Of a stretch of DNA of 35,792 bases, positions 1 through 35,792 are shown one piece after another. Positions within the stretch are counted from its first letter, which is position 1, and the number at the start of each line of letters is the position of its first letter. The notes under the pieces were generated by a model. It was given only the letters and a program-made list of their open reading frames with translations, did not search any database and was not told the origin of the DNA. The stretch is taken from the IMG/VR virus record IMGVR_UViG_3300021130_000163, positions 1 through 35,792 of that record. One strand, 5' to 3'. A program made the position numbers and the translations under genes. The DNA comes from a virus.

Positions 1-3
1 AAA

Positions 4-1815
4 ATGAGCGACATCACCTATAAAGAAATTGTTGACTACTTAAGAGAATCAACAGGCGACGCAAATTGGTATCTTAATAATAAGATTGGATTACCAGTCG
101 CTCATCGTTACATGAACGCTGTTTCTGTAAGAAATCAAGTTACAGAAGCTGCTAAAGTATTAAAGAAAAAGAAAGAAGAAGAACATGCTGGTCAATTTGC
201 ACATGCTGCAAGACAAGCTAAAGCACACGACGAACCAAGTTTTAAACTTGGTAATAAAACTTTTAAAGTATTAGAAGCAATGTGCAATGAATGCGGAATG
301 GCAGAAACAAAATGCGCATGTATGAAGAAAGAAGAAAAAGTCAAAGTTGGTAAAGTGCAAGAAAAGTATATGGGTTTTGAGAAGTTAAAGAAATCTCTTG
401 CTTATGCAGGAAAGATGCATGAAGATTCAGCAGCAGAAAGAGACCACACTCACGCTGCTCACTTCCATGATCATAAAGGTAACTGGTCAGGAATGGCTTT
501 AATTACAGCTAAGTCTGATGATGATGCTGTAAAGCAAGCACATGAATTAGCACAATCAGATCGCTACAAAGATTTTAAATTAGCACATGTTGAAAAACAT
601 ACAGCTGTAAAAGATCTAGAAGAAGTATTAGATCCATCAATGGGTGCATCAAAATACATTCATGATTTCGTTCACTCAGACAATCCTAAATTCCATGGCA
701 AGTCAAAGAAAGAACGTATTCGTATGGCATTAGGTGCATACTATAATGCTAAGAAGCATATGCACGAAGATTATATGACTAAATCTGGAGTAAAAGTAGT
801 ACAACCAGAAAAACATCCAATGCCAAAAGCACCTAAGAGTACTATTAAAAATCCTCTAGATAAACCAAGTTTTGGTGATAGAATGAAATCATTATTTAAA
901 AAGGAAGCAGTTGTAATTTCTTCAGAAGAAGAACTTGCTCAAGTGCTCGACGAATCTTTTTTTTTAAATGAAGAAGCAGACGCAGCAACTCTAAGAGCTT
1001 GGCACAATGTGCACAATAAGGGTTCTAAGGCTTCACGTAAAAACTTAGATGCTCGTCATGCTAACAATCCTGATTATCAGGAATTTAAAAGAAGATTAGC
1101 TGGTGAAAAACCATCTGCTCCTGAATCTAAACCAGAAACAGATGGTGACCATTACATTCATCGCGGTCATAAGTATACAACTGCGGAAGTTGACAAAGTA
1201 AAGAAGTCATTTAAACGTCGCGAATTATCAACTAAAGCTGCATTAGATATGCTTCACAATGCACGTAAAGCAGCTTCTGCTAAACATGCAACCAGTGGCG
1301 TTGGTGGTGGCGGTAAAGGCGCAGCTAATGTTTCTCCATTAGATACTGCATTATCAAGAGTTAAAGAAAAACCAGCCAAAGGTGCTGGTGCATCTCCTGC
1401 TGAACTTGATGCAGCTAAAGCAGAAAAGAAAGCTGCTGAAAAGAAAAAGCCAAGTGATACTACAAAAAAATTAACTGGTAAAATTGAAGAAGGTTTAGGC
1501 GATTATATGACTGGTTTATACCATGTTAAAAAAAAAGAATTTAAAGATAAGATAATAAATGCATTAATTCCACCTCATCTACAAAGAGTTCATCAAAACA
1601 TCAAACAAATCCATAAGATTGGTAAAAAGATGCATGAAGAACTAAACACTGATATGGTTGATGATCATGAAGGTGATAAGAAAAAAGACAAAGTGAAAAA
1701 GATTGCACAAAAGAGCAAAGTTAAAAAGAAATATGAAAACAAGAAAATGACATTGACTGGTGAGAAAGTGCATAAAGTTGTGATTAATCCAGAAATCGGT
1801 AACGTTAAAGTATGA
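4..1815 (+). CDS. Lys/His-rich phage protein, probably virion-associated
   Basis: A 603-residue very basic protein, rich in Lys, His and Ala, with no signal peptide or membrane segment. I recognise no enzyme. It contains a short Cys cluster (residues about 95-105, CNECGMAETKCAC) and, around residues 215-250, a segment of the type 'IHDFVHSDNPKF...GKSKKERIRMALGAYYNAKK' that I associate with structural or internal proteins of marine T4-like phages. The rest is low-complexity with Ala/Gly/Lys linkers (about 430-490). The ATG lies three bases from the window edge and the frame is open to the edge, so the true start could be upstream. It overlaps the next gene by an ATGA junction. Composition and position beside other basic phage proteins suggest a head-interior or DNA-contacting role; this is inference. 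Confidence 0.6.
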   Translation: MSDITYKEIVDYLRESTGDANWYLNNKIGLPVAHRYMNAVSVRNQVTEAAKVLKKKKEEEHAGQFAHAARQAKAHDEPSFKLGNKTFKVLEAMCNECGMAETKCACMKKEEKVKVGKVQEKYMGFEKLKKSLAYAGKMHEDSAAERDHTHAAHFHDHKGNWSGMALITAKSDDDAVKQAHELAQSDRYKDFKLAHVEKHTAVKDLEEVLDPSMGASKYIHDFVHSDNPKFHGKSKKERIRMALGAYYNAKKHMHEDYMTKSGVKVVQPEKHPMPKAPKSTIKNPLDKPSFGDRMKSLFKKEAVVISSEEELAQVLDESFFLNEEADAATLRAWHNVHNKGSKASRKNLDARHANNPDYQEFKRRLAGEKPSAPESKPETDGDHYIHRGHKYTTAEVDKVKKSFKRRELSTKAALDMLHNARKAASAKHATSGVGGGGKGAANVSPLDTALSRVKEKPAKGAGASPAELDAAKAEKKAAEKKKPSDTTKKLTGKIEEGLGDYMTGLYHVKKKEFKDKIINALIPPHLQRVHQNIKQIHKIGKKMHEELNTDMVDDHEGDKKKDKVKKIAQKSKVKKKYENKKMTLTGEKVHKVVINPEIGNVKV

Positions 1816-2357
1816 TAAAACCTTATGAAATTTATTGCGATTACGATGGTGTTCTAGTGGATTTACACAAGGGCATGAGAAATGTTCTTGGTAAATCCTA
1901 CGACCCAGAAGAATGGCACAATAGAGGCGAAGAAAAGAAAGAACTTATCAGACAGCATCCAAACTTCTGGAGAGATCTTCCTCCAATGGCAGATTACAGT
2001 ACATTATGGAGCTTTATTGGACCATTACACGCTAATATTCTAACTGCATATGCAGAATGGGATAAAGATGAATGTGTTGAAGAGAAATGGTTGTGGAATT
2101 TAAAGTATACAAAGGTCCCAGCCAATCGTTTTTTCTGCGTTGGAAGAGCTGAAAAGCAGTTATTTGCTGTAAGTCCAGAAGGCAGACCTAATGTCCTCAT
2201 AGATGATTATAGCCTAAATATACAAGAATGGCGAAAAGCTGGAGGGATTGGTGTGATGCACCATGATGCTGCCAGCACTGTCATGAAATTAAAAAACTTA
2301 GGATTTTACATAGATGAGTTCAACAGTAAGTTATTTGGAAATTATCAAACCTCCTAG
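1812..2357 (+). CDS. HAD-like phosphatase (5'-nucleotidase-like)
   Basis: A 181-residue haloacid dehalogenase fold protein. Motif I is clear near the N-terminus (YCDYDGVLVDLH), with the nucleophile and acid/base aspartates two residues apart, and the late acidic motif is VLIDDY near residue 131. Size and motif spacing resemble the small 5'(3')-deoxyribonucleotidase-like HAD proteins common in T4-like phages, so the substrate may be a nucleotide or a nucleic-acid end phosphate; this is not provable from sequence. The start overlaps the preceding stop (ATGA). It sits among virion and lysis genes and not with the nucleotide genes further down the window, so a role in nucleotide salvage is only one option. 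Confidence 0.75.
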   Translation: MIKPYEIYCDYDGVLVDLHKGMRNVLGKSYDPEEWHNRGEEKKELIRQHPNFWRDLPPMADYSTLWSFIGPLHANILTAYAEWDKDECVEEKWLWNLKYTKVPANRFFCVGRAEKQLFAVSPEGRPNVLIDDYSLNIQEWRKAGGIGVMHHDAASTVMKLKNLGFYIDEFNSKLFGNYQTS

Positions 2358-2991
2358 TAAAAATCCACAAGCTGGCTCACAACGCAGCGGTGGAGATGGG
2401 ATGTATGAAGTGGATATTCCTGCTGATCTCTCAGCAAAGAAGTTGATGATTGTCGGAAACAGAGGCGGTGCACCAGGATTTGCTCAAAGTAGTGGTGGAG
2501 CCAGCGAATCAAAAGGAAAGCCAATGAGTGTTAAAAAAGTTTTAGAAAAAGCAAAATCAAGAATCAATGAAGCTGGCATTGAAATGGGTCAAGACAATGA
2601 TCCAAAATACAGCCGCGAACATGAAGTTGATCGTATCAACTATCAGTTCGATAACGTATTCCGCAATAAGTTTGCAAATCCATACTTAATTGTAAATGCA
2701 GTTGCAGCAATCTTAGAAAGATTCAGCATTAACTGCCCAGTAATGGATCCAAGTGGTCGCAGCGAAGTATTTGTTCTTCATATCCATTCACAAACAGGAA
2801 CAGATGCTTTCGTTTACATTGCAATTGAACGTGACGGACGTGGTCAATATGACGCATTCGTTCAGATGGTTGATGCAGGCGGTTTAGCTGCTCTTCACGG
2901 AGTGGTTCATGCTCATGAGCATGAAGTTCCAACACTTCCTGATTATCCATCACACTGGACATTGTTACAGAGACACACAGGAAACATTTAA
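2314..2991 (+). CDS. Conserved-looking phage protein of unknown function
   Basis: A 225-residue soluble protein that I do not recognise. The first 75 residues are polar and low in structure (Gly/Ser/Lys). The remainder looks folded, with a charged helix (about 85-110) and alternating strand-like segments. A His-rich stretch (VVHAHEHEVP) lies near the C-terminus. The chosen ATG overlaps the HAD gene by 44 bases and is preceded by a TTAGGA-like ribosome site; an alternative ATG at 2401 would remove 29 residues. It sits between a HAD phosphatase and a small helical phage protein in a compact + strand operon, probably of late genes. Confidence 0.6.
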   Translation: MSSTVSYLEIIKPPSKNPQAGSQRSGGDGMYEVDIPADLSAKKLMIVGNRGGAPGFAQSSGGASESKGKPMSVKKVLEKAKSRINEAGIEMGQDNDPKYSREHEVDRINYQFDNVFRNKFANPYLIVNAVAAILERFSINCPVMDPSGRSEVFVLHIHSQTGTDAFVYIAIERDGRGQYDAFVQMVDAGGLAALHGVVHAHEHEVPTLPDYPSHWTLLQRHTGNI

Positions 2992-3001
2992 TTGTAGAAC
3001 T

Positions 3002-3394
3002 ATGTTTGAGAATTTAACTGATGATAATGTGATGTTATATGCTGCTAAGGTTTACGAGAAACCCTCGGCAATAATGAGTGAATTTGAAGAGGACTATAAT
3101 AGAATATTATATCTTAAACGATTATTGACAAAGTATCATACGACTGGTGTTTTGAAAGATCGTTTAATAATGAATCATATTGTATTACTTTATAATGTAT
3201 TTGGGATTGAAGCGGCGACTAGATTATTGTTTGTAAAATTAGAACAAAAAGATTATGAAGTGATAAAACCATTTTTAATTTTTTTAAACTTTTTACCTAA
3301 AGTGGTAAAAGGAATTAATGGTAGAGATATTAACACTGATGAAATACAACTGGACCAAAGAGCAATAGAATGTTTAAGAAATTTAAAGAAATAA
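3002..3394 (+). CDS. Small helical phage protein of unknown function
   Basis: A 130-residue, largely helical protein beginning MFENLTDDNVMLYAAKVYEK. I chose the ATG at 3002 because upstream in-frame residues overlap the previous coding region and read like shadow sequence, while the sequence from MFENLTDDN resembles a family I associate with marine T4-like phages, with early aromatic and acidic residues, then 'EEDYNRILYLKRLL' and 'LIMNHIVLLYNVFG'. There is no catalytic motif. It overlaps the following gene by 25 bases. Its place in a run of virion-type genes suggests an assembly or structural role, but the function is unknown. Confidence 0.65.
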   Translation: MFENLTDDNVMLYAAKVYEKPSAIMSEFEEDYNRILYLKRLLTKYHTTGVLKDRLIMNHIVLLYNVFGIEAATRLLFVKLEQKDYEVIKPFLIFLNFLPKVVKGINGRDINTDEIQLDQRAIECLRNLKK

Positions 3395-4833
3395 AAGAAC
3401 ATATAAAGAAAACCAAATTGGTTCCAGGATCAAATCCACATAAATTAGCTAGTGTTCCAAAAGAAGTTTCTAGTGGACAATCTGGAATTTGGGACAGTCC
3501 GGACAGTTCAAAAAAAGACAAATATTCAAAAATTCATCAAGCAGCATATGTCCACGAAGATGGAGTAGCTGGTGGTGGAGGTGCTGCTGGAAGCGCAGCG
3601 GGCGGGATGGTAGCTGGTGTTAATCAAACTCCAGGTTCTCAATATAACGATCCTAATATTCCTTATGCAACTCAAAAGAAGAAGAAAAAAATGTTAAGAA
3701 GAAAAAGACCAATTATGGAAACTTTAATGAATTTTAAATCATTTTTAGCTGAAGCCAAAGCAGCCTCAGCTAAAAATCCAGCAGATTCTAGAGGAAAAAT
3801 TCATGAACTTCTAACCGCCTATCATTTAAACAATAAGAATCATGCTGAAGATTATAGAGTTGAAGGCAAAAAGCCTGAACACATTTTACATCAACATGCA
3901 TCAGCATTGTTTGGTAAAAACTATCATAAGCATCCTGAATTTCTAAAAATGCATGAGGCAGCTAAACAAGCTGCGCAGCACATTAGAGAACATTTAAAGA
4001 AACATCATGGAATTTCAGAAATTGGAAGAGTTGCTTGGACATCTCAAAAATCAGACCATAAGAAAGAAACTGGTGTTGATGATCCACTAAACAAAGCTGA
4101 TCTTATCGTTACAGGCAAACATAAAGGCGATCACCGTAAAGGTAAGAAAGTCGCGGTGAGCTTAAAATTTGGAAAGTTGAAGAAAACAAATTACAGCAAT
4201 CCTGGAGTAAAAACTCTAGAGAATTTAAGCAGTACTAAATTAACTCACCATACAGAAGAACACAAAAAATTATTAAATAAATTAGGAAATCCTTCTCACG
4301 AAGAATATAAAACTCATCCTAAACGAAAAGAAATAGAAGCAAGCAGCAAAAAAATGGCTCAGAATATGGCTTATAGTTATGCTGATGGTCTTAGTGAAAA
4401 GCTTCACCATAAAACTCAAAATAAACAAGATGAAAATTTAAAAGAGTACATTAGAAGATCTGTTGGTGGACATGGACACACTCCAGGTGGAAATGTTGAA
4501 CAAGGTAAAACACATTTACCTCATGTTTTTGCTAAAACTTCAACTGGTAGCGGTGAAGGTCATTCAACGCAAACTGGAGATATAGAACATCATGTTAACA
4601 ATTATTTAAGTCATTTCCATAATTTAAATGTTCAGCATACACCTGGACAAAGTTCTGTTGCTGTTATTGGAAATCATAGGAAAACAGGTAAAAGAATGGA
4701 AGTGCATAGAGTTTCTATCTATATGGGTGGAGCTCATGAGACTGCAAATCCTCGTGGAGCTGTAACATTAAGTTCAGAAAATCATAAAGATGTTGATACA
4801 TCAAAACCATATGGTGTTAAAAGTAAAAAATAG
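3370..4833 (+). CDS. Basic phage protein with possible PD-(D/E)XK-like nuclease domain
   Basis: A 487-residue His/Lys-rich protein in two parts. Residues 1-115 are low-complexity (Gly/Ala run at about 67-80, then a run of six Lys near 103-108). From residue 116 a fresh-looking N-terminus appears (METLMNFKSFLAEA), resembling T4 capsid-targeting peptides. Around residues 225-275, 'DDPLNKADLIV...KKVAVSLKFGK' has the spacing of Asp followed by a strand ending S-L-K, as in some PD-(D/E)XK nucleases. The acidic residue before x-K is replaced by Ser, so the call is tentative. The start overlaps the previous gene by 25 bases. It lies immediately upstream of the endolysin. An internal start at 3715 or 3727 could give a shorter product. 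Confidence 0.5.
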   Translation: MFKKFKEIKEHIKKTKLVPGSNPHKLASVPKEVSSGQSGIWDSPDSSKKDKYSKIHQAAYVHEDGVAGGGGAAGSAAGGMVAGVNQTPGSQYNDPNIPYATQKKKKKMLRRKRPIMETLMNFKSFLAEAKAASAKNPADSRGKIHELLTAYHLNNKNHAEDYRVEGKKPEHILHQHASALFGKNYHKHPEFLKMHEAAKQAAQHIREHLKKHHGISEIGRVAWTSQKSDHKKETGVDDPLNKADLIVTGKHKGDHRKGKKVAVSLKFGKLKKTNYSNPGVKTLENLSSTKLTHHTEEHKKLLNKLGNPSHEEYKTHPKRKEIEASSKKMAQNMAYSYADGLSEKLHHKTQNKQDENLKEYIRRSVGGHGHTPGGNVEQGKTHLPHVFAKTSTGSGEGHSTQTGDIEHHVNNYLSHFHNLNVQHTPGQSSVAVIGNHRKTGKRMEVHRVSIYMGGAHETANPRGAVTLSSENHKDVDTSKPYGVKSKK

Positions 4834-4844
4834 GAGTTTATTTT

Positions 4845-5477
4845 ATGTTGACAAAAGAGAAATTATTAGCAATCGTCCCAGGCGCAAAGCATAGCAATAT
4901 CGATCTAGATGTTCTATGTAATGATATGAATGAAGTTTTCGCTGACGAAAGCAACCAATTAAATACTGTAAACCGTCAAGCTGGATTCATCGCACAATGT
5001 GCTCATGAATCTGGAAATTTCTGCCATGCTGCAGAAAATTTAAATTACAAAGCTGCTGGTTTAATGCACGTATTTCCAAAATATTTCCCAGATGAGTTAC
5101 ATGCTTCAATGTACGAACATCAACCAGAAAAGATTGCCAACCGCATTTATGCTAATCGCATGGGTAATGGTGACGAAGCTTCTGGTGATGGATACAAATA
5201 TCGTGGTCGTGGATTCATTCAGTTGACTGGTAAAGATAACTATACCAAATGCGGACATGCAATCGGTAAGGATCTAACTATGGATCCAGATTATCTAACA
5301 ACTCCAGAAGGTGCATTAAAGTCAGCACTATGGTTCTGGAATGCTCATAACTTGAGCATGTTAGCAGACACCGATGATGTTCTTCATATGACTAAGAAGA
5401 TCAACGGTGGAACTATTGGTTTAGAAGAAAGAACTGCTCTTTATCATAAAGCTAAAGAAGTTCTATCGGCTGAATAA
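4845..5477 (+). CDS. GH19-family endolysin (chitinase-like lysozyme)
   Basis: A 210-residue protein of the glycoside hydrolase 19 fold used by many phages as peptidoglycan-degrading endolysins. The catalytic Glu lies in AHESGNF (Glu55), and the family block 'ANRMGNGD...GDGYKYRGRGFIQLTGKDNY' is present at about residues 102-132, followed by the C-terminal helices with ALWFWNAHNL. The length is a single catalytic domain, with no cell-wall-binding domain or signal peptide, so it would need a holin to reach the periplasm. A GGAG ribosome site lies about 6-10 bases before the ATG. The stop overlaps the next ATG (TAATG). It opens the lysis-related region, which continues with holin-like genes at 7874-8672 and spanins at 15627-16378. 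Confidence 0.93.
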   Translation: MLTKEKLLAIVPGAKHSNIDLDVLCNDMNEVFADESNQLNTVNRQAGFIAQCAHESGNFCHAAENLNYKAAGLMHVFPKYFPDELHASMYEHQPEKIANRIYANRMGNGDEASGDGYKYRGRGFIQLTGKDNYTKCGHAIGKDLTMDPDYLTTPEGALKSALWFWNAHNLSMLADTDDVLHMTKKINGGTIGLEERTALYHKAKEVLSAE

Positions 5478-6322
5478 TGAAAACATTTAAAGCATTTGTC
5501 GTGGAGAATATGGATCACAGCAAGGATTCCCAAGCTGTCCCAGAACTCCACGCTGCTTTAATGGCCAATAAAGAAAAGATCAATAATGCCAGTGAAAAGG
5601 AAGTGTATGGCATTATTGATAAGATAATGACAAGAATCGCAAAGTCTCATGGCTTAAGCGGTCAAAAATTACATGATATGTGGGTCAAGAAATATAAGCA
5701 GATTCCAGATACATGGATTATGAACGAAGTATTGGATACTCCAGCAGCAAGATCCTCTTATATCGCAAAAGCAAGAACATCTGCTGGAGAATTAAAAGGT
5801 AAGAAAGCAACTGATCGTTACTTGAACGTGATGAAAGTTCAAGCTAAAGATATTAAGAAATCAGGCGAAGCCATAAAAAATAAATTACGTGAAAGTCTAC
5901 ACGACTGGTTCACAAAAGAAAAATGGGTGCGCATGGACACCAAAGGAAATATCAAAGGACCATGTTCTCGTGAACCAGGAGAAGGCAAACCTAAATGTTT
6001 ACCTCAAGCAAAAGCATATGCTCTTGGTAAAAAAGGTCGTGCTAGTGCAGCAGCAAGAAAGCGCAGAGAAGATCCAAACCCAAATCGTCGTGGAAAAGCA
6101 ATCAACGTTCCTACTACAAAGAATGAAGATGCTTGTACTGATAAAGTAAAGAGTCGTTATAAAGTATGGCCAAGCGCATATGCCAGCGGTGCTTTAGTTA
6201 AGTGTCGTAAAAGAGGCGCAAAGAATTGGGGAACTAAGAGCGAAGCAGCGAATGCAGCACAACAAGCAGCAATTGCTATTGCTATGGAGAAAGCAGGTAA
6301 GAAACCGAAGGGAAAACAATGA
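5477..6322 (+). CDS. Phage protein with DUF5872-like Cys/Arg-rich modules
   Basis: A 281-residue basic protein beginning MKTFKAFVVEN, a start that resembles T4 capsid-targeting peptides (MKTYxEFIAE). Residues about 140-205 form a module seen in many marine T4-like phages: 'DWFTKEKWVRMDTKGNIKGPC' then 'GEGKPKCLPQAKAYAL' and an Arg-rich tail. A second module, 'CTDKVKSRYKVWPSAYASGALVKC', follows at about 216-240. Both have conserved Cys that could bind metal. From memory the family is DUF5872-like, with no known function. It overlaps the endolysin stop by one base and the next gene by four bases. It is probably a virion or internal protein; the role is unknown. Confidence 0.7.
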   Translation: MKTFKAFVVENMDHSKDSQAVPELHAALMANKEKINNASEKEVYGIIDKIMTRIAKSHGLSGQKLHDMWVKKYKQIPDTWIMNEVLDTPAARSSYIAKARTSAGELKGKKATDRYLNVMKVQAKDIKKSGEAIKNKLRESLHDWFTKEKWVRMDTKGNIKGPCSREPGEGKPKCLPQAKAYALGKKGRASAAARKRREDPNPNRRGKAINVPTTKNEDACTDKVKSRYKVWPSAYASGALVKCRKRGAKNWGTKSEAANAAQQAAIAIAMEKAGKKPKGKQ

Positions 6323-7317
6323 AAACATTTTCAGAACTAAGAGAAGAAATAAACGAAGCTTGCTGGAAAGGTTACAAGCAAGTTGGTGGCAAAGAATACG
6401 ATGTCAAAGAAACTAGAATCAGTGAACTAAGCAACGATACGTTGAAATCATATTCTGATAAAGCAAAAGCATCAGCTAAGTATCATGATGCTGAAGGCGA
6501 CCGATATGCTAGCGACCGTGACGAAAGAGCATTTGCTCCAAGCCAATACAAAAAGGCTGCTTCACGTACAGCAGGTGCTGCCAAAGCAGACAGCAAAATG
6601 AAAGAAGAAATGATTCAAGAAGGTCATTATGAAGATGCTGAAGACCATTTGTCTAAAGCAAATGACGCTGATGCTAAAGGTGATAAACTAGCATTCCATG
6701 GTCATATGGCTGATCACCACGATTCAATGTCTCAATGGCATGAAGATAAGGGTCGTTCTGCTTCTGCAGATAAACACGCTGAAAAAGCAGAACAACATCA
6801 TGAGAAAGCTGTTGAACTTTCGAAAGAAAGTATTGATGAGGATCATGTAAAAGTTGGTGATGAAGTTCATGCTGGACTTGGTCAAAAGGGTGGTGCTGGT
6901 TTTAAAGGTACTGTTCATAAAATTGAAGGCGAACATGTTTATGTTAAATTGGATTCAGGTAAATATGGTTCAGGTAAATATGGTGATAGAATTGTTAAAG
7001 CTCACCACAGTAAAGTGACAAAAGAAGAAGTCGAACAGTTAGATGAACGTGGTGCTAACAAATATAAGCGCCCAACAGAAAAAGGTGCTGGTTTGACTCG
7101 TGCTGGTGTTATGAAATATCGCCGTGAGAATCCAGGATCAAAATTATCAACAGCTGTTACAAAAGAACCTTCTAAATTGAAGAAAGGCAGCAAAGCATGG
7201 AATCGTCGCAAGTCATTTTGTGCCAGAATGTCTGGTGTGAAAGGACCAATGAAAGATAGTAAAGGTCGTCCAACAAGAAAGGCAATGTCACTAAGACGCT
7301 GGCATTGTGAGGAGTAA
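6319..7317 (+). CDS. Phage protein with KOW/SH3-like and DUF6321-like domains
   Basis: A 332-residue protein starting MKTFSELREEINEACWKGYKQVG, again of the capsid-targeting type. Residues about 105-165 are a His/Asp-rich helical region. About 177-235 is a small beta-barrel-like KOW/SH3 segment (HVKVGDEVHAG ... FKGTVHKIEG ... VYVKLD). The C-terminal 75 residues are a basic module with GAGLTRAGVMKYRRENPGSK and SFCARMSGVKGPMKD, which I associate with the DUF6321 family common beside DUF5872-like proteins in T4-like phages. A 15-base tandem repeat duplicates SGKYG at 6955-6984. It may contact DNA or the head interior, but no function is known. Confidence 0.7.
   Translation: MKTFSELREEINEACWKGYKQVGGKEYDVKETRISELSNDTLKSYSDKAKASAKYHDAEGDRYASDRDERAFAPSQYKKAASRTAGAAKADSKMKEEMIQEGHYEDAEDHLSKANDADAKGDKLAFHGHMADHHDSMSQWHEDKGRSASADKHAEKAEQHHEKAVELSKESIDEDHVKVGDEVHAGLGQKGGAGFKGTVHKIEGEHVYVKLDSGKYGSGKYGDRIVKAHHSKVTKEEVEQLDERGANKYKRPTEKGAGLTRAGVMKYRRENPGSKLSTAVTKEPSKLKKGSKAWNRRKSFCARMSGVKGPMKDSKGRPTRKAMSLRRWHCEE
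6955..6984 (+). repeat. 15-bp tandem duplication in coding sequence
   Basis: Two perfect adjacent copies of a 15-base unit (tcaggtaaatatggt), at 6955-6969 and 6970-6984. They add a second five-residue SGKYG unit in the KOW-like region of the surrounding gene without breaking the frame. It looks like a recent slippage duplication. Confidence 0.9.
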
Positions 7318-7320
7318 TTT

Positions 7321-7680
7321 ATGAAAAAAATATTAATGGTTTCACTATTATATTTGAGCGGCTGCTCTTCAGTAATGAAGTTGATGCCAAGACCATATGA
7401 TCCTGTAATGGGAAATATGTTCATAGGATTAAAAATAGAAATTAATGATTTGAGTTGCAAAGAAGAAACTATTCCAGAAAAATGGAAGATTGCTAGTTTC
7501 GATGCTCACAAATTAGCCGAGTATTCAAAATTCAGAAAAGATCCACAAGCTGATAATGCCGAATCAATAGAAAAGAATTTAAACTCAGCTTATGGCAAGT
7601 CACCAGTAGTCTGCGATAATTTTTTAAAGATCGCAAAATTACGTTTAGAAGTTCTCAACACAGCATGGAGTGGTAGATAA
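7321..7680 (+). CDS. Small lipoprotein of unknown function
   Basis: A 119-residue predicted lipoprotein. The first 14 residues are a short signal (MKKILMVSLLYLSG) ending in a lipobox with Cys15 (LSGC). Three further Cys-containing or charged helical segments follow, with no recognised domain. A strong GAGGAG ribosome site precedes the ATG, which decides the start. The stop overlaps the next ATG by one base. As the first gene of the holin-like cluster it might act in the periplasm or outer membrane at lysis, but it is longer than a typical o-spanin, and a better o-spanin is encoded at 16118-16378. Confidence 0.65.
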   Translation: MKKILMVSLLYLSGCSSVMKLMPRPYDPVMGNMFIGLKIEINDLSCKEETIPEKWKIASFDAHKLAEYSKFRKDPQADNAESIEKNLNSAYGKSPVVCDNFLKIAKLRLEVLNTAWSGR

Positions 7681-7874
7681 TGTCAGTAGAACAAGATATT
7701 CAAAATCAAATTGATGGAGTTAAGGCTCAATTAGCCAATAACGAATTAACATCAGCAGAAGCTGTTGAATTTTTAAATGAACTGAAAGATGTTCAAGCAG
7801 CTTTAGGAACTGCTGATGCTGAAATTGCAGTTCGTTTAATTACAGAAGCAATACAAGTATTAGGCAGTGTGTAA
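7680..7874 (+). CDS. Small helical protein of unknown function
   Basis: A 64-residue acidic, fully helical-looking protein without Cys, signal or membrane segment. The heptad-like pattern of Leu, Val and Ile suggests a short coiled coil. It is translationally coupled on both sides (TAATG at the start and at the end), tying it to the lipoprotein before it and the membrane protein after it. I do not recognise a family. Confidence 0.6.
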   Translation: MSVEQDIQNQIDGVKAQLANNELTSAEAVEFLNELKDVQAALGTADAEIAVRLITEAIQVLGSV

Positions 7875-8098
7875 TGTCTTTCTTGGAAGTCATTGCGTCC
7901 ATTCATAAAGATGGAAGAGACGGCTCTGTTTCTTCAAAAAGAGTCGTCACAACTATTTCATTTTTATTATGCGCAGTTGCTTTCGTTGCTAATCTCTTTT
8001 GGGGCATAAAAGTTGCTGAATATATGTACAATTCAATGATGTCTATCACATTGGGTGGACTTGCAGCGACCGCTTCAGAGAAGTTTTCACCTAAATAA
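7874..8098 (+). CDS. Holin-like two-TM membrane protein
   Basis: A 74-residue membrane protein with a polar N-terminus (about residues 1-23, with a Lys/Arg pair) and two hydrophobic segments: about 25-45 (VVTTISFLLCAVAFVANLFWG) and about 50-66, ending in a charged tail. Small size, two membrane segments and a position downstream of an endolysin and among other small membrane proteins fit a class II-type holin. The sequence gives no direct proof of function. Coupled by TAATG to the preceding gene. Confidence 0.6.
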   Translation: MSFLEVIASIHKDGRDGSVSSKRVVTTISFLLCAVAFVANLFWGIKVAEYMYNSMMSITLGGLAATASEKFSPK

Positions 8099-8109
8099 TA
8101 GGATTAGAA

Positions 8110-8397
8110 ATGGATTTTGATGTAATATTTCAACTGATTGGCGATTTGGGTGCACCTGTTGTTGGTGCATTTGCCGCAGGTATATTCGTCCATTTCGTTA
8201 TTTCGTACATCCTTGAGAGTGCTTTGAAAGCTATCAGGGGTTTACAAGGAATTATTACAGCATTGGACAATCGCGTGAAAACAATGAATCACGATATTGT
8301 TCGTGTAGATGCTGTGGTTAGTACTGCTTTAGGATTACGTCCAGACTTGGAAAGAATCGCTAGAGCGGATGGTAAGAACGATGCTCGTAGAGATTAA
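8110..8397 (+). CDS. Small one-TM membrane protein (holin-like paralogue 1)
   Basis: A 95-residue protein with a short N-terminal amphipathic stretch (MDFDVIFQLIGDLGAP), one long hydrophobic segment (about residues 16-36) and a soluble helical tail with the pattern ALDNRVKTMNHDIVRVDAVVS. It resembles the next gene product in length, order of parts and spacing: an M-x-F-D start, a Gly-x-Pro before the membrane segment, then a helix ending in V-S. The two are probably tandem paralogues. The function is likely holin-like or an accessory in lysis; this is inferred from context. Confidence 0.55.
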   Translation: MDFDVIFQLIGDLGAPVVGAFAAGIFVHFVISYILESALKAIRGLQGIITALDNRVKTMNHDIVRVDAVVSTALGLRPDLERIARADGKNDARRD

Positions 8398-8399
8398 AA

Positions 8400-8672
8400 A
8401 TGCAATTTGACCCTGTACAAGCATCACAATTAGTTAAACAATATGGCTTTCCAACAGTTGCTGCTGTAGGTATGAGTTATTTTGTTTACTTCATTTATAA
8501 ATTCGTCACTGGCAAGCTGATGCCTTTAGTTGCCGAGACGAATGTAACTCTGATTGCTTTGATTGACCGAATTCGTATGCTAGACAATGATCTCATTAGA
8601 CTACAACAAAAAGTGAGTGTTGTTTTGCAGATGAAAGAGGATAGAAATAATGCAGATAAACCTAAAACTTGA
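8400..8672 (+). CDS. Small one-TM membrane protein (holin-like paralogue 2)
   Basis: A 90-residue protein with the same plan as its upstream neighbour: MQFDPVQ start, G-F-P before a membrane segment (about residues 17-37), and a helix with IDRIRMLDNDLIRLQQKVS matching the neighbour's NRVKTMNHDIVRVDAVVS. The C-terminus is polar. The two genes are separated by two bases. Together they may form hetero-oligomers, or serve as holin and antiholin, but nothing in the sequence distinguishes these roles. Confidence 0.55.
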   Translation: MQFDPVQASQLVKQYGFPTVAAVGMSYFVYFIYKFVTGKLMPLVAETNVTLIALIDRIRMLDNDLIRLQQKVSVVLQMKEDRNNADKPKT

Positions 8673-8784
8673 AGTGTTAAAGGTTGTCACTCTTGAGTTC
8701 TCTCTTTCTTCTGATAACAAGGAGAAAAAGGATGAACAAAAAGATACACCTAAGCCTGTTGCTGCTACTGACAACAAGTCTTAG
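8650..8784 (+). CDS. Possible overlapping 44-residue micro-ORF
   Basis: An ATG at 8650 opens a 44-codon frame that overlaps the end of the preceding membrane-protein gene by 23 bases and the start of the CsgF-like gene by 53 bases. Its product has a hydrophobic, strand-like N-terminus (MQINLKLEVLKVVTLEF) and a charged Lys/Glu/Pro tail. It fills what would otherwise be a 59-base gap, in a genome where gaps are rare. No ribosome site stands out and no family is recognised, so it may be a chance frame. Confidence 0.3.
   Translation: MQINLKLEVLKVVTLEFSLSSDNKEKKDEQKDTPKPVAATDNKS
8719..8724 (+). promoter_or_regulatory. Ribosome binding site for the CsgF-like gene
   Basis: AAGGAG lies 7 bases before the ATG at 8732. 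It fixes the start of the CsgF-like protein at MNKK, directly giving a signal peptide, in preference to an upstream TTG at 8684 that would put charged residues before it. Confidence 0.7.
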
Positions 8785-9205
8785 TGCATTCGCAGCTCCA
8801 CTACCAGACTTTGCATTTAAAAGTCCATCATTCAACGGTAATGGTTACGGCACATACGTTCTAACAATTGAGAACGAAGAATATACACGCCAACAACAAA
8901 TCCAACAAGCATTGTTGGCTGCTCAACAGCAAGCTAAAAACGATGCCGCTAACACTCCACTAAATCAATTCCTAACAAACTTAGAGTCTCGCATTCTTGC
9001 GCAGATTAGTCAGAATCTTGCCACAGCTATGTTTGCTGGTGGTTCAGGAACATCTGGCACAATGAACTTTCAAGGCAACACAATCTTCTGGCAGAATGAC
9101 GGTAAAGAAATTACATTGCAAGTAACTGACGCTTTGGGTAATGTCACTACAATTAATATTCCTCTTGGACAATGGAATATCCTATCGTCAGGAACTGGGG
9201 GATAA
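8732..9205 (+). CDS. csgF: CsgF-like curli secretion accessory protein
   Basis: A 157-residue secreted protein. Residues 1-21 form a signal peptide with a likely AFA/A cleavage. The mature N-terminus (DFAFKSPSFNGNGYG) matches the CsgF segment that in E. coli inserts into the CsgG pore (TFQFRNPNFGG type). Then follow a Gln/Ala-rich helix (about 52-72), the family helix 'PLNQFLTNLESRILAQIS' (76-93) and a C-terminal strand region with ITLQVTDALGNVTTINIPLG (127-146), as in CsgF of many proteobacteria. In bacteria CsgF couples the CsgG secretion pore to fibre nucleation at the cell surface. The gene sits directly upstream of csgG, with one base between them. Known function is from the family; activity in a phage-infected cell is inference. 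Confidence 0.85.
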   Translation: MNKKIHLSLLLLLTTSLSAFAAPLPDFAFKSPSFNGNGYGTYVLTIENEEYTRQQQIQQALLAAQQQAKNDAANTPLNQFLTNLESRILAQISQNLATAMFAGGSGTSGTMNFQGNTIFWQNDGKEITLQVTDALGNVTTINIPLGQWNILSSGTGG

Positions 9206-9206
9206 A

Positions 9207-10067
9207 ATGAATAAACTGATAATAGTTGCGGCGCTTTCGCTGCTGTCGGGTTGCGCAGGATTTCAAAAACTTGGACAAGCAACTGGTCATGAATTTAAAC
9301 CTCAAGTAGCACAAGAAAAGTTACAAAAAGAATTTGATATTCTTCCACCACCAGCTGGTCCAAAAGTTACTGTTGCAGTTTACAAGTTTCAAGATCTAAC
9401 AGGACAACGTAAGACCTCAGCAAACTTTGCTAGTTTCTCAACAGCAGTCACTCAAGGCGCTGAACCATTCTTAATCCATGCTTTACAAGAAGTAAGCAAA
9501 GGCGAATGGTTTGAAGTTGTAGAAAGAACAAACGTTGATGATTTGATCAAAGAAAGAACAATCATCAAACAAATGCGCGATGCTTATGATGGTAAAGATG
9601 CAAAACCATTGCCTCCACTACAATTCGCTGGAATTATTATAGAAGGTGGAATCGTGGGATATGATAGTTCTACTGAATCAGGTGGAATGGCATACAAATG
9701 GTTAGGAATTGGTCCACAAACACAGTACTCAAAAGACATTGTAACTGTTTCACTAAGAGCTGTATCAGTAAACAGCGGTAAAGTTCTTGCATCTGTAACA
9801 GTACAGAAAACAATTTATTCGACTGCGGATTCAATCGCAGCGCTAAAATTCTTCAAAGACGGCACTGCCGCATTTGAAGCTGAGACTGGCTTGACAATAA
9901 ATGAGCCAGGAACATTGGCAGTAAAAGCAACTGTGGAAGCTGCCGTTGTTGAATTAATCAAGGAAGGAGCGAAGAAAGAAGTCTGGGACTTCAAGTATCC
10001 TGCTCCAAGTCCCACTCCTTGGTGGAAATATGATGAATGGGATTTATCACACGCAAAGGTAAAGTAA
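9207..10067 (+). CDS. csgG: CsgG-like outer-membrane curli secretion pore
   Basis: A 286-residue lipoprotein. Signal and lipobox LLSGC put the lipidated Cys at residue 16. The CsgG core follows closely: VTVAVYKFQDLTGQ (54-67), FSTAVTQGAEPFLIHAL (77-93), WFEVVERTNVDDLIKERTII (101-120), IIEGGIVGYDSSTESGG (144-160), GIGPQTQYSKDIVTVSLRAV (167-186) and KTIYS (201-205). E. coli CsgG is 277 residues and forms a nine-subunit outer-membrane channel. At the constriction loop the Phe of the FSTAV block is retained, while the Tyr and Asn of E. coli appear as Ala and Ser by my alignment. The C-terminal tail (about 262-286) is Pro/Trp-rich. Upstream in-frame codons from 9141 are rejected because they precede the signal. 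Linked to csgF and to the curlin gene (1 base gap). Confidence 0.93.
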   Translation: MNKLIIVAALSLLSGCAGFQKLGQATGHEFKPQVAQEKLQKEFDILPPPAGPKVTVAVYKFQDLTGQRKTSANFASFSTAVTQGAEPFLIHALQEVSKGEWFEVVERTNVDDLIKERTIIKQMRDAYDGKDAKPLPPLQFAGIIIEGGIVGYDSSTESGGMAYKWLGIGPQTQYSKDIVTVSLRAVSVNSGKVLASVTVQKTIYSTADSIAALKFFKDGTAAFEAETGLTINEPGTLAVKATVEAAVVELIKEGAKKEVWDFKYPAPSPTPWWKYDEWDLSHAKVK

Positions 10068-10068
10068 G

Positions 10069-10902
10069 ATGAAAACAAGTAAATTAATTACCTTCGTTAT
10101 GGGTATAATAATTGCTTTTAATGTACTTGCTGGAGATAACAGCATTTATATTCAACAAGCTGGTGACAATGCCACTGTAAATATGACACAAGATGGGGCA
10201 GGCAACATTATTCAAGGTGTTCCAAGCGTAGGTTCTGGTTCAACAAACCCAGCACTTATTAATGGTAATAACAACACTGTAAATGTTACACAAACAGGTA
10301 CAGGCGACACTTTGAGTCTTGGTGTTCAAACTTCTGTTGCTAACGGAATTAGTGGTGGAAACATTTTTAACTATTCTGTAACAGGCAACAACTCGAATGC
10401 ATACATCGACAGTAATGCTAATGGTTTGGGCGTAAGCGCAAGTAACTCCATTACTGCAACACAAACTGGCAACAATTCATATTTTAATGCTAATGTTCTA
10501 GGAACAGCTAACGTTTTAAATGTGACTACTGCTGGTGGCTCATATAACAGTGTAACTGCGACTCAAAACGGTAATAACAATAATGACACAATTAATGTTT
10601 CTGGTGGTGGCAACAACACAATCAACATTGAACAAGGTATTGGCGGTTCAGCATTGGGTGGATTACAATCTGCACAATTTAGCTATAATGGTACTGTTAA
10701 TTTAACTGTATCTGGAGCAAGCAATACCGTTGACATTGGCCAAACAGGTAGCACAGGGTTTACTGACACAGCAACTATTTCATTAACTGGTTCAGGCAAT
10801 AGTGTGAATATTTTACAAAATGCAGCTATTGGCAACACAACAATCAGTTTGACAAGTGTCGGTTCAAATAACTCGTTCACATTACACACGAACGCTCACT
10901 AA
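10069..10902 (+). CDS. Curlin-repeat (CsgA/CsgB-like) amyloid protein
   Basis: A 277-residue secreted protein. A signal peptide (about residues 1-21, ending VLA) is followed by a mature protein rich in Asn, Thr, Gly, Ser and Gln and nearly free of charge. The first repeat (NSIYIQQAGDNATVNMTQDG) fits the curlin pattern S-x5-Q-x-G-x-x-N-x-A-x-V. Similar units recur with Q-x-G and N-N-x spacings (for example VNVTQTG, ITATQTG, VTATQNG, INIEQG, VDIGQTG and VNILQN), roughly a dozen strand-turn units. It is longer than E. coli CsgA or CsgB (about 151 residues). It directly follows csgG, as expected for a substrate of that pore. Whether it is the major fibre subunit or the nucleator cannot be told from sequence. 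Confidence 0.85.
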   Translation: MKTSKLITFVMGIIIAFNVLAGDNSIYIQQAGDNATVNMTQDGAGNIIQGVPSVGSGSTNPALINGNNNTVNVTQTGTGDTLSLGVQTSVANGISGGNIFNYSVTGNNSNAYIDSNANGLGVSASNSITATQTGNNSYFNANVLGTANVLNVTTAGGSYNSVTATQNGNNNNDTINVSGGGNNTINIEQGIGGSALGGLQSAQFSYNGTVNLTVSGASNTVDIGQTGSTGFTDTATISLTGSGNSVNILQNAAIGNTTISLTSVGSNNSFTLHTNAH

Positions 10903-10903
10903 A

Positions 10904-12034
10904 ATGAACAGAGGGGTATTAATTCTACTCCTTCTGTTTGCTTCTGTGAGTTATGCTTCTTTCGCAGGAATAGGTTCTATTACTGAACAAACAAATTCTC
11001 CTGGGACAATAAAAAGATCAAATCAAATTATTTCTGGAGTAAAAGGTTCTCCGATTGAAATGAATGATTCTGTTCAAACTCAAATCGGAAAACTTGGAAT
11101 ATTATTCGAGGATCAAACTCGCGTAGAAATTAATGAACACTCCAAATTAGTCATTGACGATTTCGTTTACGATCCAAAAAGCAAATCAGGTGGCAAACTT
11201 GGATTGAAATTCGCACAGGGAACTATGCGCTATGCTTCAGGTGCAATTGCTCATAATGATCCAAGCAGTGTAAAGTTGAACACTCCATCAGCCACAATTG
11301 GTGTTCGTGGTACTGACTTCTCAGCAACTGTTGATGAGTTCGGTGAAAGCACAATTATTCTATTGCCAAGCTGCCCTAAGAATTGGGTAGACATTGAACG
11401 CGATTGTAAAACAGGAATCATTGATGTGTACAATGACGCAGGTTTAGTTACACTTGATAAACCATTTCAAGGAACTAAAGTTGTTAATCGTAACATGCCT
11501 CCATTAAAGCCAACTACTTTGAATCTAACAGCGGACCAGATTAATAATCTTTTGATTGTTTCTCCACCACAAGAACTAACTCAAAAAGATAAGAAAGATA
11601 AAGGTGAACAAAAAAGCTACCACGCTGGTGACATGCTTGAAGTTGATTTTCTAAAACAAGACTTCCTAAAGAACGAATTAGCGCAGAATTTTTTTGGTGA
11701 TAATCCTCTAACACAACCATTGTTACAACAGAGCTTTCTAGAAGACATATTTGATATTTTGTCTAAACAGTTATTGCAAGATAACTCTGAGTTGTTAGCG
11801 AATTTATTGAATCCTGAAAATCAATTATTACCTGACTGGTTTAAAGAAAGTTTAGTTACAAAACAAGTAACCACATTAGAAGTAGATCTATGTAGAAATG
11901 ACGGCAGCAACGTTCAATGTGTTTATGTGCCGAAAGATCAAAATACATTGCTTGTACAAGTACAAGACGGTGTTACTATTAAAAATAGAGTAAATAGTGG
12001 TAAAAGTACAATTATAACATTGAGACAGAACTAA
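10904..12034 (+). CDS. FecR-domain periplasmic or surface protein
   Basis: A 376-residue exported protein. A signal peptide spans about residues 1-18 (LILLLLFASVSYA). A FecR domain covers about 40-165: GSPIEMNDSVQTQIGKLG, then a beta-rich segment with FEDQTRVEINEHSKL, and the family signature TPSATIGVRGTDFSATV near 125-142. Two Cys (SCPKNW, RDCKTG) follow and could form a disulfide. The C-terminal half is Leu/Gln-rich helical and ends in a strand region. There is no membrane anchor or partner sigma factor, unlike classical FecR. In many bacteria secreted FecR-domain proteins are encoded next to CHASE2 adenylate cyclases, as here with one gene between. The ATG at 10904 is chosen over an upstream GTG-type start because it places the signal at the N-terminus. 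Confidence 0.85.
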   Translation: MNRGVLILLLLFASVSYASFAGIGSITEQTNSPGTIKRSNQIISGVKGSPIEMNDSVQTQIGKLGILFEDQTRVEINEHSKLVIDDFVYDPKSKSGGKLGLKFAQGTMRYASGAIAHNDPSSVKLNTPSATIGVRGTDFSATVDEFGESTIILLPSCPKNWVDIERDCKTGIIDVYNDAGLVTLDKPFQGTKVVNRNMPPLKPTTLNLTADQINNLLIVSPPQELTQKDKKDKGEQKSYHAGDMLEVDFLKQDFLKNELAQNFFGDNPLTQPLLQQSFLEDIFDILSKQLLQDNSELLANLLNPENQLLPDWFKESLVTKQVTTLEVDLCRNDGSNVQCVYVPKDQNTLLVQVQDGVTIKNRVNSGKSTIITLRQN

Positions 12035-13317
12035 TGAAAAGATTATTTGCAGCATTACTATTATTGATTTGTTTTCCTGCCAAAGCAGATATTACTAACG
12101 AACATTTTAGTTTCAGTCAAGTCTTTGACGTACAATGGTACATCAGCGGCGGTGTATTGCATGCTTCAAGTTTCAATTATCTTTTTGCCAGCCAACCTTC
12201 TAATGCTAGATTGACTTCAAGTCAAACAGCAGCATATGCCAATGCTGGCGATTATATCGCATTCTTTCACAGTACAACTAATCCTGGAACTTATGGTTTA
12301 GGCGTTTATGATCCTAACGGAAATCTAGTTAGAGTATTAGATAACACTGGAACATTTACTGCATTGGCAAATGGCGCGATATTTTATAATGGTGCAGGAA
12401 TGTGGGGGACGTTGTTTACAACTTTACAGGGATACGCTATCGGTGGAAGTGGAAGCTGGACAGTTACTGTAAGTAATCCTTCTAACAGTTATATGCAGTC
12501 ATACACTCCAACCAACACACAGCCACTGGGTACTGGTCAAACATATACACCTACACCAACATATACAAGTGTAATTACATCTGCTGAGCAAACAAGATAC
12601 AATGCAGCTGAAGCTCGCCTCAATGCTTTAAGCGGAGATAGCATTTACATCTCACAATCCTCTGGTGGTGGGAATATTGTAAGCGTCATACAGAATGGTA
12701 AGAAAGAAAGCGTTGATGGTATTAATCAACAAAATGCGCAAATACAAGGTGGCGGTAATATCGTAACAGTCAATCAAGGTGATCCTGTTGCTTTATATGG
12801 TAACAATCTAATTGATTTGAGTGTCTTGGGAAGTTCAAATACATTGAACCTCAATCAAGGATACGATACAAATGGAAACTATACTGGCACTGATATGGGT
12901 GGACATTATCAATATGTTTCAATAAATGGTTCTGCGAACAATGTCACAACACAGCAAGAAGGTCAAAGTCAATATGGTGAAGTGAACATCACTGGGAACA
13001 ATAATACACAAATTATGGTCCAAACAGGATTCAATCATCAATTGTTCTCTATGATAAATGGTAACAGTAATACTATAAATACAATGCAGACTGGAGCTGC
13101 TGGAAACTTTCTTGACATTACGCTTTCTGGTGACGGGAACTCAGCTATTGTCAATCAAAGTGGGACCACACAAAATAAAGCAACAATAAGTATAACAAAT
13201 GCGGGCGGTCCAGGCAGTGTCAATTTAACCCAAACTGGTGGGCAGGTTTATAGCATAAGCACAACTTGTGTAACTGCAGGAGGCTGTGGCACCGTTACTG
13301 TAAGACAAGGAAACTAA
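12034..13317 (+). CDS. Large curlin-repeat protein with extra N-terminal domain
   Basis: A 427-residue secreted protein. A signal peptide spans residues 1-18 (ending PAKA). Residues about 19-160 form a non-repetitive, beta-rich domain (FSFSQVFDVQWYISGG ... GDYIAFFHSTTNPGTYGLGVYDPNGNLV) that I do not recognise by family. A Thr/Pro/Tyr-rich linker (about 160-185) leads to curlin-type repeats from about 205 to the end (DSIYISQSSGGGNIVSVIQNG, VTVNQG, LNLNQG, INTMQTG, AIVNQSG, VNLTQTG, VTVRQGN). Two Cys near the end (TTCVTAGGCGT) could form a disulfide. The N-terminal domain could anchor the amyloid or bind a surface. It overlaps the FecR gene's stop by one base. Likely a second curli subunit, perhaps nucleator or anchor; the role is inferred. 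Confidence 0.78.
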   Translation: MKRLFAALLLLICFPAKADITNEHFSFSQVFDVQWYISGGVLHASSFNYLFASQPSNARLTSSQTAAYANAGDYIAFFHSTTNPGTYGLGVYDPNGNLVRVLDNTGTFTALANGAIFYNGAGMWGTLFTTLQGYAIGGSGSWTVTVSNPSNSYMQSYTPTNTQPLGTGQTYTPTPTYTSVITSAEQTRYNAAEARLNALSGDSIYISQSSGGGNIVSVIQNGKKESVDGINQQNAQIQGGGNIVTVNQGDPVALYGNNLIDLSVLGSSNTLNLNQGYDTNGNYTGTDMGGHYQYVSINGSANNVTTQQEGQSQYGEVNITGNNNTQIMVQTGFNHQLFSMINGNSNTINTMQTGAAGNFLDITLSGDGNSAIVNQSGTTQNKATISITNAGGPGSVNLTQTGGQVYSISTTCVTAGGCGTVTVRQGN

Positions 13318-13318
13318 T

Positions 13319-15361
13319 ATGAAGAAGATATTGTTAAGTCCTTGGACAGCCTTAATTACTTTAGCTGTAATGTTGGCAGTTCGCGTTGTAGATCCAACTT
13401 TCGTAGAAAGTGTTCGATTAAGATATTTCGATACACTGATTACCAATAAGAAACCCTCTCCCGAAGAAGTTCCAATCAACATCGTCAACATTGACGAAGA
13501 TGCATTGAACAAATATGGTCAATGGCCATTACCTCGTACTGAATACGCTAAGATCGTAAATGAATTGTATGCTCGTAACGCAGGACTTGTTGTTCTTGAC
13601 GTTATGTTTAGCGAACAAGATCGTTTAAATGGCGACAGTGCTTTGGCTTCTGTTATGATTCAACATCCAGTTGTATTGGTAAATGTACCGAGCGATAAAA
13701 CTAAGAATACTCCAAAGAAACCTGGAACTGCTGTAATCAACAGCGACTTCCAAGATCGCATCGTAAAGTATCCAGGGATTATTGCTAATATTCCATTGCT
13801 AGAACAATATGCATTTGGTGTTGGTACAATCAACACACTTCCTGAAATTGATGGCGTCAATCGCCGTGTTCCTTTGATCACAAGTGTCAATGGTAATCTA
13901 TATCCATCATTGGGTATGGAAATTATTCGTGCTGCTTCAGGTGACAGCACAACACAAATTAAATTAAATGAGCTTGGTGTTGAGAAAATGCGAGTGCCAG
14001 CATTTGGTCCAATCACCACAGATAATCTTGGTCGTATTTGGGTAGACTTCTCTACACCAATTAAAACAACTTCACTTACAAATCTACCAAAAGATTTCGG
14101 CAACAGTATTGTAATCGTTGGACCAACTGCTGCAGGTATTGCTAACCCAGTTCCTACTGCCGTTGGCGCTGTTTATCCGCATTATTTACAAGCACAAGTT
14201 GCAGCAACCATGATGAATGGTGTTGTAATTTCAAGACCAGACTACGCTGACGGATTAGAGTTGCTATTCGTTGCTATTTCAGGTATACTATTATTAGTTC
14301 TAACAAGGTGGACTTATGTCGGTTTGGGATCGATTGTTGTTATCGTTGGTGGTGCTGCGTATGGCAGCCACTATGCTTTTAGTAATCATCTTTTACTATT
14401 TGATATCACTCTCCCCATCGCAGCGACAATCCTTGTGTCACTCCACGCCTATGGTGTCAAGTTTGTCTCAGAATTTTTGCAGAAGCAACAAATAAAGAAA
14501 CAGTTCGGCACTTACTTGTCGCCAGCAATGGTTGAGAAGTTACAAAAGAATCCAGAGTTGTTAGCACTTGGCGGCGAATCAAGAGAACTGTCAATTATGT
14601 TTACTGATGTTCGCGGCTTCACAACTATCAGCGAACATTATGGTAAAGACGTTCAAGGTCTAACAAAGATCATGAATCGTTATATGACAGCAATGACTGC
14701 CAAGATTTTAGAGAACAACGGAACTCTTGACAAGTACATTGGTGATGCTCAAATGGCTTTTTGGAATGCTCCACTTGATGACGCAGAACACGCAAAGAAT
14801 GCTGTAAGAACTGCGATTGCTATGATGACCGACTTGGAGAATTTTAATGAGGAAATTGCTAAAGAAGGAGTTCCTGCTTTTGGGATGGGTCTTGGTATTA
14901 ATACTGATGTTGTTGTCGTGGGCAATATGGGTAGTAGTCAACGTTTTGACTATACTTGCCTTGGTGATGGAGTAAATTTAGCAAGCAGACTAGAAGGTCA
15001 ATCAAAACCATATGGTGTTAAGATTGTTCTTGGACCAAGAACTGCTGAATTGGTCAAAGACGAATTCCCAGTAATTGAGTTAGACTTACTTGCTGTTAAG
15101 GGTAAGACTGAACCAGTTAAAATTTATACTTTAGCACCATCTAATGATAGCATGGCTGATGCAATGCATGTTAAATTCCTAAAAGCATATAGAAAAGGTG
15201 ACTGGAAAGGTGCCAAGTTTTATATTAATGGCATGAAGAACGATGGATTGAAAACTGCATGGGGCGGTCAGATGGCTAAATATTATGACATGATGCTTGA
15301 GAGAATGGAAGGAAATCCTCCAGAAAATTGGGATGGCGTCTATAGAGCTACCTCAAAATGA
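13319..15361 (+). CDS. CHASE2-domain receptor adenylate cyclase (class III)
   Basis: A 680-residue membrane receptor. One membrane segment near residues 7-22 is followed by a periplasmic CHASE2 sensor (about 25-300, with NIVNIDEDALNKYGQWPLPR and GLVVLDVMFSE typical of the family), then three membrane segments (about 310-385), a linker helix and a class III cyclase domain (about 420-605). Catalytic residues are all present: metal aspartates Asp430 (FTDVRGF) and Asp476 (KYIGDAQ), adenine-selecting Lys472 and Thr546, and transition-state Asn553 and Arg557 (GDGVNLASR). The domain should therefore make cAMP from ATP. CHASE2 senses unknown periplasmic signals. The partner is plausibly the FecR-domain protein two genes upstream. 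Phage-borne intact receptor cyclases are unusual to my knowledge. Confidence 0.93.
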   Translation: MKKILLSPWTALITLAVMLAVRVVDPTFVESVRLRYFDTLITNKKPSPEEVPINIVNIDEDALNKYGQWPLPRTEYAKIVNELYARNAGLVVLDVMFSEQDRLNGDSALASVMIQHPVVLVNVPSDKTKNTPKKPGTAVINSDFQDRIVKYPGIIANIPLLEQYAFGVGTINTLPEIDGVNRRVPLITSVNGNLYPSLGMEIIRAASGDSTTQIKLNELGVEKMRVPAFGPITTDNLGRIWVDFSTPIKTTSLTNLPKDFGNSIVIVGPTAAGIANPVPTAVGAVYPHYLQAQVAATMMNGVVISRPDYADGLELLFVAISGILLLVLTRWTYVGLGSIVVIVGGAAYGSHYAFSNHLLLFDITLPIAATILVSLHAYGVKFVSEFLQKQQIKKQFGTYLSPAMVEKLQKNPELLALGGESRELSIMFTDVRGFTTISEHYGKDVQGLTKIMNRYMTAMTAKILENNGTLDKYIGDAQMAFWNAPLDDAEHAKNAVRTAIAMMTDLENFNEEIAKEGVPAFGMGLGINTDVVVVGNMGSSQRFDYTCLGDGVNLASRLEGQSKPYGVKIVLGPRTAELVKDEFPVIELDLLAVKGKTEPVKIYTLAPSNDSMADAMHVKFLKAYRKGDWKGAKFYINGMKNDGLKTAWGGQMAKYYDMMLERMEGNPPENWDGVYRATSK

Positions 15362-15528
15362 CACATTCTATTCAAGATTTGGTAATGGAAAAGTTGGAAG
15401 AGAAGAAAGGTAATAACAATATCAAGATGGCTTACACCATTGGTTATCTCATCTCATTAATAAATGAGATAATCAAAAAGCATCCTGACGTTGCTTGGAT
15501 TGTTCATAGAAAATTCAAAGGAAAGTAA
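15358..15528 (+). CDS. Small phage protein of unknown function
   Basis: A 56-codon gene starting at the ATGA overlap with the cyclase stop. The product is MTHSIQDLVMEKLEEKKG..., helical and moderately basic, with a hydrophobic middle (AYTIGYLISLINEII) and VAWIVHRKFKGK at the end. I recognise no family. Tight coupling at both ends (the next gene's ATG lies one base after its stop) supports that it is real. It carries a palindrome at 15451-15470. Confidence 0.55.
   Translation: MTHSIQDLVMEKLEEKKGNNNIKMAYTIGYLISLINEIIKKHPDVAWIVHRKFKGK
15451..15470 (+). repeat. Perfect palindrome with 8-bp arms
   Basis: ATCTCATT and AATGAGAT flank a four-base AATA spacer, giving a perfect 8-base-pair hairpin inside a small coding gene. 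There is no T-run after it, so it is a weak terminator candidate. It may be chance or a processing or regulatory hairpin. Confidence 0.4.
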
Positions 15529-15529
15529 A

Positions 15530-15625
15530 ATGTTAATGAATAGTTTGTATAACATAATGGCTGCGTTATTAGTCGTGGCGATTGTTGCTTTTACATGGAT
15601 ATCCTCAACTAAAAAGGATAAGTAA
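15530..15625 (+). CDS. Single-TM micro-protein
   Basis: A 31-residue product: a short polar start, one membrane segment (about residues 9-25, IMAALLVVAIVAFTWI) and a basic tail SSTKKDK. It lies one base after the previous stop and one base before the i-spanin ATG. Such single-pass micro-proteins beside spanins may modulate holins or spanins, but the function is unknown. The size is below most gene-calling limits. Confidence 0.5.
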   Translation: MLMNSLYNIMAALLVVAIVAFTWISSTKKDK

Positions 15626-15626
15626 T

Positions 15627-16121
15627 ATGTTGTTCTGGTTATTAAAGTTTTTACCTGCAATGTTGATTCATGGTTTCATGGGTCTGGCATTATTAGCAGT
15701 TGCACTGTCGTTTATTCCATTCGTGCCATATAAAATAGTTTTAAAATGGGGTGGAATCGCAGCAGTTGCTTTAGGATTATTCCTAGAAGGTTGCTTGCTT
15801 ACACAACAAGCATGGGAAGCACAAGTTGCTGCTCTACAAGATAAGATCAAAGAATCAGAAGCGAAAGCTGCTACGATTAATACTGAGATTGTAGAGAAAG
15901 TTGTAACTCAAGATAAAGTTATTAAAGAGAAAGGTGATCAAATCATTAAGTATATCGATCGCGAAGTTACAAAAGTTGATAGCACTTGTACTATACCAGA
16001 AGTTGTAATTAAAGTGCATAATGCTGCTGCTCTTAATCAATCGCTTGATGTAGAACAGCCATTAACACCAAGTACAGTTGTAGATACTTCAGCTCATAAT
16101 GCAGCGGCGGTGCCAAAATGA
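15627..16121 (+). CDS. i-spanin-like inner-membrane lysis protein (Rz-like)
   Basis: A 164-residue protein with two hydrophobic segments in its first 56 residues (about 8-30 and 35-56), followed by a long periplasmic-type coiled coil (about 60-125, EAQVAALQDKIKESEAKA ... EKGDQIIKYIDREVTKV) and a polar tail containing a single Cys (STCTIPE). This plan, with the downstream small lipoprotein overlapping its stop, is that of a phage i-spanin, which joins the inner membrane to an outer-membrane o-spanin and fuses them at lysis. Having two membrane segments and not one is a variation. The ATG at 15627 is used because it directly follows the preceding stop and starts the first hydrophobic segment. 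Confidence 0.75.
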   Translation: MLFWLLKFLPAMLIHGFMGLALLAVALSFIPFVPYKIVLKWGGIAAVALGLFLEGCLLTQQAWEAQVAALQDKIKESEAKAATINTEIVEKVVTQDKVIKEKGDQIIKYIDREVTKVDSTCTIPEVVIKVHNAAALNQSLDVEQPLTPSTVVDTSAHNAAAVPK

Positions 16122-16378
16122 AAAAAATAATCCCACTATTATTGATCTTATCAGGTTGCGCTACAGTTCCAGTAGAACGCCATTTTCCAGAAGCACCAAA
16201 AGAACTTATGGAAAAATGCGGAAATTTACAGACAATTGATAAGCAACAAGTTGTTTTTAGCGAGTTTTTAAAAACAGTTACAACAAATTACACTCAGTAT
16301 TATCATTGCGTTAATTTATTGAATGGTTGGCAAGATTGGTATGTTCAACAGAAACAAAACTTTGATTCTGTAAAATAA
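16118..16378 (+). CDS. o-spanin-like outer-membrane lipoprotein (Rz1-like)
   Basis: An 86-residue lipoprotein with the signal MKKIIPLLLILSGC, lipobox Cys14, then ATVPVERHFPEAPKELMEKCG, a Pro-containing stretch typical of o-spanins. Two further Cys are present. It starts four bases before the i-spanin stop (ATGA), the usual arrangement for a spanin pair. In lysis the lipidated protein sits in the outer membrane and contacts the i-spanin coiled coil. Confidence 0.8.
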   Translation: MKKIIPLLLILSGCATVPVERHFPEAPKELMEKCGNLQTIDKQQVVFSEFLKTVTTNYTQYYHCVNLLNGWQDWYVQQKQNFDSVK

Positions 16379-16384
16379 TAAATA
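16377..16384 (+). promoter_or_regulatory. Possible T4-type late promoter (near match)
   Basis: AATAAATA differs by one base from the T4 late promoter core TATAAATA. It lies 31 bases before the ATG of the next gene in a 36-base intergenic gap, a position suitable for a promoter. The A+T-rich context makes chance matches likely. Confidence 0.35.
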
Positions 16385-16414
16385 ACTCAAGATAACCAAT
16401 AAAGAGAATAACAA

Positions 16415-16759
16415 ATGGTAGACTTCGAAAGTCGATTAGGTAAAATAGAAGCTGAGTTGGCTGGAATGAGAGAGAAGATTTCTTTCTTCAATGTCATTTA
16501 TGAGAAGTTCGATAAAACTCTTGACAAACTAGACGAACGTCAATTAGAAGATCGCAAAGAAATCAATGAAATGATGTCAGTTCTTCAAGATAATATTATG
16601 AGGGAAATTAAATCTTTGCGTGAAGAAATGGCAAAACAACACATTATAGAAAATAAAAAGATCGACGAATTAAATAGATGGCGTTGGTTTGTAATTGGTG
16701 GCGTTGCAGTCATTTCTTGGGTTATTTCAAAATCAATTGAGTTTATGACTCACAAATAA
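16415..16759 (+). CDS. Coiled-coil protein with C-terminal membrane anchor
   Basis: A 114-residue protein. Residues 1-85 are a long charged coiled coil (for example ESRLGKIEAELAGMREKIS and KTLDKLDERQLEDRKEINEM), then WRWFVIGGVAVISWVIS forms a membrane segment at about 90-107. The plan resembles hemolysin XhlA-type phage lysis accessory proteins, which have the same order and size. It follows the spanins and ends the lysis region. A near-consensus late promoter lies upstream. Confidence 0.6.
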   Translation: MVDFESRLGKIEAELAGMREKISFFNVIYEKFDKTLDKLDERQLEDRKEINEMMSVLQDNIMREIKSLREEMAKQHIIENKKIDELNRWRWFVIGGVAVISWVISKSIEFMTHK

Positions 16760-16779
16760 TTTGCTTTTACAGTTGTGAC

Positions 16780-16802
16780 GGCGCATACTAGACGTATGTG
16801 TC
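16780..16802 (+). terminator. Candidate hairpin terminator at module boundary
   Basis: A 9-base-pair stem (GGCGCATAC with GTATGTGTC, two G-U pairs) closes a five-base loop, followed by a T-rich stretch (ACTTTATTCTTT). It lies in the 65-base gap between the last lysis-region gene and the primase, where late and replication modules meet. The T-run is interrupted, so confidence is modest. It could instead shape translation of the primase. Confidence 0.4.
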
Positions 16803-16824
16803 ACTTTATTCTTTGGTTTATATT

Positions 16825-17901
16825 ATGTCAGTTTACATTGATCGAAAATATCTTTTGCTAGTCTCATCGAGACTTGAAAGATTCGCACAAAAGAAAGATG
16901 ATCTGTTTAATTTCAGATGCCCCTTTTGCGGCGATTCTAAAAAGAACAAATTAAAAGCCAGAGGATATGTTTTTAGGAAAAACAATGATTACTTCTATAC
17001 ATGCCACAACTGCCATCTCGGAACGACATTCTCAAAGTTCCTCAAGCACATCGACAGTCACACCTACTCACAATACACACTCGAACGTTACTCCAACGGA
17101 GAGAACGGACATTCAAATTACACAAAGCCAAATTTTGACCTCGCAGGACCCAAAGCATCAGAGGTATTTTCTGGAGAAAGAGCTGATTTACAAGATAACG
17201 AACGGGAAAGTCGTGTTAATATCAGAAACTGCTCCTTCCCAGGTCTGGTTAGCGTAGATAAACTAGAGCCTGAACACTACGCTCGGAAATATATAGAAGG
17301 TAGGAAGATTCCAGAGCAATTCTGGAATGAAGTCTTTTACACTGAAAAATATAAGGACTTCATGGACACTGCTTTTCCTGATCACGGAAAAGAAGATATT
17401 CCTAATGATGATCGTATCGTATTGTTTTACACGGACAAGGAAGGCAACATCACCAATGTCACAGGTCGAGCACTTGGTCAGTCTAAAGTCCGTTACTGTA
17501 CGGTCAAAATTACAGAAGATAAAAAGCTGTTCGGATTGCACAGGTTGCAGTTCGACAAAACTGTTTATGTCCTCGAGGGTCAATTCGATTCTTTCTTTAT
17601 TGAGAATAGCGTTGCCAGCGGCGATAGTAATTTGGGCAGTTCTGCAGACTATCTTGATGCATCTGAAGTAGTTTTAGTTTATGATCGTGAGCCAAGAAAT
17701 AAAGATATCGTAAAACAAATCAACAAAGCAATTCAAAATGATTATGCTGTTGTTTTGTTTCCTGATACTATTGAAGGCAAAGATATTAATGAAATGATTT
17801 TGAGTGGAATGAGTTCTGAAGAAATTATGAGTGTTATGAAAGAAAACACGTTTCAAGGGCTTACTGCTAAACTTAAGTTTGTAGACTGGAGAAAATGTTG
17901 A
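16825..17901 (+). CDS. T4 gp61-like DNA primase
   Basis: A 358-residue primase. The N-terminal zinc-binding domain shows CPFCGDSKKNKLKARGYVF (about 31-50) and the second pair CHNC near residue 62. The TOPRIM-type core follows: YVLEGQFDSFF (near 250), a D-S-N-L-G-S-S block, VVLVYDREPRN and the late acidic VVLFPDTIEGKDINEMI. Length and motif order fit phage T4 gp61 (342 residues), which makes short RNA primers on the helicase for lagging-strand synthesis. A GTG at 16798 would add nine residues. The ATG at 16825 is preferred because related primases begin 'MSxYIDxKYL'. It overlaps the next gene by seven bases. Confidence 0.88.
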   Translation: MSVYIDRKYLLLVSSRLERFAQKKDDLFNFRCPFCGDSKKNKLKARGYVFRKNNDYFYTCHNCHLGTTFSKFLKHIDSHTYSQYTLERYSNGENGHSNYTKPNFDLAGPKASEVFSGERADLQDNERESRVNIRNCSFPGLVSVDKLEPEHYARKYIEGRKIPEQFWNEVFYTEKYKDFMDTAFPDHGKEDIPNDDRIVLFYTDKEGNITNVTGRALGQSKVRYCTVKITEDKKLFGLHRLQFDKTVYVLEGQFDSFFIENSVASGDSNLGSSADYLDASEVVLVYDREPRNKDIVKQINKAIQNDYAVVLFPDTIEGKDINEMILSGMSSEEIMSVMKENTFQGLTAKLKFVDWRKC

Positions 17902-18635
17902 AAAAGTATAAATCAATTTTTATTTCAGATGTCCACTTAGGAACTCGAGGTTGCAAAGCTGAATTGCTTTGCGACTTTCTAAAGAATAATAGTTGCGAGA
18001 ATCTATTTCTAGTCGGAGACATTATCGATGGTTGGAGATTAGAACGCAACTTCTATTGGCCACAATCTCACACAAACGTGATTCGCCGCTTTCTCACAGC
18101 AGCTAAACGTGACACTAATGTGATATACATTGCTGGCAACCATGATGAATTTCTAAGAAAATTCTTAAGATACGATATTTCTATCGGCAATATTCTAATC
18201 GAGAATCAACACATGCATACTGGCGTTGACGGTAAGAAATATCTTGTCGTTCATGGTGATATGTTTGACACTGCTATTCGCAACAAACTAAAATGGCTGT
18301 ACCATCTAGGCGACTTCTTATATGATGTTCTATTACGATTGAATGTCGTTGTAAACTTTTTCCGCAAGTCATTCGGCTACAAATATTGGAGCCTAAGTAA
18401 ATACCTCAAAGGTGTAACCAAAGAGGCTGTTTCTTACATGTCAGACTTTGAGGAATTGATAGCGGATTATTGTAAGAAACGCAATGCGGATGGTATTATT
18501 TGCGGTCACATTCATAAAGCTGATATCAAAGAAATCAATGGTATTATGTATATGAATGATGGTGATTGGGTGGAATCATGCACTGCTCTTGTTGAGCATC
18601 ATGATGGAACTTGGGAGATTATAAACTGCTTATGA
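17895..18635 (+). CDS. plcP: PlcP-like metallophosphoesterase (phospholipase C type)
   Basis: A 246-residue calcineurin-like phosphoesterase with all five metal motifs: SDVHLG (Asp12, His14), VGDIIDG (Asp42), GNHDEF (Asn82, His83), VVHGD (His120) and CGHIH (His205, His207). The family blocks GDIIDGWRL, YWPQSH, YWSLSKYLK and NDGDWVESCTALVEH match PlcP (SMc00171-type) proteins. These are often misannotated as LpxH/UDP-2,3-diacylglucosamine diphosphatase, but in marine bacteria and Sinorhizobium they cut phospholipids to diacylglycerol under phosphate limitation. The overlap with the primase (7 bases) and the ATGA junction to the glycosyltransferase put it in one operon. The PlcP call rests on remembered family similarity and the neighbour; an LpxH role is the alternative. 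Confidence 0.78.
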   Translation: MLKKYKSIFISDVHLGTRGCKAELLCDFLKNNSCENLFLVGDIIDGWRLERNFYWPQSHTNVIRRFLTAAKRDTNVIYIAGNHDEFLRKFLRYDISIGNILIENQHMHTGVDGKKYLVVHGDMFDTAIRNKLKWLYHLGDFLYDVLLRLNVVVNFFRKSFGYKYWSLSKYLKGVTKEAVSYMSDFEELIADYCKKRNADGIICGHIHKADIKEINGIMYMNDGDWVESCTALVEHHDGTWEIINCL

Positions 18636-19624
18636 AAAAGAAAATAGTTATATTTACAGATGCTTGGTATCCACAAGTAAATGGCGTGGTTACAACTTAC
18701 AGTAATCTTGTACAACACATTGATCATGACATATATGATGTTGATGTTGTTGAACCATCTATGTTTAGCACATTCAACATTCCATTCTATAAAGAAATCC
18801 AATTATCATGGTGCACTCAAAATAGAATGCGAGAAATCATTAAAGATCTTGGCGTAGTGTATCGCTACCATATCGCAACTGAAGGACCAATTGGCTATGC
18901 TGCAAAAACAGTATTAGACAGTATGGGAATTGGATACACAACTGCATATCACACTAAGTTTCCAGAATATCTAGAAAGAATGATGTTGATTCCTCATAAA
19001 TTGACGAAAAGATACATCGATCATTTCCATAAAAAATCAAGATTTGTTTTTGTGCCTTCTAAATCTGTAGCTAATGAAAATCCGCAATGGAATACGAAGA
19101 TAATTGGCAAGGGTGTTGGCGAACATTTTACACCAAGACAAAATGAAAAACTTTATAATAAAGATTCCAAAGTTCTTCTTTATGTTGGACGTGTTTCTTC
19201 TGAGAAAAATGTTGAAGACTTCTGTAGAATTTATATTCCAGGAACACATAAAATCGTTGTTGGAAATGGTCCAGACAAGAAGAGACTCAAAAGAAAATAT
19301 CCTGATGTAAATTTTGTTGGATATAAATTTGGTCACGAATTAGCTCAGTTTTATAGAAGTGCTGATGTATTTATTTTCCCTAGCAAGACAGATACTTTCG
19401 GCAATGTTATTCTAGAAGCAATGGCATGCGGTACACCTGTAGCTGCTTATGATGTAACTGGTCCACGCGATCAAATCACCAATGGTTTGAATGGTTACAT
19501 GGGCATGAGTTTAACAAATGCAGTAAACAAATGTTTTGCTTTAGATCGAAATAACGTTTATAATAGCGTTACGCATTTGACTTGGAAGAATGCAGCGGAT
19601 AAATTTATAGAGGATATATCATGA
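18632..19624 (+). CDS. Agt/MgtA-like GT4 glycosyltransferase (glycolipid synthesis)
   Basis: A 330-residue GT-B fold glycosyltransferase of family 4. The N-terminus (IVIFTDAWYPQVNGVVTTY) and PSMFSTFNIPFYKEIQLSW are hallmarks of the MgtA/Agt group. The acceptor loop ATEGPIGYAAK, the nucleotide-sugar domain start LLYVGRVSSEKN and the donor motif PSKTDTFGNVILEAMACGTPVAAYDVTGP are present. In bacteria this group sits next to plcP and adds a hexose or glucuronic acid to diacylglycerol, making phosphorus-free glycolipids. Here it starts by ATGA overlap with the PlcP-like gene, the same arrangement. An alternative role in glycan synthesis is possible. The ATG at 18632 is chosen over an upstream TTG because MKKKIVIFTD is the family's natural start. 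Confidence 0.82.
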   Translation: MKKKIVIFTDAWYPQVNGVVTTYSNLVQHIDHDIYDVDVVEPSMFSTFNIPFYKEIQLSWCTQNRMREIIKDLGVVYRYHIATEGPIGYAAKTVLDSMGIGYTTAYHTKFPEYLERMMLIPHKLTKRYIDHFHKKSRFVFVPSKSVANENPQWNTKIIGKGVGEHFTPRQNEKLYNKDSKVLLYVGRVSSEKNVEDFCRIYIPGTHKIVVGNGPDKKRLKRKYPDVNFVGYKFGHELAQFYRSADVFIFPSKTDTFGNVILEAMACGTPVAAYDVTGPRDQITNGLNGYMGMSLTNAVNKCFALDRNNVYNSVTHLTWKNAADKFIEDIS

Positions 19625-20298
19625 AAGTAAAATTAATTTCATACACACAACCAACTCATGAAATGTCAATGGATTTGAGATCAACTATGCCAAGCGATTT
19701 GGTTGCATATTGTGCTAGAGTTTCAAATCCTAGCAATCAAAAGAATAAACAAACAGCTGATAAGTTGATAAAATATCTTTTAGATAATAGACATTTTAGT
19801 CCGCTTGAGATGGTAAATGCGACTCTTGAAATAGAAACAACAAGAGATATCGCTCGTCAAATTTTAAGACATCGTTCTTTCTCATTCCAAGAGTTCAGTC
19901 AACGTTACGCTGATCCAACCAAAGACTTGGATTTCGTCACCAGAGAAGCAAGATTACAAGATCTAAAGAATCGTCAAAACAGCATCAGCGAAGGTGTTGA
20001 TCCATATGTGCAAGCAGGTTGGGATAAGATTCAAAGAGATCTTATTCAAAGCTCAAAAACAGCATATAAGTGGGCGATAGATAATGGAATCGCCAAAGAA
20101 CAAGCAAGAGCAGTCCTACCAGAAGGTCTGACGGTGAGCCGTTTATACATGTCTGGAACACTACGTTCATGGGTACACTATATACAACTGCGCAGTGCTA
20201 ATGGAACTCAAAAAGAACACATGGAAGTTGCTGTTGCTTGTGCTGAGGCAATTGCCCCAGTCTTTCCGATTATTTTAAATTTTGTAGAAAAGGTGTAA
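19621..20298 (+). CDS. thyX: Flavin-dependent thymidylate synthase
   Basis: A 225-residue ThyX. The signature RHRSFSFQEFSQRY (form RHRxxSxxExSxRY) near residues 82-95 binds FAD and dUMP, and the C-terminal block LPEGLTVSRLYMSGTLRSWVHYIQLR carries the nucleophilic-type Ser/Arg region of the family. It converts dUMP to dTMP using methylene-tetrahydrofolate and NADPH, feeding phage DNA synthesis. It is coupled by ATGA to the glycosyltransferase and followed by a MazG-like gene and ribonucleotide reductase. Confidence 0.96.
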   Translation: MKVKLISYTQPTHEMSMDLRSTMPSDLVAYCARVSNPSNQKNKQTADKLIKYLLDNRHFSPLEMVNATLEIETTRDIARQILRHRSFSFQEFSQRYADPTKDLDFVTREARLQDLKNRQNSISEGVDPYVQAGWDKIQRDLIQSSKTAYKWAIDNGIAKEQARAVLPEGLTVSRLYMSGTLRSWVHYIQLRSANGTQKEHMEVAVACAEAIAPVFPIILNFVEKV

Positions 20299-20301
20299 TA
20301 T

Positions 20302-20658
20302 ATGTTTTATGACGTGGTGAATTTCATACAGGCTTGCGATCAAGAAAAAAACGAAAAGAATCAAGAATTATATAAAAATCTAATAATTGAAGAATATACA
20401 GAGTTTCTAAACGCTGTTTCTGAGAATGATGATGTTGAACAATTAGATGCTTGTATGGATATGATCTGGGTTATTCTGGGTTATTGCCACATGAAAGGAT
20501 ATGATGTTAGTGGAGCATGGGGTGAGGTTGCTTTATCAAATCTTTGTAAAGTTGACCCAACTACAGGCAAAGTAAGAAAAAGAGAAGATGGTAAGATCCT
20601 CAAACCAGAGGGTTGGACACCACCGCAATTAGGGAAATATGTAGGAGAAAAGAAATAA
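20302..20658 (+). CDS. MazG-like nucleotide pyrophosphohydrolase
   Basis: A 118-residue all-helical protein with the MazG/HisE-type metal motif: IEEYTEFLNAV then EQLDACMDMIWVILGY, giving the E-E-x-x-E and E-x-x-D pattern. The C-terminal SNLCKVDPTTGKVRKREDGKILKPEGWTPP is typical of the phage and bacterial phosphoribosyl-ATP pyrophosphohydrolase-like group. Such enzymes hydrolyse nucleoside triphosphates to monophosphates. Here, between ThyX and NrdA, it probably adjusts dNTP pools or destroys an alarmone or non-canonical nucleotide. The substrate is not visible from sequence. Confidence 0.85.
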   Translation: MFYDVVNFIQACDQEKNEKNQELYKNLIIEEYTEFLNAVSENDDVEQLDACMDMIWVILGYCHMKGYDVSGAWGEVALSNLCKVDPTTGKVRKREDGKILKPEGWTPPQLGKYVGEKK

Positions 20659-22443
20659 ATGTCGAATAAGTATAATATAAAGATAGATTCAAGTAGAGAT
20701 TCCCTTTTTGATGAGTTAGGACTTAAGCGTATGCGAGAGTCTTACATGATGGAAAGTGAACAATCACCACAGGAGAGATTCGCATATGTATCAAACGCCT
20801 TTGCTTCAAATCAAGACCACGCTCAACGACTCTACGATTATTCCAGCAAACATTGGCTTTCTTACTCTACTCCAATCTTATCATTTGGTAGATCTAAGAG
20901 AGGCTTACCAATTAGCTGTTTCTTACCATATCTCCACGACTCCGCTGAAGGATTAGTGGATTGTTTATCTGAAGTTAATTGGCTTTCAATGTTAGGAGGG
21001 GGTGTTGGTATTGGACTGGGTATTCGTTCTGCTGATGATAAGTCTGTGGGTATTATGCCGCATCTTCGTACATATGATGCCTCGTCATTGGCATACAGAC
21101 AAGGTCGTACTCGTCGTGGCAGCTATGCTGCTTATCTCGATGTCTCTCATCCAGATATTCTTCTTTTCTTAGAAATGCGTAAACCAACTGGTGATCCTAA
21201 CATGCGTGCATTGAACTTGCACCATGGTATCAATATCACCGATGACTTTATGCACATTATTGAAAAGTGTATGTTGGATCCTGCTGCTGATGACAGCTGG
21301 CAACTAAAAGATCCACATGACCATACTGTTCGTGAAGTTGTATCTGCTAAAGAATTATGGCAGCGCATCCTAGAAACAAGAATGATGACTGGTGAACCAT
21401 ACTTACATTTCATTGATCATTCTAATAAAGCAATGCCAGAGTTTCAAAAGAAGTTAGGTTTGTCAATCAAACAATCTAATCTTTGCTCTGAGATTATTCT
21501 ACCGACAGATAAGAAACGTACTGCTGTATGTTGTTTATCTTCTGTAAATTTAGAATATTATGATGAATGGAAGAATAACAAACTTTTTCTTCGCGACGTG
21601 GCTGAGATGCTCGATAATGTATTGGAGTATTTCATTTCTCATGCTCCTAGCAGCATATCAAGAGCAAAGTATTCTGCTAGCAGGGAACGCAGTATCGGTA
21701 TTGGTGCTTTGGGATGGCACGCATATCTTCAGAAAAATAATCTATCCTGGGAATCAGCTCTGGCGGTAAGTGCTAATCATAAGATCTTCAAGCATATTAA
21801 GAAGAAGCTTGATGAAGCCAATTTAGAATTGGGTAAAGAACGTGGTGAAGCGCCAGATGCTGTTGGAACTGGTCGTCGTTTTTCACATACACAAGCAATT
21901 GCTCCAAATGCAAGCTCAAGTATTTTGATGAACAACACTTCACCAAGTATTGAACCATATCGTGCTAATGCTTATCGTCAAGATACATTGTCAGGTGCTT
22001 ATTTGAATAAGAATCGTTTCTTAGAAAAACTATTGAAGACGAAAGTCAAAGAAGAAGAACTGCAAGATGTTTGGTCAAGCATCATGGCTAACGATGGTTC
22101 TGTTGCTCACCTAGATATTCTTACTGACGAAGAAAAGGCAGTATTCAAAACTGCAATGGAAATTGATCAGCGTTGGCTTGTTCAGCATGCAGCTGATCGT
22201 CAACAATATATTGATCAGGCACAATCACTAAATGTTTTCTTCCGTCCAGATAGCGATGTAAAATATGTACATGCTGTTCATTTTATGGCTTGGAGGTTGC
22301 AGCTCAAGACAATGTATTACTGTAGATCTGAGAAAATAGGCAAGGCTGATAAGGTGTTTAAGAAAATTGAGAGAGAGATTATTAAAGAGATTGATTTAAG
22401 ATCTCTTGCGGAAGGGGAAGAGTGTCTAGCTTGTAGCGGTTAG
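20659..22443 (+). CDS. nrdA: Class I ribonucleotide reductase, large subunit
   Basis: A 594-residue catalytic subunit. Active-site Cys lie in GLPISCFLP (Cys87, with the partner at AVCCLSSVNL) and in the thiyl-radical motif NLCSEI. The finger loop PNASSSILMNNTSPSIEPYRANAY is intact, and the radical-transfer tyrosines appear as LKTMYYCRS. The C-terminal CLAC pair would accept electrons from thioredoxin. It is shorter than E. coli NrdA (761) and lacks the N-terminal ATP cone, as in many phage enzymes, so dATP feedback inhibition is probably lost. It reduces ribonucleotides to deoxyribonucleotides with NrdB (22590-23558). Thioredoxin at 24100 is a likely reductant. Confidence 0.95.
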   Translation: MSNKYNIKIDSSRDSLFDELGLKRMRESYMMESEQSPQERFAYVSNAFASNQDHAQRLYDYSSKHWLSYSTPILSFGRSKRGLPISCFLPYLHDSAEGLVDCLSEVNWLSMLGGGVGIGLGIRSADDKSVGIMPHLRTYDASSLAYRQGRTRRGSYAAYLDVSHPDILLFLEMRKPTGDPNMRALNLHHGINITDDFMHIIEKCMLDPAADDSWQLKDPHDHTVREVVSAKELWQRILETRMMTGEPYLHFIDHSNKAMPEFQKKLGLSIKQSNLCSEIILPTDKKRTAVCCLSSVNLEYYDEWKNNKLFLRDVAEMLDNVLEYFISHAPSSISRAKYSASRERSIGIGALGWHAYLQKNNLSWESALAVSANHKIFKHIKKKLDEANLELGKERGEAPDAVGTGRRFSHTQAIAPNASSSILMNNTSPSIEPYRANAYRQDTLSGAYLNKNRFLEKLLKTKVKEEELQDVWSSIMANDGSVAHLDILTDEEKAVFKTAMEIDQRWLVQHAADRQQYIDQAQSLNVFFRPDSDVKYVHAVHFMAWRLQLKTMYYCRSEKIGKADKVFKKIEREIIKEIDLRSLAEGEECLACSG

Positions 22444-22485
22444 TCCTCACAGGTAAAGACTTGCGAAGGCTAATTGGGGGATAAA

Positions 22486-22596
22486 ATGTTATATGTACTA
22501 ATTTTTATTGGTGGTGTTGTCAGTGGTCTTTTTATTGGTGCTGCTGTGATTACATACGAAGCAGTTAAAGGTATCGGGAGAGGATTAGGATGGTAA
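22486..22596 (+). CDS. Single-TM micro-protein between nrdA and nrdB
   Basis: A 36-residue product, mostly one Gly-rich membrane segment (MLYVLIFIGGVVSGLFIGAAVITY) with a short basic tail. A GGGGG-containing ribosome-like site lies just upstream, and the stop overlaps the nrdB ATG by seven bases, which supports translation. No family is recognised. It is placed in the gap that separates the two reductase subunits. Confidence 0.5.
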   Translation: MLYVLIFIGGVVSGLFIGAAVITYEAVKGIGRGLGW

Positions 22597-23558
22597 AGAA
22601 AAACTTAAAACTAACAGAAGAAAGATCATACTTCAAACCATTCAATTATCCATGGGCATATAATGCTTGGTTGAAGCATGAACAAGCTCACTGGTTACAC
22701 ACAGAAGTTCCAATGGTTGAGGATGTGAAGGATTGGAAGAAACGTCTAAATGATTCAGAAAAGAAGTTTCTAACCAACATCTTTCGTTTCTTCACACAAG
22801 GCGACATTGACGTTGCTGGTGGATATGTAAAGAACTATTTGCCACACTTCCCACAACCAGAAGTTCGTATGATGCTTGCTGGCTTTGCTGCTCGTGAAGC
22901 ATTACACATTGCTGCATATTCTCATCTTATTGAGACATTGGGAATGCCTGACTCAACTTATAATGAATTCTTGCAATATCAAGAAATGAAAGATAAACAT
23001 GACTATATTCTAAATTCTAATGCTTCTATTGCTGAAAACATCGCATTGTTCTCAGCATTTACAGAAGGTTTACAGTTGTTTAGTTCTTTCATTATGTTGT
23101 TGAACTTCCCACGTCATGGTCTAATGAAAGGTATGGGACAAATTGTTACATGGTCTATTGTTGATGAAACAATGCACTGCGAATCAATGATCAAATTGTT
23201 TAGAACATACATTGAAGAAAATCGTGAACTTTGGAATGATGAGCTGAAAGGTAAAATCTATACCATTGCTACAAAAATGGTTGAGCTTGAAGATAAGTTT
23301 ATTGATCTTGCTTTCAGCATGGGACCAATGAAAGAATTGTCAGCTGAAGAAGTAAAGCAATACATCCGTTACATTGCTGATCGCCGTTTGATTAGCATGG
23401 GTATGAAAGGTATCTTCAAAGTCAAGAAGAATCCATTACCATGGGTTGAAGAAATGATCAATGCTCCAACGCATACAAACTTCTTCGAGAACCGTGCAAC
23501 GGACTATGCGAAAGGTGCATTATCAGGCACATGGGAAGAAGTTTGGGCAAAGGGGTAA
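22590..23558 (+). CDS. nrdB: Class I ribonucleotide reductase, small subunit
   Basis: A 322-residue ferritin-like radical subunit. Metal ligands can be aligned with E. coli NrdB: Asp72 (TQGDIDV), Glu103 and His106 (REALHIAAY), a later Glu in FTEGLQLF, and Glu/His in DETMHCES. The radical tyrosine is Tyr110, seven residues after Glu103 as in E. coli (Glu115, Tyr122), so a standard tyrosyl-radical enzyme is expected. It pairs with NrdA. The ATG lies inside the preceding micro-gene. The following SOD gene starts 2 bases after its stop. Confidence 0.95.
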   Translation: MVKKNLKLTEERSYFKPFNYPWAYNAWLKHEQAHWLHTEVPMVEDVKDWKKRLNDSEKKFLTNIFRFFTQGDIDVAGGYVKNYLPHFPQPEVRMMLAGFAAREALHIAAYSHLIETLGMPDSTYNEFLQYQEMKDKHDYILNSNASIAENIALFSAFTEGLQLFSSFIMLLNFPRHGLMKGMGQIVTWSIVDETMHCESMIKLFRTYIEENRELWNDELKGKIYTIATKMVELEDKFIDLAFSMGPMKELSAEEVKQYIRYIADRRLISMGMKGIFKVKKNPLPWVEEMINAPTHTNFFENRATDYAKGALSGTWEEVWAKG

Positions 23559-23560
23559 AA

Positions 23561-24100
23561 ATGAAATTCAATCAATTTTTAAATGAGAATCGTGAAAAGA
23601 TTTATCAGAAATCTTTAAACTTCCCTAAGAGTTATTTAAGCCCAATAATGAGCGAAGCTACAATCAACTATCATTTTATTGGACTTGCTTCAAAATACTT
23701 TGAGCGATATAATAAAGGTGAAGGGGATCCTGATTTTAATTATGGTGGCGCAATGCTTCATAATATCTTCTTTGAACAATTCACTAAACCATATTCATCT
23801 CAATATGGTAAAATTATTAAAGCGAAAGTCAATCGCAAGTATGGGAGTTTAGATGGATTGAAAGATGCTTTCGAAAAAGAAGCAATGGCTATCCAAGGAA
23901 GCGGTTGGGTTTATCTCGATTATAAGATGAACATTCATACAATTCATAATCATGAATACGATGATGATATGAAGATTGTACTTCTTATTGACTGGTGGGA
24001 GCATGCATGGGCATTAGACTATCAAGCAGATAAGAAAAGCTATCTAAAGAACATTTGGGACATTATCGACTGGAACGTAATTAACGAAAGGTGCTTATAA
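23561..24100 (+). CDS. Fe/Mn superoxide dismutase-like protein
   Basis: A 179-residue Fe/Mn SOD. The four metal ligands are visible: His38 (NYHFIGLASKYFERYN), His67 (GGAMLHNIFFEQF), Asp144 and His148 (DWWEHAWALDYQ, the DxWEH signature). SGWVYL and the C-terminal WDIIDWNVINER also fit the family. It begins MKFNQFLNENREK, an N-terminal extension resembling T4 capsid-targeting peptides and absent from bacterial SODs, which usually begin near the first helix. An enzyme packaged in the head is therefore possible (inference). It sits between nrdB, whose radical is oxygen-sensitive, and thioredoxin. Start ATG at 23561 follows GGGGTAAAA. Confidence 0.88.
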   Translation: MKFNQFLNENREKIYQKSLNFPKSYLSPIMSEATINYHFIGLASKYFERYNKGEGDPDFNYGGAMLHNIFFEQFTKPYSSQYGKIIKAKVNRKYGSLDGLKDAFEKEAMAIQGSGWVYLDYKMNIHTIHNHEYDDDMKIVLLIDWWEHAWALDYQADKKSYLKNIWDIIDWNVINERCL

Positions 24101-24369
24101 TGAAACTATTAAAATTCTACGCAGACTGGTGTGGTCCTTGTAAACAAATGACAAAGTTGATGGAAAGAATGGGAGACATGATTACCGTTCCTGTTGAAAA
24201 CATCGATATTGATGAAGAACACAATCAAGACTTAGTTATGAAGTATAGCGTTAGAACCATTCCAATGTTTGTATTGGTAAATGAGGAAGGTTTTGAAATC
24301 AAACGCAATGTTGGTTCAATGACCGAAAGTAAATTGATGTCATTTATTACTGAGGAATATAGTGAGTAA
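24100..24369 (+). CDS. Thioredoxin
   Basis: An 89-residue thioredoxin with the active site WCGPC (YADWCGPCKQM) and the cis-proline segment RTIPMFVLVNEEG, which reads closely with family members. It is shorter than E. coli thioredoxin (109), lacking the first strand and helix. It is likely the reductant of NrdA/NrdB and perhaps of the peroxiredoxin at 35285. The ATG at 24100 overlaps the SOD stop by one base; a GTG at 24091 would only add three residues. It overlaps the next gene by eight bases. Confidence 0.93.
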   Translation: MKLLKFYADWCGPCKQMTKLMERMGDMITVPVENIDIDEEHNQDLVMKYSVRTIPMFVLVNEEGFEIKRNVGSMTESKLMSFITEEYSE

Positions 24370-25327
24370 TTTCGTTAAGCAAGTGCTAGATGCTGGCGGT
24401 GATATTGCGCCATTGATTATTCCCTCTGAACTGACCAACGGTACAGGAATCTTCAATCCATCAATCTATAACGACAATGGTAAGTTACTCTGTAACATTC
24501 GCCATTGTCAAGTCACAATCTATCACTCTGAATTAGGCAAGTTTGAACATCAGTGGGGTCCATTATCATACATGAACCCTGAGAATGATATTAGCCTAAC
24601 AACAACCAATTATCTTTGCGAGATTGGTGATGATCTTCTGATTAAAAAGTTTAATAAAGTTAACACTTCTAAACTGGACACTCCACCAATTTGGGATTTC
24701 AAGGGACTAGAAGACGGTAGAACTATTCGTTGGGATGGTAAACTGTACATTTGTGGTGTTCGTAGAGATACAACTACAAATGGTCAAGGCAGAATGGAAC
24801 TCTCTGAACTAACTGAGGATGGCGTTGAGATTTCTAGATTTAGAATTCCTGCTCCAGGGGATGATACCAGTTACTGTGAGAAAAACTGGATGCCTGTCGT
24901 TGACATGCCATATCATTTTGTTAAATGGTCTAATCCCACCGAAGTTGTTAAAGTCGATCCAGTAAATAGAACATGCGAACAGGTTTATGTTGGTCCAGCA
25001 TATCAAAGACCTTACGACTATAGAGGTGGTTCACATGTTATTACTGTTGGTGAATATCGTGTTTGCTTAACACACACAACTTATTTGTATAAGAGCGAAC
25101 AAGGAAACAAGAATGCAATCTATCGTCATTGTTTCATTGTTTGGGATAAAGATTGGAATATTGTAAAATACGGTGAGCCGTTTTCGTTTATGGATTCTAA
25201 AATAGAATTCTGCGCAGGAATGACAGAATATAATGGTGATATATTAATCACATTCGGTGTTCAAGATAACGCTGCTTATGTTCTAAAAGCGCCAATGAAA
25301 TTTATTGTGGACTATATCAATGGATAA
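24362..25327 (+). CDS. GH130-like five-bladed beta-propeller protein
   Basis: A 321-residue protein with GH130/GH43-like propeller features: GIFNPSIYNDNGKLLCNIRHC at the first blade, GLEDGRTIRWDGKLYICGVRRD, CEKNWMPV, RGGSHVI and SKIEFCAGMTEYNGDILITFG. GH130 enzymes phosphorolyse or hydrolyse beta-mannosides. The LEDGR-type Asp and surrounding residues are kept, but catalytic competence cannot be confirmed. The start is GTG at 24362, overlapping the thioredoxin stop. It probably acts with the sugar-related genes that follow, on a host or virion glycan. Confidence 0.72.
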   Translation: MSNFVKQVLDAGGDIAPLIIPSELTNGTGIFNPSIYNDNGKLLCNIRHCQVTIYHSELGKFEHQWGPLSYMNPENDISLTTTNYLCEIGDDLLIKKFNKVNTSKLDTPPIWDFKGLEDGRTIRWDGKLYICGVRRDTTTNGQGRMELSELTEDGVEISRFRIPAPGDDTSYCEKNWMPVVDMPYHFVKWSNPTEVVKVDPVNRTCEQVYVGPAYQRPYDYRGGSHVITVGEYRVCLTHTTYLYKSEQGNKNAIYRHCFIVWDKDWNIVKYGEPFSFMDSKIEFCAGMTEYNGDILITFGVQDNAAYVLKAPMKFIVDYING

Positions 25328-26570
25328 ACTAACATCATTAATCAAGGATTATGTAACTAATCCTGAAGATCCAGAAAAGAATTTTAAATTAGCCTGTGAA
25401 TACGATTCTATTGGGCAGACTGCATCAGCTTACACATTCTATATGCGAGCGGCTGAAAGATATGAAGACGTTTTAATGCAATATGTTTGCTTATTAAGAT
25501 GCGCCACTTGTTTTGAAAAACAAGGGTATAGAAGTCACACAGTTAGCATTTTATTAAAACACGCAATCTGTTTACTTCCTAAAAGACCAGAAGCATACTT
25601 TATGCTCAGCAGAATGTATGAAATGAAAAGCGAGCATGTCGACTCTTATGTTTATGCTCAGATTGCTCTTGGTGTAATTGAAGACTCTGAGCCTTTACCT
25701 TATCCTGTAGATTATCCAGGTCAATATGGACTTATTTTTGAGAAAGCCGTTTCCTCATGGTATTGGGGAAAAGGTATGGAAGCCAGAAAGTTATTCTTAC
25801 AATTGAAAAGTAATTACAAAGATGTCATGAGCGATATGCATAAAACCATCGTTCAAAACAATCTTATGAATTTGGGTTCTGGACCAGAAGATGTCTCTAA
25901 AAGACCATATGTTAAGTCTCAACATTCTAAATTAAGAAACAAATTTGACAAATCAGATGAAATAGAATATAATTATTCTCAAGTATTTCAAGATATGTTT
26001 GTATTACAGTGTCTGAACGGTAAAACAAATGGAACATATGTTGAAGTCGGTAGCGCAAGACCATTTTATGGTAACAATACCGCTCTATTAGAAAAACTTG
26101 GATGGACTGGTATTGGGTTTGAGATTAGAGAAGATTTTGTAAACCAGTACAATGCGGAGAGAAGAAACAAAGTATTAAAACAAGACGCAACAACTGCAGA
26201 CTATAATTCTATTCTTAAGAATTTAGCTGTTAATGGTGTTGTGGATTATTTGCAATTAGATATAGAACCACCCAATGTCACTTTTGAGGCATTGTTGGCG
26301 ATTCCATTCGACAACTATAAGTTCGCTGTCATCACCTATGAACATGATCACTATATAGACATGACAGGAACGTATCGTGATAAATCTAGAAAATATCTAA
26401 GATCGTTAGGATACGAATTGGTTGTTGGAAACGTTTCGCCTACAGAAGCAGCTCCATTTGAAGATTGGTGGGTCCATCCAGACTTAGTGGATAGAGAAAC
26501 CATTGATCGTTTGAAATGCTCTGATCGAGACGTCATTCCAATAGAGGATTATATGTTTATAAAGGAATGA
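25320..26570 (+). CDS. TPR and FkbM-type methyltransferase fusion
   Basis: A 416-residue two-part protein. Residues about 1-190 form helical tetratricopeptide-like repeats (NFKLACEYDSIGQTASAYTFYMRAAERY, RPEAYFMLSRMYEM), as found attached to phage and bacterial glycosyltransferases and methyltransferases. Residues about 220-400 form an FkbM-like SAM methyltransferase: SQVFQDMFVLQCL, GTYVEVGSARPFYGNNTALLEKLGWTGIGFE and VDYLQLDIEPP. FkbM-type enzymes O-methylate sugars, among other targets. The TPR part may bind a protein or glycan substrate. The ATG at 25320 is chosen over an upstream TTG. It overlaps the previous gene by eight bases. Confidence 0.78.
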   Translation: MDKLTSLIKDYVTNPEDPEKNFKLACEYDSIGQTASAYTFYMRAAERYEDVLMQYVCLLRCATCFEKQGYRSHTVSILLKHAICLLPKRPEAYFMLSRMYEMKSEHVDSYVYAQIALGVIEDSEPLPYPVDYPGQYGLIFEKAVSSWYWGKGMEARKLFLQLKSNYKDVMSDMHKTIVQNNLMNLGSGPEDVSKRPYVKSQHSKLRNKFDKSDEIEYNYSQVFQDMFVLQCLNGKTNGTYVEVGSARPFYGNNTALLEKLGWTGIGFEIREDFVNQYNAERRNKVLKQDATTADYNSILKNLAVNGVVDYLQLDIEPPNVTFEALLAIPFDNYKFAVITYEHDHYIDMTGTYRDKSRKYLRSLGYELVVGNVSPTEAAPFEDWWVHPDLVDRETIDRLKCSDRDVIPIEDYMFIKE

Positions 26571-26752
26571 TGATGACTGACGATCCATATGTACAAATAT
26601 CTTGCCCTAATTGTGAATCGCAATATGCAGTAGAATTTTTAGTTGGTAATGTTGAAGGTGATCCTGATTACTGCCCATTCTGTGGGGATGAAATCCCTGA
26701 ACAGGATGATGATTATGAAGAAGATGAAGAAGAACTCGAAGAGTCATGGTAA
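26567..26752 (+). CDS. Small zinc-ribbon protein
   Basis: A 61-residue protein with two Cys pairs, CPNC near residue 13 and CPFC near residue 36, that together would form a zinc ribbon, followed by a very acidic tail (DDDYEEDEEELEE). Such proteins often bind nucleic acid or RNA polymerase; the acidic tail may mimic DNA. The function is unknown. It overlaps genes on both sides by four and seven bases. The true start could be any of three adjacent ATGs at 26567, 26570 and 26573. Confidence 0.7.
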   Translation: MMMTDDPYVQISCPNCESQYAVEFLVGNVEGDPDYCPFCGDEIPEQDDDYEEDEEELEESW

Positions 26753-27309
26753 TCGGAATAGATTATTCATTGACTTCCCCTGCCATGTGCGTGATGGCAG
26801 AGCCCAATATCAATAAGTGTATTTTCTATTATTTGACTTCTAGCAGTAAGTTAGTTGGAACATTCAAAAACGCAATCGGAGTACTACACAAAGAATACTA
26901 TTCAGAACAAGAGCGATATGATAACATCGCTGAATATTTCTTGAATAAGATTCCCCTTGACAAAGGTGTTCCAAATATCTTTATTGAAGATTACTCATTC
27001 GGTTCTACAGGTAAAGTTTTCCATATCGCAGAAAACGCTGGCTTACTAAAATACAAATTTTGGGAAGTCGGATATAAATTTGAGACAGTTGCTCCGACCA
27101 CAGTGAAGAAATTCGCTACAGGTAAGGGTAATGCTGATAAAGCCAAAATGTATGAGCAATTTTGTAATGAGACTGGAGAAAATTATAGTATGTTATTGAA
27201 TAAGAATTTGACTCTTGGGAGTCCAGTGACTGACATTGTAGATAGTTTTTATATTGCCAAGTTTGGTTACGATAAAATCAATCAAAAAGGAGTCGTTCAT
27301 GGGCAGTAA
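26746..27309 (+). CDS. RuvC-like Holliday junction resolvase
   Basis: A 187-residue RNase H-fold nuclease of the RuvC type. The first strand carries Asp6 (VIGIDYSLTS), the central acidic residue is Glu81 (FIEDYSF) and the late pair lies at VTDIVDSFYIAKF (Asp163/Asp166), the order expected for RuvC. The segment APTTVKKFATGKGNADKAKM is typical. Such phage enzymes cut branched DNA before packaging, the job of gp49 in T4, but by an unrelated fold. It overlaps the zinc-ribbon gene by seven bases and the next gene by 11. Confidence 0.85.
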   Translation: MVIGIDYSLTSPAMCVMAEPNINKCIFYYLTSSSKLVGTFKNAIGVLHKEYYSEQERYDNIAEYFLNKIPLDKGVPNIFIEDYSFGSTGKVFHIAENAGLLKYKFWEVGYKFETVAPTTVKKFATGKGNADKAKMYEQFCNETGENYSMLLNKNLTLGSPVTDIVDSFYIAKFGYDKINQKGVVHGQ

Positions 27310-27703
27310 ATTAAACCACATTAGAGAGCTTCAAATAAAAGAAGATGATGTTGATGGTATTTCATTTAGTATCGATGAAGACAAAACCAACGAAGATCAA
27401 ATCGCTTGGGACTTTAATATTATGAAACTGAGTGACGACTTATCCAGAGATTTTCATAAACATGAACTTGGATATATGTACCAAATTGTACTATATAAAG
27501 ATGATGAAGCCGAAGTATTTGAAGCAATTATTGGTGATATGAAACATTATGTGAAGGGTCTTGTTCGCGTCAATCAAGAAGGGTTGATCGTCAAGAAGTG
27601 TAAGAAATCTGAAGAAATAATGGATAAAATATTCAAGGGTGAATTTGCTGAAGCTTTAAAGCAGGGCAGAATAAAAACACCGAGAACTGCAGAGGCTGTA
27701 TGA
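27299..27703 (+). CDS. Conserved-looking small phage protein, unknown
   Basis: A 134-residue mixed acidic/basic protein with no recognised domain. The first third is acidic (EDDVDGISFSIDEDKTNEDQIAWDF) and the second half contains LVRVNQEGLIVKKCKKSEEIMDKIF. An AAAAAGGAG ribosome site just before the ATG at 27299 decides the start. It overlaps the resolvase by 11 bases and the following SDR gene by four (ATGA). Confidence 0.6.
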   Translation: MGSKLNHIRELQIKEDDVDGISFSIDEDKTNEDQIAWDFNIMKLSDDLSRDFHKHELGYMYQIVLYKDDEAEVFEAIIGDMKHYVKGLVRVNQEGLIVKKCKKSEEIMDKIFKGEFAEALKQGRIKTPRTAEAV

Positions 27704-28650
27704 AAAATCATTATTTGGTGGCTGGTGCTGCTGGCTTTTTGGGATCTCATTTAACTAAACGATTATTGGATGATGGCAATGAAGTTACAGTGGTTGACAA
27801 CCTGTGTACAGGTAATATTAAAAATATTGAACCGTTTTTCAGAAACAATAATTTCAGCTATGTCAATCGTGATATTAACGATACTGGCATCGTTCGTTTA
27901 TTCCGCGACTATAATTTCGATGGGATTTTTAATCTTGCTTGCCCAGCTAGTCCAATCCATTACCAAAACATTCCAATCGAAACCACCCTCACCTGTGTAG
28001 TGGGAACAAACAACTTATTACAATTGGCATTGAATCATGGCAGTAAAATTCTCCAAGCGTCTACTTCCGAAGTATATGGTGATCCCGAGATTAGCCCACA
28101 ACATGAGCACTATGTGGGACACGTTAACAGTTATGGTCCGAGGGCTTGTTACGATGAGGGTAAACGTGCCGCTGAAGCTCTTTTCTATGATTATAAACGC
28201 ATTCACAATGTCGATACTCGTATTATCCGCATATTTAATACTTACGGTCCTAATATGTCTGTTAACGATGGTCGTGTCGTAAGCAACTTCATTGTACAAG
28301 CATTAAGAGATCAAGACATCACAATCTATGGTGATGGTTCTCAAACAAGAAGCTTCTGTTATGTGGACGATAACATCGAAGGCATGTTGGCTGTTTTCAA
28401 TTCTAATATTTCAACTCCTGTGAACATTGGTAATCCTCAAGAATTTACAATGTTAGAGTTGGCTCAAAAGATTATTAGAATTACACATTCAAAATCTAAT
28501 ATTTCATTTCAACCACTGCCTCAAGATGATCCAAAACAGCGCAGACCTGATATTGGACTCGCTATGTCATTGAATTGGCAGCCCAAAAAATTAATTGACA
28601 ATGGGCTATATGATACGGTACAATATTTCCGTGAAGTGTTAAATTCTTAA
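27700..28650 (+). CDS. UDP-glucuronate decarboxylase-like SDR epimerase
   Basis: A 316-residue extended short-chain dehydrogenase. The NAD site is GAAGFLGSHL (about 9-18). Family blocks follow: VVDNLCTGN, NLACPASPIHYQ, STSEVYGDPEISPQHE, GPRACYDEGKRAAEAL (with the YxxxK catalytic pair), RIFNTYGPNM and GDGSQTRSFCYVDD. These are the signatures of UDP-xylose synthase (UXS). It would make UDP-xylose, or a related sugar, from UDP-glucuronate. This supplies a nucleotide sugar for glycan modification alongside the GH130-like, FkbM-type, sulfotransferase and methyltransferase genes in this region. Confidence 0.9.
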   Translation: MKNHYLVAGAAGFLGSHLTKRLLDDGNEVTVVDNLCTGNIKNIEPFFRNNNFSYVNRDINDTGIVRLFRDYNFDGIFNLACPASPIHYQNIPIETTLTCVVGTNNLLQLALNHGSKILQASTSEVYGDPEISPQHEHYVGHVNSYGPRACYDEGKRAAEALFYDYKRIHNVDTRIIRIFNTYGPNMSVNDGRVVSNFIVQALRDQDITIYGDGSQTRSFCYVDDNIEGMLAVFNSNISTPVNIGNPQEFTMLELAQKIIRITHSKSNISFQPLPQDDPKQRRPDIGLAMSLNWQPKKLIDNGLYDTVQYFREVLNS

Positions 28651-28665
28651 AATTAGAGGTTTGTT

Positions 28666-28947
28666 ATGAACATTAATGATTACAATGATCTTTATAACTT
28701 TTTGAAAAGTAATGTTGCTCATGTTAAGTTTACAAAAGTAGATGGAACTGAACGTGTTATGAAATGTACTTTAAAAGATGACATGTTACCTGAGCAATAT
28801 CGTGGTAAGGGAAATATGTTGACCGAAGCAGGAAATGCTTTGCGTGTATTTGATCTCGATGTTGGTCAATGGCGCTCATTCAAACCTGAGTCAGTATTAC
28901 AATTATCTGCAGCAGCAAGCGCACAAAGAGTTACATTAAATGGCTAA
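28666..28947 (+). CDS. SH3-barrel (WYL_2/DUF2693-like) phage protein
   Basis: A 93-residue all-beta protein with VKFTKVDGTERVMKCTL and VFDLDVGQWRSFKPESVLQL, the pattern of Sm-like SH3 barrels (WYL_2/DUF2693) widely found in T4-like phages near replication genes. It may bind nucleic acid or a regulatory ligand, but the function is unknown. A TTAGAGG ribosome site lies 6-12 bases before the ATG. It overlaps the next gene by eight bases. Confidence 0.75.
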   Translation: MNINDYNDLYNFLKSNVAHVKFTKVDGTERVMKCTLKDDMLPEQYRGKGNMLTEAGNALRVFDLDVGQWRSFKPESVLQLSAAASAQRVTLNG

Positions 28948-29980
28948 GACAGCAGTTAAGGTTCAGGTTGATCCAGAACCAAGTTACAGTGGTGTTGTAC
29001 CTGTAAGTGAATCAGATATTAGTCGTGCACTTAATTGGTATGCACGAAACAAAACAACAAAAGATGCCGCCAAGATTTTGGGTTGTGACTCTAGAGTTGC
29101 CAATCCAACACTTGCATGGATGTTGACTCTGAAAAAGAGAGGATTCATTTTTGATGAAAAGAATCAATTATGGATCGCAGAGGCACAAAGAATTCTAAAG
29201 GCTAAAGTTGATGAAGCCAAAAAAGAAACTGTTGAGTTTGATGAAGAAGGCAATGTCATCAACAACGTTGTGAATATTCAAGAAAGAATTGCTAACAGAA
29301 CTAATGTGTACATTGGTGAACTTGAAGGTATGCTTGATGAATATGGTGTTGGTGAAAAAGAATTTAATGCCTATGAGTGGTTTCAAAAGAATGAAGTCAA
29401 GCCTGTTCATGCCACTGGCATTATTGATTATTTTGAAAAACGTCTAGAGAATTTTAACGAAGAAAGCTCAAGCAAAAAGAATAAAGAATACTATGAGGGT
29501 TTGAGTAAGAAACGCATCAAGAGCATTCGCTCTGTTATGGAAACAATTATTAATGATGCGACTCGTCTAGGTGCAATTAAGAAAACACGCAAGACTCGTA
29601 AGGCTAAAGTCCTATCGCATGATAAGATTGTTAAGAATCTCAAGTATCTTAAGAACCATGCTGAATTTAAACTACAGTCCATTAATCCAGAACTAATCAT
29701 TGGCGCGGAACATCTATGGGTGTTCAACGTTAAGACTCGTAAACTTGGATTATATGTTGCAAAGAACATCGATGGATTAAATGTAAAAGGTTCTTCAATA
29801 TTAAACTTTACAGAAACTTCAGTGTCAAAGACAGTAAGAAAACCTGAAAAGGTTTTGACTGACGTATTGAATGGAAGTAAGGTTACGTTAAGAAAGCTGA
29901 TGGATACTATCAATTCTAAGCCTGTTGCATTGAATGGTAGAATTAATAAAGATACTGTTTTATTAAGAATTGTTAAATGA
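28940..29980 (+). CDS. Phage protein of unknown function, helical then beta-rich
   Basis: A 346-residue protein. Residues about 20-75 resemble a helical DNA-contacting segment (ALNWYARNKTTKDAAKILGCDSRVANPTL), then a long charged helical middle with KKTRKTRKAKVLSHDKIVKNLKYLK (about 215-240), and a beta-rich C-terminal portion (LWVFNVKTRKLGLYVA). I associate this type of protein with marine T4-like phages, near replication genes, without a known role. Its overlap with the SH3-barrel gene and the ATGA junction with the protease suggest one transcript. Confidence 0.6.
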   Translation: MAKTAVKVQVDPEPSYSGVVPVSESDISRALNWYARNKTTKDAAKILGCDSRVANPTLAWMLTLKKRGFIFDEKNQLWIAEAQRILKAKVDEAKKETVEFDEEGNVINNVVNIQERIANRTNVYIGELEGMLDEYGVGEKEFNAYEWFQKNEVKPVHATGIIDYFEKRLENFNEESSSKKNKEYYEGLSKKRIKSIRSVMETIINDATRLGAIKKTRKTRKAKVLSHDKIVKNLKYLKNHAEFKLQSINPELIIGAEHLWVFNVKTRKLGLYVAKNIDGLNVKGSSILNFTETSVSKTVRKPEKVLTDVLNGSKVTLRKLMDTINSKPVALNGRINKDTVLLRIVK

Positions 29981-30501
29981 TAACTGTATCTTCCCCACAT
30001 CTAGACCAAAAAGACAAAAAACTTATTCGAGATTATTCTAATTTCGTTATAAGTAGGTTTGTTAAGGGGAGCCTCTTAGACAAGGTTAACATTAAAATTG
30101 AAATTGTTACTGCGAACGACTTGGATCATTATGCCGATGTTGATGATCTAAAGAAACTCGAAGCATGGTGTCAATACTTGGGAGTGTTTAAAGAAAAGAA
30201 ACATTTTAGAATTGTATTGAATGCCAAAAACATTTCAAAAGTAAATGAACCATTAAGAAAATATAAAAAGATATTAATCGGACTTGGTCATGAATTGGTA
30301 CATGTTAAACAATATTTGAACGGTGAGATGTTTGACTATGTTAGTGGTGGTGTAAAGTATAAAGGCTCATACTTTGATCATAGTTATCAAAATGTTCAAG
30401 AAGCATATTATGATGCACCTTGGGAAATTGAAGCATATGGTCGAGAGTTGGGTTTGTATAAGATGTTTATAACTAAGATGAAAGGTGCTGAGAAGAAATA
30501 A
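29977..30501 (+). CDS. SprT-like metallopeptidase
   Basis: A 174-residue protein carrying a zinc-metalloprotease motif: GLGHELVHVKQY (His105, Glu106, His109), with a possible third ligand or framework in the block EAYYDAPWEIEAYGREL. Size and motif setting suggest a SprT-like or phage metallopeptidase. The substrate is unknown, perhaps a host or virion protein. It starts by ATGA overlap with the previous gene. Confidence 0.7.
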   Translation: MITVSSPHLDQKDKKLIRDYSNFVISRFVKGSLLDKVNIKIEIVTANDLDHYADVDDLKKLEAWCQYLGVFKEKKHFRIVLNAKNISKVNEPLRKYKKILIGLGHELVHVKQYLNGEMFDYVSGGVKYKGSYFDHSYQNVQEAYYDAPWEIEAYGRELGLYKMFITKMKGAEKK

Positions 30502-30502
30502 A

Positions 30503-30661
30503 ATGGACAACAGACATTTTGATGAGATGAATGATGATTGGAGCGAATACAGAAAAAGCTCTAGAAAGAAACAAAAACATCGTGAAGACAGTGACAAATC
30601 GTTCAAGTTTGATAAAAGAAAAGATTATGATGATGATAGTTATAAAAGACAAAGGAGATAA
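30503..30661 (+). CDS. Small, highly charged protein
   Basis: A 52-residue protein almost entirely Asp, Glu, Lys, Arg, Ser and Tyr (MDNRHFDEMNDDWSEYRKSS...). It lies one base after the protease stop and one base before the next ATG, and it holds that gene's GGAG ribosome site in its last codons. No domain is recognised; likely disordered. Confidence 0.5.
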   Translation: MDNRHFDEMNDDWSEYRKSSRKKQKHREDSDKSFKFDKRKDYDDDSYKRQRR

Positions 30662-30662
30662 A

Positions 30663-31028
30663 ATGAAGAAAATTATTGCAGGTTTATTATTAGCGACTTC
30701 GTTGGTTACTACTATTGCTGCAGCTCATGAGCCTCGTGCCTTTTGGGGCGAGCATCGCGGATGGGCACCATATCATGGTGGATGGTGGGGACCATTTGAT
30801 GTTCTAGCAGGTGTTGTGATTGGTGGTATTGTGATGCATGAGATTGATGTTAATGCTGCACCTCCAGCTGGATATACTCGCACAGTTGTATGTAACCAAG
30901 TCATGATTGGCGTTGACATGTACAATCGTCCAGTTTATCAACAACAATGTCATGTAGAATGGGTTCCATTACAACAATCAGTTGTTGTTCAACCACAACC
31001 TCAACCGCAGCCAGCTCCACAACAATAG
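30663..31028 (+). CDS. Secreted His/Trp-rich small protein
   Basis: A 121-residue protein with a signal peptide (residues 1-19 or so, KKIIAGLLLATSLVTTIAAA). The mature part begins HEPRAFWGEHRGWAPYHGGWWGP, then has a hydrophobic Gly-rich segment (about 45-60, LAGVVIGGIVM), two Cys that may pair (VVCNQV, QQCHVEW) and a Pro/Gln tail. Small bacterial proteins of the YXWGXW or 'HGGWWGP' type with this plan occur in the envelope; their function is mostly unknown. A strong AAAGGAG ribosome site precedes the ATG. Confidence 0.7.
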   Translation: MKKIIAGLLLATSLVTTIAAAHEPRAFWGEHRGWAPYHGGWWGPFDVLAGVVIGGIVMHEIDVNAAPPAGYTRTVVCNQVMIGVDMYNRPVYQQQCHVEWVPLQQSVVVQPQPQPQPAPQQ

Positions 31029-31035
31029 GTGACTT

Positions 31036-31200
31036 ATGGATCTTCCTATTAATGAATATGAATTAGATGCAATTATTGACGAATTAATTAGAGCTGGTCG
31101 CTTTCAAATCTCTGATAAGTTAATTCTTGTCAGAGATTTAATGAAAGAAGGTAAGCCATATAAGAAGATTTTACGCGAAGAACACGGAATTGTAGCCTAG
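31036..31200 (+). CDS. Small helical protein of unknown function
   Basis: A 54-residue acidic/basic helical product, MDLPINEYELDAIIDELIRAG..., with a C-terminal KPYKKILREEHGIVA. It is translated right after the secreted protein gene and ends at the small gap carrying the late promoter. No family is recognised. Below normal gene-caller length but with clean start and stop in a compact operon. Confidence 0.5.
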   Translation: MDLPINEYELDAIIDELIRAGRFQISDKLILVRDLMKEGKPYKKILREEHGIVA

Positions 31201-31206
31201 AGAAGA

Positions 31207-31214
31207 TATAAATA
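31207..31214 (+). promoter_or_regulatory. T4-type late promoter TATAAATA
   Basis: An exact match to the T4 late promoter core TATAAATA, in a 46-base intergenic gap, 33 bases before the ATG of the following gene. It is the only exact match I noticed outside coding sequence. It implies recognition by a gp55-type late sigma and a sliding-clamp co-activator encoded elsewhere in the genome. Confidence 0.75.
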
Positions 31215-31246
31215 ATAGGAATTCTCTCTCTATTAAGGATAAGCAG

Positions 31247-31873
31247 ATGACTCCAGTAACAACAGGTAGCCCATATATCTTCGTTTACAATAATGCATTA
31301 GACAGCGCAAACTGCGACTTAATCAATGCATGGGTCGCTGGCTCAGACATGGCAACCAATACAGCTTATGCTACTGCAAATGCTTGGGAACATGCTACTG
31401 CCACCGCTCAAGTTTCAGATTCTAATGTTAGACACTTAATTACTGAGTATAGAAACAATCTAGTCAACGTTGCCAATACTGCATTCGCAAACTCATTTTC
31501 TCCAGAATCTTCTATGTTACTATATTGGAGAAATAACAATTCAATGTATCTACATTCAGATGCAATTGATATTGCTAATATTGCACCTGAACATGCGAAT
31601 ACTGTTCCAGTAAATTCATCAATCTTCATGAGAGAAGTTTCGTCAATAACATTCACAAATGATGGTTTCACTGGTGGTGAAGTTTCAATTCAAGTTGCTC
31701 CACGTGGTGCTAATGTACAGACATATACAGTGACCCCAACAAAGGGAACAGTTGTCATGTTTGACAGCCATTGTATGTTCTCTGTGAATACTGTGACTTC
31801 TGGCGCAAACAGCATGATCACTCTACCAATCTACTTCACAACAAACGCAAACGCTGTTGAAATTATAACATAA
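31247..31873 (+). CDS. 2OG-Fe(II) oxygenase-fold protein, degenerate active site
   Basis: A 208-residue protein that resembles its downstream neighbour in order of motifs: a helical start, SMYLHSDAID (H-x-D, His103, Asp105), TNDGFTGGEVSIQV, and a final strand pair VMFDSHCMFSVNT. The distal metal His and the 2OG-binding Arg of the neighbour (His185, Arg195) correspond here to Phe178 and Asn188/Ser189, so oxygenase activity is doubtful. His175 nearby could substitute. It is Asn/Ala/Thr-rich, more virion-like in composition. It is read from the late promoter at 31207 with an AAGGAT ribosome site. Likely a structural or binding relative; unproven. Confidence 0.65.
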   Translation: MTPVTTGSPYIFVYNNALDSANCDLINAWVAGSDMATNTAYATANAWEHATATAQVSDSNVRHLITEYRNNLVNVANTAFANSFSPESSMLLYWRNNNSMYLHSDAIDIANIAPEHANTVPVNSSIFMREVSSITFTNDGFTGGEVSIQVAPRGANVQTYTVTPTKGTVVMFDSHCMFSVNTVTSGANSMITLPIYFTTNANAVEIIT

Positions 31874-31883
31874 GAAAATAATA

Positions 31884-32537
31884 ATGATACAGGTGGATAC
31901 TGGAATTGATTTAATTTATCGATTCGATCAAATTCTAGATGATAGTTTATGCGATGAGATAGTAGAACACATTAAAACAAAAACTGATCTACTATCTTAT
32001 CATAATGATCCTGCTAATGTAGATAAAGATCCATTCTCATACGACTATCAATTAGAAAAGTATCCTGAAGATCTTAAAAAAAGAATTGCAGAATACAGAG
32101 ACAATCTAGCCTCCGTTGTTTCAGAGTGTTACAAAGAAACAAACTATCCAGAATCTTTAAATACTGTTTACTGGAGAAAAGGCACATCTATGGACTGGCA
32201 TCCAGATATTCTTAGTCAAGAGATGATGTCAGAAGAACAAATAAAAGCCCATAAATCAAATTCGTCAATACTGACTAGAAATGTAACAGCTATAACGTAT
32301 TTGAATGACGATTATGTCGGCGGTGAAACTATCATTGCTGAAGGAAAATGGAAATCTCCTTTTATCTCAAATACAAAAACATATTTGAGCAAACCAAAAA
32401 AGGGTTCAGTTGTTTTATATTTCTCAGGCTGCTTTCATCGTGTTAATGAGATACAAGAAGGCGATAGGTTCACAATATCAATGTTCTTCACTAAAGAATT
32501 TGAATATTCTTATGAAGGAAGAAAGTTAACATTTTAA
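31884..32537 (+). CDS. 2OG-Fe(II) dioxygenase
   Basis: A 217-residue cupin-type oxygenase. Metal ligands are His106 and Asp108 (SMDWHPDILS) and His185 (CFHRVNE); the 2-oxoglutarate contact is probably Arg195 (GDRFTISMFF). NDDYVGGETIIAEG marks the core strand, and KPKKGSVVLYF precedes the distal His. These enzymes hydroxylate proteins or small molecules. Such genes are frequent in marine T4-like phages with unknown substrates. It follows the degenerate copy by ten bases and is presumably read from the same late promoter. Confidence 0.85.
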   Translation: MIQVDTGIDLIYRFDQILDDSLCDEIVEHIKTKTDLLSYHNDPANVDKDPFSYDYQLEKYPEDLKKRIAEYRDNLASVVSECYKETNYPESLNTVYWRKGTSMDWHPDILSQEMMSEEQIKAHKSNSSILTRNVTAITYLNDDYVGGETIIAEGKWKSPFISNTKTYLSKPKKGSVVLYFSGCFHRVNEIQEGDRFTISMFFTKEFEYSYEGRKLTF

Positions 32538-32538
32538 T

Positions 32539-33297
32539 ATGATCATACACAAAGAAAAAAAGATTGGATTATTTTTTAATCCAAAAGTTGCGTCAGTGAC
32601 AACTATGAGAATCTTCACAGAAGTCGCAATGACTAAAACTCTTCCAATTACTCTGTATAGAAATAATTTTAAACCAACAGATCCATCAACATGGGTTCCT
32701 GATCATGTGACTTATGACACATTCTATCAAACCCATGGTCAATACATTGAAGACATACAAGATTATAAATTTTATTGTTTTTTTAGAAATCCTATTCAGA
32801 GATTAATCTCAGCTTATAGATATTATAAAAGACATTATTATTTCTCGTTCTTAGGTTTTTTTTATGGATACAATAATGCTGACACTTATGAGGCTTATGA
32901 TTATAATGAAGTCCAAAGAGTCGGATATGATAAATTGCCACAACGTTTAAAAGATAAAATTGAAACAATAACTCTAGATGATTTCATTAAGAGTAATTAC
33001 TTCACTATTGATATACATAATGTAATTGGTCCTGTGGTTATTTTTAGACCTCAAACTGATTGGCTCGATCATCCGCAAGTTGAGTTGTTAGATTATAGAT
33101 GGTATGAAAACGAATTAAGAAGATTTATTGTAATGCTCGGCTCGAGATATGATGGAAGAGTCTGGGTTATGAATGATAGTGTAAAATTACAGAACGACTC
33201 TAAAGATGAAATTCTCACAAAAGAAAGTGAAAACATAATAAGAAAATATTATGAAAAAGATTTTACTTTTTTTGAGAATAAAGGTATAATATTCTAA
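32539..33297 (+). CDS. Sulfotransferase-family protein
   Basis: A 252-residue protein with the two PAPS-contacting motifs of sulfotransferases: NPKVASVTTMRIF near the N-terminus (5'-phosphosulfate loop, Lys/Ser form) and FYCFFRNPIQRLISAYRYY (3'-phosphate site, about 79-97). It probably transfers sulfate from PAPS to a carbohydrate, as family members of this type do. Acceptor unknown. It lies one base after the oxygenase stop and near other sugar-modifying genes, so a glycan on the host surface or virion is a reasonable target. Confidence 0.78.
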   Translation: MIIHKEKKIGLFFNPKVASVTTMRIFTEVAMTKTLPITLYRNNFKPTDPSTWVPDHVTYDTFYQTHGQYIEDIQDYKFYCFFRNPIQRLISAYRYYKRHYYFSFLGFFYGYNNADTYEAYDYNEVQRVGYDKLPQRLKDKIETITLDDFIKSNYFTIDIHNVIGPVVIFRPQTDWLDHPQVELLDYRWYENELRRFIVMLGSRYDGRVWVMNDSVKLQNDSKDEILTKESENIIRKYYEKDFTFFENKGIIF

Positions 33298-33315
33298 TTA
33301 TTAAATGGAGCTGTT

Positions 33316-33525
33316 ATGGTTAATGAATTTAATCGTGAAGTTGAAATGAAAAAGAGCAATGACTTTGAAGTAATGCCGCTCGGCACAATCGAAGAAGTTA
33401 CAGCAATGCGCAAGTTGTCTAATGAACTTATTGCTGCACAATCTCATCAACAGATCTTAGAAATTATCAATAAGATTCGTCAGTTCTACGCATATCACGT
33501 GGAAAAGTATCCAGTGATTTTATGA
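33316..33525 (+). CDS. Small helical protein of unknown function
   Basis: A 69-residue protein, polar and helical (TAMRKLSNELIAAQSHQQILEIINKIRQFY). A TGGAG ribosome site is present upstream of the ATG at 33316; a second Met at residue 11 is an alternative start. It overlaps the next gene by four bases (ATGA). No family is recognised. Confidence 0.55.
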   Translation: MVNEFNREVEMKKSNDFEVMPLGTIEEVTAMRKLSNELIAAQSHQQILEIINKIRQFYAYHVEKYPVIL

Positions 33526-33965
33526 AAAAGTGCCCATACCCTGATTGCTGCATAGATGAGAATACTTGCCCTAATGAGTATAAAGAAGTTTGTATTCATA
33601 TGGCTGAAAATAATTTAGGAAATCCTAAATCTAAAGAAGATGTTCTCCAAAGACTTAATGATATTGGAGAAAAACTGCAAGAAGCAGTTGAAGCTCGAAG
33701 ACAAGAAATGGATGCATGGTGGGAACAGCTACCATACGATGATAAGCTGCGAGCATTCTATTCAGTTGTTAAACGAATCTATGAGGGTGATGTAGTAGAT
33801 CGAAGAAGTTATCGCGGAGTATTGTATGGTACGTTCAATTTTGAAGCAGATTCGTACGGTATTGGGATGGAATGCAACTACCTCGACCTCCATAACGTCA
33901 TCTTCTCAGGACTTGAAAACGAAGAAAAAACCAACTCAAAGGAAAAGAGTAATGAAACAGAGTGA
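33522..33965 (+). CDS. Small Cys-containing protein of unknown function
   Basis: A 147-residue protein. Six Cys cluster in the first 25 residues (MKKCPYPDCCIDENTCPNEYKEVC), a likely metal-binding or disulfide site. A helical middle follows (QRLNDIGEKLQEAVEARRQEMDAWWEQL), then GVLYGTFNFEADSYGIG. I do not recognise it. It overlaps the following gene by 14 bases in a different frame. Confidence 0.55.
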   Translation: MKKCPYPDCCIDENTCPNEYKEVCIHMAENNLGNPKSKEDVLQRLNDIGEKLQEAVEARRQEMDAWWEQLPYDDKLRAFYSVVKRIYEGDVVDRRSYRGVLYGTFNFEADSYGIGMECNYLDLHNVIFSGLENEEKTNSKEKSNETE

Positions 33966-34233
33966 TCGCATTGCTGCATTAGAGGCAGCTGTTAAAGAAC
34001 TACAAGAACAAGTCGCTGCTTTAAGAAGCGGTGCTCCTGTTGCAGCAACAAATGCTGCTCCAGCAATCACATTTAATGGCAAGTATGGTCTACAAATTAT
34101 GGTTGATGAAGATGAATGGGAATGGTATAGTGACTTAACGTCAGGAAATAAGAATCTATTTGATACTCAAGAAGAAGCTGATAGCTTCGGCAAACAAAGA
34201 TGGAAATTCTACAGAGTTGTTAAATTAGGATAA
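33952..34233 (+). CDS. Small coiled-coil protein
   Basis: A 93-residue protein. Residues about 1-23 form a heptad pattern (DRIAALEAAVKELQEQVAAL), then an Ala-rich linker, then a compact beta-rich portion rich in Trp and Tyr (EWEWYSDLTSGNKN, RWKFYRVVKLG). The ATG at 33952 is chosen because upstream in-frame sequence overlaps the preceding gene and is atypically Thr/Ser-rich, and GGAAAAGAG precedes it. Function unknown. Confidence 0.6.
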   Translation: MKQSDRIAALEAAVKELQEQVAALRSGAPVAATNAAPAITFNGKYGLQIMVDEDEWEWYSDLTSGNKNLFDTQEEADSFGKQRWKFYRVVKLG

Positions 34234-34236
34234 GTC

Positions 34237-34440
34237 ATGCGCTACGAATTTAGAATTTTAATTGATGATGAGACTCTTAAAGAACATTTACAATACAGAG
34301 AAGTGAGTGTGTTTATAGATTCTTTTTTTCAAACTGAACAAACAGTTCCGATGAGTAATTGGAAAACTGTTCCTAGAGTGATAGGTGCTTCACCGCAAGC
34401 CGATTATGTGCCATTTGGACAAGTTGAGGATAAAAAGTGA
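34237..34440 (+). CDS. Small phage protein of unknown function
   Basis: A 67-residue acidic protein, MRYEFRILIDDETLKEHLQ..., alternating strand and helix. GGATAAGTC precedes the ATG. The stop overlaps the GTG start of the following methyltransferase. No family recognised. Confidence 0.55.
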   Translation: MRYEFRILIDDETLKEHLQYREVSVFIDSFFQTEQTVPMSNWKTVPRVIGASPQADYVPFGQVEDKK

Positions 34441-35282
34441 AACCTGTATTCACATCACACAATATCAGATTAGATGACGGCACATATACTCGCCCTGATG
34501 CACCTGAAGGATTCTTCGCTCAAGGATCACATGCTGATCTATTGTACTGGAGCGAATCAGTAAAGAATATGTTAAACTTAATTTATCCACAAAAGAACAA
34601 GTCTAAGATTAGTCTTGTTGATCTTGGATGTTTAGAGGGCGCATATTCTGTTGAGTTTGCTCGCATGGGCTTTAATGTAACAGGAATGGAAGTTCGCGAC
34701 TCTAACTTTGCATGTTGTCAATATGTTAAAGATAATTGCAATCTTCCTAATCTAAAATTTGTACAAGATAACGTACAGAACATTTCTAATTACGATGCAT
34801 TTGACATTAGCTATTGTTCTGGTTTATTGTATCATTTACATAATCCTCGTGAGTTTTTAGAGAAACTTGCAGTAAAGACAAAGAAAGTATTAATTCTACA
34901 AACACACTTCTCATTAGAGAATCTAGATCCAAAAGGATTCTATAATGGTGCTTTGTCGCAGAATACTTTCCATGAGGGATTATTCGGTCGATGGTTTAGC
35001 GATCGTCCTGAAAATCTAACAAAGGAACAACTTGATGAAGCACGTTGGGCTTCTTTTGATCAATCTAAGTCATTTTGGATTGATAAGAATGATCTGGTTG
35101 CTTTATTAAAGATGCTCGGGTTTAATACTGTATTAGAACAGTATGATCATTTTGAAGAACAAGTGAAGACTAAGAGAAGCTCTCAGTGTCACATGGAATT
35201 CAATTCTAAGAACATTTCTGAATTTTTGAGAAACGAATATCCACGTTACATGCGTGGAACATTTTATGCTGTAAGGAGTTAA
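34437..35282 (+). CDS. SAM-dependent methyltransferase (class I)
   Basis: A 281-residue class I methyltransferase. Motif I is LVDLGCLEGAYSVEFARMG (about 61-79), followed by the acidic strand GMEVRDSN, the mid-motif FVQDNVQNIS and DISYCSGLLYHLHNPREFL. This pattern is typical of small-molecule or sugar methyltransferases and not of DNA methylases; no DPPY motif is seen. The start is GTG at 34437, overlapping the previous stop. It likely modifies a glycan or lipid intermediate; substrate unknown. Confidence 0.82.
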   Translation: MKPVFTSHNIRLDDGTYTRPDAPEGFFAQGSHADLLYWSESVKNMLNLIYPQKNKSKISLVDLGCLEGAYSVEFARMGFNVTGMEVRDSNFACCQYVKDNCNLPNLKFVQDNVQNISNYDAFDISYCSGLLYHLHNPREFLEKLAVKTKKVLILQTHFSLENLDPKGFYNGALSQNTFHEGLFGRWFSDRPENLTKEQLDEARWASFDQSKSFWIDKNDLVALLKMLGFNTVLEQYDHFEEQVKTKRSSQCHMEFNSKNISEFLRNEYPRYMRGTFYAVRS

Positions 35283-35284
35283 TT

Positions 35285-35792
35285 ATGAGCGATTTAGAAG
35301 GTAAGAAAGTCCCACAGAATGTGGTGTTTAAGACTCGTGTTCGTGATGAGTCGATTGGTGGTCCAAACCCATACCGTTGGGAAGATGTAAAGAGCAAGGA
35401 CTATTTTAAGCGCAAGAGAGTTGTATTATTCTCACTCCCAGGTGCTTTCACCCCAACATGCTCAACTTATCAACTACCAGATTATGAGAAGTTGTTCCCA
35501 GAGTTTCAAGCATGCGGTATTAAAGATATCTACTGCTTGTCTGTTAATGATGCTTTCGTTATGAATGCATGGGCAAAAAGCCAAAATCTTGAGAATGTTA
35601 AAGTTATTCCAGACGGCAGCGGAGTTTTCACTAAGAAGATGAAGATGCTTGTTAAGAAAGATAATCTTGGCTTTGGTGCACGCTCATGGCGTTATGCTGC
35701 TGTTGTTAAGAATGGCGTTATCGAAAAGATGTTCGTTGAGCCAGGATTTGAAGACAACTGCGCAACTGACCCATACGGTGAGTCAAGCCCAC
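35285..35792 (+). CDS. Peroxiredoxin (Prx5-like), truncated by window end
   Basis: A partial gene whose reading frame runs off the end. At least 169 residues are present. The peroxidatic Cys lies in LPGAFTPTCSTYQLPDYEK (Cys59), and the family blocks IYCLSVNDAFVMNAWAK, IPDGSGVFTKKM and RSWRYAAVVKNGVIEKMFVEPG follow. This is the Prx5/hybrid type that reduces hydrogen peroxide using glutaredoxin or thioredoxin; bacterial versions may continue into a glutaredoxin domain, which would lie beyond the window. With the SOD and thioredoxin in this window it completes a superoxide-to-water set. A TAAGGAG ribosome site lies a few bases before the ATG, across the stop of the methyltransferase. Confidence 0.9.
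   Translation, partial: MSDLEGKKVPQNVVFKTRVRDESIGGPNPYRWEDVKSKDYFKRKRVVLFSLPGAFTPTCSTYQLPDYEKLFPEFQACGIKDIYCLSVNDAFVMNAWAKSQNLENVKVIPDGSGVFTKKMKMLVKKDNLGFGARSWRYAAVVKNGVIEKMFVEPGFEDNCATDPYGESSP

Follow-up and report, generated by a model that had tools for sequence, protein, structure and literature searches.

A curli-type gene cassette of aquatic phages in which the second curlin protein carries an interchangeable head

Why would a phage carry the genes of a bacterial amyloid secretion system? Since the curli module of aquatic phages came to light in 2020, no function has been assigned to it, and the domain exchange described below separates the functional proposals that have been made. The locus considered here lies in a stretch of 35,792 bases (hereafter, the window) that is part of the viral record G000 and contains phage genes along its whole length, among them those for an endolysin, a primase, thymidylate synthase, both ribonucleotide reductase subunits, and a RuvC-like resolvase. 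A sequence-only reading had proposed a set of six genes at positions 8732-15361, and all six are genuine, abutting ORFs on the plus strand, in the order CsgF, CsgG, a curlin-repeat protein (CurA), a FecR-domain protein, a second curlin-repeat protein (CurB), and a CHASE2 class III adenylate cyclase (Table 1). The coordinates are correct as well, the ATG at 8732 being the start of CsgF and the FecR gene starting at 10904, and in the profile searches proposed along with that reading, five of the six products (CsgF, CsgG, CurA, FecR, and the cyclase) scored above the curated Pfam cut-offs. Two further small genes located directly before CsgF, H1 and H2, belong with these six.

The suspicion that a bacterial/phage misassembly produced this arrangement can be laid to rest: the gene order is repeated in more than 100 contigs, the right-hand junction, where the cyclase is followed by a small membrane gene, a spanin-like lipoprotein, and a primase, recurs in contig L007 and, albeit without a detected spanin, in L008, and the G+C content shows no jump across the region. 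The surmise that the cassette is a functional unit and not a stray gene gains support from the kept order and from the dN/dS values, which fall between 0 and 0.3 in nearly all pairwise estimates for all eight genes (H1, H2, and the six cassette genes); all eight are under purifying selection. Consensus promoters in the window were no more numerous than expected by chance (39 vs 32.2), and terminator-like sites exceeded those in shuffled sequences (16 vs 6.2), with no clear boundary among them.

Table 1. The cassette, its small membrane pair, and neighbouring lysis genes in the window
Feature	Coordinates	Strand	Evidence
Endolysin (GH19), neighbour outside the conserved cassette	4845..5477	+	phrog_181 1.9e-76; Glyco_hydro_19 2.7e-12
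Small membrane protein, better holin candidate than H1/H2, neighbour	7874..8098	+	membrane character from sequence
H1, 95-aa membrane and coiled-coil protein, pair type 1, ends IARADGKNDARRD	8110..8397	+	phrog_18771 9.9e-27
H2, 90-aa membrane and coiled-coil protein, pair type 2	8400..8672	+	phrog_18771 1.3e-30
CsgF homologue with signal peptide	8732..9205	+	Pfam CsgF 7.5e-16; phrog_35372 5.3e-49
CsgG homologue, lipoprotein pore	9207..10067	+	Pfam CsgG 2.8e-46; E. coli CsgG (PDB) 1.4e-41
CurA, plain curlin-repeat protein, candidate major subunit	10069..10902	+	Pfam Curlin_rpt 1.5e-6
Secreted FecR-domain protein, C-terminal beta domain	10904..12034	+	Pfam FecR 3.8e-9
CurB: signal peptide, all-beta head, linker, curlin-repeat tail	12034..13317	+	AF2, motif test, homologues
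CurB head, all-beta, type without named family	12097..12528	+	shared with L067, L130
CurB curlin-repeat tail (residues 198-427)	12625..13314	+	70% identity to L040 tail; AF2 beta ladder
CHASE2 class III adenylate cyclase	13319..15361	+	Pfam CHASE2 2.5e-40, Guanylate_cyc 4.7e-18
i-spanin-like Rz, neighbour	15627..16121	+	phrog_8821 Rz-like spanin 5.5e-5
o-spanin-like Rz1 lipoprotein, neighbour	16118..16378	+	phrog_2425 1.5e-6; phrog_456 Rz-like spanin 0.0021

The complete set, which the sequence-only reading took to be unreported, had in fact been published. Following the report of csgF and csgG in pelagimyophages in 2020 (PMC7029224), CsgF, CsgG, CsgA/B, FecR, a second CsgA/B, and adenylate cyclase were described in pelagiphages, both podo- and myophages, in 2022 (PMC9599517), and a T4-like phage genome linked to Bacteroidetes was found to contain curli genes (PMC7198788). 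The window agrees with the published pelagiphage module, represented by HTVC008M and GOV2.0 phages, in the content and order CsgF-CsgG-curlin-FecR-curlin-AC; one or two small genes named histidine kinases stand in front of that module, and in the window, this place is occupied not by a histidine kinase but by H1 and H2. The proposed search for the same gene order in phage genomes was productive: beyond the many contigs noted above, the same six genes are annotated in the identical order in HTVC008M and in Melnitz, and PHROGs already contains most of the cassette proteins. The window phage is only distantly related to HTVC008M (38% cyclase identity), and its kin reach 372 kb (L166).

The module is widespread, with at least 591 viral loci recovered by the cyclase query and at least 592 by the H1 query, both surveys being selected on a cassette gene and thus saying nothing about the share of phages without the cassette. 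Of 169 sequences, 109 contain H1, H2, CsgF, CsgG, curlin, FecR, and the cyclase together, and many of the others end at contig or locus edges. Some of the sample numbers in the surveys resemble those of what we take to be freshwater lakes. We found no mention of jumbo phages with a curli module in the open-access literature, which is weak evidence of absence. Three aspects that we did not find in publications are an interchangeable head on CurB, which had also escaped the sequence-only reading, the recognition of H1/H2 as a phage-specific pair, and the missing CRP-type cAMP receptor domain in these phages and in most SAR11-family genomes.

The export part of the cassette is readily identified as type VIII secretion. 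CsgF passes the Pfam cut-off, and CsgG is recognised as the lipoprotein pore by its Pfam and PDB matches and by its lipobox, the Cys of which is kept in all 121 CsgG sequences compared. The constriction residues of the E. coli pore are not retained as a set: Y51 and N55 are replaced by Ser in the window, and F56 is kept, this position being F or L in 118 of the 121. In bacterial curli operons, csgF, csgG, and the curlin genes likewise occur together, but the phages lack CsgE, which was found neither in the window, as the sequence-only reading had stated, nor in nine large viral records, HTVC008M, or Melnitz; CsgE is not essential for curli (PMC7029224).

The curlin repeats proposed as substrates of this pore are present in both proteins, although the lines of evidence differ. 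In CurA, they are detected by Pfam, and the protein contains 17 curlin-ladder motifs compared with 6.7 in shuffles (p 0.0008). CurB of the window has no Pfam curlin match of its own, and its assignment comes from homologues and the motif test: the tail contains 16 ladder motifs vs 4.0 in shuffles, with none of 5000 shuffles reaching as many, and aligns to homologues with Pfam curlin matches as strong as 1.8e-9 (L067), Curlin_rpt being matched in 22 of 55 CurB homologues. Because a profile built from individual curlin repeats of bacteria could not tell the window's curlins from shuffles, we resorted to homologues and to the motif count, for which our own regular expression was used. The C-terminal Cys pair of the CurB tail is conserved. 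In the AF2 model, the tail is separated by a low-confidence linker from a compact head that spans approximately residues 22-165, for which no Pfam family, neither PA14 nor F5/8C above the cut-off, and no PDB fold below 0.001 (Foldseek, full CurB model) were found. Long forms were not encountered for the first, CurA-type curlin, which has at most 347 aa among the loci surveyed.

The head of CurB varies between phages. Of 83 CurB proteins, 26 are short forms without a head. The others comprise five head types with more than one member, in addition to singletons: 14 have a PA14 head, 18 a head of the GFESGNYTNW type, which corresponds to no named family, and 14 belong to the window's cluster, some members of which have an additional F5/8C domain; a fourth and a fifth type comprise 5 and 2 members, respectively. 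A first clustering of the heads was discarded, the shared linker having merged all types. The adhesin profiles that fail to match the window's own head do match those of its relatives, with Pfam PA14 found in 9 of 55 CurB (best 8.1e-15), F5/8C in 5-6 of 55 (best 1.5e-11), and GLEYA in 1 of 55 (5.5e-5). CurB of the cultured phage HTVC008M combines PA14 (2.7e-6) with Curlin_rpt (5.2e-8), and that of Melnitz is headless.

Heads and tails do not share their histories. The window's head shares 56% of its residues with the L067 head and 54% with the L130 head, the tails being at 34%, whereas L040, the tail of which is 70% identical to the tail in the window, has a head of another type. The window's own clade of five rows contains four head states, and the head differs in 35 of 63 pairs with cyclases at 75-85% identity. 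At least 30 head changes are required on the cyclase tree, 28 on that of FecR, and 26 on that of the CurB tail; the lowest conceivable count is 8, and shuffled labels give about 42. The cassette genes recombine among themselves (in L031 and L033, the cyclases are 94% identical and the FecR proteins only 52%), so that no single tree gives the exact count of events, but the three trees agree. CurB combines a tail of predicted amyloid type with a head that phage lineages exchange among themselves. The four phage head profiles yielded no matches to 65 bacterial curlins sampled from Alpha- and Gammaproteobacteria and Bacteroidota; unlike their phage counterparts, the sampled bacterial curlins have no heads of these kinds. 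The text of the pelagiphage study (PMC9599517) does not include PA14 or lectin heads, and we found no open-access publication that mentions heads on phage curlin, which, again, is weak evidence of absence. The heads are not essential, given that CurB was not detected in about a third of the loci with FecR (41 of 124, some of these ended by contig edges) and that 26 of the 83 CurB are headless.

The remaining two genes of the cassette point to signalling. The modelled FecR protein (AF2, mean pLDDT 85) consists of a FecR domain (24-205) and a six-strand domain (319-376), these residue numbers being one too high as the modelled stretch begins one codon early; its best PDB fold is the cell-surface signalling domain of PupR (2e-4). 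The phage protein shares this fold with the FecR/PupR anti-sigma regulators but differs from them in being predicted to be secreted, with a signal peptide and one FecR domain, in the missing cytoplasmic anti-sigma part, and in the added C-terminal beta domain, so that its predicted layout is not that of an iron regulator. The cyclase retains all the catalytic residues of class III (D430, D476, N553, R557, and K594), and its catalytic domain is matched by solved adenylate cyclases, for example, CyaB (1.5e-29). Among the phage homologues, the catalytic D/D/R/K are present in every scored copy, and N553 is replaced by Ser in 21 of 79. In alphaproteobacteria, a FecR gene adjoins a CHASE2 cyclase in at least 4 of 30 loci (with a flank of only 1.5 kb), whereas 8 sampled alpha- and gammaproteobacterial curli loci contain neither FecR nor a CHASE2 cyclase nor H1/H2. 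The FecR-CHASE2 pairs and curli operons are thus separate in bacteria, and, judging from gene content, the phage cassette appears to unite two bacterial modules; nothing in this sample supports the view that all eight genes came together from bacteria. With regard to a possible cAMP signal, no CRP-type cyclic-nucleotide-binding domain was detected in 11 phage records, and 5 of 78 SAR11-family genomes have one; with this receptor missing from most of the latter, the predicted effect of cAMP there would need another receptor.

The H1/H2 pair is present in 70 of the 83 sequences of the cyclase survey, with one protein of each type in 68, and is still found together where it lies on the opposite strand beyond the cyclase; H1/H2 travel with the curli genes in either orientation and not with the lysis genes. 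The core of H2, LIDRIRMLDNDLIRL, is conserved, and several pairs of loci have H1 proteins of 100% amino-acid identity at a dS of about 1. A search of 84,980 bacterial and archaeal genomes yielded H1 in only 7 loci, nearly all on MAG contigs, and most of these carry the phage cassette. By this distribution, H1/H2 is a phage-specific conserved pair. Since H1/H2 occupy the corresponding position in HTVC008M and Melnitz, they are probably the 'histidine kinase, sometimes two' of PMC9599517. A kinase identity was rejected: neither protein matches a histidine-kinase family in Pfam, and no HisKA domain was found in 12 phage records. The pair stays on without a cassette nearby in L095, L099, L105, and L090, with an apparent remnant of the CsgF signal peptide behind H2 in L095 and L099, which implies that the cassette can be lost while the pair is retained and that the pair may have a role of its own.

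What do these genes do together? In our best reading, to which we assign a probability of roughly 0.6, the cassette encodes an exported adhesive amyloid with swappable recognition heads, monitored by a periplasmic sensor. The phage would have its host cell secrete adhesive functional amyloid, with CsgG, as the outer-membrane pore, and CsgF exporting both CurA and CurB. CurA would be the plain fibre subunit and CurB the adhesin subunit, the curlin tail of which would join the fibre while the head would bind to its target; where the head is PA14, F5/8C, or GLEYA, as in many phages, this is probably a glycan. Phages would exchange this head much as the tips of tail fibres are exchanged, and such exchange suggests a target under changing selection, be it kin or other cells, particles, or glycans of the cell's own surface. 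The secreted FecR protein is likely to sense the state of the envelope or the progress of export and may act on the periplasmic CHASE2 domain, which, in turn, would switch the cytoplasmic cyclase, with H1/H2 as putative membrane partners of the cassette. A similar architecture is known in the flocculins of yeast: in Flo1, a PA14 lectin is joined to amyloid-forming repeats for cell-cell adhesion (PMC8398270). As in CurB, the lectin is N-terminal and the amyloid repeats follow, but flocculins are eukaryotic and wall-anchored, and the likeness is an analogy alone, with no claim of homology between the repeats. Several points speak against an adhesin: chains pass CsgG unfolded, and a head of about 150 residues might not get through; CsgE is missing; many phages do without a head; and the head in the window matches no known family or fold.

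The proposal that CsgG and CsgF depolarise or open the outer membrane for lysis or its timing, with H1/H2 as a holin pair and the cyclase as a timer, extends the hypothesis advanced for Melnitz, where the operon was read as a substrate-free pore regulating lysis (PMC9004378). In the window, its setting is suggestive, the cassette lying between the endolysin and the spanin-like pair, as the sequence-only reading had noted; these lysis genes are present, and the genes at 8110-8672 can be called no more than holin candidates: they match no holin family in Pfam and no lysis family in PHROGs, and the PDB matches of H1 are coiled coils only. The better candidate at 7874-8098 has homologues just behind the cyclase in L007 and L008. 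Nesting in a lysis region, likewise, holds for the window and nearly so for L007/L008, L015, and L148, lysis genes adjoining H1/H2 in the last two, but fails as a general rule: an endolysin of the window's type is located within 4.5 kb of H1/H2 in only 7 of 139 nonredundant loci, as judged with spanin and endolysin profiles that were built from few sequences and are narrow enough for divergent members to escape them. Moreover, H1 is far more conserved than is usual for holins, and two curlin proteins with exchanged binding heads are left unexplained. Repeated swapping of binding-type domains is what a changing target would be expected to cause, and a pore for lysis or uptake needs none, so the swapped head favours adhesion, making a lysis pore less likely and, in our estimate, improbable.

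The headed curlins might, instead, coat the infected cell itself and block the adsorption of competing phages. Such superinfection exclusion was suggested in PMC9599517, and surface export combined with variable heads would suit the blocking of variable receptors, but the heads would need to fit the host's own surface; nothing separates this explanation from adhesion to others, and we consider it unlikely. A pore for the uptake of nutrients or iron (uptake is mentioned in PMC7029224), with FecR, annotated as such in PMC9599517, in the part of an iron regulator, seems very doubtful: the FecR protein starts with a signal peptide and lacks the cytoplasmic anti-sigma domain, and curlins and heads would be pointless. 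The decayed cassettes in L095 and L099, with their CsgF remnants, imply that the cassette is dispensable and could be taken as a sign of a passive module of bacterial origin that hitch-hikes without a present role; such a scenario is barely tenable against low dN/dS nearly throughout the eight genes and an order kept in so many contigs.

An exported adhesive amyloid, the reading that we prefer, might be taken one step further, to a diversifying form of recognition outside the virion, in which infected cells capture chosen neighbours or particles by means of swapped lectin-like heads, under the control of FecR-CHASE2 and H1/H2, with a cAMP signal that has no known receptor in SAR11 hosts; this extension is tentative, and we rate it at somewhat less than even. 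Cultures of Melnitz, in which the order of the curli operon is the same as in the window, showed no clumping (PMC9004378), but with the Melnitz CurB being headless, HTVC008M is the better test of adhesion. In this cultured phage, the question can be addressed directly, the 'hypothetical protein' AGE60352.1 being a PA14-curlin fusion.

Identities between two related loci, L031 and L033, differ sharply along the cassette, with 94% for the CHASE2 class III adenylate cyclase, 52% for the FecR-domain protein and 38% for CurB, the second curlin-repeat protein, which indicates that exchange of the cyclase gene occurs independently of the remaining cassette genes. Residue comparison of the phage cyclases revealed replacement of the transition-state Asn by Ser in 21 of 79, a change that may weaken or alter these enzymes. 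A free-standing protein of 100-128 aa, homologous to the cyclase's C-terminal tail, is encoded in 13 of the cyclase loci as well as in some other loci, frequently close to CsgF; it could act as a competitor or a regulator of the cyclase.

In 55 nonredundant loci, a 65-aa soluble protein is encoded between H1 and H2, the small membrane coiled-coil pair that precedes CsgF in the window, and on their strand; the window itself lacks it. Directly 3' of H2, L095 and L099 retain apparent CsgF signal-peptide remnants, that of L099 joined to a metallophosphoesterase frame, such that both seem, from sequence, to carry decayed cassettes. H1 also occurs in L084-L090, contigs placed in genomes of Burkholderiales, Pirellulales, Rhodobacteraceae, Flavobacteriaceae and Pelagibacter, and most of these contigs carry the phage cassette alongside; they are likely phage contigs in bins, and therefore, the assignments do not prove hosts.

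Two large window ORFs, 3370-4833 and 4-1815, had no PHROG match, and the former no Pfam match either. In the FecR-domain protein, the C-terminal strand carries a nearly invariant Gln (NRVNSGKSTIITLRQN) and is similar to a curlin repeat; the protein may attach to the fibre.

Positions of cassette-related features in the window and related loci
Feature	Locus	Position	Motif
Free-standing cyclase-tail homologue	L009	4053-4439	
Free-standing cyclase-tail homologue	L018	4809-5108	
Free-standing cyclase-tail homologue	L026	17968-18333	
Free-standing cyclase-tail homologue	L133	17058	
Free-standing cyclase-tail homologue	others		
65-aa soluble protein (example)	L120	10457-10654	
Apparent CsgF signal-peptide remnant	L095	10548-10763	
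Apparent CsgF signal-peptide remnant	L099	10548	
FecR-domain protein	window	10904-12034	
Ser-variant cyclases	L118, L120, L135 and kin		YDILGDMVS

Follow-up and report, generated by a model that had tools for sequence, protein, structure and literature searches.

Curli cassettes with a cyclase in phages and bacteria

CsgF, CsgG, curlin repeats, FecR, and an adenylate cyclase were reported in pelagi-podophages and pelagi-myophages in 2022; that report infers an alphaproteobacterial origin of the cassette (PMC9599517). A phage curli cassette with a cyclase is therefore not a first report, and the cyclase is annotated in Pelagibacter phage HTVC008M and Methylophilales phage Melnitz. Published text places the regulators (FecR and the cyclase) outside bacterial T8SS/curli operons. 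Two further papers treat phage curli genes and leave the cyclase unnamed in the accessible portions of their text (PMC7029224, PMC9004378). The corresponding portions of PMC9599517 contain neither CHASE2 nor any discussion of catalytic residues or domain swapping.

Two bacterial systems resemble parts of the arrangement. The Sinorhizobium meliloti CHASE2 receptor cyclases CyaD1, CyaD2, and CyaK, described as AC/GCs, are activated through the outer-membrane protein NsrA and so depend on an outer-membrane event; unlike the protein studied here they are bacterial and signal via NsrA and Clr, and no curli/FecR set is described for them in the sections available (PMC13001267). In the Burkholderia BiofilmReg operon, which affects biofilm, a secreted LysM/FecR-domain protein adjoins a CHASE2 sensor, but the output is a histidine kinase/response regulator and curli genes are lacking (PMC5192318).

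We analyzed a window of 35,792 nucleotides, the whole of IMG/VR record IMGVR_UViG_3300021130_000163, which is a 35.8-kb linear contig and a tailed-phage fragment. The phage origin claimed in the first-pass annotation is borne out by a primase (phrog_47, 1e-71), an endolysin (phrog_181, 2e-76), Rz-like spanin matches, and relatives of the window in contigs with Gp23/terminase; a bacterial or contaminant contig was rejected on the primase, the endolysin, and the many phage relatives. Ribonucleotide reductase and ThyX genes were recognized in the translations. Neither capsid nor terminase genes nor Rfam elements were found in the window, and no close isolate of this phage is among 50,697 phage records. 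A protein with an Fe/Mn superoxide dismutase C-terminal domain is also encoded on the contig (23531-24100), as is a redoxin/peroxiredoxin-like product (35285-35791). A GH19-type endolysin gene (4845-5477) lies upstream of the cassette, and overlapping i-spanin-like (15627-16121) and lipoprotein o-spanin-like (16118-16378) genes follow shortly downstream of the cyclase.

Adjoining CsgF, CsgG, curlin-repeat, FecR, and cyclase genes form a phage curli (T8SS) cassette in the order CsgF-CsgG-curlin-FecR-curlin-cyclase, all on the plus strand; gene content, order, and alphaproteobacterial affinity are those of the pelagiphage cassette as given in the accessible text of PMC9599517. The curli neighbors are recovered by Pfam, with the exception of curlin-like protein 2, which has no Pfam match. 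The features are as follows.

8110..8397, +, small single-TM and coiled-coil protein, phrog_18771, copy 1
8400..8672, +, small single-TM and coiled-coil protein, phrog_18771, copy 2
8732..9205, +, CsgF-like (Pfam CsgF, 1e-15)
9207..10067, +, CsgG outer-membrane curli pore, lipobox LSGC (Pfam CsgG, 3.4e-46)
10069..10902, +, curlin-repeat protein 1 (Pfam Curlin_rpt, 1.5e-6)
10904..12034, +, secreted FecR-domain protein, 376 aa (Pfam FecR 4e-9, AlphaFold2, Foldseek)
12034..13317, +, curlin-like repeat protein 2, N/Q/G-rich repeats (sequence; phage relatives annotated as curlin-associated repeat)
13319..15361, +, predicted CHASE2 receptor adenylate (possibly guanylate) cyclase, 680 aa (Pfam CHASE2 and Guanylate_cyc, catalytic residues, AlphaFold2 model)
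13340..13390, +, TM1, residues 8-24 (AlphaFold2 helix, hydrophobic sequence)
13361..14287, +, CHASE2 periplasmic sensor, Pfam residues 15-323, globular part about 30-308 (Pfam, AlphaFold2)
14246..14506, +, TM2-TM4, helices 310-328, 332-357, and 364-396 (AlphaFold2, sliding identities)
14582..15133, +, class III cyclase catalytic domain with D430, K472, D476, T546, N553, and R557 (Pfam, alignment, fold)
15134..15358, +, C-terminal helical tail, residues 606-680 (AlphaFold2, comparison with phage relatives)

The same six genes stand in the same order in HTVC008M and Melnitz, where a protein with CHASE2 and a class III cyclase (gp019 and gp104, respectively) is likewise the last cassette gene. 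Unlike these isolates, the window protein belongs to a distinct sequence clade, and a 328-kb T4-like contig is among its closest relatives; it is 38-40% identical overall to the HTVC008M and Melnitz cyclases, has T at position 546 (S in HTVC008M, D in Melnitz), and has a C-terminal tail that HTVC008M-type proteins lack. The new part for the specialist is the architecture, a conserved sensor with a swapped cyclase. In the accessible literature on these phages we also did not find the FecR linkage counts, the selection, the swaps, the tracking of the sensor by FecR, the CSS-type FecR, the Hyphomonas operon, or the 328-344 kb contigs described below.

The predicted receptor cyclase and its partners

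Class III cyclases are marked by two metal-binding Asp residues, a substrate-contacting Lys, and a transition-state Asn and Arg. The ORF begins with ATG 1 nt downstream of curlin-like gene 2, and its stop codon shares bases with the ATG of the next gene. Pfam CHASE2 (residues 15-323, 2.5e-40) and Guanylate_cyc (PF00211, residues 422-605, 4.7e-18) both score above cut-off in the 680-aa protein. The six catalytic residues named by the first-pass annotation (D430, K472, D476, T546, N553, and R557) are at exactly those positions and match the catalytic positions of CyaB (3r5g) and CyaC (1wc1) in a class III alignment. The full CHASE2 sensor and four membrane segments noted at the same time are also recovered, the latter as four long helices (8-24, 310-328, 332-357, and 364-396) in the AlphaFold2 model (mean pLDDT 86.9). 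The cyclase domain is modeled as a class III fold (TM-score about 0.87 against 3r5g, target-normalized; 1wc1 was also matched) that contains D430, D476, K472, N553, and R557. The layout is that of a receptor cyclase, with an N-terminal TM, CHASE2, three TMs, and a C-terminal output domain predicted to be cytoplasmic, and TM4 runs on into a cytoplasmic helix directly ahead of the domain-swap zone (AlphaFold2, sliding identities). Judged by sequence and model, the protein is apparently a catalytically competent class III receptor cyclase with cAMP or cGMP as its predicted product; K472 and T546 favor ATP as substrate under the known class III rules.

In FecR-type anti-sigma regulators, the periplasmic FecR domain is preceded by an anti-sigma domain in the cytoplasm and by a TM, and the protein has an ECF sigma partner. 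The FecR protein of the cassette consists of a signal peptide, a FecR/CSS fold (24-195), a disordered linker, and a C-terminal β domain (318-375) in the AlphaFold2 model, and Foldseek finds the fold to resemble the periplasmic cell-surface-signaling domain of the anti-sigma protein PupR (6ovk) and BDI_1681 (4m0h). Pfam and AlphaFold2 gave no anti-sigma domain and no second TM, FecR being the sole Pfam match. A signal peptide alone precedes the FecR domain and only the periplasmic CSS part is present; assignment as a FecR-type anti-sigma regulator was therefore rejected, and the label "iron regulator" is not literal. A resemblance of the FecR tail to a curlin repeat was weakly suggestive and was not used (>3 bits in 20% of tails, 6% of shuffled tails, and 0-1% elsewhere in the protein).

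Two tandem proteins of 90-95 aa each (phrog_18771) lie upstream of CsgF in the window. The family occurs in 132 of the 134 phage loci that have the cassette and is directly upstream of CsgF in 74, always as two copies there; among the 50,697 phage records, those with the family are exactly the six that hold CsgG and a full-length CHASE2 cyclase. A search seeded with the small protein gave 53 loci of ≥12 kb, of which 45 had a cyclase match; in two of these the match was to the C-terminal tail alone. The pair is linked to the cassette, not obligate, since a 282-kb contig has it with neither CsgG nor cyclase. The accessible text of PMC9599517 labels genes ahead of CsgF as histidine kinase ("HK, sometimes two"), and we guess that the phrog_18771 pair may be these genes; a search for HisKA/HATPase gave no kinase-domain match at E up to 1 in the 74-95 aa proteins ahead of the window CsgF. 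Two contigs (those of L396 and L398) have the small-TM pair and a CsgF match without a full cyclase, and each carries a 150-aa ORF that matches only residues 605-677 of the cyclase tail (G509 C1:4893-5117 and G510 C1:13481-13705).

Linkage, selection, and exchange of the cyclase domain

Relatives of the cyclase were found in at least 591 viral stretches with one query and at least 585 with another. Linkage was counted in the 144 phage cyclase loci with ≥5 kb of upstream DNA: FecR is ≤10 kb from the cyclase in 142 and CsgG in 141, and in 117 FecR precedes the cyclase on the same strand at a distance of ≤3 kb. A minority of loci have the cyclase in another place or orientation with respect to FecR, and some phages carry parts of the cassette without the rest. 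T4-like contigs of 328-344 kb with Gp23 and terminase also carry the cassette, which extends its range to very large T4-like phages.

D430 is invariant in 240/240 phage proteins, K472 and D476 in all 239 having the position, and R557 in all 238 reaching it. Between the window and its relative L002, dN/dS is 0.046 for the cyclase and 0.12 for CHASE2 (medians over 41 pairs: 0.041 and 0.078, respectively). These values indicate that the phage cyclase is under strong purifying selection, and a pseudogene was rejected on dN/dS and the invariant residues. Positions 546/553 differ by clade, being T/N in the window type, S/N in the HTVC008M type and in nearly all bacteria sampled, and D/S in the Melnitz type; the N553 to S change in the large Melnitz-type clade may lower catalysis.

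The catalytic domain is normally the better conserved, as in the window clade (cyclase 82% identical, CHASE2 60%). The isolates Melnitz and HTVC008M show the reverse, with 61% identity in CHASE2 and 37% in the cyclase, and so do contigs L074 and L255 (89% and 52%), between which identity drops after about residue 390. In 12 contigs a window-type sensor is joined to a D/S cyclase. Trees built separately from CHASE2 and from the cyclase conflict: the CHASE2 tree requires at least seven changes of cyclase type, and the AU test rejected placing the D/S sensors in one clade (P = 7.7e-66, a guide only because the group was picked after the motif had been seen). Chimeric assembly was rejected as the source since the isolate genomes show the swap too. 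The trees indicate at least seven exchanges of the cyclase domain while the sensors stayed conserved; that sensor and cyclase do not travel together is clear from Melnitz and HTVC008M by themselves. Such recurrent exchange beneath a conserved sensor suggests that selection is for "a cyclase output" and not for one catalytic lineage. The pattern is assay-independent evidence for a selected cyclic-nucleotide output in phages, and with it the reason for phage curli becomes a testable question.

FecR divergence follows the sensor, not the cyclase. Pairwise identity of FecR is correlated with that of CHASE2 (ρ = 0.53) and less so with that of the cyclase (ρ = 0.20), and the partial correlation between FecR and the cyclase given CHASE2 is -0.01. 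FecR is also correlated with CsgG (ρ = 0.63), and its correlation with CHASE2 given CsgG drops to 0.33, so that linkage accounts for part of the co-divergence of FecR and CHASE2.

The first-pass annotation had proposed a phylogeny to find a bacterial donor. CHASE2 cyclases are common in Alphaproteobacteria (100/289 sampled genomes, E < 1e-100), and FecR is ≤2 kb from the CHASE2 cyclase in at least 27 of 74 bacterial-assembly loci, an undercount because the FecR model was built from phages. The best bacterial match is a chromosomal operon in a Hyphomonas sp. TMED17 MAG (L084) with CsgF-CsgG-curlin-FecR-CHASE2 cyclase and TonB-receptor-like neighbors; unlike the window it has no second curlin gene and no small-TM pair, and its cyclase has S546 and is 41% identical to that of the window. 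The closest candidate is thus alphaproteobacterial; the Hyphomonas CHASE2 branches within the phage clade, so transfer could have run either way. FecR and the cyclase were both absent from the five other alphaproteobacterial curli loci examined, and we rejected the idea that such operons generally have them. The Hyphomonas operon is an exception, and it narrows the claim in the literature that bacterial curli operons do not contain FecR and the cyclase. L097, a short contig from a Flavobacteriaceae MAG, looks like stray phage DNA. In Bradyrhizobium (L144:1882-8814 and L139:786-4895), a FecR domain lies upstream of a CHASE2 cyclase inside huge frames (1,370-2,311 aa).

Candidate roles of the receptor

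We regard it as rather probable that the receptor cyclase is the cytoplasmic output arm of the phage curli cassette, reporting the state of FecR or curli as cAMP (or cGMP). During infection the phage would make the CsgG/CsgF pore and curlin-like subunits, and the secreted FecR-domain protein would act as a periplasmic reporter of the state of pore or curlin and engage the CHASE2 domain, directly or indirectly. TM4 and the cytoplasmic helix would then pass the signal to a homodimeric cyclase, whose cAMP (or cGMP) would signal to host effectors. The Burkholderia operon and the NsrA-dependent cyclases of S. meliloti are precedents. A phage-encoded cAMP effector was sought as the cNMP receptor PF00027, for which 12 phage records gave no match, among them HTVC008M, Melnitz, and four contigs >320 kb; the contigs may be incomplete and absence is not proof, and on this result the pathway would need a host effector. 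Of the two stimuli suggested at first reading, curli traffic is the better supported, by the linkage and by the co-divergence of FecR, and envelope stress is the weaker. An active receptor would mean that phages widespread in aquatic habitats equip their host with a transmembrane second-messenger circuit.

A broader version, to which we give somewhat less than even credence, is a modular envelope-signaling system in which FecR and CHASE2 would report secretion of phage-made curli and the cyclase would be a cartridge swapped among phage lineages (at least seven times), possibly together with the small-membrane-protein pair. If true, this would be a phage-encoded transmembrane second-messenger circuit watching a phage-built cell-surface structure.

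The earlier reading had the phage raise host cAMP to reprogram host metabolism or to time its late functions. The intact, selected, curli-linked receptor cyclase stands; a rise in host cAMP, metabolic reprogramming, and the timing of late functions would be possible consequences. The late-promoter motif TATAAATA occurs twice against 3.2 expected, T4-type motifs are not above chance, and late-promoter control was rejected. As a metabolic takeover, the cyclase would sense a small molecule or envelope stress, raise host cAMP, and retune carbon metabolism via a CRP-type regulator, with curli as historical hitch-hiking. The intact class III catalytic set fits this account, CHASE2 ligands in general lack assignment (PMC5192318), and an alphaproteobacterial operon of the same order exists from which the linkage could be inherited. 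We nevertheless consider it unlikely: a stand-alone cyclase should often occur without FecR or CsgG, yet 142/144 phage loci retain the linkage although the gene itself has recombined heavily, and FecR co-diverges with the sensor.

Less likely still is a lysis timer, in which the CsgGF pore would be a gated secretin/pinholin, as proposed for Melnitz in the accessible text of PMC9004378, and the cyclase part of its trigger or brake. The window cassette does lie between the endolysin (4845-5477) with small TM proteins (7874-8672) and the i-/o-spanin-like pair (15627-16378), but only one other fetched cassette has a spanin-like pair beside it and six have an endolysin near, hypothetical and tail/baseplate genes follow the cassette in Melnitz and HTVC008M, and the conserved curlin-like subunits would be needless for a simple pore; we rejected the idea that this neighborhood is a lysis module kept across phages. 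That the cyclase is a pseudoenzyme or a passenger in decay, with an irrelevant product, for which the N553 to S change in Melnitz-type members and the loss of the C-terminal tail in the HTVC008M type could speak, is highly improbable given dN/dS of about 0.04, the invariance of the metal-binding Asp, the Lys, and the Arg, and the fact that intact cyclase domains of other types have taken its place repeatedly.

Farther downstream in the window, an LpxH/PlcP-like metallophosphoesterase (17895-18635) is followed by a GT4 glycosyltransferase (18611-19624), and the two resemble the plcP-agt lipid-remodeling pair of marine bacteria. Several other phage loci likewise have relatives of the metallophosphoesterase and GT4 genes within a few kilobases of their cyclase.

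Follow-up and report, generated by a model that had tools for sequence, protein, structure and literature searches.

Does a virus carry its own version of the PlcP–Agt pathway, by which bacteria renovate their membrane lipids? The functions of PlcP and Agt are proven in bacteria (reported in PMC8528852, PMC4796936 and PMC8231724). The window, as we call the whole 35,792-nucleotide stretch analyzed here, encodes a metallophosphoesterase (MPE) followed directly by a glycosyltransferase (GT), and the initial annotation had matched the two to the bacterial plcP-agt pair. Families, gene order, type of overlap and motifs bear this out. We consider the pair probably a phage-borne membrane lipid-renovation cassette, whose substrates, products, PhoB binding and benefit we infer.

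The same families in the same order occur in the bacterial renovation systems of Pseudomonas aeruginosa (PA3219-PA3218) and SAR11 HTCC7211 (PB7211_983/PB7211_960), with a further PlcP in Sinorhizobium meliloti, and the bacterial and window proteins have their motifs and most key residues in common. Unlike the bacterial genes, the window pair is phage-borne and sits between a primase gene and thyX (Table 1). A Pfam search identifies the plcP-like frame as a calcineurin-like metallophosphoesterase. Its junction with the GT gene reads ctgcttATGAaaaag, with the plcP stop codon TGA at 18633-18635 and the GT start codon ATG at 18632-18634; the ATGA overlap named in the initial annotation was verified on the DNA. 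The 3′ end of the primase gene (17901) overlaps the plcP start by 7 bases, and the 3′ end of the GT gene overlaps the thyX start at 19621. Because of these overlaps, the four genes look like a single transcription unit. The plcP-agt1 genes of P. aeruginosa overlap by 4 bases, identical in size to the window pair, and across 289 Alphaproteobacteria genomes 100 of 105 PlcP-like matches have a same-strand GT of this kind no more than 500 bases behind them. The plcP-GT arrangement is therefore not chance. For the searches, the GT query was 18635-19624, the protein minus its initial Met. The window also encodes a nucleotide-sugar dehydratase/epimerase, which matched 22 NCBIfam models, each time below the model's cut-off (top model, dTDP-glucose 4,6-dehydratase); a role in supplying the sugar donor for the GT is speculative.

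Table 1. Features of the window discussed in the text
Feature	Position	Strand	Basis	Remark
DNA primase	16798..17901	+	phrog_47 DNA primase, 1.3e-71	Context gene
PlcP-like metallophosphoesterase, predicted phospholipase C	17895..18635	+	Pfam Metallophos, 1.3e-13	246 aa
ATGA overlap, plcP/glycosyltransferase junction	18632..18635	+	Sequence	
Agt-like GT4 glycosyltransferase, predicted diacylglycerol glycosyltransferase	18632..19624	+	Glycos_transf_1, 2.3e-25	330 aa
thyX, thymidylate synthase	19621..20298	+	PF02511 Thy1, 1.1e-43	Context gene
Nucleotide-sugar dehydratase/epimerase	27700..28650	+	PF16363, PF01370	

The window is one instance of a widespread viral module, also present in many uncultured viruses. 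Scans of viral sequence returned 512, at least 440, at least 513 and 132 stretches; the best 80 loci of each were inspected, and the sets share contigs. When loci were fetched by plcP alone, 79/80 had a GT within 1 kb behind plcP, an Agt-like GT4 in 32 and a compact GT2 in 47. This set omits L082, a copy of L002, and three loci with no plcP (L086, L087 and L089). L002 in turn nearly duplicates the window (99%). When loci were fetched by the GT, plcP lay within 1.5 kb in front of 78/80 GT4 loci and 74/80 GT2 loci (the best 80 each), with GT profiles (A1 and A3) made from GTs already beside plcP and hence biased toward such loci. A profile-based plcP set (best 80 of 132) had GT linkage in 71/80 and no GT in 8/80. 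Reduced at 95% PlcP identity, the viral loci number 41 (24 with GT4, 16 with GT2 and 1 with neither). The initial annotation had pointed to viral contigs as the place to look for further pairs, and many do carry one.

The partner GT type switches about seven times along the PlcP tree, a quick tree in which half of the inner branches are left open and which includes three rows from bacteria (two scored as GT4). This replacement of Agt by GT2 in many viral relatives is a departure from the bacterial PlcP-Agt systems. The GT2 partner is about 240 aa long and passes the Pfam GT21 cut-off in 4/4 proteins scanned. At E 1e-15 it has matches in 6 of 398 Pseudomonadota genomes, 31-34% identical, and none of those six has a PlcP match at E 1e-60. 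In marine bacteria, the enzyme encoded behind plcP in neighborhoods of types 3 and 5 is a glycosyltransferase other than Agt, and for one such enzyme the synthesis of di- and triglycosyl-diacylglycerols is reported as proven (PMC4796936). The phage plcP-GT2 loci resemble these in placing plcP directly before a non-Agt GT, but the phage GT2, unlike those partners, is short and has few bacterial matches. Since GT2 substitutes for Agt, capping diacylglycerol seems to be the requirement, with the kind of GT exchangeable. This makes GT2 a candidate new lipid glycosyltransferase.

Putative regulatory sequence adds a link to phosphate. A Pho-box-like repeat (at least 13/14) stands upstream of plcP in 13/86 independent viral upstreams versus 16/6051 in the background (0.26%), counting related upstreams as independent. 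Enrichment in this set is seen at the PhoB 4-base spacing alone; at each of 12 alternative spacings the count is 0 or 1. The relaxed half-site, YTGTMAY, was picked after viewing upstreams. The discovery set, likewise enriched at 13/14 or better and at the 4-base spacing alone, is thus post hoc, and the 86 upstreams, left from 139 after removing near copies and those resembling earlier ones, form the independent test. The strict CTGTCAT-N4-CTGTCAT reaches at best 11/14, in 4/81 viral upstreams, and its 5 matches in the window compare with 4.97 expected. The idea that PhoB boxes might accompany such genes therefore stood for relatives of the window and failed for the window itself: unlike the bacterial systems, the region before the window plcP has no Pho-box-like site (best 8/14), whereas the window's nearest relative does have the repeat before plcP. 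One 14/14 box lies in front of a phage PstS-like gene. We infer that the repeats are host PhoB binding sites in part of the phages, and with such sites the host regulator would activate the cassette there. Cyanophage pstS and other phage genes are reported to be under host PhoBR control (PMC10976474). Both pstS and the cassette would be phage phosphate-stress genes with Pho boxes, the cassette's being box-like candidates of the 7-4-7 repeat type, but the cassette would serve lipid recycling rather than uptake.

We then considered what the second enzyme might do. The window GT4 has the motifs GRVSSEKN and FPSKTDTFG, which in Agt read GRVAXEKN and FPSXTDTFG. It keeps 12/14 of the residues reported to matter in SAR11 GTcp/Agt, with positions transferred via L141, whose numbering fits GTcp at 12/14, not via GTcp itself. 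The catalytic His104 and Asp256 (GTcp numbering) are kept. Among residues predicted to contact diacylglycerol, Trp320 is kept and T162-R163 is replaced by G-K, as read off the printed motif strings; proven Agt1 has R-K there, sharing the K with the window GT4. Glu replaces Asp256 in 13/33 viral GT4 proteins and likewise in proven Agt2, and the Asp256-to-Glu change is reported to have cost GTcp over 90% of its activity (PMC8231724). Identity is 39% to Agt1 and 25-27% to WaaG/WaaB. In a tree of 18 viral and 26/29 bacterial representatives, the window GT4 clusters with Agt-like proteins, 18 of them viral and 3 bacterial (support 96), and proven Agt1 and Agt2 sit in other Agt clades. The initial reading of this gene as Agt-like, away from lipopolysaccharide (LPS) enzymes, holds for the grouping and, on the LPS side, for WaaG and WaaB, the two such enzymes in the tree, which have very long branches and do not form one side of a branch. 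The window GT4 is predicted to be a diacylglycerol glycosyltransferase.

Many phages carry GTs for changing the host surface. The GT here could act in that way, modifying LPS or another glycan against superinfection or re-adsorption, with the MPE providing or trimming a lipid-linked intermediate and phosphorus irrelevant. The nearest solved relatives of GT2 by fold search are teichoic-acid and polysaccharide GTs, which implies no particular donor or acceptor, and its top NCBIfam model, well under cut-off, is an arsenosugar GT. PstS-like genes are scarce beside the module (2/88 viral loci; PBP_like_2 in 1/26 viral records), and a glycolipid exchange would itself change the envelope. These points fit a surface role. 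It is made unlikely by the Agt residue set of GT4 and its clustering with Agt-like proteins rather than with WaaG/WaaB, by the near-universal coupling to the PlcP family at the loci inspected for GT4 and GT2 alike, and by the Pho-box-like sites, which point toward phosphate.

Lipid renovation could also serve lysis. Diacylglycerol and monoglucosyl lipids favor non-bilayer phases, and the enzymes might make them so that the membrane becomes softer or thinner ahead of lysis or the exit of virions, with phosphate harvest not the aim. Some phages do have plcP without a GT, among them S-SRM01 and the SAR11 isolate Pelagibacter phage Mosig EXVC030M. The Mosig PlcP-like protein is 55.6% identical to that of the window, and its gene adjoins one annotated as a phosphate ABC transporter; unlike in the window, no glycosyltransferase is annotated beside it. 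In another relative, L387, a ThyX-like ORF lies directly behind plcP, with no GT by eye. Among 50,697 named phage records, 4 match PlcP (HTVC008M is not one of them) and 19 match the GT, with no record shared. This, like the phages that have plcP and no GT, also weighs against the renovation reading. Against a lysis role, nearly every locus inspected has an attached GT that would use up diacylglycerol, and Pho-box-like sites are present, so we regard it as improbable.

The first enzyme bears on a further alternative, in which the pair would take part in lipid A synthesis, with the MPE acting as a UDP-2,3-diacylglucosamine hydrolase of the LpxH type. Public records do carry this label, as the initial annotation had anticipated; the Mosig gene is a 'putative UDP-2,3-diacylglucosamine hydrolase'. 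The 16 top Foldseek matches of the predicted PlcP model (mean pLDDT 81, with 51-64 across parts of the helical region) are all LpxH. Fold search is useless for telling PlcP from LpxH, LpxH being simply the nearest solved fold. The window protein shows 54% identity with PlcP of P. aeruginosa and 46% with that of S. meliloti, versus 19-26% with seven LpxH proteins. It scores 51.3 and 40.1 bits against curated LpxH models with cut-offs of 134 and 190.35. All five metallophosphoesterase motifs are present (DVHLG, GDIIDGW, GNHDE, HGD and CGHIH); GNHD is found in place of the GNRD of 6/7 LpxH, Bacteroides LpxH also having GNHD. LpxH splits off with support 99 in a larger tree (17 viral and 40 bacterial representatives) and 100/100 in a careful 22-row tree, where the window row adjoins the LpxH branch at support 45/0. 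Cut-offs, identity, motif and trees, together with the Agt-like partner, thus reject LpxH function for the window MPE, in agreement with its first assignment to PlcP, and leave the lipid A reading strongly disfavored, with very little probability.

Within the PlcP side, the 22-row tree does not nest the window MPE among proven PlcPs. The clade (98/99) that holds both proven PlcPs also takes in six PlcP-like rows from bacteria, and it excludes the viral rows as well as one native-looking bacterial MPE without an adjacent agt. The viral MPEs, including that of the window, are therefore sister to the proven PlcPs of the bacterial pathway, and 'PlcP-like' is the safe name; as a sister group they could have shifted substrate. 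The window MPE is nevertheless expected to cleave phosphatidylglycerol (PG) and phosphatidylethanolamine (PE) to diacylglycerol. In the larger tree, 19 viral proteins and one bacterial protein form a clade apart from the remaining bacterial PlcPs, and 2/21 viral rows (S-SRM01 and a fecal phage) fall outside it. In the 22-row tree, an exclusive viral clade was rejected (AU p 0.03), with the bacterial MPE L128 lying inside. A prophage origin for the closest cellular MPE (G187, G491) was also set aside, as its neighbors, by eye, resemble an ordinary 63% GC chromosome.

Finally, the window comes from a virus of aquatic bacteria. It has a phage primase, whose closest ranked named-phage relatives are Synechococcus phages (about 40-41%), an endolysin, a RuvC-type resolvase and a CHASE2 cyclase common to HTVC008M and Melnitz; it has no close DNA relative among named phages, with three short matches only. 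T4-type capsid (Gp23) and/or terminase genes occur in 8/26 pair-bearing records examined. That the contigs are misbinned bacterial DNA and the pair a host operon has next to no probability, and is refuted for hallmark-bearing contigs: many are fragments, and Gp23 and Terminase_6N were not found in the window or in 17/25 other records examined, but the phage genes of the window, six single contigs combining plcP-GT with both Gp23 and terminase, the plcP of the isolate Mosig and the largely viral PlcP clade all stand against it.

Lipid renovation by the phage would then proceed as follows. The PlcP-like enzyme would remove the phosphate head group from host PG and PE, giving diacylglycerol (step 1). 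The Agt-like enzyme, or in other phages the compact GT2 in its role, would transfer sugar from a UDP-sugar to diacylglycerol, giving a phosphorus-free glycolipid (step 2). This glycolipid would stand in for the lost phospholipid, so that the membrane remains sound, and phage DNA synthesis would gain phosphate esters from host lipid. In phages with box-like sites, the host phosphate-starvation regulator PhoB would turn on the cassette. A broader statement, for which we see the chances as even, is that a complete phospholipid-recycling cassette, often controlled by host PhoB and hidden under the LpxH label, is present in aquatic phages, both T4-like and others. Its first enzyme would be fixed and its second swapped freely between GT4 and a phage-specific GT2 family that is a new diacylglycerol glycosyltransferase, turning host phospholipid into phage phosphorus and leaving glycolipid-rich membranes.

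Surveys that use KEGG or LpxH labels file such viral genes under lipopolysaccharide synthesis. The gene lpxH appears in a list of viral genes from surface water (PMC10653327) and among Lake Baikal viral transcripts (PMC9611531). If many viral 'lpxH' genes in fact encode PlcP, then phosphorus recycling by aquatic viruses has been misfiled. The module opens the direct question of whether infection swaps phospholipid for glycolipid and so pays for phage DNA in phosphate-poor water, and in Mosig, a SAR11 phage carrying the first gene, an isolate is already at hand. By remodeling the membrane of its host, the infecting virus may release phosphorus that is in short supply.

Both genes of the plcP-GT4 pair are real and intact, and they are joined by the ATGA overlap described in the initial annotation. 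A phage DNA primase gene lies upstream of the pair and thyX lies downstream, followed by genes for a PRA-PH (MazG-like) protein, both ribonucleotide reductase subunits, and superoxide dismutase. The best-ranked relatives of the primase come from Synechococcus phages S-CAM9 and S-CAM1, which we take to be T4-like phages. The CHASE2-cyclase has matches in 9 of 50,697 phage records, and in six of these the match covers 80% or more of the cyclase; the six are Pelagibacter phage HTVC008M and the Methylophilales phages Melnitz. Because of these primase relatives and cyclase matches, the window is taken for a T4-like marine phage. Gp23 and Terminase_6N gave no match in the window, an IMG/VR contig of 35,792 bases. 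The cyclase gene product is a phage-encoded membrane cyclase. The window also carries csgF and csgG, which part of PMC9004378 gives for the Melnitz phage group; the same part describes Melnitz and the pelagimyophages as lacking csgA and csgB. Genes in the block behind csgF and csgG may encode the fibre subunits missing from those phages.

Features of the window and PstS-like genes of other viral contigs
Feature	Position	Remark
csgF and csgG	8684-10067	ahead of the 10069-13317 gene block
Curlin-repeat protein	10069-10902	after csgF/csgG
FecR-domain protein	within 10069-13317	after csgF/csgG
N/Q-rich protein	12034-13317	weak CsgB match
CHASE2 and adenylate/guanylate cyclase protein	13319-15361	38-39% identical to HTVC008M and Melnitz phage proteins
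Metallophosphoesterase	17895-18635	joined by ATGA to GT4
GT4 glycosyltransferase	18632-19624	joined by ATGA to the metallophosphoesterase
Iron/manganese superoxide dismutase domain	23531-24100	directly after the small ribonucleotide reductase gene
PstS-like gene, contig L003	1576-3316	beside or near viral plcP
PstS-like gene, contig L054	711-1727	beside or near viral plcP
PstS-like gene, contig L392		beside or near viral plcP; named by eye

Metallophosphoesterases of this kind are commonly labelled LpxH. Named bacterial references were found by synteny: a S. meliloti PlcP gene adjoining an acyl-homoserine-lactone synthase and a LuxR-type regulator, which we take to be SMc00171, and the P. aeruginosa plcP-agt1 pair. 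Identity of the window protein reaches 54% with the PlcP of P. aeruginosa and 46% with that of S. meliloti, versus 19-26% with seven LpxH proteins, and against curated LpxH models the protein scores below the cut-off (51 bits where 134 are required, and 40 where 190 are). The motif GNHD occurs in both proven PlcPs and in 82 of 83 viral proteins, and GNRD in six of the seven LpxH. A quick tree (73 rows) separates the seven LpxH (support 99) and places the window in a clade of 20 (support 99), made up of 19 viral proteins, the window and the SAR11 phage Mosig among them, and one bacterial protein; the S-SRM01 and fecal phage proteins fall outside. These results argue for a PlcP-like enzyme and against LpxH, as originally proposed. 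P. aeruginosa PA3219 and PA3218 (plcP and agt1) are adjacent in this order, and PA3219 is itself 46% identical to S. meliloti PlcP (both from part of PMC8528852); the phage protein is therefore no more distant from either proven PlcP than the two are from each other. In a careful tree (22 rows), the clade that holds both proven PlcPs (8 members, 98/99) lies next to the viral group and does not enclose it, and the window row's place towards the LpxH root is poorly supported (45/0), so PlcP-like is the safe name for this putative phospholipase. A bacterial homolog in genomes G187 and G491 (L213 10546-11367; L214 9900-10721) shares 59% identity with the window protein, looks native, and has no Agt alongside. 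The G187 copy falls inside the viral clade, and the bacterial gene may have given rise to the phage one or been acquired from it.

The second gene was likewise borne out as Agt-like by its motifs, kept residues, and grouping. GTcp of SAR11 HTCC7211 is a characterised Agt (PMC8231724, in part). The window glycosyltransferase carries both named GTcp motifs, in the forms GRVSSEKN and FPSKTDTFG, and keeps G16, G82, G85, H104, R190, K195, D256, T257, F258, G259, E264, and W320, with positions carried over via a bacterial relative, not the GTcp sequence itself. T162-R163 of GTcp is G-K in the window and R-K in proven Agt1; residue 256 is Glu in 13 of 33 viral GT4, as in proven Agt2. The agt2 reference, found by synteny, adjoins plcR and is, from its neighbours, presumably PA0842. 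Identity is 39% to Agt1 and 32% to Agt2, with 25% to WaaG and 27% to WaaB. The clade of the window protein (support 96) also takes in 18 viral GT4 and three Agt-like proteins from bacteria; Agt1 and Agt2 fall in other clades of Agt-like proteins. The three bacterial proteins come from small genomes (1.4-1.6 Mb), two of which yielded stretches of 30-32% GC; our guess is Pelagibacterales.

In 289 Alphaproteobacteria, 102 genomes held 105 PlcP-like matches; at 100 of these an Agt-like glycosyltransferase follows on the same strand at a distance of at most 500 bases, and at one the gene order is reversed. The pair also proved widespread in viral contigs. With the window PlcP as query, a scan found 132 viral stretches; among the best 80 of these, plcP is followed by an Agt-like GT4 in 32, by GT2, a compact glycosyltransferase of ~240 aa, in 47, and by neither in one (L003). 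Four more loci, fetched with the glycosyltransferase query, all have GT4. The plcP-GT2 gap is at most 121 bases, and the plcP-GT4 gap at most 237, except for 5 of 36 at 574-938 (631 in L032, 938 in L088). After near copies (95%) were dropped, 24 GT4, 16 GT2, and one locus with neither remained. GT2 matches Pfam Glycos_transf_2 and, in all four scanned, also GT21 above cut-off.

Profiles built from glycosyltransferases adjoining plcP, and hence biased towards plcP linkage, found plcP at most 1.5 kb upstream in 74 of the best 80 of 512 GT2 stretches (four cut by the contig end, two without) and upstream in 78 of the best 80 of at least 440 GT4 stretches (two without). With a PlcP profile, the best 80 of at least 513 stretches comprised 43 with GT4, 28 with GT2, eight with no glycosyltransferase despite enough flank, and one too short. 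One of these eight, contig L387, whose PlcP is 77% identical, has a ThyX-like ORF (by eye) directly behind plcP, the window order minus the glycosyltransferase. Among 50,697 named phage records, PlcP matched four and the glycosyltransferase 19, with no record common to both. An 'Acinetobacter phage' record (CAKLQH020000017.1) has mgtA, bcrC, iscX, ndk, and rodZ close together and looks like a bacterial chromosome. By eye, L377 1294-1998 and the ORF downstream of the L016 GT2 are fatty acid desaturase-like and lie beside the module; PMC11480375 cites a paper on cyanophage lipid desaturases.

Viral hallmarks were checked in 26 records, the window and 25 mostly long contigs. T4-type Gp23 was found in seven, Terminase_6N in seven, and one or both in eight. 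Both occur in the plcP-GT4 contigs L004, L007 (seemingly near copies), L023, L069, and L088, and the terminase alone in L032; of the plcP-GT2 contigs, L065 has both and L075 has Gp23. The isolate Mosig carries a lone plcP, whose neighbour bears the annotation phosphate ABC transporter.

The PlcP tree calls for seven switches of partner from one family (GT4, GT2) to the other, versus 13 for shuffled labels; supported branches make at least four of the seven unavoidable. GT2 relatives at E 1e-15 occur in 6 of 398 Pseudomonadota genomes (31-34% identical), none of them among the 126 with PlcP matches (E 1e-60). In bacteria, plcP genes with other glycosyltransferases behind them are already known (PMC4796936, in part), and a partner swap therefore has precedent in principle.

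The search for PhoB boxes gave a divided answer: none precedes plcP in the window, but PhoB-box-like repeats do precede plcP in some viral relatives. Of 47 non-redundant viral upstreams, 14 carry YTGTMAY-N4-YTGTMAY at 12/14 or better (background 1.9%); nine do so at 13/14 or better, versus at most one for each of 15 other spacings, with the pattern shaped on these same 47. Of 86 previously unused upstreams, 13 reached at least 13/14; among 6051 background stretches 16 did, and each of 12 other spacings gave 0 or 1. By eye, TAAATA lies between box and start in each of these 13 upstreams. Contig L305, with an 87% identical PlcP and a 67% identical glycosyltransferase, has a 13/14 box. In bacteria, 19 of 76 upstreams reached at least 12/14 (shuffled, 1.3%). 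PstS-like genes turned up in just 2 of 88 loci and 1 of 26 records, and boxes precede them in L054 (14/14) and L003 (12/14). Part of PMC10976474, on cyanophage S-PM2d, calls box prediction in phages unreliable without binding data.

Among the open-licence papers listed in our literature searches, none was found to describe a phage plcP or PlcP-Agt pair. Viral lpxH appears in gene lists within parts of PMC10653327 and PMC9611531. The term 'lpx' is absent from the available main text of a global ocean AMG catalogue (PMC11360552), 'plcP' from the main text of a soil-phage phosphorus-gene survey (PMC10987575), and the gene, by word search, from the Mosig announcement (PMC7892664). At low phosphate, two Pseudoalteromonas phages alter host phospholipid handling (PMC12282109, in part).

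The substrates, products, timing, and benefit of the phage pair are what we infer here. In the simplest reading, the first enzyme would remove the head group and the second would glycosylate the resulting diacylglycerol. That a glycosyltransferase of one family or the other is almost always present is consistent with diacylglycerol having to be capped to keep the membrane sound; phages with a lone plcP could rely on the Agt of the host.
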